Origin: Salinigranum marinum
Lineage (GTDB): Archaea; Halobacteriota; Halobacteria; Halobacteriales; Haloferacaceae
DNA length: 64,000 nucleotides
Reading direction: 5' to 3'
NCBI RefSeq assembly: GCF_024228675.1
Contig: NZ_CP100461.1
Span: 3,469,398 to 3,533,397 of the forward strand
A program made the position numbers and the translations under genes. The notes under the pieces were generated by a model, which ran no database searches, was not told where the DNA came from, and saw only the letters and a list, made by a program, of their open reading frames with translations. Below, piece by piece: positions 1-64,000 of the stretch; the stretch's first letter is position 1; every line of letters begins with the position of its first letter.

Positions 1-456
1 CGCCCACGACTCGGTGTTCTCGACGGCGTACGACTTGGGCGCGCTCTCACCGAACAGCAGGACGAGTGCGGTGATCCCGAACGTCGAGGCGATGACGGCC
101 AGCCCCTGGTTGTCGAGGAGGACCGCCAACAGCCCCGTGGCGATCGAGGTCATCGCGATGTTGACGAGGTTGTTGCCGACGAGGATCGTCACCAGGAGGC
201 GGTGTGGGTCCTCCTTCAGCTGTTTGACTGCCGCGGCACCCGGAACCCCCTCTTCGACCATGTTGTCGACGCGGTGTTTGGCGAGCGAGAACATGGCGAT
301 CTCCGAGGAGGAGAAGAACGCGGAGAGACCGATCAGGACGACGATAGCCACTGCTCCGGCGACCGTGACGGTCGTGTCGGTGAGCGGCACCACGTCGGTC
401 AACTGTCCGAGAGCGGTCTGGACGACGGTGGGTGTTTGGAGCAGCGACAAACCCAT
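1..456 (-). CDS. CNNM/HlyC-CorC (DUF21) family membrane protein, N-terminal part
   Basis: Partial gene running off the left edge; about 152 N-terminal residues are visible on the minus strand. The ATG at 456 has a strong Shine-Dalgarno (GGAGGTG) about 6 nt upstream. A first hydrophobic segment (about residues 29-50) contains the family-typical run FFSSSEIAMFSL, followed by a soluble stretch (KHRVDNMVEEG) and further membrane segments around LVTILVGNNLVNIA, ending in FGESAPKSYA. This is the DUF21 transmembrane domain of CNNM/CorC-type proteins, normally followed by CBS and CorC_HlyC domains that lie outside the window. Family members are linked to Mg2+ or other divalent-cation efflux. Function is inferred from family; the C-terminal domains cannot be checked here. 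Confidence 0.85.
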   Translation of the reverse strand, partial: MGLSLLQTPTVVQTALGQLTDVVPLTDTTVTVAGAVAIVVLIGLSAFFSSSEIAMFSLAKHRVDNMVEEGVPGAAAVKQLKEDPHRLLVTILVGNNLVNIAMTSIATGLLAVLLDNQGLAVIASTFGITALVLLFGESAPKSYAVENTESWA

Positions 457-576
457 ACAACACCTCCCATTGTCTGGGCGCGAAATTAAGAGTTGTCCAT
501 CGACGGTCGTGTCGCGGCCGTCCCAACACCGTCCGGTGGCGACACGCTTAGGCCGGCGACGGTCCAACCGGAGGGC

Positions 577-834
577 ATGACCGACCCGGCACTCACCCTG
601 TACCGACTGCAGGCGTGTCCGTTCTGCGAGCGCGTCGTCCGCACGCTCGACGAACACGGCCTGGACTACCGCTCGCGGTTCGTCGAGCCGATGCACGCCG
701 ACCGGAACGTCGTCAAACGGATCTCGGGCAAGCGCACCGTTCCCGCCCTCGTCGACGAGAACACCGGCGTGACGATGTCCGAGTCCGCCAACATCGTCGA
801 CTACATCGAGAAGACGTACGGGGAGGGATCGTAG
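577..834 (+). CDS. Glutaredoxin family protein
   Basis: Small thioredoxin-fold oxidoreductase of 85 aa. The active site is C14-P-F-C17 directly after the first beta strand (LTLYRLQACPFC), and the cis-proline motif TVP lies at residues 54-56. It probably reduces protein disulfides or mixed disulfides in the cytosol. A longer in-frame start at 493 exists, but its extra 28 residues look non-native and the motif spacing from the ATG at 577 fits the usual glutaredoxin length. It lies one base before the redoxin gene at 836, so the two are likely co-transcribed as a small redox operon. Electron donors cannot be deduced; haloarchaea use gamma-glutamylcysteine rather than glutathione. Confidence 0.9.
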   Translation: MTDPALTLYRLQACPFCERVVRTLDEHGLDYRSRFVEPMHADRNVVKRISGKRTVPALVDENTGVTMSESANIVDYIEKTYGEGS

Positions 835-835
835 G

Positions 836-1345
836 ATGGTCGACTTCGAGGTCGTCTCACTCCCCGAGACGGACCACGTCGGCGTGGGCGAGGTCGCGCC
901 CGACTTCACCCGGCCGCTGGTGACCGACGAGTACTGGGAGGACGTCTCCCTCGCCGACCTCACCGAGGAGGGACCGGTCTGTCTCGTCTTCTACCCGATG
1001 GACGGCGCGTTCCCGGCGACGTACATCTGGAACGAGATCCGCGACCGCGCGTGGGGCGATTCGCTGACGGTCGTCGGCGTCTCCATCTCCACGCCGTACG
1101 AACACAAGACGTTCATCCACGAACGCGGGATGGACTACCGGCTCTTCTCCGACCCCGCCAACGGCGTGGGCGGGGAGTACGGCATCCCCAACCCGCTCGA
1201 CGGAATGACGGGCGTCGAAGAGCCACGCCCGGCGGTGTTCCTCCTCGACGGCGACCGCACCGTGACGTACGCCTGGGTCGCCAGCGAGTGGCCCGACTTC
1301 CCCGACTACGACGCGGTCGAGGACGCCATCGAGGCGCTCGTCTGA
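836..1345 (+). CDS. Redoxin (AhpC/TSA-like) protein without the peroxidatic cysteine
   Basis: A 169-aa thioredoxin-fold protein of the AhpC/TSA/redoxin type, with N-terminal motif APDFTRPLVTDEYW and strand LVFYPMDGAF. In active peroxiredoxins a Cys sits seven residues after the Pro of the YP motif (P54); here that position is Ala61 in the stretch FPATYIWNEI. The only Cys is C49, buried in the preceding strand. It therefore looks like a non-peroxidatic redoxin that keeps the fold. It starts 1 nt after the glutaredoxin stop, suggesting an operon and perhaps a partner role. Calling it a peroxidase would be unsafe. Confidence 0.85.
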   Translation: MVDFEVVSLPETDHVGVGEVAPDFTRPLVTDEYWEDVSLADLTEEGPVCLVFYPMDGAFPATYIWNEIRDRAWGDSLTVVGVSISTPYEHKTFIHERGMDYRLFSDPANGVGGEYGIPNPLDGMTGVEEPRPAVFLLDGDRTVTYAWVASEWPDFPDYDAVEDAIEALV

Positions 1346-1371
1346 GCCGGCCCGACGCCGAGGAGACACCC

Positions 1372-1995
1372 GTGACCGACACCCACGCCGACGACACCGA
1401 CCGACTCAACGCCGCGGCGAGCGCCATCGCCGCCGGCGACCTCGTCGTCTACCCCACCGAAACCGTCTACGGCCTCGGCGCGGATGCGTCGAGCGCCGAC
1501 GCGATCGAGCGCGTCTTCGACTGCAAGGGGCGCGACCGCGACAAGCCGCTCTCTCTCGGTGTCCCCGACATAGACACCGCTCGTCGGTACACGCGCTTGA
1601 CGCCGCGCGACGAGCGGTTCATGCGTGCCTTCCTCCCCGGGCCGGTGACGGTCGTCGTCGCCGCCGACCCGTCGCTTCCCGACGCCCTCACCGCGGGCCG
1701 CGACCGCGTCGGCGTCCGGATCCCCGATCACGACCTCGCGCTCGCCCTCCTGCGCCGGGTCGCACCGACGCCCGTGACGGCGACGAGCGCGAACGTCTCT
1801 GGGACCGGGAGCGTCCGCCGCGTCGCGGACCTCTCCGCACGCGTTCGCGACGCGTGTGCCGTCGTCGTCGACGGCGGCGAGACGCCCGGGGGCGGGAGCA
1901 CCGTCGTCGACCCCGAACGAGGGGTGATCCACCGCCGGGGCGCGCTGGGCGACGTGGTCGAGGCGTGGCTGGCCGAGGACGCCGCCGGCGAGTAG
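1372..1995 (+). CDS. Sua5/YciO/YrdC/YwlC family L-threonylcarbamoyladenylate synthase
   Basis: A 207-aa protein starting at a GTG (1372) preceded by a GGAG-type ribosome site. The YrdC fold is recognisable from VVYPTETVYGLGADA near residue 30, the KGRDRDKPLSL substrate-binding motif, FMRAFLPGPVTVVV, and the late TATSANVSG motif. The family makes threonylcarbamoyl-AMP from Thr, bicarbonate and ATP, the first step of t6A37 formation in ANN-decoding tRNAs. There is no separate C-terminal Sua5 domain, so it is the short YrdC-like form. It follows the redoxin gene by 26 nt on the same strand and may be read through with it. Confidence 0.9.
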   Translation: MTDTHADDTDRLNAAASAIAAGDLVVYPTETVYGLGADASSADAIERVFDCKGRDRDKPLSLGVPDIDTARRYTRLTPRDERFMRAFLPGPVTVVVAADPSLPDALTAGRDRVGVRIPDHDLALALLRRVAPTPVTATSANVSGTGSVRRVADLSARVRDACAVVVDGGETPGGGSTVVDPERGVIHRRGALGDVVEAWLAEDAAGE

Positions 1996-2000
1996 GACAG

Positions 2001-2660
2001 TCACAGCCCGAGCAGCGAGCGCATCGACCGCGTTCGGACGCCGCAGCGTTCCCGGTAGGCGCACTCGCGACACTTCGCCGTGTCGCGGAGCCGCGGCGGC
2101 GGCCCGTCGAGCGACCGGACGGCCCGGAGCGCGCGTCGGTACGCCGCCTTGGCACGCGTCGTCAACCGCACGGTTCGGACGACCCCGTGGGCCGGATACT
2201 CGACTCGCGCCGTCGGGATCGGCTCGCTCCGCTCCCACGACAGCGCTTTCGCGGCCGCGACCGCCTTGACCCGCTGGGGCTCCCACACCCCCCGTTCGGG
2301 CGGGCTCCCAGGCGAGACCAGGCTCGGCGTCGGCCCCTCGTCGGTCGCGAGGAGCTTGTGGACGCGCCCCCGGCAGTCCTTCCCGGTGAGCGGGACGTCC
2401 GTGGCGCGTGGGTCGGTGAGCGCGGCCCAGTCGTCCCGGTCGGCCAGTCGGTCGAGCGCGTCCCGGTACGCCGCGGGCGACGGCTCGATGGGTTCGGCAC
2501 GGAGCGCAGCATCGCTCGCGTCGCGCAGTTCGGCGTAGCGAAACGCGAGTCGCTGGCGAGCGCGCGCCGCCGCGGGCGGCCCGTCGTCGCCGTCCCGACG
2601 GGCGTAGTACAGTTGCCGCGGGCAGTACGCCGCCCGTCCGAGTTCGGTGAACGTCGGCAT
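2001..2660 (-). CDS. Orphan Cas4/Dna2-like (DUF83) protein
   Basis: A 219-aa protein with the Cas4-type iron-sulfur cysteine layout: one N-terminal Cys in AAYCPRQLYYAR (C13) and a C-terminal cluster CRECAYRERC (C197, C200, C206). Cas4 proteins are RecB-like PD-(D/E)XK exonucleases with a 4Fe-4S cluster. The nuclease core, however, is not clearly intact: where GxxD and ExK are expected the sequence reads GRVHKLL and a divergent segment around VWEPQRVKAVAAAKAL. No cas genes or repeats lie nearby. It is best read as a stand-alone haloarchaeal Cas4-like protein, possibly in DNA repair or replication, with uncertain nuclease activity. It converges on the YrdC gene, with 5 nt between stops. Confidence 0.75.
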   Translation of the reverse strand: MPTFTELGRAAYCPRQLYYARRDGDDGPPAAARARQRLAFRYAELRDASDAALRAEPIEPSPAAYRDALDRLADRDDWAALTDPRATDVPLTGKDCRGRVHKLLATDEGPTPSLVSPGSPPERGVWEPQRVKAVAAAKALSWERSEPIPTARVEYPAHGVVRTVRLTTRAKAAYRRALRAVRSLDGPPPRLRDTAKCRECAYRERCGVRTRSMRSLLGL

Positions 2661-2963
2661 CCACGAGACGGTGGCCGCCCGATCTGATTTGAACCCTCGG
2701 CCCGCCGTCGGCCTCTCGCACCGGAAACCTTGGTTGATTGATTACTATTCGGGTCCAGCGCGGCCGACGTCACTCGATCGTGGCGTGTCGGAGCCCCCGT
2801 CACCGTCGACGCGGAGACCCCTCCGCTTCCACTGGACGCCGCGTTTCGCTCCCCTCGGCCCGGTTCGCGGCTCACACGGCGGACGGACCCTCACCCGACA
2901 GTGACGCTCACGGGAACATATATCTCCTCAACTGACCAACTGTACGTCGTCACTGATCACCGC
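2661..2963. other. Intergenic region with a promoter for the glycosyltransferase gene
   Basis: About 300 bases between divergent genes. No credible ORF is seen on either strand. A TATA-like element (ACATATATCT, about 2916-2925) lies about 40 nt before the ATG at 2964. A stretch near 2690 resembles the T-loop of a tRNA in antisense (GGTTCAAATC), but it has no matching stems. Confidence 0.5.
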
Positions 2964-3785
2964 ATGGTCGAACTCAGCATCATCATCCCGACGATCAAGC
3001 CCGAGTCGGAGATCGTCTGTCTCCGGTACCTCGAGCGCCAGGACTTCGACGACTACGAGGTGATCATCAGGTCCGACCCTGGTGCGTCGAAAGCGCGCAA
3101 CGCGGGGATCGAGCGGGCGAACGCGGAGAAGCTCGTCTTCCTCGACGACGACTCGATGCCGCGGCCGGGCTACCTGCGGGCGGCGAGTGCGGCGCTCGAC
3201 GACCACGACGTCGTCGCCGGGCGGGTGTTCCAGCCCGCGGACGCACCGATCACGTACAAACAGCTCCCCTGGTACGACCAGGGCGACGAGGGGCGGCACA
3301 CGGAGCTCATCGTCGGCTGCAACATGGCCATGCGAACGCGCGTCCTCGACGCCGTCGGTGGGTTCAACGAGGCGTTCTTCCACGGCCACGAGGAGACGGA
3401 ACTGGGCCGCCGCATCAGCCGACACTTCGACATCTACTACGAGCCCAGCATGGTCGTCGAGCACTACTACGCCTTCTCGATCCGCCAGTACTGGGCGAAA
3501 GCGTACCGCCACGGTAGGGCCGACGCCGACTGGTGGGCGGTCGACGCCGTCCCGCTTCGCACGCGGCTGTGGCGGTGCGCGCCGACGAACGTCCTCCGCC
3601 GGCAGCCGGTCGAGACTGTCGCGGAACTCGTCGTCAGGTTCGGACGGGCGCGTCGCCTCGCCGCGCAACTCCTCGGACGGGTCGATGTGCCGGTGCCTCG
3701 AACACCGCCGTCGACCGAGACGGACGCCGACACGGCGTCACCGTCGCCCCCGCGTCGGGAGTCCGACGGCATCTCGCCCGAGTGA
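2964..3785 (+). CDS. Family 2 glycosyltransferase
   Basis: A 273-aa GT-A type glycosyltransferase. The N-terminus reads VELSIIIPTIK, followed by a nucleotide-binding region (KARNAGIERANAEKLVFLDDDSMPRPGYL) whose DDD is the DxD-type metal/sugar-nucleotide motif at about residues 74-76. The later segments NMAMRTRVLDAVGGFNEAFF and HGHEETELGRR (the ED-like catalytic-base region) complete the GT2 pattern. No membrane helices are seen, so it is probably cytosolic or peripheral. The ATG at 2964 gives a normal GT2 start; an upstream ATG at 2901 would overlap the promoter. The next gene is a Gfo/Idh/MocA oxidoreductase, so the two may handle a surface or exopolysaccharide sugar. Substrate unknown. Confidence 0.88.
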   Translation: MVELSIIIPTIKPESEIVCLRYLERQDFDDYEVIIRSDPGASKARNAGIERANAEKLVFLDDDSMPRPGYLRAASAALDDHDVVAGRVFQPADAPITYKQLPWYDQGDEGRHTELIVGCNMAMRTRVLDAVGGFNEAFFHGHEETELGRRISRHFDIYYEPSMVVEHYYAFSIRQYWAKAYRHGRADADWWAVDAVPLRTRLWRCAPTNVLRRQPVETVAELVVRFGRARRLAAQLLGRVDVPVPRTPPSTETDADTASPSPPRRESDGISPE

Positions 3786-3875
3786 CCCACCTCCCTCCGC
3801 GGTGTCGATCCTGGGCCCCACAGACGGTTAGTGAGTGCTTGTTTAATGCCTCTTCGGCTGTACTCTTCGTCTGAT

Positions 3876-5039
3876 ATGACCTTCAGCGTCGCGTTCATCG
3901 GTACGGGTCCGGATCCGAACAACCCCAGCACCGACGGCTTCGCGATGGCGTACCGCCACGCTCCGGGGTATCAGCGGCTCAACGATTGCGAACTGATCGC
4001 CTGTGCCGACATCGTCCGCGAGAACGCCGCGGCGTTCGCCGACGCACACGGGATCCCCGCCGACCGCGTCTACACTGACTACCGGGAGATGCTCTCGGCG
4101 GTGGAACCCGACATCGTGAGCGTCTGCACGCCGCCGGCCGTCCACGCGGAACTCGTCATCGGCACCGCCCGCAGCGGCGTCGTGAAGGCGATCCACTGCG
4201 AGAAGCCTATCGCGCTGACGTGGGGTGACGCCCGGGAGATGGCCCGCGTCTGTGCGGCGGCGGGCGTCCAGCTCACGATCAACCACCAGAAGCGCTTCGG
4301 GACCCCGGTCCGCCGGATGAAGGCGCTCGTCGATCGGGGGACGATCGGGACGGTCCAGCGCGTCGAGTTCGGTGCCGAGACGCTGTCCGACATGGGGACG
4401 CACTTCTTCGACATCTGCAGCTATCTCACCGACGGCTCGCCCGCCGAGTGGGTGCTGGCGAACGTCGACTACACGGAGGAGAACGTCCTCTTCGGCACCC
4501 ACAACGAGAACCAGGCCGTCTCGCAGTGGCGGTACGAAAACGGCGTCTACGGGCTCGCCTCGACCGGCCGTGCCGCCGACTTCGTCGGCTGCCAGCTCCG
4601 AGTGGTCGGTTCTGGGGGCGAGATCGAACTCGGTGGCGACGACGCCGTATTGCGGTTCCGCGCCGACAGCGGGGACTGGACGACCGTCGACACCGGACTC
4701 GACGGCGTCCACAACCCCTCCCCTGGGCGCGTTCGCTCGTTCGTCACTTCGATCGCGAGCAGGCTCTCGACCGGACTCGCCGACCGGCTGACCACGACCA
4801 CGTACGAGGAACGGGCCATCGAGGAGGTCGTCACTGCCCTCCGGGAGGACCGGGCGTCGGAACTCTCCGTCGACGCGGCGCTCGTGGCCGAGGAACTCAT
4901 CTTCGCCAGCTGGGAGTCCGCCCGTCGGCGGGGCCGTGTCGACCTCCCCCTGGAGATCGACGACAACCCGCTCGAATCGATGGTCGCCGACGGGAGCCTC
5001 ACCGTCGCGCCCGCTTCCCCCGCGCCGCCCAGCGTCTAA
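3876..5039 (+). CDS. Gfo/Idh/MocA family NAD(P)-dependent oxidoreductase
   Basis: A 387-aa protein with an N-terminal Rossmann domain (FSVAFIGTGPDPN at residues 3-15), a sequential acidic strand (CELIACADI), the CTPPAVHAEL motif and the family hallmark HCEKPIALTWGDA that contains the catalytic Lys. The C-terminal half is the mixed alpha/beta substrate domain. These enzymes oxidise or epimerise sugars and sugar acids with NAD(P). The start is the ATG at 3876, because the upstream ATG at 3831 adds a non-conserved tail. It lies 90 nt after the glycosyltransferase on the same strand, and a carbohydrate-modification role is inferred. Confidence 0.9.
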   Translation: MTFSVAFIGTGPDPNNPSTDGFAMAYRHAPGYQRLNDCELIACADIVRENAAAFADAHGIPADRVYTDYREMLSAVEPDIVSVCTPPAVHAELVIGTARSGVVKAIHCEKPIALTWGDAREMARVCAAAGVQLTINHQKRFGTPVRRMKALVDRGTIGTVQRVEFGAETLSDMGTHFFDICSYLTDGSPAEWVLANVDYTEENVLFGTHNENQAVSQWRYENGVYGLASTGRAADFVGCQLRVVGSGGEIELGGDDAVLRFRADSGDWTTVDTGLDGVHNPSPGRVRSFVTSIASRLSTGLADRLTTTTYEERAIEEVVTALREDRASELSVDAALVAEELIFASWESARRRGRVDLPLEIDDNPLESMVADGSLTVAPASPAPPSV

Positions 5040-5127
5040 TCGCAGCCCGGCCGATCGCCGGTCGACTGTCGCCGGGCGAGACCGACGGTGCCGGCGTCGC
5101 GTCGGTAGGACCGTCCTAACCGGCGTT

Positions 5128-6150
5128 TCAGCCCCGTGTTCGGCTCTCCGCCGTCCCGGTCGTCTCGTCCTCCTCGGACAGCTCGAACCGGTCACGGGCC
5201 CCCGACGCCTTCGCGGCCGCGAGATCGCTCAGCGCCCGGCTCGGTTCGACCAGCGAGTCGGCCGGCGTGTCGAGGCCGTCGGCGAACGCCGCGAGCGACG
5301 CCGACGCGCTGTCGAGGCGTCGAGCAGCCGCTCGGGCCGTCCGTTCGGCCTGTTCGGCCGAGCCGTTCCGCCGGAGGGCGAGCGCCGATTCGAGCTTCCC
5401 GACCCCGTTCGTGAACTCCCCGAGCGGGCCGCGTAGCGCGCCGAACGCGCGCATCTCGGCGTCGAACTGCTCGCGCTTCCCGCGGTAGGTCGACGCGTCG
5501 AGCGCCGGGAGCGCGGCCGTGGCCTCGGCGGTCGTCTCCTCGACGATCGTCCTGTACGGTCCGCGGGCGATCCGCCGGTCGGTGTCCATCTCGTCGATCG
5601 CGGCCCCGGCGGCCCCGGCGTCCGTGTCGGCGAACGCGTCGCGGGCGACCTGCAGGTGACGGTACGCGCCGAGGAGCGCGACCTGCACCTCCGCGGCCGC
5701 CGCGAGGAACCGCCTCGTCGTGGCGAGGCGCTCGACGGTCGCCGCTTGGCGCTCCGTCACTGCCGCCTCTCTGGCCCGTTCGATCTCCCTCGTCGCCTCC
5801 GAGACGCCCGCCTGGACGCTCCGATCGCCGAACCCCGTGTACGAGGCGTCGGTCGCGAGGATCGTCTCTCCGGCGTCCCCTCGGTACTGTTCGACCACCG
5901 CACCGAGGGTCGATTCGACCGCTGCGATCGCCTCCCGTGCCCGCCGTTCCTCCGACGTCGGCGTCTCCGTGGGAGCGTCCGTCGCCGTCGACGTGGCGGT
6001 GTCGGTCGGCGTCGTGGTCGCCGTGTCGCTCGGTGCCGTCGTCGCTGTTGGTGCCTCCGTCGGCCGCGATGTCTGCGTCCCCGGGTCGCTGGTCGCGTTA
6101 CAGCCGGCGACCGCGGTCGCGAGGAGAGCGAGGAACGGTCGACGTTCCAT
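5128..6150 (-). CDS. Predicted secreted lipoprotein, coiled-coil rich, unknown function
   Basis: A 340-aa protein with an N-terminal signal (MERRPFLALLATAVAGC) ending in a lipobox with Cys at about residue 17, followed by a Thr/Ser/Pro-rich linker (PTETPTSEERR region) typical of haloarchaeal surface lipoproteins. The rest is Ala/Arg/Glu-rich and almost certainly helical (repeated EREIERAREAAVTERQAATVERLATTRR type heptads). Anchoring to the outer face of the membrane is inferred. The ATG at 6150 is chosen because it creates the signal peptide; the open frame runs further upstream across the tRNA region only by chance. No enzymatic motif is recognised. Confidence 0.75.
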   Translation of the reverse strand: MERRPFLALLATAVAGCNATSDPGTQTSRPTEAPTATTAPSDTATTTPTDTATSTATDAPTETPTSEERRAREAIAAVESTLGAVVEQYRGDAGETILATDASYTGFGDRSVQAGVSEATREIERAREAAVTERQAATVERLATTRRFLAAAAEVQVALLGAYRHLQVARDAFADTDAGAAGAAIDEMDTDRRIARGPYRTIVEETTAEATAALPALDASTYRGKREQFDAEMRAFGALRGPLGEFTNGVGKLESALALRRNGSAEQAERTARAAARRLDSASASLAAFADGLDTPADSLVEPSRALSDLAAAKASGARDRFELSEEDETTGTAESRTRG

Positions 6151-6293
6151 GAGCGACAGCCGTGTAGTTGGATATACATATTTTGTGTTACATTCCTGTG
6201 TCGGAGACGTTCTGTGGTGGCCGAGCAGCTTGGTGTGTCCCCCCGTCCGCGCAACGAAACGCTTTACACCCACGCTGGCCCAGGTTCGAGTGC

Positions 6294-6366
6294 GGGACCG
6301 TGGGTTAGCCTGGTATACTTCGGGCCTTGGGTGCCCGTGACCCCGGTTCGAATCCGGGCGGTCCCA
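6294..6366 (+). tRNA. tRNA-Pro(TGG)
   Basis: 73 nt. The acceptor arms GGGACCG and CGGTCCC pair perfectly, followed by discriminator A (CCA not encoded). The anticodon stem CGGGC/GCCCG encloses the loop CTTGGGT, giving anticodon TGG (proline). The T-arm has GGTTCGAATCC. It sits between a divergent lipoprotein gene and a zinc-protein gene, and two extra copies of its 3' end follow. Confidence 0.95.
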
Positions 6367-6964
6367 TTCCACTTTTTGCTCGGTCGCTTCGCTTCCTCGC
6401 AAAAAGGTGGGGAAAAACAGTAGTTGCGGATTCGCACTCGACGAGGCCGAACGTAGTGAGGTCTCGGCCCAGTTCGAATCCGGGCGGTCCCATTCCACTT
6501 TTCGCTCGGTCGCTCCGCTTCCTCGCAAAAACGTGGGGAAAAACAGCAGCAGAGGAGTCGAACCAGTCCAGTCAAGCACAGCGAACGCAGCGAGCGAGCA
6601 CGTCTGGGCGAGGTTCGAATCCGGGCGGTCTCATTCCACCAGCTTTTACACTGCGGGCTGACTCCGCCACCCCTCGGTAAAACCTGGATCAAAAGCACTC
6701 CTCCCTCACTCCGCTTCGCTCCGTTCGGTCGTCGGCCCGCGACTCGCTTCGATCGTCGCGGTCAGTACGGTCTCTCAGAAGAGGAACGTGAGACGGTCAA
6801 GGCACCAGTCGTCCGGTCGTCGCTCGCGGTCGGTCGACGCCCGTGCCGGCATCGGCAACTCGGACGGGTTCGATACACGAACGTGTCTATAATTCGGGCA
6901 GAAACGCAATATTTGGTCCGTTTCGTTCCACATTTATGCGTACCCCCCGAACGAGCGAGCCGAG
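6367..6964. repeat. Intergenic region carrying two partial duplications of the tRNA-Pro(TGG) 3' end
   Basis: The tRNA T-loop and 3' acceptor (GTTCGAATCCGGGCGGTCCC, first at 6346) recurs at 6472 and, with one change (GGTCTC), at 6613. Copies one and two also share about 60 nt of following sequence (ATTCCACTTTTxGCTCGGTCGCT... to GGGGAAAAACAG), at 6366-6422 and 6492-6547. Spacings are 126 and 141 nt. This is the trace left by repeated integration or recombination at a tRNA 3' end. The remainder (6640-6960) has no convincing gene; a TATA-like CATTTATG lies at about 6932-6939, upstream of the gene at 6965. Confidence 0.85.
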
Positions 6965-7207
6965 ATGATCCCCGAAGCCGGCGACGTCCCGCCGGACCGT
7001 TCGGACCCGTGGCGCATCACCCACGTCGGCCGTCGCGTGCGCTGGTCGGACGCGACACACAGCTGCGCGGCGTGTGGGGACTGCGTCGAACTGGACAGCC
7101 GCCATTACTACGTCTCGATGAGCGACACCTCGGCGGGTCGGATCCGACGACGCTCCGACGACGAACTCGTCTTCTGCCGGACGCGCTGTCTCGAACGCTG
7201 GGCGTAA
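6965..7207 (+). CDS. Small zinc-binding protein, unknown function
   Basis: An 80-aa acidic protein with two cysteine pairs, CAACGDC in the middle (HSCAACGDCVELD) and CRTRC near the C-terminus (ELVFCRTRCLERW). The spacing suggests one zinc site similar to treble-clef or TRASH-like folds in small haloarchaeal proteins. A promoter-like CATTTATG element lies about 30 nt upstream, so transcripts may have a very short leader. Function is not recognised; nucleic-acid or protein binding is only a guess. Confidence 0.7.
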   Translation: MIPEAGDVPPDRSDPWRITHVGRRVRWSDATHSCAACGDCVELDSRHYYVSMSDTSAGRIRRRSDDELVFCRTRCLERWA

Positions 7208-7255
7208 CGGTCGCCTGCGCCGTGCGACCGGTACCGAGTCGGTCGACGGCGCTCG

Positions 7256-9109
7256 TCAGAGCCCGAAGAAGAAGACGATCCCCAGCGTCGTGACGGCGAC
7301 GAACACCAGCTGGAGCGGTCCACCGACCCGTATGTAGTCGGTGAACTTGTACCCTCCTGGGCCGTAGACGAAGAGGTTCGTCTGATACCCCACAGGCGTC
7401 ATAAAGGCGGTCGACGCCGCGAAGGTGACCGCGAGGACGAACGAGAAGGCGTTCGCGCCGAGCGTCGTCGCGGCCTCGACCGCCACGGGGATCATCAACA
7501 CGACGGAGGCGTTGTTGGAGATGACGTTGGTCAGAAGCGCCGTCACCACGTAAAAGAGCGCGAGCACGCCGACGAGCGGGAGGAGCGTCGAACTCGCCAC
7601 GACCCCCTCGGCGATGAGCGCCGCCGCGCCCGTTCGCTCCATAGCGATGCCGAGCGGGATGACCCCCGCGAGGAGGAAGACGACGTCCCACTGGACGGCG
7701 TCGTAGATCTCGGTTGGGCGGAGACAGCCCGTCGCCACCATGGCCACCGCGCCGGCGAGCGCCGAGACGACGATCGGGACGAAGTCGAGCGCGGCCAGCG
7801 CGACGACGGCGGCGACGATGCCCACGGCGACGAGGATCTTCGACTCGCGGAAGTCGTGACGCTCGACCTCCTGGGCGACGATGAAGTTGCGGTTCCGATC
7901 CAGTTGCTCGATGCTGTCCGCCGACGCCTGGACGAGCAGGGTGTCGCCGACGCGGAGCTGGACGTTGTCGAGGCGGTTGCGGACGAGTTCGCCACCCCGG
8001 CGGAGCGCGAGGACGGTCGCGTCGTACCGCTGGCGGAACCGCGCGGTAACGAGCGACTCGCCGACGAGCGACGACCCGGGCGCGACGACGACCTCGACGA
8101 GGTTCTGCCCTCGTTCGGCCGTCTCCAGTTCGGCCTCGTCCACCCTGACCGGGACGAGGTCGAGCCCCTCGGCGTCGAGCAACTCCACCAGCGTATCGCG
8201 GTCGGTCCGCAGGGCGAACACGTCGCCGACCTGGATCTCCTTCGGACCGAGCGGTTCGAGGAACACCTGGTTGTGGCGGATCAGTTGCAGGAGGTCGACG
8301 TCGAAGTCGGTTTCGACGAGCGCCTCTTGGACCCGCATCCCGACGAGCGGCGAGTCCTCGCGCACCATCACCTCGGTGAGGTAGTCGGCCATCTCGAACT
8401 CCTCGGTGAGGTCGACCCGTGGTTTGATCCGCTCGGGGGTGAGGTAGCGCCCGAGGGTGAGGAGATAGAGCGTGCCGACGACCGAGACGACGATCCCCAG
8501 CTGTGTGAACTCGAACATCCCGAACGGACGGCCCAAAAGGCGTGCCGACAGCTCCGAGGCGAGGATGTTCGTCGAGGTGCCGACGAGCGTCAACATCCCG
8601 CCGAACATCGACGCGTACGACAGCGGCAGGAGGAGCTTCGACGGGGAGGTGCCGCCCCGCTCCGCCAGATCCGTCACCATCGGCAGGAGGATGGCGACGG
8701 CGGCGGTGTTGTTGATGAAGCCGGAGATCGGCCCCACGACGCCGACCGTCGCACCCAGCTGTCGGCCCTCGCTGTCGGCGGTGTACCGCGAGATGAACGC
8801 GCCGAGCTTCTGGACGATGCCCGTCCGCTGGACGCCCTCCGAGAGGATGAACATCGCGAGCACGGTGAGCGTCGCGGCGTTGGCGAAGCCCGACAGTCCC
8901 TCTTCGGGGGTGACCATCGGGATCGGCGCGCCGAGGACGCCGACCTCGACGAAGAGCCCCGAGACCGGTTCGACGAGCATCAGCGCGACCATCACCGAGA
9001 TGGCGGTCACGTCGACCGGAACCGGCTCCGTGGCGAACATGACGAGCGCCACGAGGATGAGCGCGAACACGACGACGATCCCGGGCGTGAGCGCGACCAC
9101 GACCGGCAC
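7256..9109 (-). CDS. SLC13 family permease with two central RCK_C (TrkA-C) domains
   Basis: A 617-aa integral membrane protein. An N-terminal block of about six helices includes SGFINNTAAVAILLPMV, the conserved SNT/NNT-type motif of the ion transporter superfamily. Two cytosolic TrkA-C/RCK_C domains follow at about residues 205-380 (for example REDSPLVGMRVQEALVETDFDV and VAPGSSLVGESLVTARFRQRY). A second helical block carries NVISNNASVVLMIPVAV. This is the SLC13/CitMHS architecture associated with Na+-coupled anion (sulfate or dicarboxylate) transport. The start is uncertain: GTG at 9109 precedes the first helix directly, while the frame stays open to an ATG at 9226 with an Arg-rich, unlikely extension. 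Solute cannot be deduced. Confidence 0.85.
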   Translation of the reverse strand: MPVVVALTPGIVVVFALILVALVMFATEPVPVDVTAISVMVALMLVEPVSGLFVEVGVLGAPIPMVTPEEGLSGFANAATLTVLAMFILSEGVQRTGIVQKLGAFISRYTADSEGRQLGATVGVVGPISGFINNTAAVAILLPMVTDLAERGGTSPSKLLLPLSYASMFGGMLTLVGTSTNILASELSARLLGRPFGMFEFTQLGIVVSVVGTLYLLTLGRYLTPERIKPRVDLTEEFEMADYLTEVMVREDSPLVGMRVQEALVETDFDVDLLQLIRHNQVFLEPLGPKEIQVGDVFALRTDRDTLVELLDAEGLDLVPVRVDEAELETAERGQNLVEVVVAPGSSLVGESLVTARFRQRYDATVLALRRGGELVRNRLDNVQLRVGDTLLVQASADSIEQLDRNRNFIVAQEVERHDFRESKILVAVGIVAAVVALAALDFVPIVVSALAGAVAMVATGCLRPTEIYDAVQWDVVFLLAGVIPLGIAMERTGAAALIAEGVVASSTLLPLVGVLALFYVVTALLTNVISNNASVVLMIPVAVEAATTLGANAFSFVLAVTFAASTAFMTPVGYQTNLFVYGPGGYKFTDYIRVGGPLQLVFVAVTTLGIVFFFGL

Positions 9110-9359
9110 GTTGCTACCAGGGGGCAAAAGCGTGGTGAATAGTGGGCAACGACGACGTCTACTCGATCCGCGGCCGGACCACTCGTACCCGATAACCGAC
9201 CGCGCCGACGGTCCGCTCGATCCCACGCGTCACGGCGACACCACGGAGCCACAGTCTCCCGGGATCACCGCCGGCGGCGACACCGTGGCGTTCACGAACT
9301 CTGTAATTTTACTCGGATCACAGTAAACTTCTTTTAGCCGGAGACCGATCCGTACGGTA

Positions 9360-9488
9360 ATGGCAACACAACAGCACGCGTCGAAACGAGCGTACTCCTG
9401 CCCACGGTGTGACGGAGCGGTCGTCTTCGCCCACCAGTCGTGGAGCTGTGTCGACTGCGGCTACGTCCCGCGACACGCCGCGGACTGA
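9360..9488 (+). CDS. Very small CPxCG-type zinc finger protein (42 aa)
   Basis: This ORF begins ATG GCA ACA at 9360 and ends TGA at 9488. It encodes 42 residues with two zinc knuckles, CPRC (14-17) and CVDCG (30-34), separated by 12 residues. Small proteins of this type (one to four CPxCG-like motifs, 40-70 aa) are abundant in haloarchaea. A TATA-like TTTTAGC lies about 28 nt upstream, suggesting a leaderless or short-leader transcript. Partner and function are unknown. Confidence 0.75.
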   Translation: MATQQHASKRAYSCPRCDGAVVFAHQSWSCVDCGYVPRHAAD

Positions 9489-9677
9489 ACGCACTTCCCG
9501 TGGGCCGACGCCGTCGGTCCCGGTGATCCCCGAACGGCGAGCGCGATCCCCGCCGCTCGGCACGCCCGGTGATCTCGCTCGCTTCCTGTGGAGTTCGCGC
9601 GAAAAAAGCCGCACCAGCATGGGGAGAGACCAAGCCGAGTCTCGAGGTCGTGGGTCGGTCCCCGGCCGACCGCGCGC

Positions 9678-10613
9678 TCAGTCCGCGCTCGACCCCTCCC
9701 TGAGGACGCCTGCTTGCTCCGCGCGGTCGACGATCCGCCGGGCCATCTTGTTCGTCGCCTCGTCGACCATCTCGCCGTCGACGCTCACCGCGCCCTTCCC
9801 GGCGTCCATCGCCGCGGCGTACTCGTCGACGATCCGCCGGGCCCGCTCGGCCTCGTCGGGCGAGGGTGCGAACACCTCGTTCGCGGGTTCGATCTGCGAG
9901 GGATGGATCGCCCACTTGCCGTCGCAGCCGAGCAACGAAGCGTGTCGGCAGGAGTCGCGGAAGCCCGCCGTGTCCTCGATGTCGGCGAAGGGGCCGTCGA
10001 TGACCTGTAGCCCCTCCGCCTTGGCCGCGTGGGCGAGCCGGGCGAGTTGGTAGTGCCAGTAGTGTCCCGGATAGCCCTCGCCGGAGCCGATCGTGAGCCC
10101 GGCCGCGCCGACACTCGCGGTGTAGTCGCCGGGGCCGAAGACGAGCGACTCGATCCGGTCGGAGGCGCGCGCGATCTCGGGCGCGTTGGTCATCCCGCTC
10201 GCCGATTCGATCTGACACTGCAGGCCGATTTCGCCCTCGGGGAGCCCCTCGTTGACCTCGACCTGCGTGAGGAGGTCGTCGACGGTCCCGACGTACGACG
10301 CGTCGTGGCACATCGGTACCATGATCGTGTCGAGGTGCCGGCCCGCCGCGCCCACCACCTCGATGACGTCGTCGTACCACCACTGCGTCTCGACGCCGTT
10401 CATCCGGAAGCACGGCTTCGTCTCCGACCAGTCGTACTCGCAGAGCCCCTCGATGACGTTCGCGCGCGCCCCGATCTTCTCCGAGGGAGCGACGCTGTCT
10501 TCGAGGTCGAGGAACGCCTCGTCGGCCCCCGACGTCGGCGCGCGCTCGATCATCTTCGGATCGCTCCCGGGCGTCGCCAGCTGCGATCGCCGGAGCGTCA
10601 CCTCGTCAGTCAT
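9678..10613 (-). CDS. HpcH/HpaI aldolase / citrate-lyase-beta-like protein (CitE family), probable malyl-CoA-type lyase
   Basis: A 311-aa TIM-barrel C-C lyase of the CitE/HpcH family: [16 protein letters not shown] at the start, the Mg-site motif [11 protein letters not shown] (E38, D39), the QIESASGM motif with a second metal-binding acid, and the late [17 protein letters not shown] motif typical of CitE-like CoA enzymes. Family members cleave or form malyl-CoA, methylmalyl-CoA, citramalyl-CoA or citryl-CoA. Its start overlaps the end of the isocitrate lyase gene by 8 nt, so the two are translated together. Using the glyoxylate made by that enzyme to form malyl-CoA or malate is the natural inference. 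It is distinct from the longer haloarchaeal malate synthase (about 430 aa). Confidence 0.85.
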
Positions 10614-11661
10614 CGTCGCTTTCGCTGGTCACCGGGGCGCTCTGCTCCTCGGTGAACCCCTCCGAGCCCTCGATGCGCTCGCGCGCCAGCGGATCGAACT
10701 CCATCTCGATGTCTTGGTAGCGCGAGACGAACGAGAGTTCGTGGTGCGACTCGGTCGGGTGGTCGAGATAGCGTCCTTCGAGACCGAACTGCGCCTCCTC
10801 GTCGGCCTCCGCGAGCCGCTTGAAGTCCTCGTAGACGGCGTGTGCGCCCGAGTGCAGGCCGAACAGCGTGATGAAGATGTACTTGTACCCCATCTCGCCC
10901 AGCTCGGCGAAGGTGAGCGGGTCCTCCTCTTCGGACCACGCGAACGACGACGAGTAGTTGAACGCGAGGTCGAGGTCGGGGTGGGTCTCGTGGATCGTCT
11001 CGGCGTACTGGACGGCGTCCTCCCGACTGGGGTCGGGCATCTCCGGCCAGACGAGGTCGACGCCCGCGTCGGCGTAGATCCGCCCCCGTTCGAGGTGCTC
11101 CTCCCAGTCGCCGTTCGCCGAGCCGTAGGCGTCGGTCCGGGCGATGATCACGGTGTCTTCGGACTGCTTCGCGTCGACGGCCGCGTCGAACCGCGACCGG
11201 GCCTCCTCGCGCGAGACGATCTGCTTGCCCGCGATGTGGCCACAGCGCTTGGGCGAGGTCTGATCCTCGATGTGGATCGCTGCGACGCCGGCCTTCTCGT
11301 ACTCGCGCACCGCGCGGCGGACGTTGTGGATGCCGCCGTAGCCGGTGTCGCAGTCGGCGATGACCGGGATGTTACACGCCTCGACGATCCGCTTTGCGTT
11401 CTCGACCATCTCGGTCATCGTCACCATCTCCAGGTCGGGGAAGCCGAACTGTCCCAGGACGGTCGAGTAGCCCGACATGTACGCGGCGTCGTGGCCCGTC
11501 ATCTCCGCGAGCCGGGCGTCGAGCGCGTGGTAGAGGCCGGGCGCGAAGACGAACGGCTCCTCGTCGAGTTTCCGCCGTAGCTCCCGTCCCATCGGGTTGT
11601 CGATGTCGCGGGTGAACGTGTCCGAATCCATCTCGGTCGGTTCGAGGGGCGCGTCGCTCAT
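10606..11661 (-). CDS. aceA: Isocitrate lyase
   Basis: A 351-aa protein of the isocitrate lyase/PEP mutase superfamily. The isocitrate lyase signature K-R-C-G-H is present at residues 138-142 ([11 protein letters not shown]), with metal-binding DCDTGYGG at about 103-110 and the IEDQ motif at 131-134. The length matches short archaeal isocitrate lyases. It splits isocitrate to succinate and glyoxylate, permitting growth on acetate or fatty acids. The gene lies between a small coiled-coil ORF (ATGA overlap at its start) and the CitE-like lyase (8-nt overlap at its end), forming a three-gene operon in which the last gene could consume glyoxylate. A control site may be the paired repeats at 12074-12108. 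Confidence 0.93.
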
Positions 11662-11849
11662 CGCTCGTCCTCCAGTCGGCGCTCGATCCGGTCGAGTTGC
11701 GCGCGCATCGTCTCCAGTTCCCGGCGGAGCTGCGTGGTAGAATCGACGCCGTTCGGCCCCAGATCGGGACAGAGCGGCGCTTCGGTCTCTTGTTCTTCGC
11801 GGTCGGTTCGGCTGTCGGTTCGTCGGGTCGTGTCGGAGTGCGTGCTCAT
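11658..11849 (-). CDS. Small coiled-coil protein heading the isocitrate lyase operon
   Basis: A 63-aa hydrophilic ORF beginning [12 protein letters not shown] and ending in a clear amphipathic helix ([22 protein letters not shown]). Its stop overlaps the aceA start as ATGA, so translation is probably coupled. No domain is recognised. The C-terminal heptads suggest oligomerisation or an accessory role. It could also act only as a translated leader that sets aceA expression. The tight overlap and acidic composition support it being real. Confidence 0.65.
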
Positions 11850-12346
11850 GTTATCGTCGTATCGGAGGCTTCGGTTGGCGTGTCGAGTCGGTCGGGGTGC
11901 GGTCGGTCGCTCCGGATACGTGTACGGTCGTCATTGGCGCATCTCGGGCAACGACAGACCTACGAATAAAGTTTATGATCTATAATGATAATATTCTATA
12001 ATCAACTATTATTCTGCACACCGATTTTAGGTGTATAAATGTTTGTCATTGTCTAGCATAATTCTTATTTCGACGCAGAACAGGTTCCTATCGGGCGCAG
12101 AACTGTTCGATAACCGATTCTCAACCAATCAATTGAAAGTGTAGAACAAAAATGTAATACTTGGTTGTCATTATTTCGGATTCGTTTCCTCGGTAAACCA
12201 GGCGGTGGTCCGGTTCATCGGCCGTCTCACCAAGAGATTCGTCACCTGCAGATGAACTTTTACTTTCGGAGAAGTAATCATGCGACGTACTGAACGGACC
12301 GTCTGACTTCCCGCCGACGAGCCACGACCGATAGACGAACGCCCCT
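11850..12346. promoter_or_regulatory. AT-rich intergenic region with paired palindromic repeats
   Basis: About 500 bp, with 11960-12280 markedly AT-rich against the GC-rich surroundings and no supported ORF. Two near-identical words, CGCAGAACAGGTTC (12074-12087) and CGCAGAACTGTTC (12096-12108), are repeated 22 bp apart; each contains a GAAC...GTTC dyad. The spacing, two helical turns, is what a dimeric regulator would use. They lie about 225 nt upstream of the isocitrate lyase operon and upstream of the truncated beta-helix gene. TATA-like AT tracts abound (ATAATATTCTATAA near 11990). Binding is inferred only from symmetry. Confidence 0.5.
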
Positions 12347-13339
12347 GTGGACGGTCGGCGCGACGGAGGGACGCTCACCGTCGCTCCGGGGAAGCGACTG
12401 AGCTTCTCGTCGCGGACGGGACTCGTCGTCGAGGACGGCGGCCGTCTCGACGCGGTCGGGTCGTGCGCCGAACCCATACTGTTCACGGGCGAGGGGGCGA
12501 CCCGGGGCGTCTGGCGGAGCGTCCAGCTCCGCGAGAGCGCCGGCCCCTCGACCCTCTCGCACGTCATCGTCGAGGACGGCGGCTCGCACTCGCACGCCCA
12601 CGCGTCGGCCGCGGCGAATCTCGCGGTCGGCGCGAAGCGGTTCTCCATGACAAACTCGACGATCCGCGAGAGCGGCGACTACGGTGTCGTCTTCGAGCAC
12701 GCAGCGGCGGTCGACGCGTTCACAGACAACCACGTGACTGCCAACGCCCACGCAGGGTTCGGGACGCCGCTGTCAGCCGGGGTGCTGGACACCTCCTCGT
12801 CGTACACCGGCAACGACGAGGACGCCTGGATCGTGGACGACGACGCCCTCGACGACGACGTGACGTGGGCTGCGATCGACGTTCCATACCGCGTCATCGA
12901 CGACACCGACATCGACGTGGCGGGACACCTGACGATCGCACCGGGGGTGACCGTCGAGTTCGGACATCGCTCGTCGCTGATCGTCGAGGACGGCGCGCTG
13001 ACGGTCGTCGGGATCGATCCCGACACGGAGGCGTCGAGGCCGATCACCTTCACGGGGGCGCAGAAGACGCGCGGCTACTGGCGCGGGATTCAGTTTTACA
13101 ACTCGAACCGAGAGGAGAACCGACTCCGGAACGCCGTCGTCGAGTACGGCGGCGGCGACCCGCAGTTCTCGCACGCGAGCGGACGCGGCAACGTCGTCGT
13201 CTCGGGCGGGAGCCGTCTGGTGATCGTGGGGAGTACGGTCCACGGGAGTGCCGGCTACGGCATCTTCGCCGGGTCGAAGGCGTCGGTTACGATCGCGGGG
13301 AACGATTTCTCCCGGAACGCTGACGGCCCACAGCTCTGA
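12347..13339 (+). pseudogene. Right-handed beta-helix repeat protein, apparently missing its N-terminus
   Basis: 330 codons of a parallel beta-helix protein. Two rungs share the same pattern: GGTLTVAPGKRLSFSS...GLVVEDGGRLDAVG near the start and AGHLTIAPGVTVEFG...SLIVEDGALTVVG at about residue 190. Each is followed by ITFTG/ILFTG and GVWRSVQL/GYWRGIQF. Such proteins are usually secreted and behind a signal peptide. Here the frame opens at a GTG (12347) in the middle of the first rung, with an in-frame stop at 12332 and AT-rich sequence beyond, so the signal and first strand are missing. It is either a truncated remnant or a start-less gene; the body itself is undamaged. Function unknown. Confidence 0.55.
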
Positions 13340-13447
13340 TCGGACACCTCCGAACGGGCCACGAACCCGTCACGCTACGCGCTCACGCGACTCACTCTTC
13401 GGCCGATGTCGTCGGTCTTAATCCGCTCGCGCCCCACCTCACAGGTA

Positions 13448-14443
13448 GTGACACCAGCCATCGAGGTTGCAGACCTCCGCAAGCAGTACGGCGACGTACA
13501 GGCGCTGAAGGGCGTCGACCTCACGGTCCCCGAGGGATCCTTCTTCGGGCTTTTGGGTCCGAACGGCGCGGGCAAGACGACGTTCATCAACGTCCTCGTC
13601 GGACTCGTCCGCAAGAGCGGTGGCCGGGCCGAAGTGTTCGGTCACGACGTCGAAGCCGACTACCGGGGCGCGCGCGACCGCATCGGACTCGCGCCCCAGG
13701 AGTTCAACGTCGACCGGTTCTTCCCCATCCGCGAAGTGTTGGAGCACAAGGCGGGCTACCACGGCGTTCCCCGGTCGGCGGCCCGCGAGCGCGCCGAGGA
13801 GGTGCTGAAGCGCGTCGGCATCTGGGAGAAACGCGACACGCGCTTCGACTGGCTCTCCGGCGGGATGAAACGCCGGTTCGTCCTCGCCCGGGCGCTCGTC
13901 ACCGACCCCGACCTCCTGATCCTCGACGAGCCCACCGCGGGCGTCGACGTTCAACTCCGAAGGGACCTCTGGGAGCTCATCACCGAACTCAACGACCGCG
14001 GCACCACGATCTTACTCACCACCCACTACATCGAGGAGGCCGAGCGCCTCTGCGACGAGGTGGCGATCCTCGACGACGGCCGCGTGGTCGAAGTGGCCAG
14101 CCCCGACGAACTGATGAACCGCGGGACCGACCGCGTCCGGGTCACGCTCCGCAATCCCCCCAAGAAAGTCCCCGACATCGTCGCCGGCAACGGGCAGGTC
14201 GAGGCCGTCGAACTCACCGACTCCGACATCGTCGTCACCGCCCGCCAGGGCGGCCTGCTCGCACCCGACCTCGTCCGCGAACTCGACCGCAAGGGTTTCG
14301 AGATCGTCGACATCGACATCTCCCGGACCTCGCTGGAGGAAGTGTTCGTCGAGATGACCAACTCCCAGGAGACGATCCCCGCGGGCGACGACGAGTCCGA
14401 ATCCGAGTCCGAGACCGAAGTCGAAGTCGGGGGTGCCCGGTAG
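13448..14443 (+). CDS. ABC transporter ATP-binding protein (DrrA/NatA-like)
   Basis: A 331-aa ABC ATPase: Walker A GPNGAGKTT (residues 37-45), Q-loop GLAPQEFN, signature LSGGMKRR, Walker B LLILDEPTAGVD and the switch His in LLTTHYIEEAE. The C-terminal part includes the DUF4162-like region of drug/ion exporters, ending in a negatively charged tail (DDESESESETEVEVGG). The GTG at 13448 gives the conventional N-terminus; an ATG at 13406 would add 14 residues. The stop abuts the permease start (TAG then ATG), so both are one transcription unit for an ABC-2 exporter. Substrate unknown. Confidence 0.9.
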   Translation: MTPAIEVADLRKQYGDVQALKGVDLTVPEGSFFGLLGPNGAGKTTFINVLVGLVRKSGGRAEVFGHDVEADYRGARDRIGLAPQEFNVDRFFPIREVLEHKAGYHGVPRSAARERAEEVLKRVGIWEKRDTRFDWLSGGMKRRFVLARALVTDPDLLILDEPTAGVDVQLRRDLWELITELNDRGTTILLTTHYIEEAERLCDEVAILDDGRVVEVASPDELMNRGTDRVRVTLRNPPKKVPDIVAGNGQVEAVELTDSDIVVTARQGGLLAPDLVRELDRKGFEIVDIDISRTSLEEVFVEMTNSQETIPAGDDESESESETEVEVGGAR

Positions 14444-15244
14444 ATGTCCGCCCTCGGCACGGTGTTGGCCCTCGTCTCGAGCGTCACGAGCGTCGGCTTT
14501 CGGACGCTGGCCCGCCGCGAGATCGAGCGCTTCCTCCGCCGGCCGAAAAACACGTTCGCCCCGCCGCTGATCACGAACGTGCTGTACTTCTCGGTGTTCG
14601 GGGTGATCCTCGGCGAGCGCATCAGCACGATCAACGGCGTCCCGTACATCCTCTTCATCCTCCCCGGGCTCGTCGTCCTCGGGGCGATCTCCAACGCGTT
14701 CGAGAACGCCTCCTTCTCCATCTTCCACGGCCGGTGGAACCGCTACATCGAGGAGTCGCTCACCTCGCCGCTGTCGTACTCGACGATGGTCGGGGCGTAC
14801 ACCGTCGCGGGGGCCGTCCGCGGGCTCATCGTCGGCGTCCTCATCGCGGTCATCGGCGCGCTCTTCACGCCGGTGGGGGTCGCCCAGCCGATCTACCTCC
14901 TGGCGTTCGCCCTCGTCATCACCCTCCTCTTCTCGTCGTTCGGCATCGTCGGCGGCCTGTGGGCCGACGACTTCGACGACCTCACCATGCTGAACCAGTT
15001 CATCCTCCGGCCGCTGGTGTTCTTCGGGGCCGTCTTCTACTCGCTCGGCGAACTCCCGGGGTTCCTCCGCACCCTGTCGCTCGCCAACCCCATGGTGTAC
15101 ATGGTCAACGGCGTCCGGTTCGGCTTCCTCGGGCAGAGCGAGGTCGACCCCAACGCCTCGCTCGTCGTGCTCTCGGTGATGACGGTCGTCCTCGTCGGCG
15201 TCAACGTCGCGCTGTTCAAACGCGGTTACGGGCTGACCGAGTGA
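14444..15244 (+). CDS. ABC-2 type transporter permease
   Basis: A 266-aa polytopic protein with about six hydrophobic segments, including PYILFILPGLVVLGAI and FGIVGGLWADDFDDL. The ABC2_membrane motif MLNQFILRPLVFFGAVFYSLGELPGFL precedes the last helices. It begins on the base after the ATPase stop, so it is translationally coupled and is the membrane partner of the upstream ATPase. Such systems export drugs, lipids or polysaccharides. The S49 peptidase/DUF4350 pair follows on the same strand after 110 nt, so a link in membrane or envelope quality control is possible but unproven. Confidence 0.9.
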   Translation: MSALGTVLALVSSVTSVGFRTLARREIERFLRRPKNTFAPPLITNVLYFSVFGVILGERISTINGVPYILFILPGLVVLGAISNAFENASFSIFHGRWNRYIEESLTSPLSYSTMVGAYTVAGAVRGLIVGVLIAVIGALFTPVGVAQPIYLLAFALVITLLFSSFGIVGGLWADDFDDLTMLNQFILRPLVFFGAVFYSLGELPGFLRTLSLANPMVYMVNGVRFGFLGQSEVDPNASLVVLSVMTVVLVGVNVALFKRGYGLTE

Positions 15245-15354
15245 CCGCGTCTCCTCGGTGCTCGCCGATCGTGACCTCTCCGGTCACGTGTGGGTGAAAC
15301 GGCTGTTTGACTCTCGCGAACCGATTTTTACGGACGACTCTTCGCTCGGGACGC

Positions 15355-16236
15355 ATGGCATTCGACACGGATTCGAAGACGGCCGCGTACGTCGTGGCCG
15401 TCGTCGCAGCGATCGTCGTGAGCGCGGCCCTCGCGCCCGTGGTCTGGGACTACGGCACCCGCTCCGAGGGGAGCGTCGCTGTCGTCCCCATCACCGGCTT
15501 CGTCTCATCCTCTTCGGTCGATTCGGTGGCCGACGACCTCCGCGAGGCCCGCGAGAACGAGAGCATCGACGCCGTCGTCCTCAAAGTGGACAGCCCCGGC
15601 GGCAGCGCCGCGGCGAGCGAACGGCTCTACCTGGCGGTCCAGCGCACCGCCCAGGAGATGCCCGTCGTCGCCAGCGTCCAGTCGATGGGCGCGTCGGGTG
15701 CGTACTACGGGATGCTCCCCGCCGAGCGGGTGTACGTCACGCCCGCGTCGATGGTGGGGAGCGTCGGCGTCCGAGGGACGGTCCCGCCGCCCGCCCCGGG
15801 TTACGAGATCCGCTCGGGCCCCGACAAGGCGTCAGGGACGATGGACCAGCGGCGCGAACAGATCGAGACGCTCCAGCGCGCGTTCGTCGGCACGGTGATG
15901 AAACACCGCGGTGACGACCTCTCGATCTCCCGCGAGCAGGTCGCCCACGCCAAGGTGTACACCGGCGCGCGGGCGGTCGACAACGGGATGGCCGACCGCA
16001 TCGGACCGCTCTCCGAGGCGGTCGACGACGCCGCCTCGATGGCGGGCCTCGCCGACTACGACGTGGTCGAGAAAGAACAGCCGCGGCGGGGTGGCATCAT
16101 CCTCGCGTCCACGGAGAACGAGACGGTCGTGGTCGAACCCGGGATCGGCTACCGCGGCGTCGACACCACGCGGCTGTTGATGGTTCACGGCGAAGTGAAC
16201 CTCGACGGGGAGGTGATCGCGAATGCGAGCGCGTGA
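15355..16236 (+). CDS. S49 family signal-peptide-peptidase-like protease, copy 1
   Basis: A 293-aa SppA/S49-type serine protease. One N-terminal membrane anchor (residues about 9-30) is followed by the ClpP-like core: VLKVDSPGGSAAASERLY, the nucleophile S114 in MGASGAYY, and the general-base Lys K158 in SGPDKASG. The Ser-to-Lys spacing (44 aa) resembles short bacterial SppA. The active site is expected on the outer face of the membrane. The end overlaps the next gene (DUF4350 protein) by 14 nt, implying coupled translation. A paralogous pair with the same order lies at 35952-38149. Substrates are unknown; degradation of signal peptides or membrane proteins is the family role. Confidence 0.88.
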   Translation: MAFDTDSKTAAYVVAVVAAIVVSAALAPVVWDYGTRSEGSVAVVPITGFVSSSSVDSVADDLREARENESIDAVVLKVDSPGGSAAASERLYLAVQRTAQEMPVVASVQSMGASGAYYGMLPAERVYVTPASMVGSVGVRGTVPPPAPGYEIRSGPDKASGTMDQRREQIETLQRAFVGTVMKHRGDDLSISREQVAHAKVYTGARAVDNGMADRIGPLSEAVDDAASMAGLADYDVVEKEQPRRGGIILASTENETVVVEPGIGYRGVDTTRLLMVHGEVNLDGEVIANASA

Positions 16237-17251
16237 GCTCCTCCGCGTCGGCGGCGTCTTCGTCCTCGTCGTCGGACTCCTCCTCGGCGGCACGGGGATC
16301 GCGGCGTTCGCGACCGAGTCGACCCCGGCGTACACGCCGGTCGAGAACGAGCAGTTCCAGCCGTCGGCGCTCCTGCCGGCCGCGGACGACGAGACGGGCA
16401 CAGTCGAGATGGACGCGGCCGGCGAGAAGACGGTCGTCGTCGACATGGCCCACGGCAACGCCATCGACGAGTCCGATCTCGAACCGATGACGTCGGCGCT
16501 CGTCCGCAACGGCCACGAGGTGCGCGTCCACAGCCAGGGCGACCTGAACGCGTCGCTCCGCCGCGCGGACGCCTACGTCGTCGCCACGCCGCGACAGCCC
16601 TTCTCTCCCGACGAGGTGGCCGGTATCCGCGCGTTCGTCGACGCGGGCGGCCGCCTCCTGCTCCTCTCCGAACCGCCGAAGACCACCGTTCAGGGCGGCC
16701 TGTTCAGCGTCTCCTTCAGCACCGTCGGCGACACCCACACCGGCGTCGCCTCCGGCTACGGGCTCGGGTTCGGCGACGGCTACCTCTACGACATGGCCGA
16801 CGACGGCCACTTCAAATCCGTCGCCGCCGAGCCGACCAGGAGTGAGGGCCTCGCCGCCGGCGTCGACCGACTCGTCCTCCGCGAGGCGGTCCCCGTCGCC
16901 GCGAGCGACGACGCCACGGTCGTCGCGAGCGACGCCGGCGAGACGACGCTCTCGACCACGCGCCGCGCCGGCGACCACGCGCTCGTCGCCCGCAACGGCG
17001 GCGTCGTCGCCGTCGGCGACACGGACTTCCTCCGGAGCGAGAACGCCGCGACAGCCGACAACGAGGTCTTCATCGGGAACCTCGCGGCGTTCCTCGTGAG
17101 CGGCGAGAAGACGCCCGGCGCACCGAAGCCGCCGGGCGAAGAGGAACCGCGGTCGCCGGGCGGTCCCGCCCCGAGACCCGGTCCCGCGCCACCGTCGGGC
17201 GGCGGTGACGAACCGGGGCCGACGCCGTCCCCCGCCCCGACGCCGGCGTAA
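16223..17251 (+). CDS. DUF4350 domain membrane-anchored protein, copy 1
   Basis: A 342-aa protein. One N-terminal helix (LLRVGGVFVLVVGLLLGGTGIAAF) is followed by an extracellular class-I-glutamine-amidotransferase-like Rossmann domain (DUF4350): VVVDMAHGN, YVVATPRQPFSPDEVAGIRAFVDAGGRLLLLSEP, and the late motif VAVGDTDFLRSE...DNEVFIGNLAAFLVSG. The Cys and His of true amidotransferases are not obvious, so it may bind a ligand or partner. The C-terminus is a Pro/Gly-rich tail (from about residue 295). It overlaps the S49 peptidase stop by 14 nt. A cofactor or adaptor role for the peptidase is inferred from the repeated pairing. Confidence 0.82.
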   Translation: MRARELLRVGGVFVLVVGLLLGGTGIAAFATESTPAYTPVENEQFQPSALLPAADDETGTVEMDAAGEKTVVVDMAHGNAIDESDLEPMTSALVRNGHEVRVHSQGDLNASLRRADAYVVATPRQPFSPDEVAGIRAFVDAGGRLLLLSEPPKTTVQGGLFSVSFSTVGDTHTGVASGYGLGFGDGYLYDMADDGHFKSVAAEPTRSEGLAAGVDRLVLREAVPVAASDDATVVASDAGETTLSTTRRAGDHALVARNGGVVAVGDTDFLRSENAATADNEVFIGNLAAFLVSGEKTPGAPKPPGEEEPRSPGGPAPRPGPAPPSGGGDEPGPTPSPAPTPA

Positions 17252-17294
17252 CGCGGTCGACACGTCTTTTTCTCCGCGGTCGGTCGACGGACGT

Positions 17295-18131
17295 ATGACC
17301 GTTCTCGTCACCGGCGCCGCCTCGGGCATCGGCCGCGCGACCGCGACCAGACTCGCCGCGCGTGGGCACCGGGTCGTCGGCGTCGACGTCGACGCCGAGG
17401 GATTGGCGTCGCTCCCGCCGACCGTCGAGACCCGCGTCGCCGACGTGACCGACGAGTCACGCGTCCGTGAGGTCCTCCCGTCGGACCTCGACGCGCTCGT
17501 CAACTGTGCCGCGACGTACGAACTCGGCGCGGTCGAGGACGCCGACTGGGACCGGGTGGAAGCGCAGTTCCGCGTCAACGTCTTCGGGACGCTCGCGGTC
17601 ACCCGGGCGGCGCTCCCGCGTCTCCGGGAGAACGGTGGCCGAGTCGTCACGCTCTCGTCCGTGCTGGGCCGGGCGTCGCTCCCCCTCCACGGCGTCTACG
17701 CCGGGACGAAACACGCCCTCGAAGGGATCTTCGACGCGCTCCGCGCCGAACAGTCCGCCGTCGACGTCGTCCTCGTCGAACCCGGCGCGGTCGGGACTGG
17801 ACTGAACGAGCGGGCGAAAGCCGCGCTTCGCGGGTACGACGACTCGCCCCACCGCGCGCTGTACGACCGCGTCGACGCCCGCTACGACCCCGGCGGCGTC
17901 CCGCCCGAACGGGTCGCCCGGGTGGTCGTCGACGCGGTCGAGTCGGCGTCGCCAGCCGCGCGCTACCCCGTCACTGGACAGGCGCGGCTCCTCCTCGCCT
18001 GCCGGGCGCTGCTGCCGGAACGCGTCTACGACCGCCTCGCGCTCGCCCGCGTCCGCAACCCGAGCGTGCTCCGCGCCGCCGCCGCCCTGCTCGTCGACGC
18101 CGGCCGCCGTGCGCTCCGCCGTCGGGAGTAG
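17295..18131 (+). CDS. SDR family NAD(P)-dependent oxidoreductase
   Basis: A 278-aa classical short-chain dehydrogenase: cofactor motif TGAASGIG (residues 6-13), D-rich strand GVDVDAEG, NCAAT at about 72-76 in place of NNAG, catalytic Ser in LSSVLGRAS and the Y-x-x-x-K pair in YAGTKHALE. The acidic residue after beta-2 favours NAD(H). The C-terminal extension (RALLPERVYDRLALARV) resembles SDRs acting on lipophilic substrates. It starts 43 nt after the DUF4350 gene on the same strand, behind a T-rich tract. Substrate unknown. Confidence 0.9.
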   Translation: MTVLVTGAASGIGRATATRLAARGHRVVGVDVDAEGLASLPPTVETRVADVTDESRVREVLPSDLDALVNCAATYELGAVEDADWDRVEAQFRVNVFGTLAVTRAALPRLRENGGRVVTLSSVLGRASLPLHGVYAGTKHALEGIFDALRAEQSAVDVVLVEPGAVGTGLNERAKAALRGYDDSPHRALYDRVDARYDPGGVPPERVARVVVDAVESASPAARYPVTGQARLLLACRALLPERVYDRLALARVRNPSVLRAAAALLVDAGRRALRRRE

Positions 18132-18184
18132 CGCTCGGCCGGGTACACGCGGGGTATTTTACACCCGTGCGCTGAAGCGTGGGT

Positions 18185-19792
18185 ATGCCGGCTCCGGATC
18201 TCGACCGTTTTTCGTCCCGTCGCTCGACCGTCTACGGCTCTCGTGGTGTCGTCGCCACCAGCCAGCCGCTCGCCGCCGAAGCTGGCGTCGAACTCCTCCG
18301 GACAGGAGGCAACGCCTTCGACGCCGCCGTCGCGACCGCCGCGGCACTGAACGTCGTCGAGCCGATGAGCACCGGCCTGGGCGGCGACGTCTTCGCGCTC
18401 TACCGGACCGCCGACGGCGACGTCGGCGCGCTCCGGTCCTGCGGCGGAGCCCCCGCCGCGGCGACCCTCGACGCGGTCCGCGAGGCGGTCGGCGGGGAGT
18501 CCGACGACGGCGCGTCGATGCCGTTCCGCGGGCCGCACACGGTGACCGTCCCCGGCACGGCCCGCGGGTGGGAGACGACGGTCGACGAACTCGGGCGACT
18601 GACCCTGGCGGAGTGTCTCGCCCCCGCCGTTCGGTACGCGACCGAGGGCTACCCGGTGAGCGAGGTCATCGCCGCCCAGTGGGACCACGGCGAGGACCTC
18701 TTCGAGGACGACGCCCGTGACGCGTTCCTGTTCGACGGTCACGCCCCCGACGTCGGCCAGCAGATCCGGCTTCCGGCGCTCGGTCGCACGCTCGAACGGA
18801 TCGGCGAGGCGGGCGCGGACGTCGTCTACGAGGGCGACGTGGGCGAGGCGATCGTCGACGCCGTCCGGTCGAAGGGGGGCTTCCTCTCGATGGACGACCT
18901 CGCCGCGTTCGAGCCGGAGTTCGTCGACCCGGTCTCGACGACGTACAACGGCTGTGAGGTGTACGAACTCCCGCCGAACAACCAGGGGCTCGTCGCGCTG
19001 GAGGCGCTGAACGTCGCGAGCGAGGTCGGCGCGCCCGAGGCCGAGGGGGTCGAACGGCTCCACCTCCTCGCCGAGGCGACGAAACTCGCCTTCCACGACG
19101 GCCATCGGTACATCACGGATCCCGACCACGAGGAGATGCCGCCACTGAACTCCCGGTCGTGGGCGCGCCAGCGGGCGACTCGGATCGGCCCGGAGGCGAC
19201 CGGGGACGTCTCGTTCCTGCCGCGGAGCCGCGCGGAGGACGCCGACACCGTCCTCCTCTGCGTGGCCGACGACGCGGGCAACGTCGTCTCGTACATCAAC
19301 TCCCTGTTCGCGGGCTTCGGCTCCGGGCTCGTCGCGGGCGAGACGGGCATCGCGCTCCAGAACCGCGGTGCGTCGTTCTCGCTCGATCCCGACCACCCGA
19401 ACCGGCTCGCCCCCGGCAAGCGACCGTTCCACACCCTGATCCCGGGGCTCCTCGACTTCGCGCCCGACGACGCGCGCGATGACTGGGCCGCCTTCGGCGT
19501 CATGGGCGGGTTCATGCAGCCGCAGGGACACGTCCAAGTCGTGTCGAACCTCGCCGACCGCGACCTGCCCGTCCAGCGTGCGCTCGACGAACCGCGGTGG
19601 CGCTACCGGGAGGACGGCACGCTCGCCGTCGAAGAGCGTCTGCCGGGGGCGACGAAGCTCGCCCGCCGGGGCCACGACGTCCGGGTGCTCCCGCCGGGCC
19701 AGTTCGGCGGGGCACAGCTCGCGCGGAACGACGACGGAACCCTCTCGGGGGCGACCGAGCCCCGCAAGGACGGCACCGTCGCGCCGTACTGA
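18185..19792 (+). CDS. Gamma-glutamyltransferase family protein
   Basis: A 535-aa Ntn-hydrolase of the GGT family. It has the N-terminal ATSQPLAAEAGVELLRTGGNAFDAA motif, the PGTARGWE substrate motif and, at the processing site, T355 in DADTVLLCVADDAGN, which aligns with the autocatalytic Thr nucleophile. GSGLVAGETGIALQNRG and the final PMGG-like FGVMGGFMQPQGHVQV follow. No signal peptide is visible, so it is likely cytosolic. Haloarchaea contain gamma-glutamylcysteine as the main thiol, so turnover of gamma-glutamyl compounds is plausible; a cephalosporin-acylase-like activity is an alternative. A TATTTTACA promoter element lies about 30 nt before the ATG at 18185; a GTG six bases upstream is less likely. 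Confidence 0.9.
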   Translation: MPAPDLDRFSSRRSTVYGSRGVVATSQPLAAEAGVELLRTGGNAFDAAVATAAALNVVEPMSTGLGGDVFALYRTADGDVGALRSCGGAPAAATLDAVREAVGGESDDGASMPFRGPHTVTVPGTARGWETTVDELGRLTLAECLAPAVRYATEGYPVSEVIAAQWDHGEDLFEDDARDAFLFDGHAPDVGQQIRLPALGRTLERIGEAGADVVYEGDVGEAIVDAVRSKGGFLSMDDLAAFEPEFVDPVSTTYNGCEVYELPPNNQGLVALEALNVASEVGAPEAEGVERLHLLAEATKLAFHDGHRYITDPDHEEMPPLNSRSWARQRATRIGPEATGDVSFLPRSRAEDADTVLLCVADDAGNVVSYINSLFAGFGSGLVAGETGIALQNRGASFSLDPDHPNRLAPGKRPFHTLIPGLLDFAPDDARDDWAAFGVMGGFMQPQGHVQVVSNLADRDLPVQRALDEPRWRYREDGTLAVEERLPGATKLARRGHDVRVLPPGQFGGAQLARNDDGTLSGATEPRKDGTVAPY

Positions 19793-19806
19793 GGCGTCGG
19801 TCGTCC

Positions 19807-20079
19807 CTACACCCACACCCAGACGACATCGCCGTGGCCGGTCGCCGGCACGCCGACGTCGACCTTGATGTCGACGAACCAGACCGCGTCCGCGAGTTTG
19901 ACCTCGGCCGTGTTGATCACGACCCGCTCGACGGCGTGGGTGTGTGTGGTGCCGTCCGCCTCTCGCACCGTCACCGTGTAGTGGTCGCGCGCCTCCGGCG
20001 TGATGACCGTCTGGACGTCTTCGTAGCTCACCGTTCCGTCCGCGAACCGGGCCGGCGTGGTCAGTGTGGTGTCGGACAT
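19807..20079 (-). CDS. Hypothetical haloarchaeal protein (90 aa)
   Basis: A 90-aa beta-rich protein (FADGTVSYEDVQTVITPEARDHYTVTV...VERVVINTAEVKLADAVWFVDIKV). No signal, membrane segment or known motif is seen. The ATG at 20079 is preferred over one at 20157 because the upstream extension is basic and low in similarity to haloarchaeal composition. It converges on the gamma-glutamyltransferase gene (14 nt between stops) and is divergent from trmY. Confidence 0.65.
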   Translation of the reverse strand: MSDTTLTTPARFADGTVSYEDVQTVITPEARDHYTVTVREADGTTHTHAVERVVINTAEVKLADAVWFVDIKVDVGVPATGHGDVVWVWV

Positions 20080-20391
20080 GGTCTCGTCACGTAGCGGAAA
20101 GCGACCCCGCCCTCCGTCTCCGTACACCCTCACGTCGGACGGGAGTGACTTCACCAAGCGGTCGGTGTGGCCCCGTTAACCGAGGGTTTAACCGCGGGAG
20201 ACCGCCGTCTCCAGTCGCCGTTCGAGCCCCGGCTGTGTGTCGGCGTCCCCCGATAACGACCCGTTATCGGCCCGCGGACCCCGCGAGCGGTGACGGGCGG
20301 TGGGTGACGCCTCGCTCGGCGCACGTTCCGGTCGGTCTCGCGTACGCCAGCGAGTGGACAGAGCCAAGTCTCTGCGAGGGGAGGAGCGAGC
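20080..20391. other. Divergent intergenic region upstream of trmY
   Basis: About 310 nt with no ORF. It holds a perfect 9-bp inverted repeat at 20250-20270 and a short A/T-rich tract (CGTTAACCGAGGGTTTAACC, about 20173-20192) suitable for a promoter. Just before trmY a purine-rich GAGGGGAGGAG serves as its ribosome site. Confidence 0.5.
20250..20270. promoter_or_regulatory. Perfect 9-bp inverted repeat, candidate operator or hairpin
   Basis: CCGATAACG, a 3-nt spacer ACC, then CGTTATCGG form a flawless dyad in the space between two divergent genes. It lies 121 nt upstream of the trmY ATG and 170 nt upstream of the minus-strand hypothetical start. Dimeric archaeal regulators bind such sites. 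The local AT content also contrasts with the GC-rich surroundings. Confidence 0.55.
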
Positions 20392-20988
20392 ATGCGACAG
20401 TTCGTGGTCACGGGACACGACGCGCCCACGACGGCCGACTTCTCGCTCGACGACCTGCCGAGCGGGGCTGGGCGACTCGACGTCCTCTGTCGGTGCGTCG
20501 GTGCCGCGTTCTTCCTCTCGCACGCCATCCGCGAGGACGTCCGAGTGCATCTCGTCCTCGCGGACGCCTTCACCGTCACGTTCGACGGCCGGGAGCTCCG
20601 GCGACTGAACCCCGACGAGCGGAGCACGGCCGCGCTCGTCCGCGCCGCCCTGCAGGAACGCGACGAGGCGATCGGGCACATCCCCGCCGAGACGAGCCCC
20701 GGGGTCTCGATCCGACGGGTCGGCTTCGAGCAGACGCTCCGGGACGTCGCCAGCGAATCGACGGTCGTCGAACTCCACGAGGACGGCACGCCGGTCGTCG
20801 ACATCGACCCCCCAGACGATCCGGCGTTCGTCCTCTCGGACCACCGGGACTTCTCGACCGCCGAAGCCGACCTCCTCGCCGACCTCGCCGACGAGCGCGT
20901 CCGACTCGGGCCGCGGGCGATCCACGCGGACCACGCGATCACCGTCGCCCACAACTACCTCGACACCGCGGGCTACGCGCAATACTGA
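20392..20988 (+). CDS. trmY: tRNA (pseudouridine(54)-N(1))-methyltransferase TrmY
   Basis: A 198-aa SPOUT-class methyltransferase. The archaeal DUF358/TrmY pattern is clear: [14 protein letters not shown] at the start, [45 protein letters not shown], and the C-terminal knot region [10 protein letters not shown]...[22 protein letters not shown] that binds S-adenosylmethionine. It methylates N1 of pseudouridine 54 in the T-loop of archaeal tRNAs, replacing the bacterial/eukaryotic T54. A strong ribosome site precedes the ATG at 20392. The tRNA-Pro(CGG) gene follows 66 nt downstream on the same strand. Confidence 0.95.
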
Positions 20989-21054
20989 CGGACAGCGCCG
21001 GGGAGACGGCGGATCACAACTGTTAAACACGGCCCTGTCATGAGTGAGAGGTGC

Positions 21055-21127
21055 GGGCCGGTGGGGTAGCTTGGTATCCTTCGGCCTTCGGGTGGCCGTA
21101 ACCGCAGTTCGAATCTGCGCCGGCCCA
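21055..21127 (+). tRNA. tRNA-Pro(CGG)
   Basis: 73 nt. The acceptor pairs GGGCCGG with CCGGCCC, discriminator A. The anticodon stem CGGCC/GGCCG encloses TTCGGGT, giving anticodon CGG (proline). T-arm CGCAGTTCGAATCTGCG. A partial copy of its 3' end follows at 21250-21271, and the low-GC island begins about 250 nt downstream. Confidence 0.95.
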
Positions 21128-21449
21128 TTTTCACCCCACTTCGCAACGACGAGCGACAGCGAGGAGTCCGTAGTGGGTGTGAAATGCACGCCAAGCAGAT
21201 TCGGGCAGGGAAGTCGCAGCGCGAACGAAGTGAGCGACCGTCTTCCCGTGTTCGACATCTGCGCCGGCCCACTTCTCCCGCGTTCGCAACACGAAAACCG
21301 GCAGCGACGCGTGGCTCGCCGCAAACGGCACTGTCGACACGCTCCGTGAGGAGCGGGTCGTCACGAGTGCTGAACGGCCTCGGCACTCACGACTCACAAT
21401 CTATCCATAGTGAATGTGTTTATATCGTCTATAGAGCCCGCTCGTCCCG
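21128..21449. repeat. Intergenic region with a tRNA-Pro(CGG) 3'-end remnant and the left island repeat
   Basis: GTTCGACATCTGCGCCGGCCCA at 21250-21271 repeats the T-loop and acceptor of the upstream tRNA with a single inserted base, 143 nt after the original. From about 21376 the direct repeat described separately begins, and beyond it the sequence turns AT-rich. No ORF is supported; short open frames here read through repeats. Confidence 0.8.
21376..21409. repeat. Direct repeat copy 1 (left boundary of island)
   Basis: A 34-nt word starting GGCCTCGGCACTCACGACTC and ending CTATCCATA. It recurs with one mismatch at 22297-22330, and its first 14 nt recur at 28987-29000. Copies 1 and 2 bracket the toxin-antitoxin pair. 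Confidence 0.85.
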
Positions 21450-21935
21450 TTACTGTTCGTCCAGCATCTGGATGCCGCGCTCCACGACCGCCTCGGTCAC
21501 GAAGAGACTCGTCTCCTGCTGGAGTGCCCGCATACGGGAAGCCGACTCGTCTCTATCGAGCAATCTGCGGCCGTAACCGAGCGCGATGACGCCGATAGAA
21601 CCGCGTACTTCGATACCCGCGTCGGATGCCGCCTTTCGGGCGGCGAGATCGTCGGTTAGGAGAACGACTCCCCGCTCTTCGGCGACTGCAATCGCGGCGC
21701 GTTCCCCGGCGTCTAACTCTTCATCCCTGACCCGGCTTTCATCGGCTTCGACGAGTTCGTACGAGAGGTCGGCCAATCCGTCCGGAATACCACCGGTGTC
21801 GACCTCCTTGTAAACCGTCTCTGGAATGAGGAGTGTGTCAAACGTCGCGAGCAGTTCGAGTGAATCGATTTCAGCTAGGTGAATGAGTGGCCCTGCATCA
21901 GAAACAGCCGCGAGTGTCACGCGTTCAAGCCCCAA
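21450..21935 (-). CDS. PIN-domain toxin-like protein (DUF3368/VapC family)
   Basis: A 161-aa PIN-fold RNase. The N-terminal acidic motif is VSDAGPLIHLAEI; an internal Glu in PETVYKEVD, the pair DAGERAAIAVAEERG (Asp/Glu of the PIN active site) and LLTDDLAARKAA complete the acidic quartet. DUF3368 members are VapC-like toxins that cleave RNA. It starts inside the end of the upstream small gene (19-nt overlap), the usual antitoxin-toxin order. Both genes sit between two 34-bp direct repeats, so the module looks mobile. Low-GC codon use relative to the host chromosome supports transfer. Confidence 0.85.
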   Translation of the reverse strand: MGLERVTLAAVSDAGPLIHLAEIDSLELLATFDTLLIPETVYKEVDTGGIPDGLADLSYELVEADESRVRDEELDAGERAAIAVAEERGVVLLTDDLAARKAASDAGIEVRGSIGVIALGYGRRLLDRDESASRMRALQQETSLFVTEAVVERGIQMLDEQ

Positions 21936-22195
21936 TCGACGTCTTCCTCGACAACCTCACGTTCTTGCTCTACCCGCTCGACTTTCGTCCGACCGACACG
22001 CTCGATTGCTTCTTCGCGGTCGAGTTCGCCGTCGAGGTACTGCGCGAGAACGAGGTCCTCCCACAGGTCTTCGAGGCCGCGTTCGAGTGCACGCTCGAAC
22101 ACCTCGGACTCGGGAAGTCCGCGAGCCTTGGCGATTTCTCGAACCCGGTCGGAAATTTCAGCGGCCATATCGCGTGATTGCTCGGCAACGTTCAT
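21917..22195 (-). CDS. Antitoxin partner of the PIN-domain toxin (UPF0175-like/RHH-type)
   Basis: A 92-aa, highly acidic helical protein: MAAEISDRVREIAKARGLPESEVFERALERGLEDLWEDLVLAQYLDGELDREEAIERVGRTKVE. The first half resembles a ribbon-helix-helix or similar DNA-binding element and the second half a toxin-binding helix. It precedes and overlaps the PIN toxin by 19 nt, as antitoxins do. The ATG at 22195 is used; ATG at 22168 (MAAEIS) is an alternative. Autoregulation of the operon is expected from the class, not shown here. Confidence 0.78.
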   Translation of the reverse strand: MNVAEQSRDMAAEISDRVREIAKARGLPESEVFERALERGLEDLWEDLVLAQYLDGELDREEAIERVGRTKVERVEQEREVVEEDVDWGLNA

Positions 22196-22296
22196 AAATC
22201 CGTGTCCGCTCGCTCGGTGGGCAACTGACCGGGGCCTATGTCTACCGCGGCCAGAACCAGACACCATCAGAGATACGTTCTACCGTGAAAGATGGC

Positions 22297-22330
22297 GGCC
22301 TCGGAACTCACGACTCACAATCTATCCATA
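22297..22330. repeat. Direct repeat copy 2 (right flank of the toxin-antitoxin cassette)
   Basis: Same 34-nt word as at 21376 with one substitution (CGGAACTC for CGGCACTC). The distance between the repeat starts is 921 bp. Confidence 0.85.
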
Positions 22331-22349
22331 CTAAAAAATTGCTGCGAGC

Positions 22350-22781
22350 TCAGGTCTGGCTCTGATAGAGGAGAACCAAGATGGCAAGTCCGATGAAGAA
22401 GTCTGGGAGAAACACGAACGCACCGATATTTGGGCGAGGGCGGAAGCCCAAGACGTTGTGTACTAATGGATTTGATGTACCCGCGTATAGAAGTAGCGCG
22501 AGGCTTAGCACAAGCAGGCTTGCTGTGTACTTGTTCGGAAGATCGCGATAGAGCTGCACGTAGATGACTGCGAGTGCCACCAGCAACAGGAGGTTCAGGG
22601 TTGTAAAGAAAACTTCCATCCGAATGAGCAGTTCAACCTGTGAAGACAGCGCCCTCGACGGAGGGCCATGAGATGGAATTGATGTGAAAAGTGAGACTAA
22701 GAGTGCGATACCACTCGCGATGGTCGCACTCGCTACTGTCGTTCCAAGTGGACTCTCAATCCAGTTACGAATCATCACCAA
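22350..22781 (-). CDS. Four-helix membrane protein paired with a winged-helix regulator
   Basis: A 143-aa protein with about four transmembrane segments: TVASATIASGIALLVSLFTSI, MEVFFTTLNLLLLVALAVIYV, YTASLLVLSLALLLYAG and GAFVFLPDFFIGLAILVLLY. No catalytic motif is seen. Its start overlaps the end of the winged-helix gene by 17 nt. Haloarchaeal genomes often carry HTH genes coupled to small membrane proteins, suggesting the membrane protein senses a signal or is the regulated product. Codon use is less GC-biased than in the flanking chromosome, in keeping with the island. Confidence 0.75.
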   Translation of the reverse strand: MVMIRNWIESPLGTTVASATIASGIALLVSLFTSIPSHGPPSRALSSQVELLIRMEVFFTTLNLLLLVALAVIYVQLYRDLPNKYTASLLVLSLALLLYAGTSNPLVHNVLGFRPRPNIGAFVFLPDFFIGLAILVLLYQSQT

Positions 22782-23055
22782 CTCCGGCCTGTTCCGCCAC
22801 GTCTTCCATGATATCGAGGTTGTTCATCATTCTGTCTGAGAGGAAGTACATCTGCCCGTAGTTGTCACCCTCCGTGATCACGATATTGCTCTCTTCGAGG
22901 ATTTCGAGGTGGTGCTGCACTGTTTTGTAGTTCAGATTCAGGTCATTCGACAATTGATTGGTGTTTCGTGGCTGGTCGTTGAGTGCGCGGAGGATACGAA
23001 GCCGATTGCGGCCTCCACGAGACCCACCAATGAGCCACCAAAGCAACTGCCGCAT
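22765..23055 (-). CDS. Winged-helix transcriptional regulator (ArsR-like)
   Basis: A 96-aa wHTH protein: GRNRLRILRALNDQPRNTNQLSNDLNLNYKTVQHHLEILEESNIV is a textbook helix-turn-helix with the recognition helix NYKTVQHHLEIL, followed by a beta-wing (VITEGDNYGQMYFLS). It probably represses or activates its own operon with the 4-TM protein that overlaps it. ATG at 23055. The nearest upstream gene on this strand is the secreted esterase 69 nt away, so all three may share a transcript. Confidence 0.85.
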   Translation of the reverse strand: MRQLLWWLIGGSRGGRNRLRILRALNDQPRNTNQLSNDLNLNYKTVQHHLEILEESNIVITEGDNYGQMYFLSDRMMNNLDIMEDVAEQAGVGDDS

Positions 23056-23123
23056 CTATCGAGTATTCATTTGGTCGGTGCAAATACATTCTGTCTCAGT
23101 CCGAGCGACACTACTCCCCCGAA

Positions 23124-24287
23124 TTAGTCACCAATCCAGGTGATAATTCGATCAGCAATTTCACCGTTATTATCGTCCTGCATCATGAGGTGTGTATTTC
23201 CGGAGATCCCGTCGTCCGGAAGACTAAGCAGCGTTGATGCGGGATTTGTCTCTCCTGCGAGATCTGCAGTTGTCCGGGTCGCTTCCTTGCGACTAGTCTG
23301 TCCACGCTCGCCGACGTAATCGCCATACACACCCATAAACGGTGCATTACCACCCATCTCCGCCACAGTTTGCGGGTCAGTCGGCGCGCCGACCGGTTCA
23401 ACTGCGATGATCCGTTCGACGAGGTCAGGCACAGTCTGTGCGACTGCGAATCCGGAGCCACCACCTGCTGAATGGACGAGCAACACTGACGGGCCAACAC
23501 GATTGAGAAGTGCCTCTAGGGCGGCAGTCTCCTGAGGTGATGCGAACCGACTCCCACCGCCACCTCCGGTAGTCGACCCAGTCTGGTTTCCAGTTGCTGT
23601 CTCAGTGGACTCCGCAGATGTGGAGTTCCGGTCGCCGCCACGTCCGCCAGTCTGGTTTCTACTTTGCCTACCGCTACCTCCGCCACCGGTGCTAACGTAT
23701 GCGGGGAATGACGCAACGAGTTGGTCTACCGATTCGACCGGGTATCGAACGTCCTCGTACGGAGTCCCGGCTTCGGGACCGAATCCCCACGTCGGCCATG
23801 CTCGATCGATAGACCATCGAGAGAGTGACGCAGAGTCAGAGTTCTGGAGGGCAGCAGTATCTAGACCACCTGAATCGACGTTTCGAGGAGGGTTGAATAC
23901 ATACACTGGATGGCCAGCTTCGGCGAAGTACTCCACCCAGCCGCGTCGACCGTCAGGTGTCGTCCGGTAAATGTACGGTGACAACCCGAGGCCAGGCACC
24001 ATTACCACGGGTGACTTGTCGGTAGCCGTACCGGGCCGTGTATATACGACTTCAGCACGTCCATCGATGACCGTACTACTGCTTGTATCTGCGTTGCCGA
24101 CGTAGAAATTTCCGAACGTCGGAGAGTCGTTATTCTGTTGTTCGGATTGCGGAGTGTCTTCAGGAGAAGTCTGTGTACCTGTGTTCGATCCGCCACTGTC
24201 AGCTATGCTATTACACCCTGCGATAGTCGCAGCAAGTGCGACTCCGGTTGCACGAAGAAACGCTTTCCGAGAGATATCTGATGACAT
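23124..24287 (-). CDS. Secreted alpha/beta-hydrolase (esterase-like) with lipobox
   Basis: A 387-aa protein. The signal SRKAFLRATGVALAATIAGC ends in a lipobox with C25 and carries a twin-basic RK motif compatible with Tat export. A Ser/Thr/Gln-rich linker follows (to about residue 57). The hydrolase domain has an oxyanion-type strand VVMVPGLGLSP, nucleophile elbow S273 in LVHSAGGGSG, an acid after the next strand (AVEPVG) and H366 in SGNTHLMMQ. Between residues about 200 and 246 lies a low-complexity Gly/Ser/Thr/Asn insertion that probably loops out. It resembles extracellular esterases of the carboxylesterase type. Substrate unknown. Confidence 0.82.
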   Translation of the reverse strand: MSSDISRKAFLRATGVALAATIAGCNSIADSGGSNTGTQTSPEDTPQSEQQNNDSPTFGNFYVGNADTSSSTVIDGRAEVVYTRPGTATDKSPVVMVPGLGLSPYIYRTTPDGRRGWVEYFAEAGHPVYVFNPPRNVDSGGLDTAALQNSDSASLSRWSIDRAWPTWGFGPEAGTPYEDVRYPVESVDQLVASFPAYVSTGGGGSGRQSRNQTGGRGGDRNSTSAESTETATGNQTGSTTGGGGGSRFASPQETAALEALLNRVGPSVLLVHSAGGGSGFAVAQTVPDLVERIIAVEPVGAPTDPQTVAEMGGNAPFMGVYGDYVGERGQTSRKEATRTTADLAGETNPASTLLSLPDDGISGNTHLMMQDDNNGEIADRIITWIGD

Positions 24288-24827
24288 ACAGATCGTACTG
24301 GCCAGTGAACTGACTTAGTCGATTGCCGAGATCGGCCACAGGTTAGGCACAAATTCATCCCAGTTCATACAGACGCCTGATACTGAGAAGACAGTAATTT
24401 AAGATAAACACTGTGTCGCTCAGGGCGTATGCATTGAGAGCGCCGGTCTCAACTTCTGGTATTGTCTAATAGTTCATCGAACCGAAATGAAAATGCAACA
24501 AGAAGATGGCGATTGGATTCACTTTCGCCGTGGTTGGCTGATCTATTTGTAACGGCCTGGCTCTGTTGAGACCCCCTTCTTCAGATAGGTTCTCGGGTGA
24601 AACAGCCGTTCAGTAGGTGTGCGAACCGACCGCTGGGTTTCCTACCAGTATCAGATGATGTTCAGAGCGCCGTGCAAGATGCAGGGCGCGAATCGGTCGT
24701 AATGACTAGCAGAAGTTGACCATATCAGAGTAGTGGGATCAAGTTGCTAAAATTTGTTTTTGCAAATCACGCTACAAAATATCAGATTAGAAATAATTTT
24801 TCTGTCGGCATACTCTTTCTAGTGCTG
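24288..24827. other. AT-rich intergenic region with a possible degenerate transposon end
   Basis: 540 nt without a credible gene. Near 24551-24570 the text CGGCCTGGCTCTGTTGAGAC is the reverse complement of a word close to TTTCAACAGAGCC at about 28796-28808, in inverted orientation, which looks like the ends of an old insertion sequence. A promoter for the FMN reductase gene probably lies in the AT tract 24740-24820. Confidence 0.45.
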
Positions 24828-25427
24828 ATGACAAACCGAACCACCCCACACGTGGTTGCAATCTGTGGCAGTTTGCGTGACGAAAGTCGGACACGTATCG
24901 CCACGAATGTAGCCCTCATAGCCGCAGACAAGGCAGGTGCGACGACGGAATTCGTAGATCTGCGGTCCTACGATTTGCCGAGTTTGAACGCTGTGAATAC
25001 AGAGATCCCGGACGCTGAGGCCCTTCAGAAAACCATTAGTGGGGCTGATAGCGTCCTGCTCGGGACGCCCAATTACCACGGGTCCTACTCTGGAACACTC
25101 AAGAACGCGCTTGACTACTGTGGCCGTGACGAATTCGAGGGAAAGACTGTCGGTTTGCTTGAAGTCGCAGCGGGGGAGTTTCCTGGCTCGGCACTTACCC
25201 ACCTTCGAACTGTCAGCCGAACGCTTCGTGCCTGGACCTTACCGACGGAGGTTGCGGTTCCCAACTCGCACGCACTGATCACCGACGATGGTATCAGCGA
25301 CTCCGAGATCGCCGAGCGGACGCGCCGATTGGGGCAAGAACTCGTTGCTTATGCAGGCGTGTCGAATCATCCGGAACCGAACCAACAGTCAGTTTTCCAT
25401 ACAACCGACTGCGAGGCAGACGACTAA
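24828..25427 (+). CDS. NADPH-dependent FMN reductase family protein
   Basis: A 199-aa flavodoxin-fold reductase: VVAICGSLRDESRTRIATNVAL (phosphate-binding loop for FMN), FVDLRSYDLPSLNA, and the flavin motif LLGTPNYHGSYSGTLKNALDYCG. The family reduces FMN, azo dyes, quinones or chromate with NAD(P)H. The start at ATG 24828 gives a standard N-terminus; the earlier ATG at 24744 lies in AT-rich leader. Only one base separates its stop from the next ATG, so it is co-transcribed with the quinone oxidoreductase-like gene, suggesting joint handling of quinones or electrophiles. Confidence 0.88.
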   Translation: MTNRTTPHVVAICGSLRDESRTRIATNVALIAADKAGATTEFVDLRSYDLPSLNAVNTEIPDAEALQKTISGADSVLLGTPNYHGSYSGTLKNALDYCGRDEFEGKTVGLLEVAAGEFPGSALTHLRTVSRTLRAWTLPTEVAVPNSHALITDDGISDSEIAERTRRLGQELVAYAGVSNHPEPNQQSVFHTTDCEADD

Positions 25428-25428
25428 T

Positions 25429-26385
25429 ATGAAAGCGATTCAGCTCACAGAAACCGACGGAACAGACGCGCTGACTTACGAAAGTGTTCCACGTCCAAAG
25501 CCTGACAACGACGAACTACTAGTGCGCGTACACGCGGCTGGCGTGAATCCACTGGACTGGCTCATCTGCCGTGGCATCCTCCCGGAGTTACGCGACGAAC
25601 CGCTGCCGTGGATTCCCGGCTGGGAACTCTCGGGCGTCGTCGAATCTGTTGGGGCGGACGTAACGAAGTTCGAACCGGAAGACGCCGTTTGTGGCATGGT
25701 TCGGTTGCCTGGTGCTGGCGGAACGTTCGCTGAATACACCACGATGACTGTGGATGAAGTCACAGCAAAGCCGCCGTCACTCTCGCATACCGAGGCTGCG
25801 GGCCTTCCGATGGCAGGCCAGACTGCCTTTCACGCGCTGTATCAGGCGAGCGAACTTGATGCTGGGCAACGCGTTCTCGTCCACGCCGCCGCCGGTGGTG
25901 TCGGCCATATAGCCGTCCAGTTCGCAACGAATACCGGTGCACATGTGATTGGTACTGCATCCGGGCGAAACGAACAGTTTCTCAGAGGCCTCGGTATCGA
26001 TGAATTTGTCAACTACCGAGAGGAGCGGTTTGAGGACGTTATCGACGATGTCGATATTGTGTTGGATGCCATCGGTGGTGAGGTGCTCGAACGGTCGGTT
26101 GAGGTTGCCCAGTCAGGGGGCCTGATTGTCACACTTCCTGATCAGCCGGCAGCGGATACTATCGAACGATTCCAAGCCGAACACGACGTTGCAGTCCAGT
26201 TTTTCGATGTGCTTACCGAGTCAGACCCGGCGACACTTCAGTCGGTGACTGACCGGGTTGAGGGAGGGGTTCTCGAACCCACTATCAGTGGCAGCTATCC
26301 ACTCTCCGAGGCACAGGAGGCACTCGATAAGAGTGCAGACGGCCATGTACGCGGGAAGCTGGTGCTTGATTTAACGGCCGAATGA
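25429..26385 (+). CDS. Zinc-independent NADP-dependent alcohol dehydrogenase / quinone oxidoreductase
   Basis: A 318-aa MDR-superfamily enzyme. The N-terminal GroES-like domain (VRVHAAGVNPLDWLICRG, IPGWELSGVVESVG) lacks the zinc-ligand cysteines of alcohol dehydrogenases. The Rossmann domain has VLVHAAAGGVGHIAVQFA and the end GKLVLDL. These features match quinone oxidoreductase/zeta-crystallin-like reductases using NADPH. The ATG at 25429 lies 1 nt after the FMN reductase stop. The pair is followed by a regulator gene (26488) that could control it; that regulator is now disrupted by an insertion element. Confidence 0.9.
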   Translation: MKAIQLTETDGTDALTYESVPRPKPDNDELLVRVHAAGVNPLDWLICRGILPELRDEPLPWIPGWELSGVVESVGADVTKFEPEDAVCGMVRLPGAGGTFAEYTTMTVDEVTAKPPSLSHTEAAGLPMAGQTAFHALYQASELDAGQRVLVHAAAGGVGHIAVQFATNTGAHVIGTASGRNEQFLRGLGIDEFVNYREERFEDVIDDVDIVLDAIGGEVLERSVEVAQSGGLIVTLPDQPAADTIERFQAEHDVAVQFFDVLTESDPATLQSVTDRVEGGVLEPTISGSYPLSEAQEALDKSADGHVRGKLVLDLTAE

Positions 26386-26487
26386 ACGGGACTGTTGTGG
26401 CGGAATGAGAGTCTGTCGAACTATCAATAATATTTCAAAAGCGAACTTGTCCAAGCCTTTTACCATCTTTAGCATCATATTCGGCAT

Positions 26488-27171
26488 ATGAATCGGCTTG
26501 AGGCCATGGAACTTGCTGAGGAATCGGAGCACTGTCTCAGGCCAGCCGAAGCGTTCGCGCTCATTGGGGACGAAACGCGAGTCGCAATCTTAGAAGCACT
26601 CTGGCAGATCGACGAACAGCCAGCGGAGTTCACCACACTCTACGAGATGACTGAGACAGACAATAGTGCCCAGTTCAATTACCACCTAGACCAGCTAACC
26701 GGGCATTTCGTCTGCAAACGCGATGACGGATACGAACTCCGGACTGCCGGGAAGAGAGTTATCCAAGCCGTGGTCGAGGGGTCGTTCAATGCCCACCCTG
26801 ATATTGAGCCGTTCGAAACCGGGGATCAGTGTACCCAGTGTAGTGGATCACTCGTGGCGACATACGCCGAGGAGAAACTCGCGATAAGCTGTCCCGCCTG
26901 TGGTCGTACACATGGACAGTACTCGTTCCCGCCGGGTGGGTTGATCGGTCGCGACGAACAGGCCATCCTTTCTGCGTTCAACCAACGGGTGCGACATCTA
27001 CATTGCCTCGCCAGAGATGGTGTCTGTCCCAAATGCAGTGGCCAGATGAAGACACGAGTCGCCCGGGGGGACGACTGCTTTCTCGATTCCGATCTTCGCG
27101 CCGAATATACCTGTAAGCAGTGCCAGCATAGCCTCTGCTCTCCAATTGGGCTAGTGCCGCTTCAGCCCTGA
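26488..27171 (+). pseudogene. ArsR-like regulator with zinc ribbon, 5' part, interrupted by IS630 element
   Basis: The N-terminal winged helix (LRPAEAFALIGDETRVAILEALWQ...NSAQFNYHLDQLTGHFV) is followed by two zinc-knuckle pairs, CTQCSG...CPACGR and CPKCSG...CKQCQH. Codon 222 (CTA, 27151-27153) is the last native codon; the remaining codons to the stop at 27171 are read from the insertion element. Joining 27153 to 28374, with one TA retained, continues in frame for 79 more residues (301 aa in all). The regulator's C-terminal domain is therefore cut off. It may have governed the oxidoreductase operon just upstream. The truncated protein keeps an intact DNA-binding part, so residual activity is possible. 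Confidence 0.85.
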
Positions 27172-28371
27172 ACTGCTAGATTTTTCTCCTCAGCGCACCT
27201 CTTAGGAGTATCAGACGTGTTCTGAAGTCCATCATGCCACGAACCAAACAGTACGTTGTCGATCTGTCTGCCGATGAACGAGCTGAACTCGAAGCGATGC
27301 TAGCGGCTGGAACGCACAAAACACGCGTTCTCACGCGTGCACGGTGTCTCTTGCACGCCGATGACGGCTTGACTGACAAGCAGGTCAGTCAAGCCGTCGG
27401 CTGTCACCCCGGCACGGTTGGACGCATTCGGAAACGGTACGTGGAGGACGGCCTTGCGGCGATTAATCGCCGCGAGGCCGACCGTGTCTACGAGCGTAAA
27501 CTCGATGGGCGCGAAGAAGCTCACCTCATCGCATTGGCCTGTAGCGACCCACCAGAAGGACGCTCTCGCTGGTCGCTTCACCTTCTAGCCGAACACCTCG
27601 TTGCCCTCAACGAGATCGACGTCGAGTCGATCTCTCACGAAACCGTCCGACAGGTGCTAAAAAAACACGGCTACACCCTCACCGATCAGAATCGTGGGTG
27701 ATCAAACCCGAACACAACGCCGCGTTTGTCTGTCGGATGGAAGACCTCCTCGACCTCTACCACGAACCGTACGACCCAGTTCGTCCTGTCGTCTGCTTCG
27801 ACGAGAGTAACAAAGCGCTTCACAAGCACGTCCGTGACCCGCTCCCGGCCCGTCCGGGAGCGGTCGCTCGGTACGACTACACCTACGAACGAAACGGCAC
27901 ACGGAACCTCTTCATGATGAGTGAACCGCTCGTTGGCTGGCGACACGTCGAGGTGACAAAACGCCGTCGCAAGCAAGAATTCGTCCAGCAGATGCAGACA
28001 CTTTCCGATGAGCACTACCCGGATGCCGAGTGCATCCGGGTGGTGCTCGACAACCTCGATACGCACAAAGCCTACGCGTTCTACGAATTTCTCCCACCGA
28101 AGGAAGCACGCCGTCTGCTTGGGAAGCTAGAGTTCCATTTCACGCCCAAACACGGTAGCTGGCTCAACATGGCCGAAATAGAGTTCAGCGCACTCACTAC
28201 CGAATGCCTCGATCGTCGTATTCCCGACGCAGCGACCCTCCGTGCGGAGGTAGCTGCGTGGGAGCGCACTCGAAATGAGGATAACTCGGCCATCGACTGG
28301 CAGTTCACCACCGAGGACGCACGTATCAAACTCCGTCAGCTATATCCAACAAATCACGCTTGAAGCGGCAC
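27154..28371 (+). mobile_element. IS630-family insertion sequence, 1218 bp, TA target duplication
   Basis: The terminal inverted repeats begin GTGCCGCTTCA at the left (27154) and, as reverse complement, at the right (TGAAGCGGCAC, 28361-28371), with partial matching further in. The dinucleotide TA flanks both ends (27152-27153 and 28372-28373), the hallmark of IS630/Tc1-mariner insertion. One transposase in two frames fills it. The transposase stop codon (TGA at 28361) is formed by the right inverted repeat itself. It interrupts a regulator gene whose reading frame is regained exactly when the element plus one TA is removed. Confidence 0.95.
27234..28363 (+). CDS. IS630-family transposase, in two overlapping frames
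   Basis: The first frame (27234-27701, 155 aa) has the N-terminal helix-turn-helix DNA-binding region (GLTDKQVSQAVGCHPGTVGRIRKRYVEDG) and a winged segment. The second frame (27698-28363, 221 aa, -1 relative) holds the DDE catalytic core: D in VVCFDESNK, D in VVLDNLDTHK and E in HGSWLNMAEIEF. The two overlap by 4 nt at CGTGGGTGATC. A -1 slip there would join them, as in IS630 members with programmed frameshifting. Alternatively a base was lost from an ancestral CGTTGGGTGATC (Arg-Trp-Val-Ile). Whether a full transposase is made is thus open. Confidence 0.9.
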
Positions 28372-28373
28372 TA

Positions 28374-28613
28374 GTTCTCCTTGACGAGTCAGCGGTTATC
28401 TCGTTTTACCGAGACCACGGTCTCGATTTGCGGGCGACACCATACTGGCGGCTGGACTGGTGTGTGAGTGACGACTACACCACTGTCCAGTCGAACGACC
28501 CATGGGAGATTGCTGTTTCGATCGTTCACAATGCTGACACACTTACTGTCACTCTCAATAGGAATCTCGCCGTCACGGATATCAAACGGGATACGCCACG
28601 CTCTGTGTCCTGA
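28374..28613 (+). pseudogene. 3' part of the IS-interrupted regulator gene
   Basis: Downstream of the insertion element, 79 codons and a stop continue the regulator: VLLDESAVISFYRDHGLDLRATPYW...WEIAVSIVHNADTLTVTLNRNLAVTDIKRDT. The frame matches codon 222 at 27151-27153 after element removal. It encodes the predicted C-terminal ligand domain. It has no start of its own and is unlikely to be translated separately. Confidence 0.85.
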
Positions 28614-29159
28614 GACCAGAGTGGTTGTGAATCAGCCGTTTAGATCGTCTCTACGCAATAGTACTCCGTGCTGAATTTAGCCTCTATATCTTGCACGGGT
28701 CACTTACCACTTGATGGATAGGTCTCAATCGCCTGCGCTAATTCGTCCACCTGTATTGACCACACCAATCTGGAAAACGTCATCTGATAAGGATTTCAAC
28801 AGAGCCAACGGCCTGTTCTCAGGTCTTGGTAGAGGGCAATATTTCGGCCCTCGGTCACACGCTACAAAACCCCCTCAGAGTGTACTCTATTCACCTCTTG
28901 ATTACGACTGTCCTCTGTCAGAGGGTAGCAGACGCGATTCCCTGACGTTCGTTCACTTCTCCTCGGAAATGTATGGATAGAAAGCTGGCCTCGGCACTCA
29001 TAGGGTTCGTCACCACCGGGTGCCACCCCGGTTCGGGGCGAGTGCATCGTCATCGGCCACTCGTACCTCCGACGTACAGCCTCAAACCGGTTCCGCGTCG
29101 TCGGTCCGGACGGCTCGGAGACGACGCAGCTGTGGGTCCTCCCGGTCTCGGCCGGTCTC
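28614..29159. other. Right flank of island: noncoding, old transposon fragment and boundary repeat
   Basis: About 545 nt without a supported gene; small ORFs (such as 28711-28980) have no recognisable features. It contains TTTCAACAGAGCC at about 28796, inverted relative to a similar word near 24551. The 14-nt boundary repeat lies at 28987-29000, after which G+C rises to the host level. Confidence 0.5.
28987..29000. repeat. Boundary repeat copy 3 (right end of island)
   Basis: GGCCTCGGCACTCA, identical to the first 14 nt of the copy at 21376, and including the C that differs in copy 2. It marks the exact change from AT-rich island sequence to GC-rich host sequence. Confidence 0.7.
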
Positions 29160-30512
29160 TCAGATCGCAGACCGGCCCGACGGAGCCAGCGCGCCGAGTG
29201 CGACTCGTCGGCGCTCATCGGCGTCGTCCGACGGGAAGGCGGCGTCGACGGTTTCGATTCTGACGATGGCGTCGAAGCCTTGCTCGTCTCTGATCGTGGT
29301 CCGGAGTCCCTCTGCCAGCCCCTCCGGCGGGAGGCCGTCGCGTGTATCGACGACGACGGTCACCTCGACCATCTGGTTGAACAGTACCGATCTGAGCGGC
29401 GAGACGTCCACGTCCGCCTCGACGAGCCGTGCGCCGCGGTACTCCTCGTCGGCGAGGGTGCGCTCGACCTCCTCGTGCAGGTTCGACTCGAACTCCGCGT
29501 CGACGAGCGAGAGCGCGCTGGTGAGGACGAGCACGAGGCTCAACAGCACGAGGGAGACGGCGATGACGCCGACGAGTCTGATCGTCGTCTTCCGTGCCGT
29601 TCCCACCCGGTCTGCGACGACCGGGCGGTAGCCACTGACCCACAGGAGCCCGAGCGCGACGAGGTTCACGGCGAGGACGTTCACGAGCAGGAGCGTCCCG
29701 GCCTCGAACACCGCGAGCGGCTCGTTCCACGCGACCCCGATGCCGACCGTAGCCGCCGGCGGGACGAGCGCCACGGCGATCATCGCGCCGACGAGCACCG
29801 ACGACACGCCCCGGGTGAGGCTGAAGACGGCGGCGACGCCGGCCCCGATGGCGAGGACGAGCGAGAGCACGTTCGGCGCGAGTCGCTCTTGCACCTGCGG
29901 GACGCTCAGTGGGTCGAACCCGGGCGGGACGAGGAGCGTCTCCTTGAGGAGCACCGAAAAGGCGAGTGCGCTCACGATGGCGAGCGCCACGCCGAACAGC
30001 TGCAAGCCGACGCCCCGCCGGAACAGTTTCGGTTCGTACAGGACGCTCCCGACGGCGGCGGAGATCGCGGGTCCCATGACGGGTGCGATGATCATCGCGC
30101 CGATGATGACGGCCGCGGAGTTCGACAGGAGGCCCGTCGTCGCGACGACGGCGCTCACGATCGTCATCACGACGAACGTCGAGAGCGCGGGGGCCATCTC
30201 CTCGGCCCGCGCGATGAGCTCCGGACGGGAGAGCGCGAGGGCCGTGTAGTTCGTCCGGAGGCGCTCGAAGTTCTTCGAGACGACCGTCTCCGCGGAGAGC
30301 ACGACGGTGAAGCCGTCTTCTTCGACGCCCGCGTCACGGAGTCGGCTCAACACCGGCTCCACCGCGCTCGTCGGCAGCGGAAACGAGACGTGTGCCTCGT
30401 ACTCCGCTCTGCCGACCTCTTCACTGAGTGCGTAGTCGATCCCCGCCTCGTCCAACGCGTGGAGGACCGCTTCACGACGTCCGCGCGGAATAAGCACCTG
30501 TACTAGACGCAT
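29160..30512 (-). CDS. DUF389 (TIGR00341) family membrane protein
   Basis: A 450-aa protein. The first about 85 residues form a ferredoxin-like cytosolic domain (MRLVQVLIPRGRREAVLHALDEAGIDY). The central DUF389 membrane domain follows, with its conserved SNSAAVIIGAMIIAPVMGPAISAAVGSVLY and GVSSVLVGAMIAVALVPPAATVGIGVAW, about 7-8 helices. A C-terminal soluble part after the last helix (SALSLVDAEFESNLHEEVE...) is outward or cytosolic. Function in archaea is unknown. The ATG at 30512 starts right at the conserved domain; the upstream open frame is an artefact. First host-like gene after the island. Confidence 0.88.
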   Translation of the reverse strand: MRLVQVLIPRGRREAVLHALDEAGIDYALSEEVGRAEYEAHVSFPLPTSAVEPVLSRLRDAGVEEDGFTVVLSAETVVSKNFERLRTNYTALALSRPELIARAEEMAPALSTFVVMTIVSAVVATTGLLSNSAAVIIGAMIIAPVMGPAISAAVGSVLYEPKLFRRGVGLQLFGVALAIVSALAFSVLLKETLLVPPGFDPLSVPQVQERLAPNVLSLVLAIGAGVAAVFSLTRGVSSVLVGAMIAVALVPPAATVGIGVAWNEPLAVFEAGTLLLVNVLAVNLVALGLLWVSGYRPVVADRVGTARKTTIRLVGVIAVSLVLLSLVLVLTSALSLVDAEFESNLHEEVERTLADEEYRGARLVEADVDVSPLRSVLFNQMVEVTVVVDTRDGLPPEGLAEGLRTTIRDEQGFDAIVRIETVDAAFPSDDADERRRVALGALAPSGRSAI

Positions 30513-30701
30513 CTTCCACAGTATTACAACTCGATGACATATGAACCAACCGCCCACGGCGGCCGGTCGTGGCCGCACGGCCCGGGCACCGATCCGCAAC
30601 CGAGCCTCCCGGGTGCCCGCGACTTCGACGACCGGCGACCGGGTGGGGCGCGTCCATCCGTTCGCGTCCGTCCGCGTCCGTCGACGACCGTCCGTCCCTA
30701 C

Positions 30702-31456
30702 TCAGCTCCCGTCCGGACCGTCTACCGGCACCGTCCGCGGCTCGCTCCCGACGAGCCAGAGGATGTAGTGCTGGTCGGCGTCGCTCGGGTTCACGTCGCG
30801 GTGGACGACGGCCGGCGAGAGGTGGAACCACTCGCCCGTCCCGACGAGTTCCCGCTCGCTCGGTCCAATCCCCCACTGCATGTACCCCTCGCCCGCGGCG
30901 ACGTAGCCGAAGACGTGGTTGTCGCCGTGGTGGTGCCAACTCGACTCGACTCGACCGCGCCGGCGGCGTGACCCCGCACCTGCTGGACCGGACTGTCGGG
31001 GAAGGGGGTCAGCCGGGTGACGTTCTGCAGTGTTCCCGCCGAGGAGAGGTCGTCGTCGCCGGCGACGCGCGGCCGCACTGACGGTCGTCTCCGGGGACGA
31101 GCCGCGTCGACGACGAGCGGCCCCTCGCCGGCGAACCCGACGAGCGCGGCCTGCGCGTCGTCGGTCGCGACCTCGCGGTGGACCACTCCCGGAGGGACGA
31201 CGAAGAACTCCCCCGGGCCAACGTCGACGGACTCCCCGGGGTCGGGACCGAACTCGATCCGTCCGCGTCCGTCGAGGACGACGCCGTAGGCGGTCCGTTC
31301 GCCGTGGTGGTGCCACGACGACGTCCCGGCGAGCCGGGTCCGACAGAGCGCGAAGCCGTCGCTCTCGACCACGGTCTCGACCGTCGGCCGCGAGGTTCCC
31401 GCGACCGCGCGCACGTCCGCTGGTCCGATCACCACCACGTCGGAGTTCCCGGTCAT
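30702..31456 (-). pseudogene. Bicupin protein gene with a frameshift at a pentanucleotide repeat
   Basis: Two cupin domains are encoded in two frames. The first (from ATG 31456) contains SSWHHHGERTAYGVVLDGRGRIEFG and VVPPGVVHREV. The second, in the frame ending at 30702, repeats the pattern as SSWHHHGDNHVFGYVAAGEGYMQWG and LSPAVVHRDV. The break is at 30938-30956, where the coding strand reads three tandem GTCGA units; with two units the frames join as ...GAVESSWHHHG. The unbroken product would be about 249 aa with two His-rich metal sites. The first-frame reading continues into an Arg/Ser/Thr-rich tail to 30791, so the second domain is lost. Function of the intact protein is unknown. Confidence 0.8.
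30938..30956 (-). repeat. Pentanucleotide tract (GTCGA)3 at the bicupin frameshift
   Basis: On the coding strand, GTCGA occurs three times in tandem followed by GTTGG. Loss of one 5-bp unit restores the bicupin frame. Slipped-strand replication would readily change the count. Confidence 0.75.
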
Positions 31457-31546
31457 CGCCACCTTTCTACGCGCCGGATCGGCATAACCGTCGCTCCGGT
31501 GTCGTCAGAACGACTGCCCGGTCGGGGTCGCGTCGGGGAGGTGTCG

Positions 31547-32008
31547 TTACTCGCGGTCGTCGTCGCTGTCGCCGTCGCCGTTACCGTTGATGTTCACCGT
31601 CAGGACGGGGACGGGGGCGTCGGCGACGACCCGTGCCGAGACGCTCCCGACCATGTTCTGTCGGTAGTTCGAGCCGTGGGTTCCCATGGTGACGATGTCG
31701 ATCCCGGCCTCCTCGACGTAGGCGATGATCTCTTCCGCGGGGCTCCCGCGACGGAGGACGGCCGTGGTCTCGACGTCGCCCGCCGCGAGTCGGTTGAGCG
31801 CGGCGGCGGTCGCCTCGTCGCCCTCGCCTTCGAGTTCGCCGACCACGTCGTCGACGAGGTCGGGCGCGAGCGTCAGGAAGGCGCGGTCGTCGACCACGTA
31901 GAGGACGTGGACCGTCGCGTCGTGGCGTCGGGCGAGATCGAGCGTGTGGGCGTAGACGTCGTCCATCGACTCGGTCCCGTCCGTCGGAAGCAGGATATCG
32001 TCGTACAT
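31547..32008 (-). CDS. Universal stress protein (UspA family)
   Basis: A 153-aa UspA-fold protein: MYDDILLPTDGTES at the start, VLYVVDDRAF, and the ATP-binding signature GTHGSNYRQNMVGSVSARVVADAPVPVLTV (G-x2-G-x9-G-S). It has an acidic C-terminal tail (NINGNGDGDSDDD). The ATG at 32008 is preferred to the one at 32035 because the family starts at M-x-D-D-I-L. It likely acts as a cytosolic nucleotide-binding stress factor. Confidence 0.9.
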   Translation of the reverse strand: MYDDILLPTDGTESMDDVYAHTLDLARRHDATVHVLYVVDDRAFLTLAPDLVDDVVGELEGEGDEATAAALNRLAAGDVETTAVLRRGSPAEEIIAYVEEAGIDIVTMGTHGSNYRQNMVGSVSARVVADAPVPVLTVNINGNGDGDSDDDRE

Positions 32009-32120
32009 CGGGCTCGTTCGGAGAGAGTACGTCACGGGGCAAGAACGCTGTCATCCGTTCTCACCGCCCGGGAAGCGCCCGGGGGAGCACCTATGTCGCT
32101 CGACTCCGTCGGAGGAGACG

Positions 32121-32585
32121 ATGGCTCTGCCACGACGCACCGACGCGGAGCTCAGACGGGCGTTTACGGGGCTCGTCGTCGAGAGCCTCGCCGTCCGCCA
32201 GGACGTCGCTCGCGGGACGGTTCGGTGTGCGGCGTGTGCCAGCGCCGGTGACGACGCCGACCTCGGTGTCGGCGATATTGCCGTGGTCATGCTCCGGAAC
32301 TACGAGGGGTTCACCTGGGAGATCCAGGACGTCCTCTGCACCGAACACCGCGTCGAACGCGTCGCCGACGCCGTCGGGATCGACGCCGACGACCAGGCGA
32401 TCGTCTCGAGCGTGCTCGAAGCCGCCGGCTACCACTCGCCCGACGGCACCTACCACCCCGAGGCACTCACGCTCGGCGACGTCACCGTCCTCGACTACAG
32501 CTCCGCCGAAGAGGGGTACGCCGCGTCCGAGCGCGACGACTCGCGACCCGACGCGAACCCGGGCGCGGACGGGGACGGACGCTGA
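32121..32585 (+). CDS. Hypothetical protein with CxxC motif (154 aa)
   Basis: A 154-aa acidic protein. An N-terminal CAACAS motif (VRCAACASAGDDADLGVGDIAV) and a third Cys in DVLCTEHRVERV suggest a metal site. The remainder is soluble, with a Pro/Asp-rich tail. No family recognised. The ATG at 32121 follows AGGAGACG, a good ribosome site. It precedes the ArsA-like ATPase by 99 nt that carry two hairpin repeats. Confidence 0.7.
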   Translation: MALPRRTDAELRRAFTGLVVESLAVRQDVARGTVRCAACASAGDDADLGVGDIAVVMLRNYEGFTWEIQDVLCTEHRVERVADAVGIDADDQAIVSSVLEAAGYHSPDGTYHPEALTLGDVTVLDYSSAEEGYAASERDDSRPDANPGADGDGR

Positions 32586-32614
32586 TCCGCCGCCCCCGCG
32601 GCGTCGTCCCGGCC

Positions 32615-32663
32615 CACGTCTTTGGACGTGCCCGGGCCCGCCCGACCCACGTCTTTGTACGTG
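32615..32663. promoter_or_regulatory. Two direct copies of a CACGTC-TTTG-RACGTG hairpin before the ArsA-like gene
   Basis: CACGTCTTTGGACGTG (32615-32630, perfect 6-bp arms) and CACGTCTTTGTACGTG (32648-32663, 5-bp arms) are repeated 33 bp apart in related flanks (CCCACGTC, GTGxCCGG). The second ends 21 nt before the ATG at 32685. They may be a double operator or RNA hairpins; the first could also end transcription of the preceding gene. Confidence 0.55.
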
Positions 32664-32684
32664 TCCGGCTCCTCTGTCGACACG

Positions 32685-33644
32685 ATGACCCAGCCAGCGC
32701 GCTCGCCCACGGGAACGGCCGACATCGTGCTCTACGGCGGCAAGGGTGGCGTCGGGAAGACGACCTGCGCGGCGGCGCACGCGCTCGCCCTCGCCGACGA
32801 CGGGGAGACGCTCGTCGTCTCGACCGACCCGGCCCACTCGCTCGGTGACTCTTTCGAGCGCGACCTCGGCGGCGACCCCACCGAGGTCGCCGCCGGTCTC
32901 TCCGCCGTCGAGGTCGACGCCGAGACCGGCCAGGCGGCGTACCGGCGCGTCGTGGAGGCGCTCGCCGCCGAGTTCCGCGACGCCGGGCTTCGCCTCTCCG
33001 ACGAGGACCTCGAACGGCTCTTCGAGGCTGGCCTCATTCCCGGTGGTGACGAGGTCGCCGCGCTGGAGTACGTCGCGCGCTACGCCGACGCCGGCTACGA
33101 CCACGTCGTCTTCGACACCGCGCCCACCGGCCACACCCTCCGACTCCTCGACCTGCCGGACGTCCTGGCCGAGACGCTCGGCGTCGCCGGCGACGTCCAG
33201 CGGCGCGTCCGACGCGCCGGGCGCGCCGCGAAGAGCATGGTGCTCGGTCCGGCGGCGTACTGGGGGACGACGGCTGACACCGACGAGATCACCTCGTTGC
33301 AGGCGCGCATCGCCGGGGTCGGATCGCTCCTCCGGGACCCCGCCCGAACGAGCTTCAGGGTGGTCCTCACGCCCGAACAGATGGCGATCGCCGAGGCCGA
33401 GCGGCTGGTCGCGCGGCTCTCGGAGGCCGACATCGCCGTCGGGTCGCTCGTGGTGAACCGTGTCTTCGAGAACGAGGCGGCGTGCCCCTGTGACCGCTGT
33501 CGTCGCGACGCCGAGCGCCACGCGACCCGTCTCGGCGACGTCGGCGAGCGGTTCGATCTCCCCGTCCGTCGGGTTCCCGAACTGGAGGGCGAGGCGCAGG
33601 GGCTCGACGCGCTCGAACGCGTCGGCTCGTTCCTGGTCGACTGA
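32685..33644 (+). CDS. ArsA/Get3-like ATPase
   Basis: A 319-aa single-domain ArsA-type ATPase. The deviant Walker A is GKGGVGKTT (19-27). Switch I DPAHSLGDSF and the FDTAPTGHTLRLL motif follow, with VVLTPEQMAIAEAERL in the middle. Late cysteines in AACPCDRCRRD recall the zinc-binding CxxC of Get3. The family includes arsenite pump ATPases and tail-anchored-protein targeting factors; without an arsB or arsR nearby, the Get3-like role is more likely. The ATG at 32685 follows two hairpin repeats that may regulate it. Confidence 0.88.
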   Translation: MTQPARSPTGTADIVLYGGKGGVGKTTCAAAHALALADDGETLVVSTDPAHSLGDSFERDLGGDPTEVAAGLSAVEVDAETGQAAYRRVVEALAAEFRDAGLRLSDEDLERLFEAGLIPGGDEVAALEYVARYADAGYDHVVFDTAPTGHTLRLLDLPDVLAETLGVAGDVQRRVRRAGRAAKSMVLGPAAYWGTTADTDEITSLQARIAGVGSLLRDPARTSFRVVLTPEQMAIAEAERLVARLSEADIAVGSLVVNRVFENEAACPCDRCRRDAERHATRLGDVGERFDLPVRRVPELEGEAQGLDALERVGSFLVD

Positions 33645-33768
33645 GCCGTCGCGGGGCTCCGTGAGCCGCTGACGAGATCCACGGCGACACGCGGTCGGCC
33701 GCTGTTCCTCGCGCGCGCGCGACGCCTGGAGACACGAGGCTTATATCGGTCGCCACCAACACCTACAC

Positions 33769-34542
33769 GTGTCTCTGACCGTCCGCATCGACCCACATGT
33801 CCACTCCAGCGCCTCGTACGACGGGCACGACCCCGTCGATCTCATCCTCGAGCAGGCGGCGGACATCGGCCTCGACGCGGTCGTCGTCACCGACCACGAC
33901 GTGATGCACGCGTCGCTGACGGCCGCGGAGTTGGCCGCCGACTACGGACTCGTGGGCATCCCCGGGGTGGAGGTGTCGACCGCCCACGGTCACCTCCTCG
34001 CGCTCGGGATCGAGGAGCTCCCGCCCCGGCGCAGACCCCTCGACGAGACCGTCGACTGGGTCCGCCGACACGGCGGCGTCGCGATCGTCCCCCACCCGTT
34101 CCAGCGCTCCAGACACGGCGTTCCCAAGCGCGCGTTCACCGACGCCGACGCGGTCGAGGTGTACAATTCCTGGCTCTTCACGGGCTACAAGAACCGTCGC
34201 GCGCGTCGGTTCGCCGACAAACAGGGCTACCCCGGCGTCGCCGGGAGCGACGCCCACCACGTCGGGTTCGTCGGGCGTGCCTACACCGAGATCGAACTCG
34301 ACGGGATCACCCGCGCGGAGCTCACTGCCGACCACGTCCTCGACGCGATCAGGAACGGCTCGACGCGCGTCGAGGGGCGACGAACACCCTTCCGGGTCAG
34401 CACCAAACACTACACGATCGCGGCCGGCCGCAAGAGCGGCTACTACGCCAAACAGGGCGCGCTCGTCAGCGGACGGACGGCCGCCCGGAGCGCGATCAGC
34501 GCCGCGCGACTCCTCTACCGACTGTCGCCGCTGTCCGGCTGA
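33769..34542 (+). CDS. PHP domain metal-dependent phosphoesterase
   Basis: A 257-aa PHP protein: N-terminal H-x-H (H10, H12 in RIDPHVHSSASYDG), DAVVVTDHDVMH, GVEVSTAHGHLLALG, VIVPHPF and the late GSDAHHVG provide the usual trinuclear metal ligands. The C-terminal about 50 residues (RKSGYYAKQGALVSGRTAARSAISAARLLY) form a basic tail. It could hydrolyse nucleotide or sugar phosphates; substrate unknown. It starts at GTG 33769, with a TTATAT element about 30 nt upstream. Confidence 0.88.
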   Translation: MSLTVRIDPHVHSSASYDGHDPVDLILEQAADIGLDAVVVTDHDVMHASLTAAELAADYGLVGIPGVEVSTAHGHLLALGIEELPPRRRPLDETVDWVRRHGGVAIVPHPFQRSRHGVPKRAFTDADAVEVYNSWLFTGYKNRRARRFADKQGYPGVAGSDAHHVGFVGRAYTEIELDGITRAELTADHVLDAIRNGSTRVEGRRTPFRVSTKHYTIAAGRKSGYYAKQGALVSGRTAARSAISAARLLYRLSPLSG

Positions 34543-34760
34543 TACCGTCGATTACCGTGGTCTCCGTTGCGTTCACCCGTCCGACATCACCCCGAGGCTT
34601 CATACCGGAAGCCGCGGCCATCGGCCGTGTGCGCTGAGCGCGTCCACGGCGCGGGACGCGGCGTGCGGCACGACGCGTCGTGGCGGGGTAGAGTGCCGCC
34701 AGTTTGCCAGACGGTGTCTCGATCCTTGATCGGCTCGTCGTCCCGGCGTCAGTCGTCCGA
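34543..34760. other. Convergent intergenic region
   Basis: About 220 nt between convergent stops. No ORF or clear terminator; GCTTC...GAAGC at about 34594-34609 could form a weak hairpin (loop ATACCG). Confidence 0.35.
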
Positions 34761-35801
34761 CTAGGCCGACGCGACGAGTTCGTCGTACCGCGCGCCCGTC
34801 TGCTTCAGCGTGCCGGTCGAGTAGAGCCGTTCGTGCGCGAAGGGGAGGTGGTCGGCCGCGAGTTCGTCGATCTTCGCGTCGACCGCCTCGGGGTCGCGGC
34901 CGTGGATCATCGTGAAGAGGCTGTACGGCCACTCCTGCTCGGGACGGCGCGGTCGGTGGTAGCAGAGCGTCACGTACGGGAGGCTCCCGACGCTCGTACC
35001 GCGGTCGTCGAGGTCGGCGTCGGGCACGTCCCAGACCACCATGCAGTTGGCGTCGAAGCCGGTCACGATGTGGTTGACGACGCAGCCGATGCGCTTGATA
35101 CAGCCGTCCGCCAGCAGTCGCTCGACCGCCGCGAGCACCTCGTCGACGGGGGCGTCGATCGCCCGTGCGACGTCGCGGTACGGCGTCTCCGTGAGCGGGA
35201 AGCCGTCCTGGATCTCGACGAGAAGCGCCGCCTCCAGCGAGGAGAGGTTCCCCGTCGCGTCCTCGGAGATGCGGGTGGCAGACACGTCGGTCTCGGCGAG
35301 CGACTCCCGCGCGAACCGGTCGTCGTTCACCACGGGGAATTCGAGGTCGATGTAGTAGTCGGTCAGCATCGGCAGGACGAGCACCTCACAGCCCGTCCGA
35401 TGTTCGATCTCGGCGAGGATCCCGTCCCGTTTCGCCCGCGAGCCGGCGGTGACGACGAACCACATGTTCCACGCGTGGTCGCGGCGGTAGTTGTGATTCA
35501 CCTGCCGGTACCCGTTTACGATCTCGGCCACGTCGTCGAAGCGCTCTTCGGGTGCCTGGACCGCCGCGAGCGTCGACGATCCGATGACGGGTGGGTTGAG
35601 GACGGCACCGAACCGACGAAAGACGCCGCGTTCACGGAGGTTCCGAACCCGGTCGAGCGCCTCGGCTTCGCTCACGCCGAGGGCCGCTCCGACGCTCCGG
35701 AACGGGCGTTCCACCACGGGGAACCCGCTCTGGTACTCGTCGATGAGGGTCCCGTCGACCTCGTCGAGGCCCGTCCGCCAGTCGTCGTCCAGTGCGCTCA
35801 T
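34761..35801 (-). CDS. Siroheme decarboxylase, fused AhbA/AhbB-type (Lrp/AsnC-like)
   Basis: A 346-aa protein made of two Lrp/AsnC-like halves. Each has a winged-helix-like part (FPVVERPFRSVGAALGVSEAEALDRVRNLRERGVFRRFGAVLN; FPLTETPYRDVARAIDAPVDEVLAAVERLLADGCIKRIGCVVN) and a RAM-like part (NHNYRRDHAWNMWFVVTA; VTLCYHRPRRPEQEWPYSLFTMIHG). The paired motifs YRR/HAWNMWFV and RPEWPY are those of AhbA/AhbB siroheme decarboxylases, which make 12,18-didecarboxysiroheme in the archaeal heme route. Two-domain fusions occur in haloarchaea. An Lrp regulator is the older annotation. The hemA end at 63658 shows tetrapyrrole genes elsewhere in the window. Confidence 0.85.
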   Translation of the reverse strand: MSALDDDWRTGLDEVDGTLIDEYQSGFPVVERPFRSVGAALGVSEAEALDRVRNLRERGVFRRFGAVLNPPVIGSSTLAAVQAPEERFDDVAEIVNGYRQVNHNYRRDHAWNMWFVVTAGSRAKRDGILAEIEHRTGCEVLVLPMLTDYYIDLEFPVVNDDRFARESLAETDVSATRISEDATGNLSSLEAALLVEIQDGFPLTETPYRDVARAIDAPVDEVLAAVERLLADGCIKRIGCVVNHIVTGFDANCMVVWDVPDADLDDRGTSVGSLPYVTLCYHRPRRPEQEWPYSLFTMIHGRDPEAVDAKIDELAADHLPFAHERLYSTGTLKQTGARYDELVASA

Positions 35802-35951
35802 TGTCGGCGCTTAGGAGTCACCACGCCTATCCCTTTCGCTCCGACGGTCGGCGGTGCGCCGTCCCGTTCACGTCGCCGGATACGACCGTCCGTTCGGGCA
35901 CCCCGAACCCATTCACTTTAGTATCGTGGAACACAGTCACACACGAGACTG

Positions 35952-36974
35952 ATGCTCGATTCGATATGGTCTGCCCTCCGCCGGATGGCGACATCCTACG
36001 TACTGTTCGTCGTGATCGGCGTCGTGGTCGGACTCACGGTAGCCCCGCTGGCGTACAACGCGGCTACGGCGTCCGGGGGGACGGTCGCCGTCGTTCCGAT
36101 CGACGGCGGCATCGACGGCAACACCGCGACCGCGTACACCGACATGATGCAGCAGGTCCGGCAGAGCTCCGACATCAAGGCAGTCGTCCTCGTCTCCAAC
36201 AGCGGCGGCGGCTCGGCCGCCGCGTCGGAGACGATGTACCTCCAGACGAAGCGAACGGCCCAAGAGGTCCCCGTCGTCGCGAGCATCGATGCGAGCTCCG
36301 CATCCGGCGCGTACTACACCATCGCCCCCGCCGACACGATCTACGCCAAGCCGGCCTCCGTCGTCGGGAGCGTCGGCGTCCTCGGCACCCTCCCGCAGGA
36401 CCTCGAACCGAACGAGATCGTCGGGACGACCGGCCCGAACAAGCTCTCCGGTGGGGATTCCCGGGAGTTTTACTCCATCCTCGAATCGCTCAGGAGAGCG
36501 TTCGTCGGTGCCGTCGTCGAGAGCCGTGGCGACCGGCTCCAGCTGACGGCGGCAGAGCTGACGCAGGCGCAGATCTACTCCGGCTCCCAGGCGGTGCAGA
36601 ACGGCCTCGCCGACCGGATCGGTGATCGCCAGGCGGCGATCGAACGCGCGGCCGAGGTGGCCAACCTCGAATCGTACCGGGTCCGGACCCTCCGCCCGAC
36701 CGACCAGGTGGTCCGCTTCGTCTCGCGCAACAACTACCTCGCGTCGGACGCGCCGAACAAGGAGATGGTCGACTTCGAGTACTTCGCCGGTCGCCCCGGG
36801 ACGGGTCCGACGTTCCTCATGATGCCCGGCTCGTACGTCAGCACCGAGTGGAAACTCGACGCGGCTGCGGCGACGAACGCTGCCGCGGACGGCGGCGTAT
36901 CCGGCTCGGGGAGCGCGATAGGGGCGTACGAACGGCCACCGATCCGAGCGGCGGCCGCGGGAGGCCGATCGTGA
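35952..36974 (+). CDS. S49 family signal-peptide-peptidase-like protease, copy 2
   Basis: A 340-aa paralogue of the protease at 15355. It has an N-terminal membrane anchor (residues about 15-38), core LVSNSGGGSAAASETMYLQTKRTAQEVPVVA, nucleophile S118 in SSASGAYY and Lys K164 in TGPNKLSGG (46 residues later). A C-terminal extension (from about 260) shares with copy 1 the block LLMVHGEVNLD-like FLMMPGSYVS. Its stop overlaps the start of the DUF4350 gene by 4 nt (GTGA), the same order as in copy 1. The active site should face outside. A TTTAGTATCG tract about 30-40 nt upstream may hold the promoter. Confidence 0.88.
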   Translation: MLDSIWSALRRMATSYVLFVVIGVVVGLTVAPLAYNAATASGGTVAVVPIDGGIDGNTATAYTDMMQQVRQSSDIKAVVLVSNSGGGSAAASETMYLQTKRTAQEVPVVASIDASSASGAYYTIAPADTIYAKPASVVGSVGVLGTLPQDLEPNEIVGTTGPNKLSGGDSREFYSILESLRRAFVGAVVESRGDRLQLTAAELTQAQIYSGSQAVQNGLADRIGDRQAAIERAAEVANLESYRVRTLRPTDQVVRFVSRNNYLASDAPNKEMVDFEYFAGRPGTGPTFLMMPGSYVSTEWKLDAAAATNAAADGGVSGSGSAIGAYERPPIRAAAAGGRS

Positions 36975-38149
36975 CCCCGCGTGACGTCGGCGTGGCGCTC
37001 GCGAAACGGCTCGCCGTCGCGGCGATCGTCGTCGTCGTCATCCTCGCGGCGGCGTTCGCGATCCCGGCGGCGACGAACGCCCCGACGGAGTCCGAGCCGC
37101 TGTCGACGCCCGAGTACGACGCCGAAACGCTGGCGACCACGCCGGTCCCCGCCCAGGGTGAGATCGACGCGGACAGGAGTGCCGGCAACCGCGCCGGGGT
37201 CGTCGTCATCGACGAGAGCCACTCGAACCGGTTCGGCCGGGCCGACATCGCCCCGCTCGTCAGGGAGCTGACGTCGATCGGCTACGGCGTCCGGTTCTAC
37301 GACGGCGACCAGACGCTCGACCAGGAGCTGTCGAACGCCAACGCGTTCCTCGTCATCGACCCCGGACAGGAGTTCACGCGCGACGAGATCGACGACGTCC
37401 GGCAGTTCACGAGCGGGGGCGGACACCTGTTGATGGTGGGCGAGCCGAACCGCAAGAGCATCTCGGCGAGCCTCTTCGGTACCTCGATCACGGAGCGCGA
37501 GAGCGCGCTCACGACGCTCGCGGCGCGGTACGACATGAGCCTCGGAACCGCGTACCTCTACAACCTCGAGACGAACGGCGGCAACTACAAGCACGTCGTC
37601 GCGCGGCCGACGAGCGCGTCGGAGCTCGACTTCGACGGCGTCACCATGTTTACGGCGGCGTCGGTCAACTCGCGCCGGGGAACGGTCCTGCTCCGGGCGG
37701 CCCCCAACACGCACAAAGCGGGGCTCGACGACGGCGGCCGCCACCCCGTCGCCATCCACAAGGAACAGGACAACGTGATCCTCCTCGGAGACAGTTCGTT
37801 CCTCCGGGCCGATCGGTTCAACGTCGGCGACAACGAGCAGTTCGCCGCGTTCCTCGTCGAGTTCCTCATCAGCGGCAACAGCAGCGGTTCGATCGACGGA
37901 GGCGACGACGAGACGACGGACGGCGAGGACGGCGAGTCGACCGACACGCCGAACGAGACCGACCAGGCCGGCGACGGTTCGGGACAGAACAACACGACCA
38001 CGACGCCGCCACCGCTCACACCGGCCGCCGACAGCCTCACGCCGCCGGCCGACTGGGCACCGGGATCCGTCGCGAGCGCGGCGACGGCCGAAGCCGTCCC
38101 GTCGGCGTCGAGTGCCCGTCCGGTCGAGCCGGCCGCGCGTCCCGGTTGA
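36971..38149 (+). CDS. DUF4350 domain membrane-anchored protein, copy 2
   Basis: A 392-aa protein starting at GTG 36971 inside the protease stop (GTGA). One N-terminal helix (LAVAAIVVVVILAAAFAIPAA) is followed by an amidotransferase-like Rossmann domain with VVVIDESHSNRF, AFLVIDPGQEFTRDEIDDVRQFTSGGGHLLMVGEP and VILLGDSSFLRADRFNVGDNEQFAAFLVEFLISG. The last block aligns with the paralogue at 16223. The C-terminal 80 residues are Thr/Pro/Asp-rich and disordered, fitting an extracellular tail. It is presumed the working partner of the overlapping peptidase; no catalytic triad is evident. Confidence 0.82.
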   Translation: MTPRDVGVALAKRLAVAAIVVVVILAAAFAIPAATNAPTESEPLSTPEYDAETLATTPVPAQGEIDADRSAGNRAGVVVIDESHSNRFGRADIAPLVRELTSIGYGVRFYDGDQTLDQELSNANAFLVIDPGQEFTRDEIDDVRQFTSGGGHLLMVGEPNRKSISASLFGTSITERESALTTLAARYDMSLGTAYLYNLETNGGNYKHVVARPTSASELDFDGVTMFTAASVNSRRGTVLLRAAPNTHKAGLDDGGRHPVAIHKEQDNVILLGDSSFLRADRFNVGDNEQFAAFLVEFLISGNSSGSIDGGDDETTDGEDGESTDTPNETDQAGDGSGQNNTTTTPPPLTPAADSLTPPADWAPGSVASAATAEAVPSASSARPVEPAARPG

Positions 38150-38218
38150 TCGATCGAAGGCTCCACAGGTCGATCCGTAGACGAACCCCTTTTGCCGCAC
38201 GCGCCCGAACGCGCGAGT

Positions 38219-39295
38219 ATGGCACAAGCTCCAGAACACGAGCGCGAGTTCGGCGTGTGGCCGCTCAAACGGCTGATGACGGAAGTCGTTGGCTCGGGCG
38301 TCAAGTCGGCCGAGGACATGAGCCGCGAGCAGGCGACCGAAGCGATGCGGCGGATACTCGCGGGCGAGCCGGACCCCACTACGCTGGGTGCGTTCTGGCT
38401 GGCGAACCGCTGGAAGCACAACAACAGCGAGGAGCTCGCGGCGTACACCGACGTGATGTGCGAGGGCGTCGAGTACGCCGCTCCTCGGGCGAATCCGGTC
38501 GACTGCGGCGCGAACTACGACGGCAAGGGCGAGACCGCTATCTTAGGAGTCGCCGCGGGACTGGTCGCCGCCGCCGCGGGGACGCCCGTCGTCGTCCACT
38601 CCGGCGACCGCGTCCCGACGCAGAAACAGGACGCCTACAAGCACGTCCTCGACGCGCTGGACGTTCGGACCGAACTCTCCCCCGCCGAGTCCGCGGACAT
38701 GGTCGACGAGACCGGCTTCGGCTTCTACTACCAGCCGGCGTTCAACCCCGCGATCCACGACCTGTTCGACCGCCGCGACCAGATGGGTGTCAGGAGCTTC
38801 GTCAACACCATCGAGACGCTCGCCAACCCCGCCGAGGCGGACGTCCACCTCGGCTCCTTCTACCACCTGGCGTTCGCGAAGAAGGTCGTCGAGACGTTCG
38901 AGCGCTCGGAACACCACGACCTCTCGCGCGTCATCATGTTCCAGGGGATGGAGGGGTACGACGATATCCGCCCCGGCTACACGAAAGTCGCCGAGTGGAC
39001 TGACGGCGACTTCACCGACTACGAGATCGAGACCGCCGAGTACGGCATGGACTTCGAGTACGACGACCTCGGCGTCGACCCCGATGACGTTGCCGGCGAC
39101 TCCGCCCGGATCACCCGCGAGGTGCTCGCGGGCGAACGGAGCGGCGATTTCGCCGACGCGGTCGCGCTGAACGCCGCGTTCCGCATCTACGCTCGCGCGG
39201 ACGTCGACACCCTCGACGCAGGACTCGACCGTGCTCGCGAGGTCATCGACGGCGGCGACGCCGCCGCGACCCTCGAAGAACTGCAGGCGTTCTGA
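38219..39295 (+). CDS. TrpD2-like anthranilate phosphoribosyltransferase family protein
   Basis: A 358-aa member of the glycosyltransferase family 3. The N-terminal helical domain (FGVWPLKRLMTEVVGSGVKSAEDMSREQATEAM) is followed by the nucleoside-phosphorylase-like core with CGANYDGKGETAILGVAAGLVAAAAGTPVVVHSGDRVPTQKQD and FYYQPAFNPAIHDLFDRRDQMGVRSFVNTIETLANP. The canonical TrpD motif KHGN is replaced by HSGD, typical of the TrpD2/YbiB branch, some of which bind nucleic acid. Tryptophan synthesis is therefore not assured. The ATG at 38219 follows a short AT-rich leader (CCCCTTTTGCCGC). Confidence 0.85.
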   Translation: MAQAPEHEREFGVWPLKRLMTEVVGSGVKSAEDMSREQATEAMRRILAGEPDPTTLGAFWLANRWKHNNSEELAAYTDVMCEGVEYAAPRANPVDCGANYDGKGETAILGVAAGLVAAAAGTPVVVHSGDRVPTQKQDAYKHVLDALDVRTELSPAESADMVDETGFGFYYQPAFNPAIHDLFDRRDQMGVRSFVNTIETLANPAEADVHLGSFYHLAFAKKVVETFERSEHHDLSRVIMFQGMEGYDDIRPGYTKVAEWTDGDFTDYEIETAEYGMDFEYDDLGVDPDDVAGDSARITREVLAGERSGDFADAVALNAAFRIYARADVDTLDAGLDRAREVIDGGDAAATLEELQAF

Positions 39296-39299
39296 GCGC

Positions 39300-40277
39300 A
39301 TGGCCACCACGGCGGCGAGCGCGCGCGACCCAGAGGCCGGCCGGCCGAGGCTCGCCGCCGAACTCCGCGCGGTCGTCGACCGGTTCTGGGGGCGGCTGAC
39401 CCGAACGCTCGCCGCGCCCCCGTCCGACCCGGACCCGGAACTCACGGCGCTGCTCGCGGCACCCTTTTCGAGCGTAGACGACGTGTACGACCGCCTCTCG
39501 GCGGCCGAGACGCATCTCCGCAACGACGGGGACCGCCGGGCGGTGTTCCTCACGGTGTACACCGCGATGACAGAGCGCGTCCGGGCGGGAATCGAGGGCC
39601 GAGACCGGGGCCGGCGGTTCGAAGACTCCGACTGGACGCGGCGGTATCTCGTCGCCTTCGCCGAGCGGTACCGACGCGCGATCGTCGACTTCGAGCGCGG
39701 CCGGTCGGTCCCGCCGGCCTGGCGGGTCGCCTTCGGTGCCTCGCTGGGCGGCGAGACGCTCGTCCTCCAGGACGCACTGCTCGGGATCAACGCCCACATC
39801 GTCCACGACCTGGCGTTCGCGCTTGACGACGTGGGGATCGGCGACGGGGCCGAGCGGGAACGCAGACACGCCGACCACCTGGCGATCAACGAGGTACTCT
39901 CGGGGCTGGCCGACGTCGTCCAGACCACGCTCGCGTCGGTGTACGAGGCGGCCGGCCTGCGCGAGGTGGACGAACTGTTCGGCCGACTCGACGAGACGGC
40001 GACGCTGCACGGCCTCCGCGCGGCCCGCGCGTTCGCGTGGGACAACGCGGTCCTCCTCGCCGACCGTCCGCGTCTCGCGCCGGTCGTCCGGTGGCGCGTC
40101 AGGACCGTCGCTGCGGGGTCGGCGTACGCGCTCCTCTCACCCGGCGTCGGTTCGCCCCTGCTCGACCGCCTCCGCGCGGCCGAGCGCGGCGAACCGATGC
40201 TCGCGGCCGTCTCGGGCGCGGTCCACGGCGACGAGAGCGGCCGCGGGCGAGCCGACGGGACCGGGCGGCGGCCGTAG
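39300..40277 (+). CDS. DUF5995 family protein
   Basis: A 325-aa soluble helical protein. The stretch FGASLGGETLVLQDALLGINAHIVHDLAFALDDVGIGD is the signature of DUF5995, whose function is unknown; the conserved NAHI..DL with nearby His residues (HADHLAINEVL) might bind metal or heme. The ATG at 39300 lies 4 nt after the TrpD2-like stop, implying co-transcription. The C-terminal tail is Arg/Gly-rich. Confidence 0.75.
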   Translation: MATTAASARDPEAGRPRLAAELRAVVDRFWGRLTRTLAAPPSDPDPELTALLAAPFSSVDDVYDRLSAAETHLRNDGDRRAVFLTVYTAMTERVRAGIEGRDRGRRFEDSDWTRRYLVAFAERYRRAIVDFERGRSVPPAWRVAFGASLGGETLVLQDALLGINAHIVHDLAFALDDVGIGDGAERERRHADHLAINEVLSGLADVVQTTLASVYEAAGLREVDELFGRLDETATLHGLRAARAFAWDNAVLLADRPRLAPVVRWRVRTVAAGSAYALLSPGVGSPLLDRLRAAERGEPMLAAVSGAVHGDESGRGRADGTGRRP

Positions 40278-40370
40278 CTGCCCCACCTCACCGGAGGGTC
40301 GGTTTCGACCATCGTCGCCTGCCCGAGTGGTTCTCTCGTCTGCTCGCTCGGCCTCGGTCGTTCAGTTCGT

Positions 40371-41384
40371 TCAGTCCGTTCGCCCGGCCTCGCCCGTCCC
40401 GTCAGCGCCGTCCGTGTCGGCGCCGTCGTTGAGCGGGAGCGCGATGCCGACGAGCTTCTGGCCGGCGGAGACGGTCGCGTTGCGGGTGATCGAGTAGAGC
40501 AGCCCGTCGTGCGTCGCCTCGACGCGCTGTTTCTCCTCGTAGCTCGTCGGATCGGTGACGTAGCCGAGATGGTCGCCCGCCTCGACCGCGCGACCGAGCG
40601 CGGCGTCGGACGCGGGCCTGAACAGCCCCGACGCGGTGGCTGTGACGCGACCGAGGTGGTTCCGAACGGTTCGCTGGCCTGCCGGCGCGTCGGGCTCGCC
40701 GGGGAGGACGCCGACGTGGGAGAGCACGTTGAACACGCCGCGGACACCGGTCTCGATCGCGGAGTCGACCAGCTGTTTGTTGTGCGCGAGCTCCGGCGTG
40801 ATGGCGGGGATCCCCGCCGCGGAGGCCGCAACGCGGAACTTCCCGTCGAAGCCGCGGTCGGCCCACTCGTCCTCGGCGTCCTCGCCGGCGGCCTCCGCGA
40901 GACAGACGTCGGTCCCGAACGCCAGCGCGAGCTCGCGCGAGGCGTCGTCGCCGCGGCGGTAGACCGTGTGCGTGAGCATCCCCGGACTCCCGGTGTGGAG
41001 GTCGACGACGACGTCGGCCGTCGAGGCGTCAGCCCAGAGCCGAGCGGCCATCCGCTGGTGGATGCTCCCGTCGGGGTCGCCGGGCCACGCTCTGTTCATG
41101 TTCGGGTTCTTCGCGTCGATCTCCGGCGGCGTGGTGTACGACGAGTGGTCGAACGAGATCGGGTCGGCGACCGGCACCGCGATCAGGGTTCCGTCGAGTT
41201 CGCGTTCGCGTCGCATCAGTTCGTGGTGGACCCGACGGAGCACCTCCGTCCCGTTCACCTCGTGGCCGTGCTGAGCGGCCTGGACGTACACCGTCGGCTC
41301 ACCCGAGCCGTACGTGTGGACGGTGGTCTCGACGGTCGTTCCCGACGGGAGACGAGCGAGCGTCCGCCGCTCGGCAGTGTGCAT
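40371..41384 (-). CDS. Succinylglutamate desuccinylase/aspartoacylase family zinc deacylase
   Basis: A 337-aa M14-like deacylase. The zinc ligands are H39 and E42 in AAQHGHEVNG and H129 in VVVDLHTGSPG. N-M-N-R in NPNMNRAWPG gives the substrate-binding Asn-Arg pair. A late Glu in AITPELAHNK is the likely general base. A beta-barrel C-terminal region (SGLFRPASDAALGRAVEAGDHLGYVTDP) matches the AstE/AspA arrangement. It removes an acyl group from an amino acid or related compound; the exact substrate is unknown. Convergent with the DUF5995 gene. Confidence 0.88.
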   Translation of the reverse strand: MHTAERRTLARLPSGTTVETTVHTYGSGEPTVYVQAAQHGHEVNGTEVLRRVHHELMRRERELDGTLIAVPVADPISFDHSSYTTPPEIDAKNPNMNRAWPGDPDGSIHQRMAARLWADASTADVVVDLHTGSPGMLTHTVYRRGDDASRELALAFGTDVCLAEAAGEDAEDEWADRGFDGKFRVAASAAGIPAITPELAHNKQLVDSAIETGVRGVFNVLSHVGVLPGEPDAPAGQRTVRNHLGRVTATASGLFRPASDAALGRAVEAGDHLGYVTDPTSYEEKQRVEATHDGLLYSITRNATVSAGQKLVGIALPLNDGADTDGADGTGEAGRTD

Positions 41385-41763
41385 ACCCGGAAGTCGTGCT
41401 GGGCTATCTTGGGGCTTCGGGCGGGGAATCGAGGGGTGTGATCACCGATGACGCTTCGGGCCTGCCCCCCGTCGACGACCAGGTGTGAGCGAGTGGGCGC
41501 GCGAGGAGAGCGCGGCGCTTCGCGCCGCGACAAGGCGAACGGCGGGGCCGTGAGCCCTGCGAACGACCGACGGGAGTGAGAGCCCGAAATCGGCTATGAT
41601 GGTCGTAGGCTCACCGCTCTGGCGACCTCTCTCGTTTGCCCGCCACAACGCCTTCGACGGTCCCCTCACCCCGTCCGGCGCGCACGCCGTCTCACGATCC
41701 GTCGCGCGAGGCTCAGACCGCGAGGACGGCAGGGTTTTCACGCCGGCCGCCATCGACCCGTGT
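41385..41763. repeat. Intergenic region with a perfect hairpin and a dispersed repeat
   Basis: About 380 nt with no gene. CGCGGCGC-TTC-GCGCCGCG (41511-41529) is a perfect 8-bp stem with a 3-nt loop. Further on, a 16-nt word CACCGCTCTGGCGACC (41612-41627) recurs at 49846-49861, each preceded by AATCGGCT and GAGCGAGTGGG-like words, showing the two regions are copies of one degenerate intergenic repeat. Confidence 0.55.
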
Positions 41764-42276
41764 ATGAGTGACCTGACGGCGACGCTGCACACGACGAAAG
41801 GCGACATCACGGTCGAACTCTACCCCGAGAAGGTGCCGAACACGGTCGAGAACTTCGTCGGTCTCGCCACCGGTGACCAAGAGTGGGAGGACCCCGAGAC
41901 GGGCGAGACACGCACCGATCCGCTGTACGAGGACGTACTCTTTCACCGAATCATAGACGACTTCATGATCCAGGGTGGCGACCCGACGGGAACCGGTCGG
42001 GGCGGCCCCGGCTACTCGTTCGACGACGAGTTCCACGACGACCTCAGCCACGACGGCCCGGGCGTGCTCTCGATGGCGAACAGCGGACCGAACACCAACG
42101 GTTCGCAGTTCTTCATCACGCTCGACGCGACCCCGCACCTCGACGGTCGCCACGCCGTCTTCGGGCGCGTGATCGACGGCATGGACGTCGTCGAGGAGAT
42201 CGGCTCCGTGCGGACCGACCGCGACGACAAGCCGCACGAGGACGTCCTCCTCGAATCCGTCGACGTCGATCGCTAA
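41764..42276 (+). CDS. Cyclophilin-type peptidylprolyl isomerase, cytosolic
   Basis: A 170-aa cyclophilin: [53 protein letters not shown] (catalytic Arg in FHR and the QGGD motif), [21 protein letters not shown] and [12 protein letters not shown]. It accelerates proline cis-trans isomerisation during folding. It has no signal and starts at ATG 41764. A close paralogue with a lipoprotein signal follows 94 nt downstream, so the two arose by tandem duplication. Confidence 0.93.
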
Positions 42277-42370
42277 GCCGCCGCATCCGTCGACGCCGAC
42301 GATTAGCTCTCCGAACCCGCGGCGGGCCACGAGAACCAGTAGTTATGGCGATCGGGACGTTTCAGAGCGT

Positions 42371-43063
42371 ATGAACCCGACGCGACGCCACGCCCTCCGG
42401 ACCGCCGCGCTGTTGACCGCAAGCGTTATCACCGGCTGTACGTCCTCGTCGACGACGCAGACACGGACGCGAACACGGACGCCGACGGGGTCACCGCCGG
42501 CCGCAGAGAACGCCACCGCGGCGGCGGGCATGGACGGTCACCCCTCGGCACGGCGGGCGACGCTGCACACGACGAAGGGCGACATCACGGTCGAACTCTA
42601 CTCCGAGAAGGTTCCGAAGACGGTCGCCAACTTCGTCGGCCTCGCCACCGGACAAAGGGAGTGGGAGGACCCCGAAACGGGCGAGACGCGCACGGACCCG
42701 CTGTACGAGGACGTACCCTTCCACCGGGTCATCGACGACTTCATGATCCAGACCGGCGATCCGACGGGGACCGGCCGCGGCGGCCCCGGCTACACGTTCG
42801 CCGACGAGTTCCACGACGACCTCCGCCACGACGGCCCCGGCGTGCTCTCGATGGCGAACCGCGGCCCCGACACCAACGGCTCGCAGTTCTTCATCACGCT
42901 CGCCGCCCAGCCGCATCTCGACGGGAGACACGCGGTCTTCGGGCGCGTGACCGACGGGATGGACGTCGTCAGGGAGATCGGCTCCGTCCCGACCGACGGG
43001 GCCGACAGACCCCGCGAGGAGGTCCGTCTCGCATCCGTCGACGTGGCCAGCGGTGACCGCTGA
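42371..43063 (+). CDS. Cyclophilin-type peptidylprolyl isomerase with lipoprotein signal
   Basis: A 230-aa protein. The first about 60 residues are a signal and linker: [23 protein letters not shown] has a twin-Arg motif and a lipobox Cys (C23), then a Thr/Ser-rich spacer. Residues about 62-225 are a cyclophilin domain nearly the same as the upstream gene ([44 protein letters not shown]), though QGGD has become QTGD. It should work on the outer face of the membrane, folding exported proteins. A tandem duplicate that acquired a Tat/lipobox leader is the simplest history. Confidence 0.92.
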
Positions 43064-43093
43064 CCGCCGCTTGGGCGACGAGTTACGAACGAG

Positions 43094-43501
43094 TTACGGA
43101 TAGCGAGGGCCGTCGCCGGACGCCCCGTCCCAGTCACCGGGCTCGACGAGCGTCCCCTCCCCGTCGGTCCCGTGGCTCACCGCGACGCTGTGGCGGGTGT
43201 GTCTGGCGTGCGTCTCGGCCCAGCGGCGGGCGGCGCCTCGTGAGAGCCGTTCGACCCCTTCGGGGCAGTGTCGGCACCGCGCCAGCCAGGTCGCCGCGTC
43301 GTCGGGGAAGTGACCCGTATGTCGCTTGTGGTCGAGCGCGAACTGCTCGACCGCCTGGTTGCCGGCGACGAGTTCGTCGAGTTCGTACGCGAGGTCCCAC
43401 TCGCGGCCACAGCGGGTACAGGAGACGGTCGGCATGTCGTCGATCTCGTCGGCGTCGAGCGCCTCGGGCGTGTCGGAGTCCGTGTCGAAGTCGTCGACCA
43501 C
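43094..43501 (-). CDS. Hypothetical zinc-finger-like protein (135 aa)
   Basis: A 135-aa acidic protein with two cysteine pairs: CTRCGREWD and CRHCPEG, about 45 residues apart, likely one zinc site. His-rich helices lie between and after (HKRHTGHFPDDAATWLARC, HARHTRHSVAVSHG). No family recognised; it might bind nucleic acids or protein. It starts at 43501, convergent with the lipoprotein cyclophilin. Confidence 0.68.
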   Translation of the reverse strand: MVDDFDTDSDTPEALDADEIDDMPTVSCTRCGREWDLAYELDELVAGNQAVEQFALDHKRHTGHFPDDAATWLARCRHCPEGVERLSRGAARRWAETHARHTRHSVAVSHGTDGEGTLVEPGDWDGASGDGPRYP

Positions 43502-43537
43502 GAGAACACTACCCGGTCGAGCGTCTTCAACGCTCCG

Positions 43538-43825
43538 TCAGCGCGCCTCGACGCGCTCGCCGCGGCGGTGGGCGTGGCCGATCACGAACGCGACCCCGTT
43601 CCCACAGAGGAGGGCGACGAACCCGAACGGGTTCTCCGCCGTGACGCCCGTCGCGAGGAGCGGCAGGTACGACAGCGGGAGGAGCGTCGCGACCCAGAAC
43701 GCGGCGGCTCGGACCGACCCCGTGAGGCGGACGACGAGCGTCGCGAGGAGGCGCTGGAGGCGATCGATCCCTTCGATGGCGGTGCGGGCGACCTGTTCGG
43801 CGAGGGCGTGTTCGGAGACGGACAT
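43538..43825 (-). CDS. Small membrane protein (95 aa), unknown function
   Basis: A 95-aa protein with two hydrophobic segments in the second half: SVRAAAFWVATLLPLSYLPLLATG and NPFGFVALLCGNGVAFVIGHA. The first half is helical and charged (SVSEHALAEQVARTAIEGIDRLQRLLATLVVRLTG). The ATG at 43825 is preferred over 43864. No family recognised. It lies 36 nt upstream of the zinc-finger protein on the same strand and may be co-transcribed with it. Confidence 0.65.
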   Translation of the reverse strand: MSVSEHALAEQVARTAIEGIDRLQRLLATLVVRLTGSVRAAAFWVATLLPLSYLPLLATGVTAENPFGFVALLCGNGVAFVIGHAHRRGERVEAR

Positions 43826-44224
43826 AGGGGACGATCTTCGAGTGATCCATCGGGGGCCACCCACCTATAACCGGGAAACCGTTGGCCGCTGTTCAGACGC
43901 TTCACGTCGGTTCGTCGCTGGATCGGAGAACCGTTCGGACAGTTTATCGACGACACAGACAGTTCGAGACCGTTCATGGCGCTTTCAAAAGCCGTTTCTT
44001 CGAGAACGTCGAATCCGACCGAGTCGACCGATGCCGAGCGACGTGGATCGGTGCTGACCGAGTCGACCGATGCCGACCGATGCCGAGCGACGTAGACCGA
44101 TGCTGACCGAGTCGACCGACGTGGATCGGTGTCGACCGATGCCGAGCGACGTGGACCGATACCGAGGCAGTACTCGAACACGCCTCGTCGAAAGCGTCTC
44201 GGTCCTGGCCGCCGACCGCCACCC
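43826..44224. repeat. Intergenic tandem-repeat array upstream of the deaminase gene
   Basis: From 44017 to 44166 the word GACCGAGTCGACCGATGCCG and derivatives are repeated in three units starting at 44017 (39 nt), 44056 (49 nt) and 44105 (about 60 nt). The core CCGATGCCGAGCGACGTGGA recurs with small changes, and ACCGAT/ATCGGT half-sites make local dyads. There is no coding potential of its own; frames through it give Arg/Asp/Ser-rich nonsense. The left part (43826-44016) has no notable feature beyond a short TTTATCGA element. Confidence 0.8.
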
Positions 44225-44710
44225 ATGGACGACGGAGCCGACCACGCGGACGCGGCCGAGACCGACGAACGGTTCCTCCGGCGGGCGCTGGCACTCGCCC
44301 GGGAGGCCGCCGCCGACGGCAACACCCCCTTCGGGTCGTTGCTCGTCCACGACGGCGAGGTGATCGCCGAGTCGAAGAACACGACGCTGACCGACGAGGA
44401 CGTCACCGCCCACCCCGAACTCAAACTCGCCCGGTGGGCCGCGCGGGAACTCGCGCCGGCAGCGCGCCGCGAGACGACGATGTACACGAGCACCTATCCG
44501 TGCATGATGTGTTCGGGCGCGATGGCGTACGCGGGGCTCGGTCGGCTGGTGTACAGCGTCGACGGCGAGACGGCCGCGACGCTCTCGCCCGCGAGACCGA
44601 ACGACGACGTCCCGACGAGCGACTATCTGCACGAGCGCGACGACGTGACCGTCGTCGGGCCACTCCTGCGGGCCGAGGGGGAGGCAGTCCACCGCGAGTG
44701 TTGGGATTGA
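44225..44710 (+). CDS. Nucleoside deaminase (CMP/dCMP deaminase superfamily)
   Basis: A 161-aa zinc deaminase: H-P-E at 63-65 (TAHPELKLAR) supplies the zinc His and catalytic Glu, and C93-x-x-C96 (YPCMMCSGAM) the other ligands. The early motif TPFGSLLVHDGEVIAESKNTT is typical of guanine deaminase/TadA-like enzymes. H-P-E rather than H-A-E is seen in the guanine-deaminase-like group. Free-base or nucleoside deamination is expected. It starts at ATG 44225, directly after the repeat array. It converges on the paralogous membrane genes. Confidence 0.88.
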   Translation: MDDGADHADAAETDERFLRRALALAREAAADGNTPFGSLLVHDGEVIAESKNTTLTDEDVTAHPELKLARWAARELAPAARRETTMYTSTYPCMMCSGAMAYAGLGRLVYSVDGETAATLSPARPNDDVPTSDYLHERDDVTVVGPLLRAEGEAVHRECWD

Positions 44711-44718
44711 GTCCCGCC

Positions 44719-46089
44719 TCAGCCGGTCCGCTGCCTCGCCCCAGTGAACCACGGCGGGGGCGCGGGTGAGCCGTCCGCGGGGACGCGGTAGCGAAACGTC
44801 ACGTCGACGTCGACCGCGGGTGAGCCGTCGCGGGTCGCGAGCACGTACGAGACGGAGAGCGACCGGACGAACCCATCGGCGGTGACACGCGCCCGGGCGG
44901 CGTACCCTGCGACGTTCGGATCGCCGGAGCCGTTCAGCGTCACCACGGCGACCGGGGGTGCCGTGTCGACGACCGTCCGCTCGACCGTCGACGACCGCGC
45001 CGAGAGACACCACCGGAGATACCGCGAGGCGCGCCACCCCTGTTCGCCCGCCGGCGGCACGTCGCCGAGTGATCGGGTGACGACCTCCCCGTCGGCGGCC
45101 GACGGGCGGTACCGAACCGCTCCGTCGGCGTACGAGGGACGGGCGGCGACGGGGGTCAGCCCGACGGGATCGCCCATCCACTCGACCCTGGAGACGAACT
45201 GACGGCGCGACCCGACCCGGACGGTCTCCGTCCCGCGGGCGGTGACGGAGCCGTTCACCGACTCGACGTAGCTGAGCTCCCAGCGGTACGAGCGGTTGCC
45301 GAGCGCCGCCGCGTGTGCCGCCGCGAGCGCGTCGGCGTCCGTCACGCCGTCGACGGACACCCCCGGCGCGAGGGCGCGGTCGGCCCCGGCCTCTCCCGGC
45401 CCGGCCGCCCCCGCGGATCCGAGCGTCGTCCGCGCTCCGCTCCCGATCGCCCGGCCCCCGCTCGTCTCCTCGCCGTCGGGCGCGACCGATCCCGGAGCCA
45501 GCGGGACGGAGACGGAGACCGAATCGACCGCCTCGGACGCCCAGGGGAACGGGGACGCCGTCGCACCCACACCCGCACCGGAGAGCACGACACCGAGCAT
45601 CGCGAGTGTGACGAGGACGACGACCGCGCCGGCGAGAACGGTCGGGGACGACCGGCCGTGCGTGGCGCGCCGGGCGTCCCTGTCTGCCCGGGTCGGCACC
45701 GGTTCGACCGCCGAGACGGGGCGGCTGAACTGCTCGCGGAAGACGGCGTCGGCGGCCGCGCGGTCGAGGCCGTAGCGCGCGAGACCGTCGAGGTCGGCGG
45801 CCGACACGGGGTGGGCGTCGTACCGTGCCGCGATTCGCTCGGCCCGTGCGGTGTCGACGGCGACGACCCGATCGATCCTCGACGGCGTGGCTCGGCGCGT
45901 TCCGAGACCGTCGAGGACCGCGAACCGCCGGCCGGTGACGACGAGGACGCGGTCGCCGTCGACGACCACCACGCTCCCGTCGACGCGCGTCTCAGCACCG
46001 CGGGCGGCGTGGAGCGCCCTGACGAACTCCACGAGCGCCGCCCGGCTCCGGCCACGGAGGAGCGCCGCGAGCGTCGGACGGTTCGACAT
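44719..46089 (-). CDS. Membrane-anchored protein of unknown function, tandem paralogue A
   Basis: A 456-aa protein. Residues 1-120 form a cytosolic domain (PTLAALLRGRSRAALVEFVRALHAARGAETRVDGSVVVVDGDRVLVV and the motif LDGLARYGLDRAAADAVFREQF). One membrane helix follows (TVLAGAVVVLVTLAMLGVVLSG). The outer part has a low-complexity linker and a beta-rich C-terminal domain with NRSYRWELSYVESVNGSVTARGTETVRV and WFTGARQ at the end. The N-domain loosely recalls degenerate restriction-endonuclease-like domains of other archaeal membrane proteins; this is a guess. The adjacent gene is a clear paralogue. No known family assigned. Confidence 0.78.
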   Translation of the reverse strand: MSNRPTLAALLRGRSRAALVEFVRALHAARGAETRVDGSVVVVDGDRVLVVTGRRFAVLDGLGTRRATPSRIDRVVAVDTARAERIAARYDAHPVSAADLDGLARYGLDRAAADAVFREQFSRPVSAVEPVPTRADRDARRATHGRSSPTVLAGAVVVLVTLAMLGVVLSGAGVGATASPFPWASEAVDSVSVSVPLAPGSVAPDGEETSGGRAIGSGARTTLGSAGAAGPGEAGADRALAPGVSVDGVTDADALAAAHAAALGNRSYRWELSYVESVNGSVTARGTETVRVGSRRQFVSRVEWMGDPVGLTPVAARPSYADGAVRYRPSAADGEVVTRSLGDVPPAGEQGWRASRYLRWCLSARSSTVERTVVDTAPPVAVVTLNGSGDPNVAGYAARARVTADGFVRSLSVSYVLATRDGSPAVDVDVTFRYRVPADGSPAPPPWFTGARQRTG

Positions 46090-46133
46090 CGTCCCCCACG
46101 TCGAAGCGAGCGGGCAAGAACCCACCTCCCGGC

Positions 46134-47480
46134 TCACGCCGACGTCGGTTCCCGCTCCGTGTACCACGACGGCGGTTCGACGACCGTCCCGCCCACGTCG
46201 CGGTACTGCATCGTGAGCGAGAGACAGACCTCGCTGACCGCGGTGCTCCGCATCGGAACCAGGCAGTACGACCCCGAGTAGTAGTAGACGACGCCGTCGG
46301 GGGCGACGTGTGCGGTCGCGCTGTAGCGCCGGATGGTGCTCTCGGTCGTCCCCTCGATGTCGACGACGTACAGCCGCTGTCCACCGAGGATCGTCCGAAC
46401 GATCGACGTCTCCTGACCGTCGAGGAGGACCCCGAGGAACCGCCGGGCCCGGGACTCCTGTGGGCCGACGCCGTCGTCGAGTTCGACCGCCGACGCGGCG
46501 ACGCCCTCGTCGGTCGGCCGGTACCGCCGCTCCCCGTCGGCGTACGACGGTCCGACGGCCACCGGACCGCGGCTGACGTGGAGGCCCTCGCGGCTCACGT
46601 TCGCGACGTACGTCGACGGAGCCGCGACCGCGACCGTCTCGGTCGCACGCCCGACCTCGGTCCCGTTAGATCGCTCGACGTACGTGATTTCCCAGGTGTA
46701 CGACCGATTCGCCAGCGCCGCCGCGTGCGCGTCGGCGAGCGCCTCCGGATCGGCGACGCCGTCGGCGGTGAGTCCGGGCGCGAGGCCGAGCGGGTCGCGC
46801 TCGGCCGTTCCGTTCGCTCGGCTCGTTCTGTTCGCCACGGCGGCTTCGGCCGTCGTCGCGCCAGGTGTCGCCGTCACACCCCCTGACGCTCCCGCTCGCT
46901 CAGCCTCCCCGGCGAAGACACCGACGTCGGCCCCGAGCGACCCCGGGGCCACCGACAGGACGAGGGCGGCCAGCACAGCCGCGGCGACGACCGTCACCGC
47001 CGCCGGAACCGGCTTGCTCCTCGGCCCGTCGGGGTCGCGGCTCCCGGATCGAGTCGGGGGCGTCGCCCCCTTGGTCTCTGGGGTCGACCGGCCCGCGGGC
47101 GCGAGGTCGCCGACGGCGACTCCGAGCCGATCGCGGAAGACGGCGTCGGCGGCCGCGCGGTCGAGGCCGTAGCGCGCGAGGTCGTCGAGGTCTGTCGGCG
47201 TGAGTACCGACGCGTCGTCCCGCGCGGCGAGCGCGTCGGCGCGGGCGGGGTCGACAGCGACGACGCGGTCCGCGCGCTCGGCCGTCGTGCCGAGGCGGTG
47301 GCGGAGGCGGGCGCGGTAGCCGGCGGGGACGACCAGGTACCGCTCGCCGTCGACGACCGCCGCTTCGCCGTCGACGTGCGTCTCCGCGCCCCGTGCCGCG
47401 TACAGCGCCGCGACGAACGCCGCGATCTCCTCTCGTGGGCGACCGCGGAGGCGCGCCGCGAGCGTCGGACGGGACGGCAT
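46134..47480 (-). CDS. Membrane-anchored protein of unknown function, tandem paralogue B
   Basis: A 448-aa paralogue of the gene at 44719 with the same order: N-domain (SRPTLAARLRGRPREEIAAFVAALYAARGAETHVDGEAAVVDGERYLVV; LDDLARYGLDRAAADAVFRDRLG), one helix (PVPAAVTVVAAAVLAALVLSVA), linker, and extracellular domain (NRSYTWEITYVERSNGTEVGRATETVAV; SYADGERRYRP). The shared blocks are strong in the N-domain and in the first strands outside; the C-termini differ (WYTEREP against WFTGARQ). The genes are 44 nt apart and co-directional, so they are one operon created by duplication. Outer-domain ligand unknown. Confidence 0.78.
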   Translation of the reverse strand: MPSRPTLAARLRGRPREEIAAFVAALYAARGAETHVDGEAAVVDGERYLVVPAGYRARLRHRLGTTAERADRVVAVDPARADALAARDDASVLTPTDLDDLARYGLDRAAADAVFRDRLGVAVGDLAPAGRSTPETKGATPPTRSGSRDPDGPRSKPVPAAVTVVAAAVLAALVLSVAPGSLGADVGVFAGEAERAGASGGVTATPGATTAEAAVANRTSRANGTAERDPLGLAPGLTADGVADPEALADAHAAALANRSYTWEITYVERSNGTEVGRATETVAVAAPSTYVANVSREGLHVSRGPVAVGPSYADGERRYRPTDEGVAASAVELDDGVGPQESRARRFLGVLLDGQETSIVRTILGGQRLYVVDIEGTTESTIRRYSATAHVAPDGVVYYYSGSYCLVPMRSTAVSEVCLSLTMQYRDVGGTVVEPPSWYTEREPTSA

Positions 47481-47599
47481 CGTCGACCGTTAGGACCGGC
47501 CACGCAAGTATCCACTCCCGGTCCCGCCGATCGTCACCCACTGCTCGACCGGGACAACCGGGAGCAAAAGCGAAGCCGCCCCAGTGCGTACAGGGACTG

Positions 47600-49459
47600 A
47601 TGCGGCCACTCAACGGTGTGGCCGAGGCCTCCCCCTCCGCCAGCCCGTCCGTCGTCTCGCAGGTGTCGTTCGAGCCGACGCCGTACGTGGTTCCTGTCGT
47701 GATCGCCGCGGTCCTCGCCGTCGGCGTCGCCGTCGCTGTCCGGCGTCGCCGTGACCGCCCCGGGTCGGCGTCGATGACCGCGCTCGCGCTCGGTGCGGGC
47801 TGGTGGTCGGTCTGTTACGCGCTGGAACTGGTCAGCCCGAGCCTGGCCGGCGCGCTCCTGTTCGGGCGGCTCGCGTACCTCGGGATCGTCGTCGTCCCCG
47901 TCACGTGGTTCACGTTCGCGCTCGCGTACACCGGCCGCGGCGACCTGTTGGGCCGGGGACGACTCGTCGTGCTTGCCGCTCCGGCCGCGGCGATGGTCAC
48001 GCTCGCCTGGACGACGCGTTCGACCGGGTTCGTGTGGGCGAGCGCCGATCTGGTGCCCGCGGCGGACGGCTCCCTCGCGGTCCTCTCGGTCACGTACGGC
48101 CCCGTGTTCTGGCTGTGGACGGCGTACGCCTACGCCCTGGTCGGCGCGGGGACGCTGTTGCTGGTTGCGTCGGCCGCGAACGCTCGGCTGTTCCGGCGAC
48201 AGACGGCCGCGCTGGTGGCGGGCGTCTCCGCGCCCTGGCTCGGGAACCTGGCGTTCCTCGCCGGCGTCTCCGCGGTCGACCTCACGTCCGTCGGCTTCGT
48301 CGTCTCGGCGGTCGTCCTCGGCGGCGGCCTCCACCGCTACCGCCTGCTCGACGTCCACCCCGTCACGGGTGGCATCGCCCGCGCGGAACTCGTCGAGCGC
48401 CTCCCCGAAGTCGTCGTGGCGGTCGACGACCGGGGGCGCGTCGTCGATCTGAACCCGAGCGCCGAGTCGGTTCTCGGGACGACGCTCGACGACGCGGTCG
48501 GCGCGGAACTCCGGGCGATCGCGCCGCCGCTCGCTGATCTCGTCGACGGGATCGACCCCGGCGGCGACCCCCCCGCGGACTTCGTCGTCTCCGAGCCGCG
48601 CCGCCACTACGAGGTCCGCGTCTCGCCGCTCCGGGACGACCGGACGGCGGGACGGCTCTTGACCCTCCGCAACGTGACCGAGCGCCGCCGGCGCGAACGG
48701 GAGGTGGCCGTGCTCAACCGCGTCCTCCGACACGACCTCCGCAACGACGTCGCCGTCATCGAGAACTACGCCGCGCTCCTCGAACGCGACCCCGGCAACG
48801 AGGAGTACGTCGCTGGGCTCGCCGCCCGGGCGGCCGAAATGCGCGAACTCGTCGAGACCGTCCGGGAGGTCGAACGCCACCTTGACGCCGACGAGCCGAC
48901 GCTGTCGACGCTAAACATCGCGCGGGTGGTGCGCGAGCGGACGGCGGCGCTGGCACGGACTCACCCGGAGGCGACCGTCGAGACCGACCTCCCTGCCGAC
49001 GCGTGGGTCCGCGCGCTGGATCTCGTCGGCTCGGCGGTGGACAACCTCGTGGAGAACGCCGTCGAACACAACGACGCCGCCGCACCCCGGCTGTCGGTGT
49101 CGGTCGACCGGGTCGCGGTCGACGGCGAGCGGTACGTCGACGTCCGGGTCACGGACGACGGGCCGCCCATCCCAGCCGAGGATCTGGACGTGCTCGTCGG
49201 CCGGGAGTCGAGCCTGGACGGGGCGAGCGGGCTCGGACTGTGGCTCGTCCACTGGATCGTCACGGAGTCGGGCGGGACGGTGACACACGAGTCGGCTGAC
49301 CCGAGGGGGAACGTCGTCACCCTCCGCCTCCGCGCGCGGACGGACGAGCGGTACCACGCAGACTCCCCCAGCGAGGCGTCGGTCGAGCCGACGGAGGCGT
49401 TCGGACGCGTCGGGCCACCGAACGGCTTGAACCCGCTGGACGCGTCCCTGGCGGGGTGA
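47600..49459 (+). CDS. Sensor histidine kinase with 7-TM (histidine kinase N-terminal) and PAS domains
   Basis: A 619-aa kinase. Seven hydrophobic segments in residues about 30-245 match the histidine-kinase N-terminal 7TM domain (for example GWWSVCYALELVSPSLAGALLFGRLAYLGIVVVPVTWFTFALAY). A PAS domain follows at about 265-360 (VVVAVDDRGRVVDLNPSAESVLG). HisKA has the phospho-acceptor H378 in VLRHDLRNDVAVIENYAALL. HATPase boxes are N (DNLVENAVEHNDAA), G1 (DDGPPIP) and G2 (GLGLWLVHWIV). The C-terminal about 40 residues are a variable tail. No adjacent response regulator; the receiver proteins at 60574 and 61375 are candidates. Signal unknown. Confidence 0.9.
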   Translation: MRPLNGVAEASPSASPSVVSQVSFEPTPYVVPVVIAAVLAVGVAVAVRRRRDRPGSASMTALALGAGWWSVCYALELVSPSLAGALLFGRLAYLGIVVVPVTWFTFALAYTGRGDLLGRGRLVVLAAPAAAMVTLAWTTRSTGFVWASADLVPAADGSLAVLSVTYGPVFWLWTAYAYALVGAGTLLLVASAANARLFRRQTAALVAGVSAPWLGNLAFLAGVSAVDLTSVGFVVSAVVLGGGLHRYRLLDVHPVTGGIARAELVERLPEVVVAVDDRGRVVDLNPSAESVLGTTLDDAVGAELRAIAPPLADLVDGIDPGGDPPADFVVSEPRRHYEVRVSPLRDDRTAGRLLTLRNVTERRRREREVAVLNRVLRHDLRNDVAVIENYAALLERDPGNEEYVAGLAARAAEMRELVETVREVERHLDADEPTLSTLNIARVVRERTAALARTHPEATVETDLPADAWVRALDLVGSAVDNLVENAVEHNDAAAPRLSVSVDRVAVDGERYVDVRVTDDGPPIPAEDLDVLVGRESSLDGASGLGLWLVHWIVTESGGTVTHESADPRGNVVTLRLRARTDERYHADSPSEASVEPTEAFGRVGPPNGLNPLDASLAG

Positions 49460-50058
49460 GTCGGTCGGCTAGCCTTCCCTCGCCGTGCCCGATCGGAGGT
49501 CGTCACCGAGGACGAGCGGACTCTAGCGGAGAAGGCGAACGTGGCGGTCGTCCCAGTAGGCAGTCCAGGTGATCCGCACGCCTCCGTCTGGACGGGCACA
49601 CGGAGCGAAGGCAGTCTCCAGGGCGGTGAAACCACACCACTGGAGCGGCTTCGCCGTTTGAGCCGTTCGTTCGCTCGCGTTCTCGCTCACGAAGGCCTTC
49701 CCGGCCGGCTCGTTCATCGCGTGCCGACCGCAGGCGGTGGCGCGTGACGTCGCGCCGCCTCATCGGCGCGACTCACGCGCGAGGGATGACTGAGCGAGTG
49801 GGTCGTACGAACGAGCGACGGAATCGGCTGGGGAGGCTGTGGTGCCACCGCTCTGGCGACCGCGCGATCGGTCGAGGGACTCACGAGCTCGGTCTTCGAC
49901 GAGATGTATATCAGTTCCGCCCGTTACGAGAGACACTCGATCAGCAGTCGGGCTGGACGGGTCCACCAGCCGACGTGATGCGACACGACACGGGCAGCCT
50001 CGACCTCCCACCGGGCGCAGACGAAAGAGGAAAGACCGGGCCGCCGCTATCCACGTCA
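49460..50058. other. Intergenic region with a copy of the dispersed repeat
   Basis: About 600 nt. The right half (49790-49880) carries GAGCGAGTGGG, GAATCGGCT and the 16-nt word CACCGCTCTGGCGACC (49846-49861) also found at 41612. A weak minus-strand small ORF is listed separately. A TATATCAG element at about 49908-49915 is a candidate ferredoxin promoter element, although it lies about 145 nt upstream. Confidence 0.45.
49523..49717 (-). CDS. Possible small protein (64 aa), uncertain
   Basis: A 64-codon ORF (MNEPAGKAFVSENASERT...GVRITWTAYWDDRHVRLLR) with G/C-ending codons and two Cys. No family, ribosome site or promoter is obvious. It may be a remnant or noise; it is listed because its composition is closer to real genes than to the shadow frames around it. 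Confidence 0.3.
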   Translation of the reverse strand: MNEPAGKAFVSENASERTAQTAKPLQWCGFTALETAFAPCARPDGGVRITWTAYWDDRHVRLLR

Positions 50059-50397
50059 ATGAGCGACGCTCCCCCGAAACCGAGCGATATCGGCGACGAG
50101 GCGAACGCCCCGCCCGTCGAGGAGAAGCCGTACAAGATCATCTTCGAGGCCAACAAGTGCTTCGGCGCGGGGCGGTGTGCCGAGGTGGCGGACAACTGGA
50201 CGATGAGCATCGACACGGGGCTGGCACAGCCGCGGTCGTACTACATCGCCGAGGACGAACTGGCGGAGAACGTCGAGGCCGCGGAGGTGTGCCCGGCGAA
50301 GAAAGGGAGCGGCGTCATCCACGTCATCGACCGCCGGACCGACGAGGAGATCGCGCCGGACCCCCACGGCGACGGCACCCTGTCGGTTGACTGGTAG
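50059..50397 (+). CDS. Ferredoxin, monocluster, [3Fe-4S]-like Cys pattern
   Basis: A 112-aa ferredoxin. The motif NKCFGAGRC holds C34 and C40, and AEVCPAK holds C78; the usual middle Cys position (residue 37) is Ala. Three Cys in C-x5-C...C-P is the layout of [3Fe-4S] ferredoxins that serve P450s and similar oxygenases, although a [4Fe-4S] cluster with a non-Cys ligand is possible. The N-terminus is acidic and haloarchaeal-like. The ATG at 50059 follows a purine-rich segment. It lies 55 nt before the tRNA-Leu gene on the same strand. Redox partner unknown. Confidence 0.85.
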   Translation: MSDAPPKPSDIGDEANAPPVEEKPYKIIFEANKCFGAGRCAEVADNWTMSIDTGLAQPRSYYIAEDELAENVEAAEVCPAKKGSGVIHVIDRRTDEEIAPDPHGDGTLSVDW

Positions 50398-50451
50398 CGG
50401 ACCGCGACGGACCGAAACCGACTTTCGGGGGACGGGAGAACGGGAAGACGC

Positions 50452-50536
50452 GCGAGGGTGGCTGAGCTAGGCCAAAAGCGGCGGACTTAAGATCCGCTCC
50501 CGTAGGGGTTCGAGGGTTCAAATCCCTTCCCTCGCA
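50452..50536 (+). tRNA. tRNA-Leu(TAA)
   Basis: 85 nt, class II with a long variable arm (TCCCGTAGGGGTTC region). Acceptor GCGAGGG/CCCTCGC, discriminator A. Anticodon stem GCGGA/TCCGC with loop CTTAAGA gives anticodon TAA. T-loop GGGTTCAAATCCC. No CCA encoded and no intron seen. Confidence 0.96.
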
Positions 50537-50611
50537 TCGTTTCTGCGAACGACAGCGAGTGACCGCGTCGCGACGAGCCGCGGCTGCCGTGAGACGACGC
50601 GAGACGGCCGC

Positions 50612-51118
50612 TCACTCCTGCCCGGTAAACCGCGTGCAGCCGGTTTCGTCGTACCACGAGACCAGTACCCGCCACCCCTCCCTTGCGATCCACTCCCGGG
50701 TTCGTATCCGGAGGACGTACCGGCCGGCGGACTCCGTCGAGACGGCGTAGAGGGAAGACAAACTGCTGTCGTCGAGGATAACTGCACCGACCGGTCCGAT
50801 GAGCTGTACGCTCGGGACCCCCGCTTTCGAGGCCCGTTCGACGTTGTACACTCCGATCTTGAGGTCCTTGCCCGCCTCCATGTCGATGTGCCACTCGACG
50901 GCCGAGTTGCCGAAGACGAGCGAACTCGCTCGGCCCATCAGATAGAAGACGTCCTCGAAGAGGTCGGCTTCCTCACACTCGTAGGTGAACTCAGCCGTCG
51001 CCGGGTCTGCCGTGTACTCCCCCCGCAACTCACCGCCGCTGTCGCTCGATCCGAGGCACCCAACGACCTCACCTGTTCCGGCTACCGACAACGCTCCGAT
51101 GAACGTCCGTCGATCCAT
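50612..51118 (-). CDS. Secreted lipoprotein of unknown function
   Basis: A 168-aa protein with a Tat-type lipoprotein signal: DRRTFIGALSVAGTGEVVGC, lipobox Cys at 21. The mature part is beta-rich (GEYTADPATAEFTYECEEADLFEDVFYLMGRA...IGVYNVERASKAGVPSVQLIGPVGAVIL) and has two further Cys. No family is recognised. A TATA box (CATATAATATCA on the minus strand, 51138-51149) lies 20 nt before the ATG, so the transcript is probably leaderless. Confidence 0.78.
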   Translation of the reverse strand: MDRRTFIGALSVAGTGEVVGCLGSSDSGGELRGEYTADPATAEFTYECEEADLFEDVFYLMGRASSLVFGNSAVEWHIDMEAGKDLKIGVYNVERASKAGVPSVQLIGPVGAVILDDSSLSSLYAVSTESAGRYVLRIRTREWIAREGWRVLVSWYDETGCTRFTGQE

Positions 51119-51137
51119 TGTCGTTCATAATAGAAAA

Positions 51138-51149
51138 TGATATTATATG
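51138..51149 (-). promoter_or_regulatory. TATA box of the lipoprotein gene, CATATAATATCA
   Basis: Twelve-nt AT-rich word on the minus strand, 20 nt upstream of the ATG at 51118. The identical word occurs in the opposite orientation at 51319-51330, upstream of the SnoaL-like gene. The two TATA boxes form an inverted repeat in the divergent intergenic region. Confidence 0.6.
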
Positions 51150-51318
51150 GACAATTACCTGTAAACGAGACAAAAAACGGGCGACAAGTTCGACCACGCG
51201 GGTGGCTATCCAGCCTCGGTTCGGTAGATCGAGTGACGACAGGATACACACTTCGTCCCCACCGCGGTCGGCTCGTGCAACGCGGTCGTTCCCGCGCGAC
51301 GTGGTAGATCCGTACGGT

Positions 51319-51330
51319 CATATAATATCA
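51319..51330 (+). promoter_or_regulatory. TATA box of the SnoaL-like gene, CATATAATATCA
   Basis: Same 12-nt word as at 51138-51149, on the plus strand, 42 nt before the ATG at 51373. A start about 25 nt downstream would give a short leader. Confidence 0.55.
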
Positions 51331-51372
51331 CTGGGTGATTACTTGTTGGCCGTTACCGAATCTGAGCTGGCT

Positions 51373-51858
51373 ATGGGGGGCGAAGCTACCGATACCGAAC
51401 GAGTGGTTCACGACGCGTTCGATTGGCTCAACGGCGACTCGTCGAAGATCGAAGCGATAGCGGAGTCGGTCGACGTCTACGGGCCCGCGTTGCCGGATGG
51501 CGAGGTTCACAGCCGTGACGAGTGGGCGTCGTTCATCAGAGCGAACCGTGAAGGGTTCCCCGATATCGAGTTCTCGATGCAGGAGCTGGTTGCCGGCGAC
51601 ACCATCGCCATGGCGGAGCTAATGTTGTCCGGCACTCATCAAGGGGAGTTTCTGGGCGTTCCGCCGACGGGGCGGGAGATCGAGATCGGGGCGATCGACA
51701 AGTTCGTCGTGGAAGGCGGACAGGTGGTCGAGTGGCGACCGTACTTCGATTCACGACAGATCCCCGAACAGCTCGGGCTGAGCTTTCCGACGGTGTTGTT
51801 GCAGCTCCCGAAACTCGTGTGGCGGAAAGTCCGTACGGGTTTCTTCGTCGGCTACTGA
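51373..51858 (+). CDS. SnoaL-like / ester cyclase family protein
   Basis: A 161-aa NTF2-fold protein: helix VVHDAFDWLNGDSSKIEAIAESVDVYGPALPDGEVHSRDEWASFIRANREGFPDIEFSMQELVAGDTIAMAELMLSGTHQGEFLGVPPTGREIEIGAIDKFVVEGGQVVEWRPYFD is the pattern of polyketide cyclase SnoaL-like ester cyclases. Such proteins bind small hydrophobic molecules; activity is unknown here. The ATG at 51373 starts the domain. A shared TATA word suggests co-regulation with the divergent lipoprotein. Confidence 0.8.
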   Translation: MGGEATDTERVVHDAFDWLNGDSSKIEAIAESVDVYGPALPDGEVHSRDEWASFIRANREGFPDIEFSMQELVAGDTIAMAELMLSGTHQGEFLGVPPTGREIEIGAIDKFVVEGGQVVEWRPYFDSRQIPEQLGLSFPTVLLQLPKLVWRKVRTGFFVGY

Positions 51859-52145
51859 GCCTCTCTTTGGCCGTGGGTGCCGGGCTCGGAGCAGTCGTCC
51901 GGTGTCGTTGAGGGCGGTTCGGTTTCGATCGTCGCGGGGAAGAGTAGACGGTGGGCGCTCGGAGTTCGATGCGGTCTCCGACTCGCTTCGTCGGGCGCAG
52001 CGAACGGTACGACGTCACACACGGCGTGGAATCCGTTGTCACACTGAAACGCCGGTTTGAGTCTCGACCGTCTTTACCCCGCCCGGCCAAGAGACACCAG
52101 AAGGCCCTCCAACTCGGCTGAACGTTCAGCGACGGTATCAGGCGG

Positions 52146-52880
52146 GTGCTCACCCGAACAGGCGGGATCTTGTTTCTCGGACTCCTCGCTATCCAATTTC
52201 TCCTCCAGACCTCGGTCAATACGGCAGTCGTCGGGTTCCTCCCTCCCCGAGCCGCAGCCGAACTCGGGGAGACGCTCGGGCTTACACTCCCCGTCTCGGG
52301 GACTGTCGGTACCGTTCTGTTCCTCTGTACCTTCGCCCTCAGCTCGGTCTACTTCGTCGTCCTGTCCCGAGCGCTCACCCGGCCACTGGCGGAGCTCTCT
52401 ACGTTCCCTGCGGATCTGATCACGCGCCGACTCGGACGCGCGACGCTCGCCATGATCGGCGGCGGGATGCTCGTCGCGGTTTCAGTCACGGCTGGACTGA
52501 TGATGCTCGTACTGCCTGGAGTGTTCCTCGCCACGTGCTTCCTGTTCTTCGTTTTCGCGGTCAGTGTCGAAGACAGAGGTGTCATCGATGCGCTCAAGCG
52601 GAGTTGGCGTCTGTCGCGAGGCAACCGACTGAAACTCGGCGTCGTCGTGATCCTCTCGGGGATCGCCGACCTCGTGACCGGAACCGTCGGGTCGGTGCTC
52701 GATCTGGCCGGCACGCCGGTCGTCGCCGACCTCGTCTCCAACACGGTCAGCAGCGTCCTGTTCGTCTTCCTCTACGGGACCATAGCGGCCGCGTATCTAC
52801 AGGTTCGAGACGACGAGCAGGACGGATTCGACGGCTCCGGCACGCCGCAGTCGATGGGTGGTGCGGTCGCCGATCCGTGA
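52146..52880 (+). CDS. Polytopic membrane protein, unknown function
   Basis: A 244-aa protein with five or six hydrophobic segments (GGILFLGLLAIQFLLQTSV, VLFLCTFALSSVYFVVLS, TLAMIGGGMLVAVSVTAGLMMLVLPGVFLATCFLFFVFAV, VLFVFLYGTIAAAYL). The cytosolic motif VEDRGVIDALKRSWRLSRGNRLKLGVV is characteristic of DUF4013/glycerophosphoryl-diester-related membrane proteins in haloarchaea. The start is unsure: GTG at 52146 falls inside a likely amphipathic start (FSDGIRRVLTRTG is open upstream to a stop at 52119), so the native start codon may be lost or unusual. It is followed 2 nt later by the DUF5518 gene. Confidence 0.72.
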   Translation: MLTRTGGILFLGLLAIQFLLQTSVNTAVVGFLPPRAAAELGETLGLTLPVSGTVGTVLFLCTFALSSVYFVVLSRALTRPLAELSTFPADLITRRLGRATLAMIGGGMLVAVSVTAGLMMLVLPGVFLATCFLFFVFAVSVEDRGVIDALKRSWRLSRGNRLKLGVVVILSGIADLVTGTVGSVLDLAGTPVVADLVSNTVSSVLFVFLYGTIAAAYLQVRDDEQDGFDGSGTPQSMGGAVADP

Positions 52881-52882
52881 GT

Positions 52883-53317
52883 ATGCCGAACGAGGTCCCC
52901 GGGGTCGTAACCGAAACTTGGACGTACGCCCTCGTCGGCGGATTCGTCTCCATGCCGCTCACGCTCGGCCGCTACTGGCTCTCCGGCATGGGAAACAGCT
53001 TCTCGCTCAACATGGTGTTCGTTGGCGGACTCCTCGCCGGCTATCTCGCCAAGCGGGACTCGATCGACGCCGAACCCGTCGGACTCCGCGCCGGGGTTAT
53101 CGGTGCCCTGCCGGGACTGGTGTGGATCTTCTCGCCGAGCCTCGTCACTGCACGGAGCATCGCCGAGGCGTGGTCCTTCGCTCCAGCGGCAGCCGTGTTG
53201 GTGGTCTTGTTCAGTCTGATGGCGCTTGGAATCGGCGCGGCCGGATTTTTCGGCGGCGCGGTCGGTGGCTGGCTGTTCGAGAAGATCGGAGACCGAACAC
53301 CCGAACCCGGGACGTAG
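52883..53317 (+). CDS. DUF5518-like small membrane protein
   Basis: A 144-aa protein with about four helices (TWTYALVGGFVSMPLTLGRYWLSG, FSLNMVFVGGLLAGYLA, GLRAGVIGALPGLVWIFS, AAVLVVLFSLMALGIGAAGFFGGAVGGWLFEKIG). The Gly-rich helices and G-G-L-L-A-G-Y motif match DUF5518 proteins of haloarchaea, function unknown. It begins 2 nt after the preceding membrane gene, so the two form an operon. A second DUF5518-like protein lies at 53700-54107. Confidence 0.75.
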   Translation: MPNEVPGVVTETWTYALVGGFVSMPLTLGRYWLSGMGNSFSLNMVFVGGLLAGYLAKRDSIDAEPVGLRAGVIGALPGLVWIFSPSLVTARSIAEAWSFAPAAAVLVVLFSLMALGIGAAGFFGGAVGGWLFEKIGDRTPEPGT

Positions 53318-53456
53318 CCGCTTTTGTAGCTATCGCGGAGAGTCGACCGTACGGACGAACGGCCGCCCGCCTCGGGTTCTCACGGCCGCGAGTGACACTC
53401 ACGACCTGCCGGTGAAACGACAAGATACTTGGGCGAGGCTGTAATGACATGTAATT

Positions 53457-53660
53457 ATGAGTGCCCGACCGTCCGAGTCAGCGCCGCTCGCCTGGACCGA
53501 CCTGGTCCTCGCAGCGATGGGAATCGTCCTCGTCGGTGGCCTCGCCGTCGGGGCGGTCTCGTCGGTTCCGCTCCGCCTCAGCGGTGGCGTCGGATCGGTT
53601 CTCGCGACGGCGATGTGGGTGGGCTCGGTCGCGGTGAACCCCGCCGAACGAACCGCCTGA
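53457..53660 (+). CDS. Small membrane protein (67 aa)
   Basis: A 67-aa protein with two hydrophobic helices (WTDLVLAAMGIVLVGGLAVGAVSSV, GSVLATAMWVGSVAV). No family recognised. The ATG at 53457 is preceded by GACATGTAATT with a TATA-like AAGATACTTG about 25 nt upstream, suggesting a leaderless message. It converges on the DUF5518-like gene at 53700. Confidence 0.65.
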   Translation: MSARPSESAPLAWTDLVLAAMGIVLVGGLAVGAVSSVPLRLSGGVGSVLATAMWVGSVAVNPAERTA

Positions 53661-53699
53661 CTCGGCGTGGGTTCGTCGCGCGGAACGCCCTCCCGGTCG

Positions 53700-54107
53700 C
53701 TACGCCCAGTCCTCGGGAATCCACGCCGGCGGGCCGGTCCCCCAGCGGACGAGGCTCCCGGCGGTTCCCGTGAACACGTTCGGGAGCGTCACGAGCAACA
53801 GGATCGCGGTCGTCACGTCGCCGGGCGTCCGGAGCACCGACAGGACGAACTCCAGCGGGAACGGAACGCCCGCTCCCCGGGTGAGCGTGACGAGCACGCC
53901 GAGCGGGATCAGGACGATCCCCCACGCCAGCGCCGTGAGGAGACCGTGCCACGCGCCGTCGGTCGGTTCGGTGCCGGCGACGTAGCCGGCGACGCCGCTC
54001 CCGACGAGGCCGCCGATGAGCGAGAACCGCCCGGAGACGAGCCAGATCACGACCTCCATCGTGAGCGCGACGAGGAGCCCGGTGACGACCGCGTGCCAAC
54101 GCGTCAT
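53700..54107 (-). CDS. DUF5518-like membrane protein
   Basis: A 135-aa protein with about four helices: HAVVTGLLVALTMEVVIWLVSG, SLIGGLVGSGVAGYVAG, GLLTALAWGIVLIPLGVLVTL and VTTAILLLVTLPNVFTGTAG. The GGLVGSGVAGYVAG motif is that of DUF5518. The ATG at 54107 fits a leaderless transcript from a GTATTATG element about 30 nt upstream; an ATG at 54128 would overlap that promoter region. Confidence 0.72.
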   Translation of the reverse strand: MTRWHAVVTGLLVALTMEVVIWLVSGRFSLIGGLVGSGVAGYVAGTEPTDGAWHGLLTALAWGIVLIPLGVLVTLTRGAGVPFPLEFVLSVLRTPGDVTTAILLLVTLPNVFTGTAGSLVRWGTGPPAWIPEDWA

Positions 54108-54169
54108 CACCGTACATATGCGGTTCATCGTACATAATACCCTTCCCGAACGTTCACCCGACTGATATC

Positions 54170-54577
54170 TCAGCCGAGCGTTCGCTGGACGGGAGCGCCC
54201 CGCTCGTGCGCCAAGAGTGCCTCCTTGGCCGCGACGCCGCCGGCCGCCGAGAAGCCGCCCACCGAGTCCGCGCCGACTACCCGGTGGCAGGGAACGACGA
54301 TCGGGAGCGGGTTGCGCCCGCAGGCACCGCCGACGGCGACGGGGCTCGTCTCCAACACGCGAGCGAGGTCGCCGTAGCTCCGCGTCTCGCCGTAGGGGAT
54401 CGTGGCCATCGCGGCCATCACGCGCCCGGTGAACGAGTCGGGAAACGCGACCGACAGGGAGAAGGCGCGGCGGTCGCCGTCCTCGTACGCGCGGACCTGC
54501 GTGCGGATCTCCGCGATGGAGGCGTCGACGAACGCCTCGTCGAGGTCGAACGCGTAGCCGAAGAGATCGAGTCGCAC
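54170..54577 (-). CDS. Methylated-DNA-protein-cysteine methyltransferase family (MGMT/Ogt-like)
   Basis: A 135-aa short MGMT domain: RVMAAMATIPYGETRSYGDLARVLETSPVAVGGACGRNPLPIVVPCHRVVGADSVGGFSAAGGVAAKEALLAHE. The acceptor is C97 in PCHR, and the DNA-binding helix and Asn hinge (GRNP) are present. The residues normally N-terminal to this region are few, so it is a compact O6-alkylguanine transferase that directly repairs alkylated DNA. It starts at ATG 54577, 48 nt from the stop of the UbiB-like kinase gene on the same strand. Confidence 0.92.
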   Translation of the reverse strand: MRLDLFGYAFDLDEAFVDASIAEIRTQVRAYEDGDRRAFSLSVAFPDSFTGRVMAAMATIPYGETRSYGDLARVLETSPVAVGGACGRNPLPIVVPCHRVVGADSVGGFSAAGGVAAKEALLAHERGAPVQRTLG

Positions 54578-54625
54578 GCTGGGGCTACGCCGAGCGGGGG
54601 TAAAAAGAACCGTGGCCTCGGTCGA

Positions 54626-56296
54626 TCAGTCACCGCGGCGTTGCCGGAGGTTCTGCCGGGTGAACTGCGGGCGGGCTTTCAGTCCGGTCTTCCGCTTGAA
54701 CGACCGGTAGAGCAGGAACACCACGGGGAGCGTCGCGACCGCGGCCACGGCGGCGGGTTCGACGCCATCGAACGCGTAGAGGATCGCCGTCGAGAGCACG
54801 CCCACGGCGAGGAGGAAGCCGTAGACGATGCGCCGGGCGAGCTTCGAGAGCACGTCGTTGCGGTCCTCGATGCGGACGTTCACCGTCAGGTCGTCGCGCT
54901 CGACGGTGTCGAGGACGCGTTCGAGCTTCGGCGGCACGCGGAACAGCGACCGGGTCGTCTCTTGGAGCTGGTCGCCGGTCTCACTGACGACGCGCTTGAT
55001 CGTCTCCTCGCGGTACCCCTGGTCGGTGAGGTAGTCGGTGGCGACGGAGATGAAGTCGAAGTCGGGATCGAGCGTGACGCAGACGCCCTCGACGACGGTC
55101 GCCACGCGGAGGACGAGCGCCAGGTTCCGCGGGAGGCGGAGCGGGAACTCGTAGATAGTCGACTCGACCTGCTCGACGATCTGCTGGACGCGGTACTGCT
55201 CGATGTCCTCGCCGCGGGCGTCGGCGATGGCCAGTTCCATCACGTCACCCATCACCTGTCGGTCGGCCTCGGGCGAGAGCGTCCCCATCTCGATGAGCGC
55301 ATCGAGGATGCCGTCGATGTCCTGGTTGGCGACGGCGATGTAGAAGTCGACGATCTTCTCCTGGATGAACGGCTCGACCTGGCCGCTCATCCCGAAGTCG
55401 TAGAAGATGATCGCGCCGTCGTCGTCGACCGCGAGGTTGCCCGGGTGGGGGTCGGCGTGGAAGTCACCGTCGTCGATGATCATCTGGAGGTAGATGCGCT
55501 GTAACCGGGTGGCGAGTTCGGTTCGGTCGATCCCGCGCTCGTCGAGCGTCTCCAGGTCGTTGATCTTGATGCCCGGGAGGTACTCCATCGTGAGAACGCG
55601 CGGTCCCGACACCTCCTCGCGGAGTTCGGGGATGCGGATGTCGTCGTCGTCGGCGAAGTTCCCGCGGATGGTCGTGAGCACGCGTCCCTCCCGGGAGTAG
55701 TCCATCTCCTGGCGGATGGTTTTCGCGAACTCGTCGGCGAGGTTCTCCAGCGAGAACGCCCGGCCCTCGCCGATGAACCGCTGGATCAACGGGAGCGACC
55801 AGCGGACGACGCGCAGGTCGGCCTCGACGAGCGTCTCGATGCCCGGGCGGCGGATCTTGACTGCGACCTCCTCGCCCCGGTAGGTGGCGGTGTACACCTG
55901 GCCGAGGGAGGCCCCGCTGATCGGCTCGCGGTCGAAGTCGTCGTACACGTCGTCGATCGGGCCGACCTCCTCTTCGAGGACGGTCTGGGCCTCGGCCCAG
56001 GGGGCGGGCGGGACGTCGTCCTGGAGCCGCGAGAGCACGTCGACGTACGCCGGCGGGAGGATATCGGGGCGGGTCGACAGCAGTTGGCCCAGTTTGATGA
56101 ACGTCGGCCCGAGGGTTAGAAGCGAGTCCAGGAGGACGTTCGCCCGCTTGGCCTGCGTCTCGGCGTCGACCTGCCGCGACCGACCGAACAGGACGAACCG
56201 CCGTCGGTCCCGGCTGTAGGCGACGATGAGCGGGAAGAACTGGTAGAGGACGACGAAGAAGCGCCAGTACGCGCGGAGATTGACCAGCGTGACCAC
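54626..56296 (-). CDS. ABC1/UbiB (AarF) family atypical kinase
   Basis: A 556-aa protein-kinase-like membrane protein: KxGQ extension motif IKLGQLLSTRPDILP, Gly-rich loop GASLGQVYTATY in place of the P-loop, invariant Lys in VAVKIRRPG, catalytic DFHADPHPGN, and metal-binding YDFGMSG. Two helices lie at the C-terminus (RIVYGFLLAVGVLSTAILYAF and VAAVATLPVVFLLYRSF). The family supports quinone biosynthesis; here menaquinone is the likely lipid, which is an inference. It starts at GTG 56296. The Hsp20 gene ends 9 nt away upstream on this strand. Confidence 0.92.
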   Translation of the reverse strand: MVTLVNLRAYWRFFVVLYQFFPLIVAYSRDRRRFVLFGRSRQVDAETQAKRANVLLDSLLTLGPTFIKLGQLLSTRPDILPPAYVDVLSRLQDDVPPAPWAEAQTVLEEEVGPIDDVYDDFDREPISGASLGQVYTATYRGEEVAVKIRRPGIETLVEADLRVVRWSLPLIQRFIGEGRAFSLENLADEFAKTIRQEMDYSREGRVLTTIRGNFADDDDIRIPELREEVSGPRVLTMEYLPGIKINDLETLDERGIDRTELATRLQRIYLQMIIDDGDFHADPHPGNLAVDDDGAIIFYDFGMSGQVEPFIQEKIVDFYIAVANQDIDGILDALIEMGTLSPEADRQVMGDVMELAIADARGEDIEQYRVQQIVEQVESTIYEFPLRLPRNLALVLRVATVVEGVCVTLDPDFDFISVATDYLTDQGYREETIKRVVSETGDQLQETTRSLFRVPPKLERVLDTVERDDLTVNVRIEDRNDVLSKLARRIVYGFLLAVGVLSTAILYAFDGVEPAAVAAVATLPVVFLLYRSFKRKTGLKARPQFTRQNLRQRRGD

Positions 56297-56305
56297 CCCA
56301 CCCGA

Positions 56306-56668
56306 TTACGCGTCCTTGTCCGAGATCGGGATGGTGCGTTCGGGGGCGGAGTCCCGCTTCGGGAGGCGGAGTTCGAGCACGCCACGGTCGACCGTCGCCT
56401 CCGCGCCTGCGCCGGTGGCGTCCGGCGGGAGCGGGAGTTCGGCGTCGAGAAACAGCGAGCGGTTCTCCCTGACGTAGCGGAACTCCGGCGGGAGGTCCTT
56501 CTCCCGGCGCGCCTCGACGACGAGCCGGCCTCGCTCCACTTTGATCTCGACCGTCTCGGCCGTGACGCCGGGGAGATCGAGGACGAGGAGGTACTGCTCG
56601 TCCGATTCGAGGAGATCCGCGAACACTGCTTCGGGGAGTTCGCGCAACGCGTCGCGCAGTGCTGACAT
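56306..56668 (-). CDS. Hsp20/alpha-crystallin family small heat-shock protein
   Basis: A 120-aa sHSP: an alpha-crystallin domain covers LVLDLPGVTAETVEIKVERGRLVVEARREKDLP to VDRGVLELRLPKRDSAPERTIPI, with the conserved GVLxLxLPK motif and the C-terminal I-x-I (IPI) that docks into partners. The N-terminal arm is short (about 25 residues). A holdase chaperone in the cytosol. The long frame upstream of 56668 is spurious. It is directly upstream of and on the same strand as the UbiB-like kinase. Confidence 0.9.
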   Translation of the reverse strand: MSALRDALRELPEAVFADLLESDEQYLLVLDLPGVTAETVEIKVERGRLVVEARREKDLPPEFRYVRENRSLFLDAELPLPPDATGAGAEATVDRGVLELRLPKRDSAPERTIPISDKDA

Positions 56669-56751
56669 GGACTGAGGTAAGGAGTCGGGGTGTAAGAAGC
56701 CCGCGGTCCCGGATGCTCCGCCGTCGGTCGCTCGTCGTCGGTCCGGCTCGG

Positions 56752-57060
56752 TCACCGACACGACTCGGCCTCGGCGCCGGTCGACGGGCACGGTAGCGTG
56801 TACTCGAAGTCGACCGGCTCCTCGACCGCGCCCGCGGGCCCGATCTTGGTCACCGAACAGTGGCTCCATTCGCCACGGAACCGGGTCGTGTGCCACTCGT
56901 CGGTCCAGCCGGGGCGGACGGCCAGTCGGTACGACAGTGCGGGCCGGGGCCACGCGCACGGGAGAGCCGTCCTGTCGTTTGCGGCGAGTTCGACCGTCGA
57001 GCGGTGGACCTGCCGGCCGTTCGCGGCGAGCCCTTTCAGGAGCGGTCGTCGTTCCGTCAT
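56752..57060 (-). CDS. Hypothetical protein (102 aa)
   Basis: A 102-aa protein, MTERRPLLKGLAANGRQVHRST... to EYTLPCPSTGAEAESCR, with Trp/Arg-rich centre (WHTTRFRGEWSHCSVTKIG). No known family, signal or membrane segment. The start at 57060 gives an uninterrupted, G/C-ending codon pattern; the frame continues upstream only by chance. It may be a small haloarchaeal-specific protein. Confidence 0.55.
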   Translation of the reverse strand: MTERRPLLKGLAANGRQVHRSTVELAANDRTALPCAWPRPALSYRLAVRPGWTDEWHTTRFRGEWSHCSVTKIGPAGAVEEPVDFEYTLPCPSTGAEAESCR

Positions 57061-57388
57061 CGGTGCACCATCCGCGACTGGTTCCGCCAGCAAGGTAGTC
57101 GTGGTGGCGTTCGCTCCCGCCTGAGCCGCTTTCGTCCCCTCTCGGGTCGGCCCCTCGGTACGACCGCCCCGGGTAGTGTGACGACGCCCGGACCCGAAGA
57201 CCGAGGTGGTTCGGCGGCCGCGGGACAGCGGGACGCGCGAGAGCCGGAACGTCCCCTTCGATCCCGTGCGTGGGAGAGACCAGCAGCACGCGGTGTGCAA
57301 CGGGCGGTCGAGTCCTCCCCGACCGCGGTGCTCGGTCACTCCCGACGCTCGCCGACGCTTTTTACCGCTCGTCCACCCAGACACAGGT
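57061..57388. other. Intergenic region upstream of the moeA pair
   Basis: About 330 nt, GC-rich, no supported gene. A TTTTTACC element at about 57360-57367 lies about 25 nt before the moeA1 ATG and is the probable TATA box, implying a nearly leaderless transcript. Confidence 0.5.
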
Positions 57389-58615
57389 ATGCACGACGAC
57401 CGGAAACGCTCCGGCTTCAAATCCCGAACCCGGGTCGAAGACGCCCGCGAGCGCCTGCTCGCGGCAGCAGATCCACACGGCCGAACCGAACGCGTCGCGC
57501 TCACGCGCGCGGACGGTCGCACGCTCGCCGAGCGCGTGACGGCTCCGAACCCCGTTCCGGGCTACGACCGCGCCGCGATGGACGGCTGGGCGGTCCGCGC
57601 CGCCGACACCTTCGGTGCCTCCGACCGGTCGCCGACGGTCCTGCGCGCCGCCGGCGACGCCGACGTCGCCGTCGGCCCGAGCGACGCCGCCCGGGTCCAC
57701 ACCGGGAGCGCCCTCCCCGACGGTGCCGACGCGGTCGTGATGATCGAACAGACCGAGCGCGTCGGCGACGACGTCGAGGTGTTCGACGCCGTTACCGAGG
57801 GGGAGAACGTCGGCGACGCCGGCGAGGACGTCGAGGCCGGGCAGTCGCTGTTCGAGCCCGGACACGCGCTCCGACCCTCCGACCTGGGGTTGCTCAAATC
57901 CGTGGGCCTCGACCGCGTCCGGGCGTTCGAGCCGCCGACCGTCGGCGTCGTCCCGACAGGCGAGGAACTGGTCCAGGCCGACCCCGGGCCCGGCGAAGTG
58001 ATCGAGACCAACGGCCTCACGGTCTCGGCGCTGGTCTCGCGGTGGGGTGGCGTCCCGACCTACCGCAACGTCGTGACGGACGAGTTCAGCGCGCTCCGCG
58101 CCGCGGTCCAGCGCGACCTCACGAAGGACGTCATCGTCACGACCGGCGGTTCGTCGGTCGGCGAGCGCGACCTTCTCCCCGAGGTGATCGACGAACTCGG
58201 CGAGGTCCTCGTCCACGGTGTCGCCCTGAAACCGGGTCACCCGGTCGCGCTCGGCGTCGTCGAGGACACGCCTGTGGTGTCGCTCCCGGGCTACCCCGTC
58301 GCGTGTATCGTCAACGCCGTCCAGTTCCTGCGACCGCTGGTCAAACACGTCGGCGGGATGGACTGTCCGCCGCTCCCACGGCGGGAGGTACGCCTGGCCC
58401 GGAAGCTGTCGAGCGAACCCGGCGTCCGGACGTTCGCCCGCGTCGAAGTTCGCGAGGAAGACGGCGAGCAGGTCGCCGTCCCGACGCGCACATCGGGGTC
58501 GGGAATCCTCTCGTCGGTCGCGCTCGCGGACGGCTGGGTGGTCGTGCCCGAGTCCCAGGAGGGCATCCCGGCGGGTGAACGGGTGGAGGTCGAACAGTGG
58601 GAGTGGTCGGCGTGA
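57389..58615 (+). CDS. moeA: Molybdopterin molybdenumtransferase MoeA, copy 1
   Basis: A 408-aa MoeA: domain I PVPGYDRAAMDGWAVRAADTF and HTGSALPDGADAVVMIEQTE; MoaB/Mog-like domain VGVVPTGEELV and the MPT-binding TTGGSSVGERDLLPEVIDELGEVLVHGVALKPGHPVALGVV; then SLPGYPVACIVNAVQFL and the beta-barrel end. It inserts molybdenum (or tungsten in some archaea) into adenylylated molybdopterin. Its stop overlaps the start of a second moeA (GTGA). The start is ATG 57389, just after the TTTTTACC promoter element. Confidence 0.93.
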   Translation: MHDDRKRSGFKSRTRVEDARERLLAAADPHGRTERVALTRADGRTLAERVTAPNPVPGYDRAAMDGWAVRAADTFGASDRSPTVLRAAGDADVAVGPSDAARVHTGSALPDGADAVVMIEQTERVGDDVEVFDAVTEGENVGDAGEDVEAGQSLFEPGHALRPSDLGLLKSVGLDRVRAFEPPTVGVVPTGEELVQADPGPGEVIETNGLTVSALVSRWGGVPTYRNVVTDEFSALRAAVQRDLTKDVIVTTGGSSVGERDLLPEVIDELGEVLVHGVALKPGHPVALGVVEDTPVVSLPGYPVACIVNAVQFLRPLVKHVGGMDCPPLPRREVRLARKLSSEPGVRTFARVEVREEDGEQVAVPTRTSGSGILSSVALADGWVVVPESQEGIPAGERVEVEQWEWSA

Positions 58616-60498
58616 CCGACCGCAAGGAGTTCCGCGACCTCGCGCCGCCGGAGGCGGCACACGAGGCCATCGCCTCGCTGGCGCTGACGCCGTCGCCGGA
58701 GTCGGTGTCGCTCGACGAGGCCCGGGGGCGAGTGCTCGCCGAACGGATCGACGCCGCGATCGACGTCCCCGGCTTCGACCGGGCGAGCGTGGACGGCTAC
58801 GCGGTCCGCGGGCGGGACACGTTCGGTGCCGACGAGTCAGACCCCCGGGTGCTCGACCTCGTCGGGACGGTCCACGCCGGCACGGAGCCGGACGTGACGG
58901 TCGAGCCGGGGACCTGTGCCGAGATTTCGACCGGTGCCGTGTTGCCGCCCGGCGCGGACGCCGTCGTGATGGTCGAGCGGACGGACGATCTCGGCGGCGA
59001 GATCGAGATCCGGACCGCCGTGGCCCCCGGCGACCGCGTGATGTTCGCGGGTGCGGACATCGCCGCCGGGTCACGGGCGCTCGGCCCCGGCACGCGGCTG
59101 ACGCCGCGCGAGATCGGCCTGCTCTCGGCGCTGGGCGTCGATCAGGTGCCCGTCCGCGGACGGCCGCGGGTCGGCATCGTCTCGACCGGCGACGAGCTCG
59201 TCCGGCCGGGGGAGGATCTCAACTCGGCGCGCGGGGAGATCTACGACGTCAACTCGAACACCGTCGCCGCCGGGGTAACGGAGGCGGGCGGCGAGCCCGT
59301 CCTCTACCCCCACGCGGGCGACGACTACGACGAGATGGAGCGTCTACTCAGACAGGCGGCCGACGAGTGCGATCTCGTTCTCTCGTCGGGGTCGACCTCA
59401 GCCTCCGCCGTGGACGTCATCTACCGGGTCATCGAGGAGCGCGGCGACCTCCTCTTACACGGGGTCGCGGTGAAGCCGGGCAAGCCGATGCTCGTCGGGC
59501 GGCTCGACTCCGCGGGGAGCCAGTCGGCGTACGTCGGGCTCCCGGGTTATCCGGTGTCGGCGCTCACCATCTTCCGAACGTTCGTCGCGCCTGCGATCCG
59601 GCGCGCAGCCGGGCTTCCCGAGCCGCGGACGGCGACGGTCACGGGCGAGTTCGCCGTCCGCGAACGCTACAGCGAGGGCCGGATGCGGCTGATGCCCGTC
59701 GGGCTCGTCGAGAGTGACCCGGCCGCCGACGATCTCCTCGTCTACCCCGTCGACAAGGGGAGCGGGGCGACGACCAGTCTCGTCGAGGCCGACGGTGTCG
59801 TCGAGGTGCCGGCCGACACCGAGTACATCGCGGCCGGCGACAGCGTCGAGGTCCGACTGTTCTCGCCCGACGTCCGCGCGCCGCGCCTGCTCGGCGTCGG
59901 CGAGGACGACCCGCTGCTCTCTCGCCTGCTCGACCGGGTCGACGCCCCGAGATACCTGCCCGTCGGGAGCCGCGAGGGCCTCCGCCGCCTGCGCGACGGC
60001 GTGCCCGACGTCGCCGTGGTGGCCGGCGAGAGCAGCCGCGACGTCGACAGCGAGGAACTCGGCGCGTGGACCCGCGAGTGGGGACTCGTGGTCTCGGGCG
60101 ACGAGGTCGACGGCCTCGACGCGCTCGTCGACGCCGACGTCCGGTTCGTGAACCGCGACCGCAACGCCGGCCTCCGCGCGACGTTCGACGCGGCGCTCGA
60201 CGACCTCGCCGACGCGCGCGGCGTCTCCCGCGGCGCGCTCGCCGATCGAATCGACGGCTACGAGCTGACGGTGAAAGCTCACGAGAGCCCCGCACGTGCG
60301 GTCCTGGAGGGTCGGGCCGACGCGGGACTCGGGCTTCGGACGACCGCCGCGGCGCTCGGGCTCGACTTCGTCCCGCTCGGTCACGAACGGGTCGCCGTCC
60401 ACGGGGCACCCGGCCGGACGGAGAAGCCGGCCGTCCGGGAACTCGCGGCCGCCCTCTCGGCCGCCGACGTGGACCTCCCAGGCTACGACGCGGCGTGA
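58612..60498 (+). CDS. MoeA, copy 2, fused to a periplasmic-binding-protein-like domain
   Basis: A 628-aa protein starting at GTG 58612, overlapping the first moeA stop by 4 nt. The first about 405 residues repeat the MoeA layout (VPGFDRASVDGYAVRGRDTF, STGAVLPPGADAVVMVERTD, STGDELVRPGEDL, LLHGVAVKPGKPMLVGRL, GLPGYPVSALTIFRTF), but the central motif reads SSGSTSAS rather than TGGxSxG. The C-terminal about 200 residues form a PBP-like/LysR-substrate-like domain (FLPVGSREGLRRLRDGVPDVAVVAGESS... to LGLDFVPLGHERVAV). In archaea this domain may bind molybdate or tungstate and give metal choice. Two MoeA copies suggest distinct metals. Confidence 0.9.
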   Translation: MTDRKEFRDLAPPEAAHEAIASLALTPSPESVSLDEARGRVLAERIDAAIDVPGFDRASVDGYAVRGRDTFGADESDPRVLDLVGTVHAGTEPDVTVEPGTCAEISTGAVLPPGADAVVMVERTDDLGGEIEIRTAVAPGDRVMFAGADIAAGSRALGPGTRLTPREIGLLSALGVDQVPVRGRPRVGIVSTGDELVRPGEDLNSARGEIYDVNSNTVAAGVTEAGGEPVLYPHAGDDYDEMERLLRQAADECDLVLSSGSTSASAVDVIYRVIEERGDLLLHGVAVKPGKPMLVGRLDSAGSQSAYVGLPGYPVSALTIFRTFVAPAIRRAAGLPEPRTATVTGEFAVRERYSEGRMRLMPVGLVESDPAADDLLVYPVDKGSGATTSLVEADGVVEVPADTEYIAAGDSVEVRLFSPDVRAPRLLGVGEDDPLLSRLLDRVDAPRYLPVGSREGLRRLRDGVPDVAVVAGESSRDVDSEELGAWTREWGLVVSGDEVDGLDALVDADVRFVNRDRNAGLRATFDAALDDLADARGVSRGALADRIDGYELTVKAHESPARAVLEGRADAGLGLRTTAAALGLDFVPLGHERVAVHGAPGRTEKPAVRELAAALSAADVDLPGYDAA

Positions 60499-60573
60499 CA
60501 GCGGTCTCACGCTGTCTTCAAATCTGATATCTGGGGGTCTGGATTTATGTACGTCTTCTCCGTACGATGGTCC

Positions 60574-61230
60574 ATGCCCGGACAGGTTTCGGTCCTGCAC
60601 GTCGACGACGAACCCGACGTGTTGGAACTCTCGACACAGCTGTTCGAACGTACCGACTCCGATGTCTCGATGGTCACCGCCGGAAGCGGCCCGGCGGGGA
60701 TCGAGGCACTCTCCACCCACGACGTCGACTGCGTCGTCTCCGACTCGGTTCGCATGCCGGACGGCGAGTCGTTCGTCGAGGCGGCCAGCCGGACGACCGA
60801 CGCGCCGATCGTCCTCTTCACCGCGAAGGAGTGGAACGAGGTCGCCGGCGACGCGGTCGCGGCCGACGTCTCCGAGTACGTCCGCAAGGCCGACGCGTCC
60901 GACTACCAGACCGTCATCCGCCACGTCCAGCGGCTCGCCGGTGACGAGGACGCCGACGTGGACCGCCGTCTCATCGGCCAGCACGACTTCACTTCGCCCG
61001 TCGAACTCGGCGTCTCGATCGTCGAGGCGGTCGAGAACGTCGTCGACGGCGACGCGACCGAGTTCGATCCGCTGTACGACGCCGTCGACGCCGACGCGCT
61101 CGAGAGCCTGTTCGTCCCCGCGGCGGGGCGCGCACAGCCCGAGAACGTCGAGGTCAGGTTCTCGTATCAGGGGCTCGATCTGGCGGTCGCCGCGGACGGT
61201 CGGATCACCGCCGCCACCGCGTCGAACTGA
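60574..61230 (+). CDS. Response-regulator receiver protein with HalOD1 output domain
   Basis: A 218-aa protein. The receiver domain has the acidic pair D11-D12 (SVLHVDDEPDV), phospho-acceptor D57 (VVSDSVRMPDG) and the late Lys (YVRKADAS). A HalOD1-type C-terminal domain (about 145-215) is marked by FDPLYDAVDADALESLFV and RFSYQGLDLAVAADGRI. Such proteins act in haloarchaeal signalling, with the output role unknown. ATG 60574. A paralogue follows at 61375; the kinase at 47600 is a possible, unlinked partner. Confidence 0.85.
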   Translation: MPGQVSVLHVDDEPDVLELSTQLFERTDSDVSMVTAGSGPAGIEALSTHDVDCVVSDSVRMPDGESFVEAASRTTDAPIVLFTAKEWNEVAGDAVAADVSEYVRKADASDYQTVIRHVQRLAGDEDADVDRRLIGQHDFTSPVELGVSIVEAVENVVDGDATEFDPLYDAVDADALESLFVPAAGRAQPENVEVRFSYQGLDLAVAADGRITAATASN

Positions 61231-61374
61231 CCGCCTCCTCGCCCGAACGGCCGTTCCGGGCCACGCCCGCCGATGCCCGCTGTTCTCGCGGTTTCACGAC
61301 TTCGTTTGTTTTCATTCAGTTTTACTGTGCAACCGAATGATATATGCGTCCGTACCCCGTCGATCTCCGCACGT

Positions 61375-62088
61375 ATGGACACCAGAGCGACGCTTCTCCA
61401 CGTCGATCCCGACGACGACTGCCTGGGGGCGTCACGGTCGTCGTTCGAGGGGACGCCCGGTGTCCGACTGCTCACCCGCGCCGACGGCGAGGCGGCCCTC
61501 GCGACGCTCTCCGTCGAGGCCGTCGACGTCGTGGTCACCGACGCGATCGACCTCCCGGACGGGACGCCGCTCGCCGAAGCGATCAGGAACCGGTACCCGT
61601 CGGTACCGGTCGTGCTCTACACGAACGAGCCGTTCGCCGATGTCGCACCGCTCGTCGCTCGGGCGGGAATCACGGAGTACGCCCGGAAGGACGACGGACG
61701 CGTCCGCGACGCGGCCGATCACGTGCGACGACTCGTCGACGCCGCCGACTCGACCCCTGCTCGGACTCCGAGAGTCGCCACCACGTTCGACGCGCCCGCC
61801 GACGACCCCGCGGACGAGTCGCCGCCGGTCGACTCGGACGAGTGGACCGAACTGACCCGGTGTGATCCGACGTCGACGTCGGACCTCGTGGTGACGCTCG
61901 CCGACGCGCTCGGTGACCGGGCCGACGACCGGCCGCTGGGCGAGGAGATCGATCCCGAGGCGCTGGCGGCGCTGTTCGAGTCGGCGAACGCCGCGACCGA
62001 CCTCCACGTCCGCTTCCGTCTCGGTCGTCACGAGGTCGTCGTCACGGCCGACGGCGTCGTCAAGAGCCGGCCGATCAGCCGCGTCTGA
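61375..62088 (+). CDS. Receiver-like protein with HalOD1 output domain, paralogue
   Basis: A 237-aa relative of the preceding gene. The receiver domain keeps D11 (TLLHVDPDDDC) and D56 (VVTDAIDLPDG) and the Lys in YARKDDG, but the second acid of the first pair is Pro12. Phosphorylation may be altered. The middle is a flexible linker; the HalOD1 domain ends IDPEALAALFESAN...RFRLGRHEVVVTADGVV. A TATATG element about 35 nt upstream suggests its own promoter. It converges on the HAD gene with a 14-nt overlap of their ends. Confidence 0.82.
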   Translation: MDTRATLLHVDPDDDCLGASRSSFEGTPGVRLLTRADGEAALATLSVEAVDVVVTDAIDLPDGTPLAEAIRNRYPSVPVVLYTNEPFADVAPLVARAGITEYARKDDGRVRDAADHVRRLVDAADSTPARTPRVATTFDAPADDPADESPPVDSDEWTELTRCDPTSTSDLVVTLADALGDRADDRPLGEEIDPEALAALFESANAATDLHVRFRLGRHEVVVTADGVVKSRPISRV

Positions 62089-62722
62089 GTTCGTCGAACG
62101 AGCGCACGCGGTAGTCCGCGAGGACGCAGTGACCGCGCTGGTCGGGGTCGTGTCGCTCCACGTGGATCCCGTCGAGCCCCGCGTTCCACGCCGCGCCGAT
62201 GTCGCTCGTACCGTCGCCCGCGAGCACGCCACGCTCGCCGTCGGCGACGCCGAGTCGGGACAAGGTGTGCTCGACCGGTGCGGGGTTTGGCTTCCAGCCG
62301 ATCTCCTCGGTGCAACAGTGGACGGTGTCGAACCAGTCGCGGATGTCGAGGTGGTCGAGGACGGGGCCCGCGAGGAACTCCTGACAGTGCGTCACGACCC
62401 CCACCGGCACCCCAGCCCGGTGGACGTCGCGGACGAGCTCGGCGGCGTCGTCGTGGAGGTACGTCACCTCCGCGCGGGCCAGCGGGTCCTCCTCGTCGTG
62501 GAAGACCGGCCAGAACTCCGCGGGGTCGATCCCCCACGCGCGCAGCTGTGGGTCGCGTGGGCCGTTGAGCCCGTGCCAGATGATCTCCGCCTCGCGGTCC
62601 GTGAACGTCCGGTCGAGTCGGTCGCCGACACGGTCGAACACGTCGCGTGTGTACGCCCAGTCAGCGTCGACGAGCGTCCCGTCGAGGTCGAACAGCCAGA
62701 CGTCGTACTCACCGACAACCAT
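62075..62722 (-). CDS. HAD superfamily hydrolase
   Basis: A 215-aa HAD enzyme: motif I FDLDGTLVDADW (nucleophile D12, acid D14), motif II VVTHCQ (Thr), motif III Lys in IGWKPNPAP and motif IV AGDGTSDIGAA. A cap domain lies between motifs I and II, making it a subclass I phosphatase of the phosphoglycolate-phosphatase type. Substrate unknown. It overlaps the convergent receiver gene by 14 nt. ATG 62722. Confidence 0.9.
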   Translation of the reverse strand: MVVGEYDVWLFDLDGTLVDADWAYTRDVFDRVGDRLDRTFTDREAEIIWHGLNGPRDPQLRAWGIDPAEFWPVFHDEEDPLARAEVTYLHDDAAELVRDVHRAGVPVGVVTHCQEFLAGPVLDHLDIRDWFDTVHCCTEEIGWKPNPAPVEHTLSRLGVADGERGVLAGDGTSDIGAAWNAGLDGIHVERHDPDQRGHCVLADYRVRSFDELRRG

Positions 62723-62867
62723 TGGGGAGCATCCAATAGGGGGCGTGCCGGTAAGTTCCTTGTGCCCCGGCTCTCACCGACGAGAACTCCCCGCTCCCAC
62801 CGACTCGTCGGCCATCGCCCGTCGACCGTCGTCCGTCGCCCGAACCACCGCGGGGCCCTGTCGGCGG

Positions 62868-63239
62868 TCACTCCACCACGCGAAGCGACGAGCCGAGGTG
62901 GTTGTGTCGCACCTCGCGGGCGGTGTCGGCGTTGTAGCGGTCGACCTCCGCGGCGACCGCGTCGGTCCACGCGTCGAGATACGCCTCGTCGACGACGAGT
63001 TCGCTGAACCGCACGGAGACGACCGTGACCGAGAGCCACTCCTCGGCGATCGCCCGGAACCGCCGCTCGTCCGTCAGATCGCCGTGCCAGAGCCACTGCT
63101 CGAAGAAGCGCCACTCCTCTGCGTCGGCACCGGGTTCGGGTGCGGGGTAGCGCACGACCGTCTCGAACGTCGCCGGGTCGGTCTCGACCACGGCCGGGTC
63201 GAGGCGGAACCGCACGCGGAAGACGTACGTACCCTCCAT
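62868..63239 (-). CDS. LWR-salt-like haloarchaeal protein
   Basis: A 123-aa acidic protein with EWRFFEQWLWHGDLTDERRFRAIAEEWL and HNHLGSSLRV. The pattern resembles the LWR-salt family found in haloarchaea, whose function is unknown; in this copy the LWR itself is LWH. No membrane or signal sequence. It lies 9 nt after the stop of the dehydratase gene on the same strand, so they may be co-transcribed. Confidence 0.65.
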   Translation of the reverse strand: MEGTYVFRVRFRLDPAVVETDPATFETVVRYPAPEPGADAEEWRFFEQWLWHGDLTDERRFRAIAEEWLSVTVVSVRFSELVVDEAYLDAWTDAVAAEVDRYNADTAREVRHNHLGSSLRVVE

Positions 63240-63248
63240 GGGTTCCCC

Positions 63249-63524
63249 TTACCGTTCGGCGTCGAAGAGGTTCGCCAGGCGAACGTCCTTGTCCGTGATC
63301 CCGCCCTCCTCGTGGCTCGTCAGGCGGACCTCGACGGTCTCGTACCCGATGACGATCTCGGGGTGGTGGAACTCCTCTTCGGCAACTTCACCCACCTGGG
63401 TGGCGAACGCGACGCCGGCGAGGTAGTCGTCGAACCCGTACGTCCGGACGATCTCGTCCCCCTCGCGCTCCCAGCCACCGGGGAGTCGCTCCTCGATCTC
63501 CTCATCGGAGAGCAGTTCGGCCAT
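63249..63524 (-). CDS. 4a-hydroxytetrahydrobiopterin dehydratase (PCD)
   Basis: A 91-aa pterin-4a-carbinolamine dehydratase: the active-site motif EEFHHPEIVIGYETVEVRLTSHEEGGITDKDVRLA contains H53 and H54 and the later conserved His. The ATG at 63524 starts at MAELLSDEEI, the family norm; the ATG at 63593 adds an unrelated extension. It dehydrates 4a-hydroxy-tetrahydropterin or related folates; in haloarchaea the real substrate is unknown. Confidence 0.9.
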   Translation of the reverse strand: MAELLSDEEIEERLPGGWEREGDEIVRTYGFDDYLAGVAFATQVGEVAEEEFHHPEIVIGYETVEVRLTSHEEGGITDKDVRLANLFDAER

Positions 63525-63657
63525 ACCCGTCGCGTCGTCGCGGGCTCTGTTAACTGTTCGGACTCGGATCGTGTCGTCCGGCGCGGTACGCACGACCGAG
63601 CGCGCGGACAGCGCTGTCCTCGTCGGACAAATTAAAACAGTCGGCGTCCCGCCCGAG

Positions 63658-64000
63658 TCAGTCGTCGCTCAGCCGTTCGAGGACGTGGCTCGGGATGTCA
63701 GAGTCGTCGGGGATCCCCGCGGGCTGCTCGCCCGTCGGGGGATCCGGAAGCTCCGCCTCGAAGTCGGGATCGAACAGTTGCATGGCGGTGTGGATCGTCG
63801 TCCAGTCGTCCTCGGCGGCGGCCTCGCGGAGGCTCTTCGTCGGTGCCGAGAGCAACTGGTTGACGAGCGCGTCGGCCAGCGCGGCAACCGTCTCGCGCTG
63901 TTTCTCGGTGAACTCGCCCTGCGCTTCGAGCTTTCGGATCGCCGTCTCCAGTTCCGCCTGCTTCGTCCGCTCGGCGCTCTCGTACATCGCGCTGATCGCC
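63658..64000 (-). CDS. hemA: Glutamyl-tRNA reductase, C-terminal end (partial)
   Basis: A gene running off the right edge; about 114 C-terminal residues are visible (AELETAIRKLEAQGEFTEKQRETVAALADALVNQLLSAPTKSLREAAAEDDW then an acidic tail). This is the dimerisation domain of archaeal HemA, whose LxAPTKxLR motif is conserved. HemA reduces glutamyl-tRNA to glutamate-1-semialdehyde, the first committed step of tetrapyrrole synthesis, and the siroheme decarboxylase at 34761 belongs to the same pathway. The catalytic Cys lies outside the window. Confidence 0.82.
   Translation of the reverse strand, partial: AISAMYESAERTKQAELETAIRKLEAQGEFTEKQRETVAALADALVNQLLSAPTKSLREAAAEDDWTTIHTAMQLFDPDFEAELPDPPTGEQPAGIPDDSDIPSHVLERLSDD

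Follow-up and report, generated by a model that had tools for sequence, protein, structure and literature searches.

A bicupin gene on the minus strand (31456-30702) of the window, the whole 64-kb stretch of DNA analysed here, has its two halves in different reading frames, with a short GTCGA repeat between them. Such a locus may represent a gene that is switched on and off by repeat slippage, a gene that is rescued during translation, a gene that has recently been lost, or an error in the assembly. The question is which of these accounts best fits the gene, its relatives and its genomic setting.

Frame structure of the bicupin gene

Direct reading of the strand placed the frame break between the two cupin halves, at the pentamer tract GTCGAGTCGAGTCGAGT (30955-30939, minus strand). 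The plus strand reads ACTCGACTCGACTCGAC at 30939-30955, which corresponds to three GTCGA units followed by GT on the minus strand. The features of the locus are as follows:

30702-31456, minus strand: bicupin gene with a 249-aa product if it had two repeat units, frameshifted in the assembly (frame reading and 14 intact orthologues)
30956-31456, minus strand: first cupin half and linker in frame A, domain intact (WHHHGERTAYG ... VVPPGVVH; Pfam Cupin_2)
30939-30955, minus strand: pentamer tract GTCGAGTCGAGTCGAGT, 3.4 units, one more than in relatives (15-mer unique in the genome)
30791-30943, minus strand: continuation of frame A past the break, some 50 out-of-frame residues up to a stop (frame reading)
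30702-30938, minus strand: second cupin half (WHHHGDNHVFGY ... VVHRDVNP ... WLVGSEPRTV), cut off from the start codon, the more conserved half in the family (Pfam and relatives)
31547-32035, minus strand: UspA-type (universal stress protein) gene, upstream of the bicupin gene (Pfam Usp, E=2e-31)

Frame A starts with the ATG at 31456, runs through an intact first Cupin_2 domain, reads V-E-S-S in the tract and is then out of frame. Past the tract, where the junction sequence is GTCGAGTCGAGTCGAGTTGG, it continues as RVGTTTATTTSS... for some 50 foreign residues until a stop at 30791-30793. The frame of the second domain, WHHHGDNHVFGYVAAGEGYMQWG...VVHRDVNPSDADQHYILWLVGSEPRTV, ends at 30702. When 5 nt were removed, one continuous 249-aa protein without a stop was obtained. 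In the assembly, no single open reading frame spans the two domains (break at 30939-30955). Both Cupin_2 domains are present, one per frame in the window and as two stretches in the orthologues. The first half matched Pfam Cupin_2 above the gathering score (E=7e-11), and the second reached 25.5 bits, just under the gathering score of 27.2 bits. The first-pass annotation had described two cupin halves in different frames, split by three GTCGA units, and was correct in both sequence and coordinates. A second frameshift in the linker (ARPRRRPSVRP stretch) was considered and is not claimed, since every relative shows a variable linker and the frames recovered on its two sides agree.

Beyond the UspA-type gene lie a further gene and then an ArsA/Get3-type ATPase, and the gene order of this neighbourhood is kept in the congeneric genome G002 and not in Halegenticoccus soli. 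At 27698-28363, approximately 2.3 kb from the bicupin gene, an ORF carries an IS630-like transposase domain (DDE_3).

Orthologues and the ancestral frame

An intact orthologue was found in G002 (locus L004), which reads GTC GAG TCG AAC TGG at the tract; the corresponding window sequence is GTCGAGTCGAGTCGAGTTGG. Once 5 nt are taken out, the window protein can be aligned with this orthologue over its full length, at 59% identity before the tract and 75% after it. Further relatives were drawn from the family and, by an alignment-based scan, from named genomes, and include Halegenticoccus soli, Halogeometricum limi, Halohasta litorea and three Haladaptatus species. At the DNA level, with duplicates removed and three loci of that scan (L050, L057, L058) set aside, one open frame runs through the break site in all 14 distinct relative genomes. 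Their unit count is 0-2, as dictated by the codons, and three or more units occur in none of the 14; relatives with V-V-S-E, V-A-S-D or A-A-A-G at the tract position have no repeat. The relatives thus back the earlier claim that the gene is off through one extra GTCGA and would encode a full bicupin if it had two units. What could be taken for two overlapping genes is a single frameshifted bicupin.

The window gene shares two Cupin_2 domains and a conserved TPFPD linker region with the haloarchaeal Cupin_2 (PF07883) bicupins, which are intact in Halegenticoccus soli (L048), Halogeometricum limi (L049) and Haladaptatus (L055, L056, L059). The WHHHGDN motif and VHRD in the second domain and the WL-G-EP end are also common to them. 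Unlike these genes, the window copy carries a +5 frameshift just ahead of the histidine motif of the second domain. Across the relatives, the W-H-H-H-x-D-N and H-R-D residues of the second domain are invariant, and the first-domain histidines are replaced in several. Structure prediction for the H. soli orthologue gave a bicupin (mean pLDDT 86, pTM 0.86), with oxalate decarboxylase and quercetin dioxygenase bicupins as the nearest folds (TM 0.68-0.72 to the query, E about 1e-15 to 1e-13). The likeness to OxdC and to quercetin 2,3-dioxygenase of the YxaG type is one of predicted fold; the protein is shorter, and the first-domain histidines are not conserved in the relatives. The structural matches share 12-16% identity, so that no activity can be assigned.

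The gene is present in two of the four genus members and absent from the other two, is patchy in the family, and also occurs on Haladaptatus plasmids. The plasmid location and the absence from half of the genus members indicate an accessory gene, and the gene is dispensable in the group. No second intact copy of the bicupin was found when the genome was searched by pattern, which leaves nothing to compensate for the broken gene. The locus thereby combines the features of a frameshift pseudogene, with intact homologues, an inactivating indel and no intact second copy.

The downstream frame is open and conserved, as would be the case if programmed -1 frameshifting yielded a full-length protein from the three-unit allele, or if internal initiation yielded a separate second cupin. 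Neither mechanism is favoured by the sequence around the break. No slippery X-XXY-YYZ heptamer lies at the junction or near the tract (the only in-frame one is 262 nt upstream), no ATG, GTG or TTG was seen in the second frame at the tract when read by eye, and the split is not conserved, being found at the break site in none of the relatives examined. We consider translational rescue the least probable of all the readings weighed here.

Origin of the repeat tract

The 17-bp tract is the sole pentamer run of at least 15 bp within the 64-kb window. Order-2 and order-4 Markov models gave expectations of 0.25-0.27 runs of at least 15 bp and 0.03-0.08 runs of at least 17 bp for the window (0.27 and 0.08, respectively, with the order-4 model). 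Pentamer runs were also counted in 380 kb of the same genome sampled outside the window, where one run of at least 15 bp (16 bp long) was found, with model expectations of 1.35 runs of at least 15 bp and 0.05 of at least 17 bp. No period-7 or period-8 runs with three copies were found in the 380-kb sample. The 4.9-Mb genome contains a single copy of the 15-mer GTCGAGTCGAGTCGA, and only two other places in it carry the two-unit-plus string GTCGAGTCGAGT. The two-unit ancestral state corresponds to the codons GTC-GAG-TCG-AGT (V-E-S-S), and the tract is unusual in the way expected if one duplication was added onto a chance two-unit codon sequence. As judged from sequence comparison, the repeat arises incidentally from the codons, and the relatives have not conserved it as such. 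Elsewhere in the window, a 10-bp unit (CCGACCGATG) recurs in about 15 imperfect copies at 44015-44165, nested in a 49-bp higher-order repeat.

The first-pass annotation had raised possible phase variation. GTCGA slippage would then toggle the bicupin on (two or five units) and off (three or four units). Three properties would suit such a switch: a unit length other than a multiple of three, a position within the coding region, and constraint kept on both halves. The first two of these properties recall the SSR contingency loci of Neisseria and Campylobacter, in which a non-triplet tandem repeat in the coding region changes the frame, but the window tract differs from these in having too few units, no conservation and no demonstrated length polymorphism. 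Its three full units fall below the published pentamer cut-offs for phase-variable tracts, which are at least four units in a Neisseria survey (PMC5084427) and at least five in a Campylobacter survey (PMC6321876). The tract is neither kept nor expanded in any examined relative, no array of similar tracts was found in the 380-kb sample (a single pentamer run reaching 15 bp), and the product is a predicted small cupin and not a known surface or modification gene. The haloarchaea studied so far are polyploid, equalise their genome copies by gene conversion and have a low mutation rate (PMC4056108); if the same holds for this organism, a switch would be slowed. A search of the open-access literature gave no example of pentamer-driven or repeat-based switching in haloarchaea.

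Together with the codon origin of the repeat, the low unit count, the lack of expansion in relatives and the lack of an array in the 380-kb sample make phase variation highly improbable. Less probable again is a slow slippage switch in a polyploid cell, in which a mixture of two- and three-unit alleles would be maintained and the share of active copies would set the dose of the metal-binding bicupin. The alternatives that had been raised beside switching, simple loss or assembly error, fit the data better.

Age of the lesion and the preferred account

In an NG86 comparison with G002, dN was 0.34 before the tract and 0.16 after it, and dS was 0.74 and 0.48, respectively. When three outgroups were used to assign amino-acid changes, the ratio between the window lineage and the sister lineage was 17:17 before the tract and 8:7 after it. 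Relaxed selection after the break was seen neither in dN/dS nor in the lineage counts, and the lesion is therefore either very young or an assembly error; a switching allele, too, would be expected to lack additional decay. At a single site, the window has a Val (WLVG) where Thr is invariant in the aligned relatives, which gives a hint of decay.

If the assembly were in error, the true genome would have two units and an intact bicupin. This would agree with a second half that is still open, well conserved and evolving no faster than in the sister species, and with a gene that is without any other lesion. Against this, no frame errors were found in the other window genes compared with G002: relative to approximately 100 kb of G002, no window gene other than the bicupin has its parts in different frames, about 25 shared genes are otherwise collinear, and the other multi-frame rows are paralogues or antisense overlaps. 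The genome is assembled in 4 contigs, and its completeness of 99.87% speaks against an assembly full of indels. Assembly errors are usually of the homopolymer type, unlike a clean 5-bp tandem duplication, and this was also counted against an assembly error. The sole split gene and the high completeness favour a real mutation over a noisy assembly, and leave room for an isolated error. We regard an assembly or consensus error as unlikely, and rank it second in our best account of the locus, after a null allele.

In G002, a DUF389 homologue (G002:C1, about 3498050-3499134, in L043) is split between two frames near GGCGTCGCGGGGCGCTGTCCG, and the window copy (29163-30509) is open. This split looks like an ordinary frameshift or error, and indicates that single frame lesions are not rare in the comparison between the window and G002.

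Accordingly, we hypothesize that the locus is probably a recent null allele of an accessory bicupin gene, formed by 5-bp tandem duplication or slippage. The starting point would have been the chance two-unit stretch in the codons, onto which a biologically real 5-bp duplication was recently added, most likely by replication slippage. With the resulting +5 shift, translation would leave the frame just before the conserved WHHHGDN metal-site motif of the second cupin. The predicted outcome is a 221-aa product in which a single cupin is followed by a foreign tail; the function of the conserved second half would be lost, and the first half alone is presumably inactive. Such a null allele is an ordinary event.

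Should the tract prove polymorphic within a clone, it would exemplify switching by repeats in haloarchaea. For annotation, the locus is to be read as one frameshifted bicupin, and the bicupin family as dispensable.
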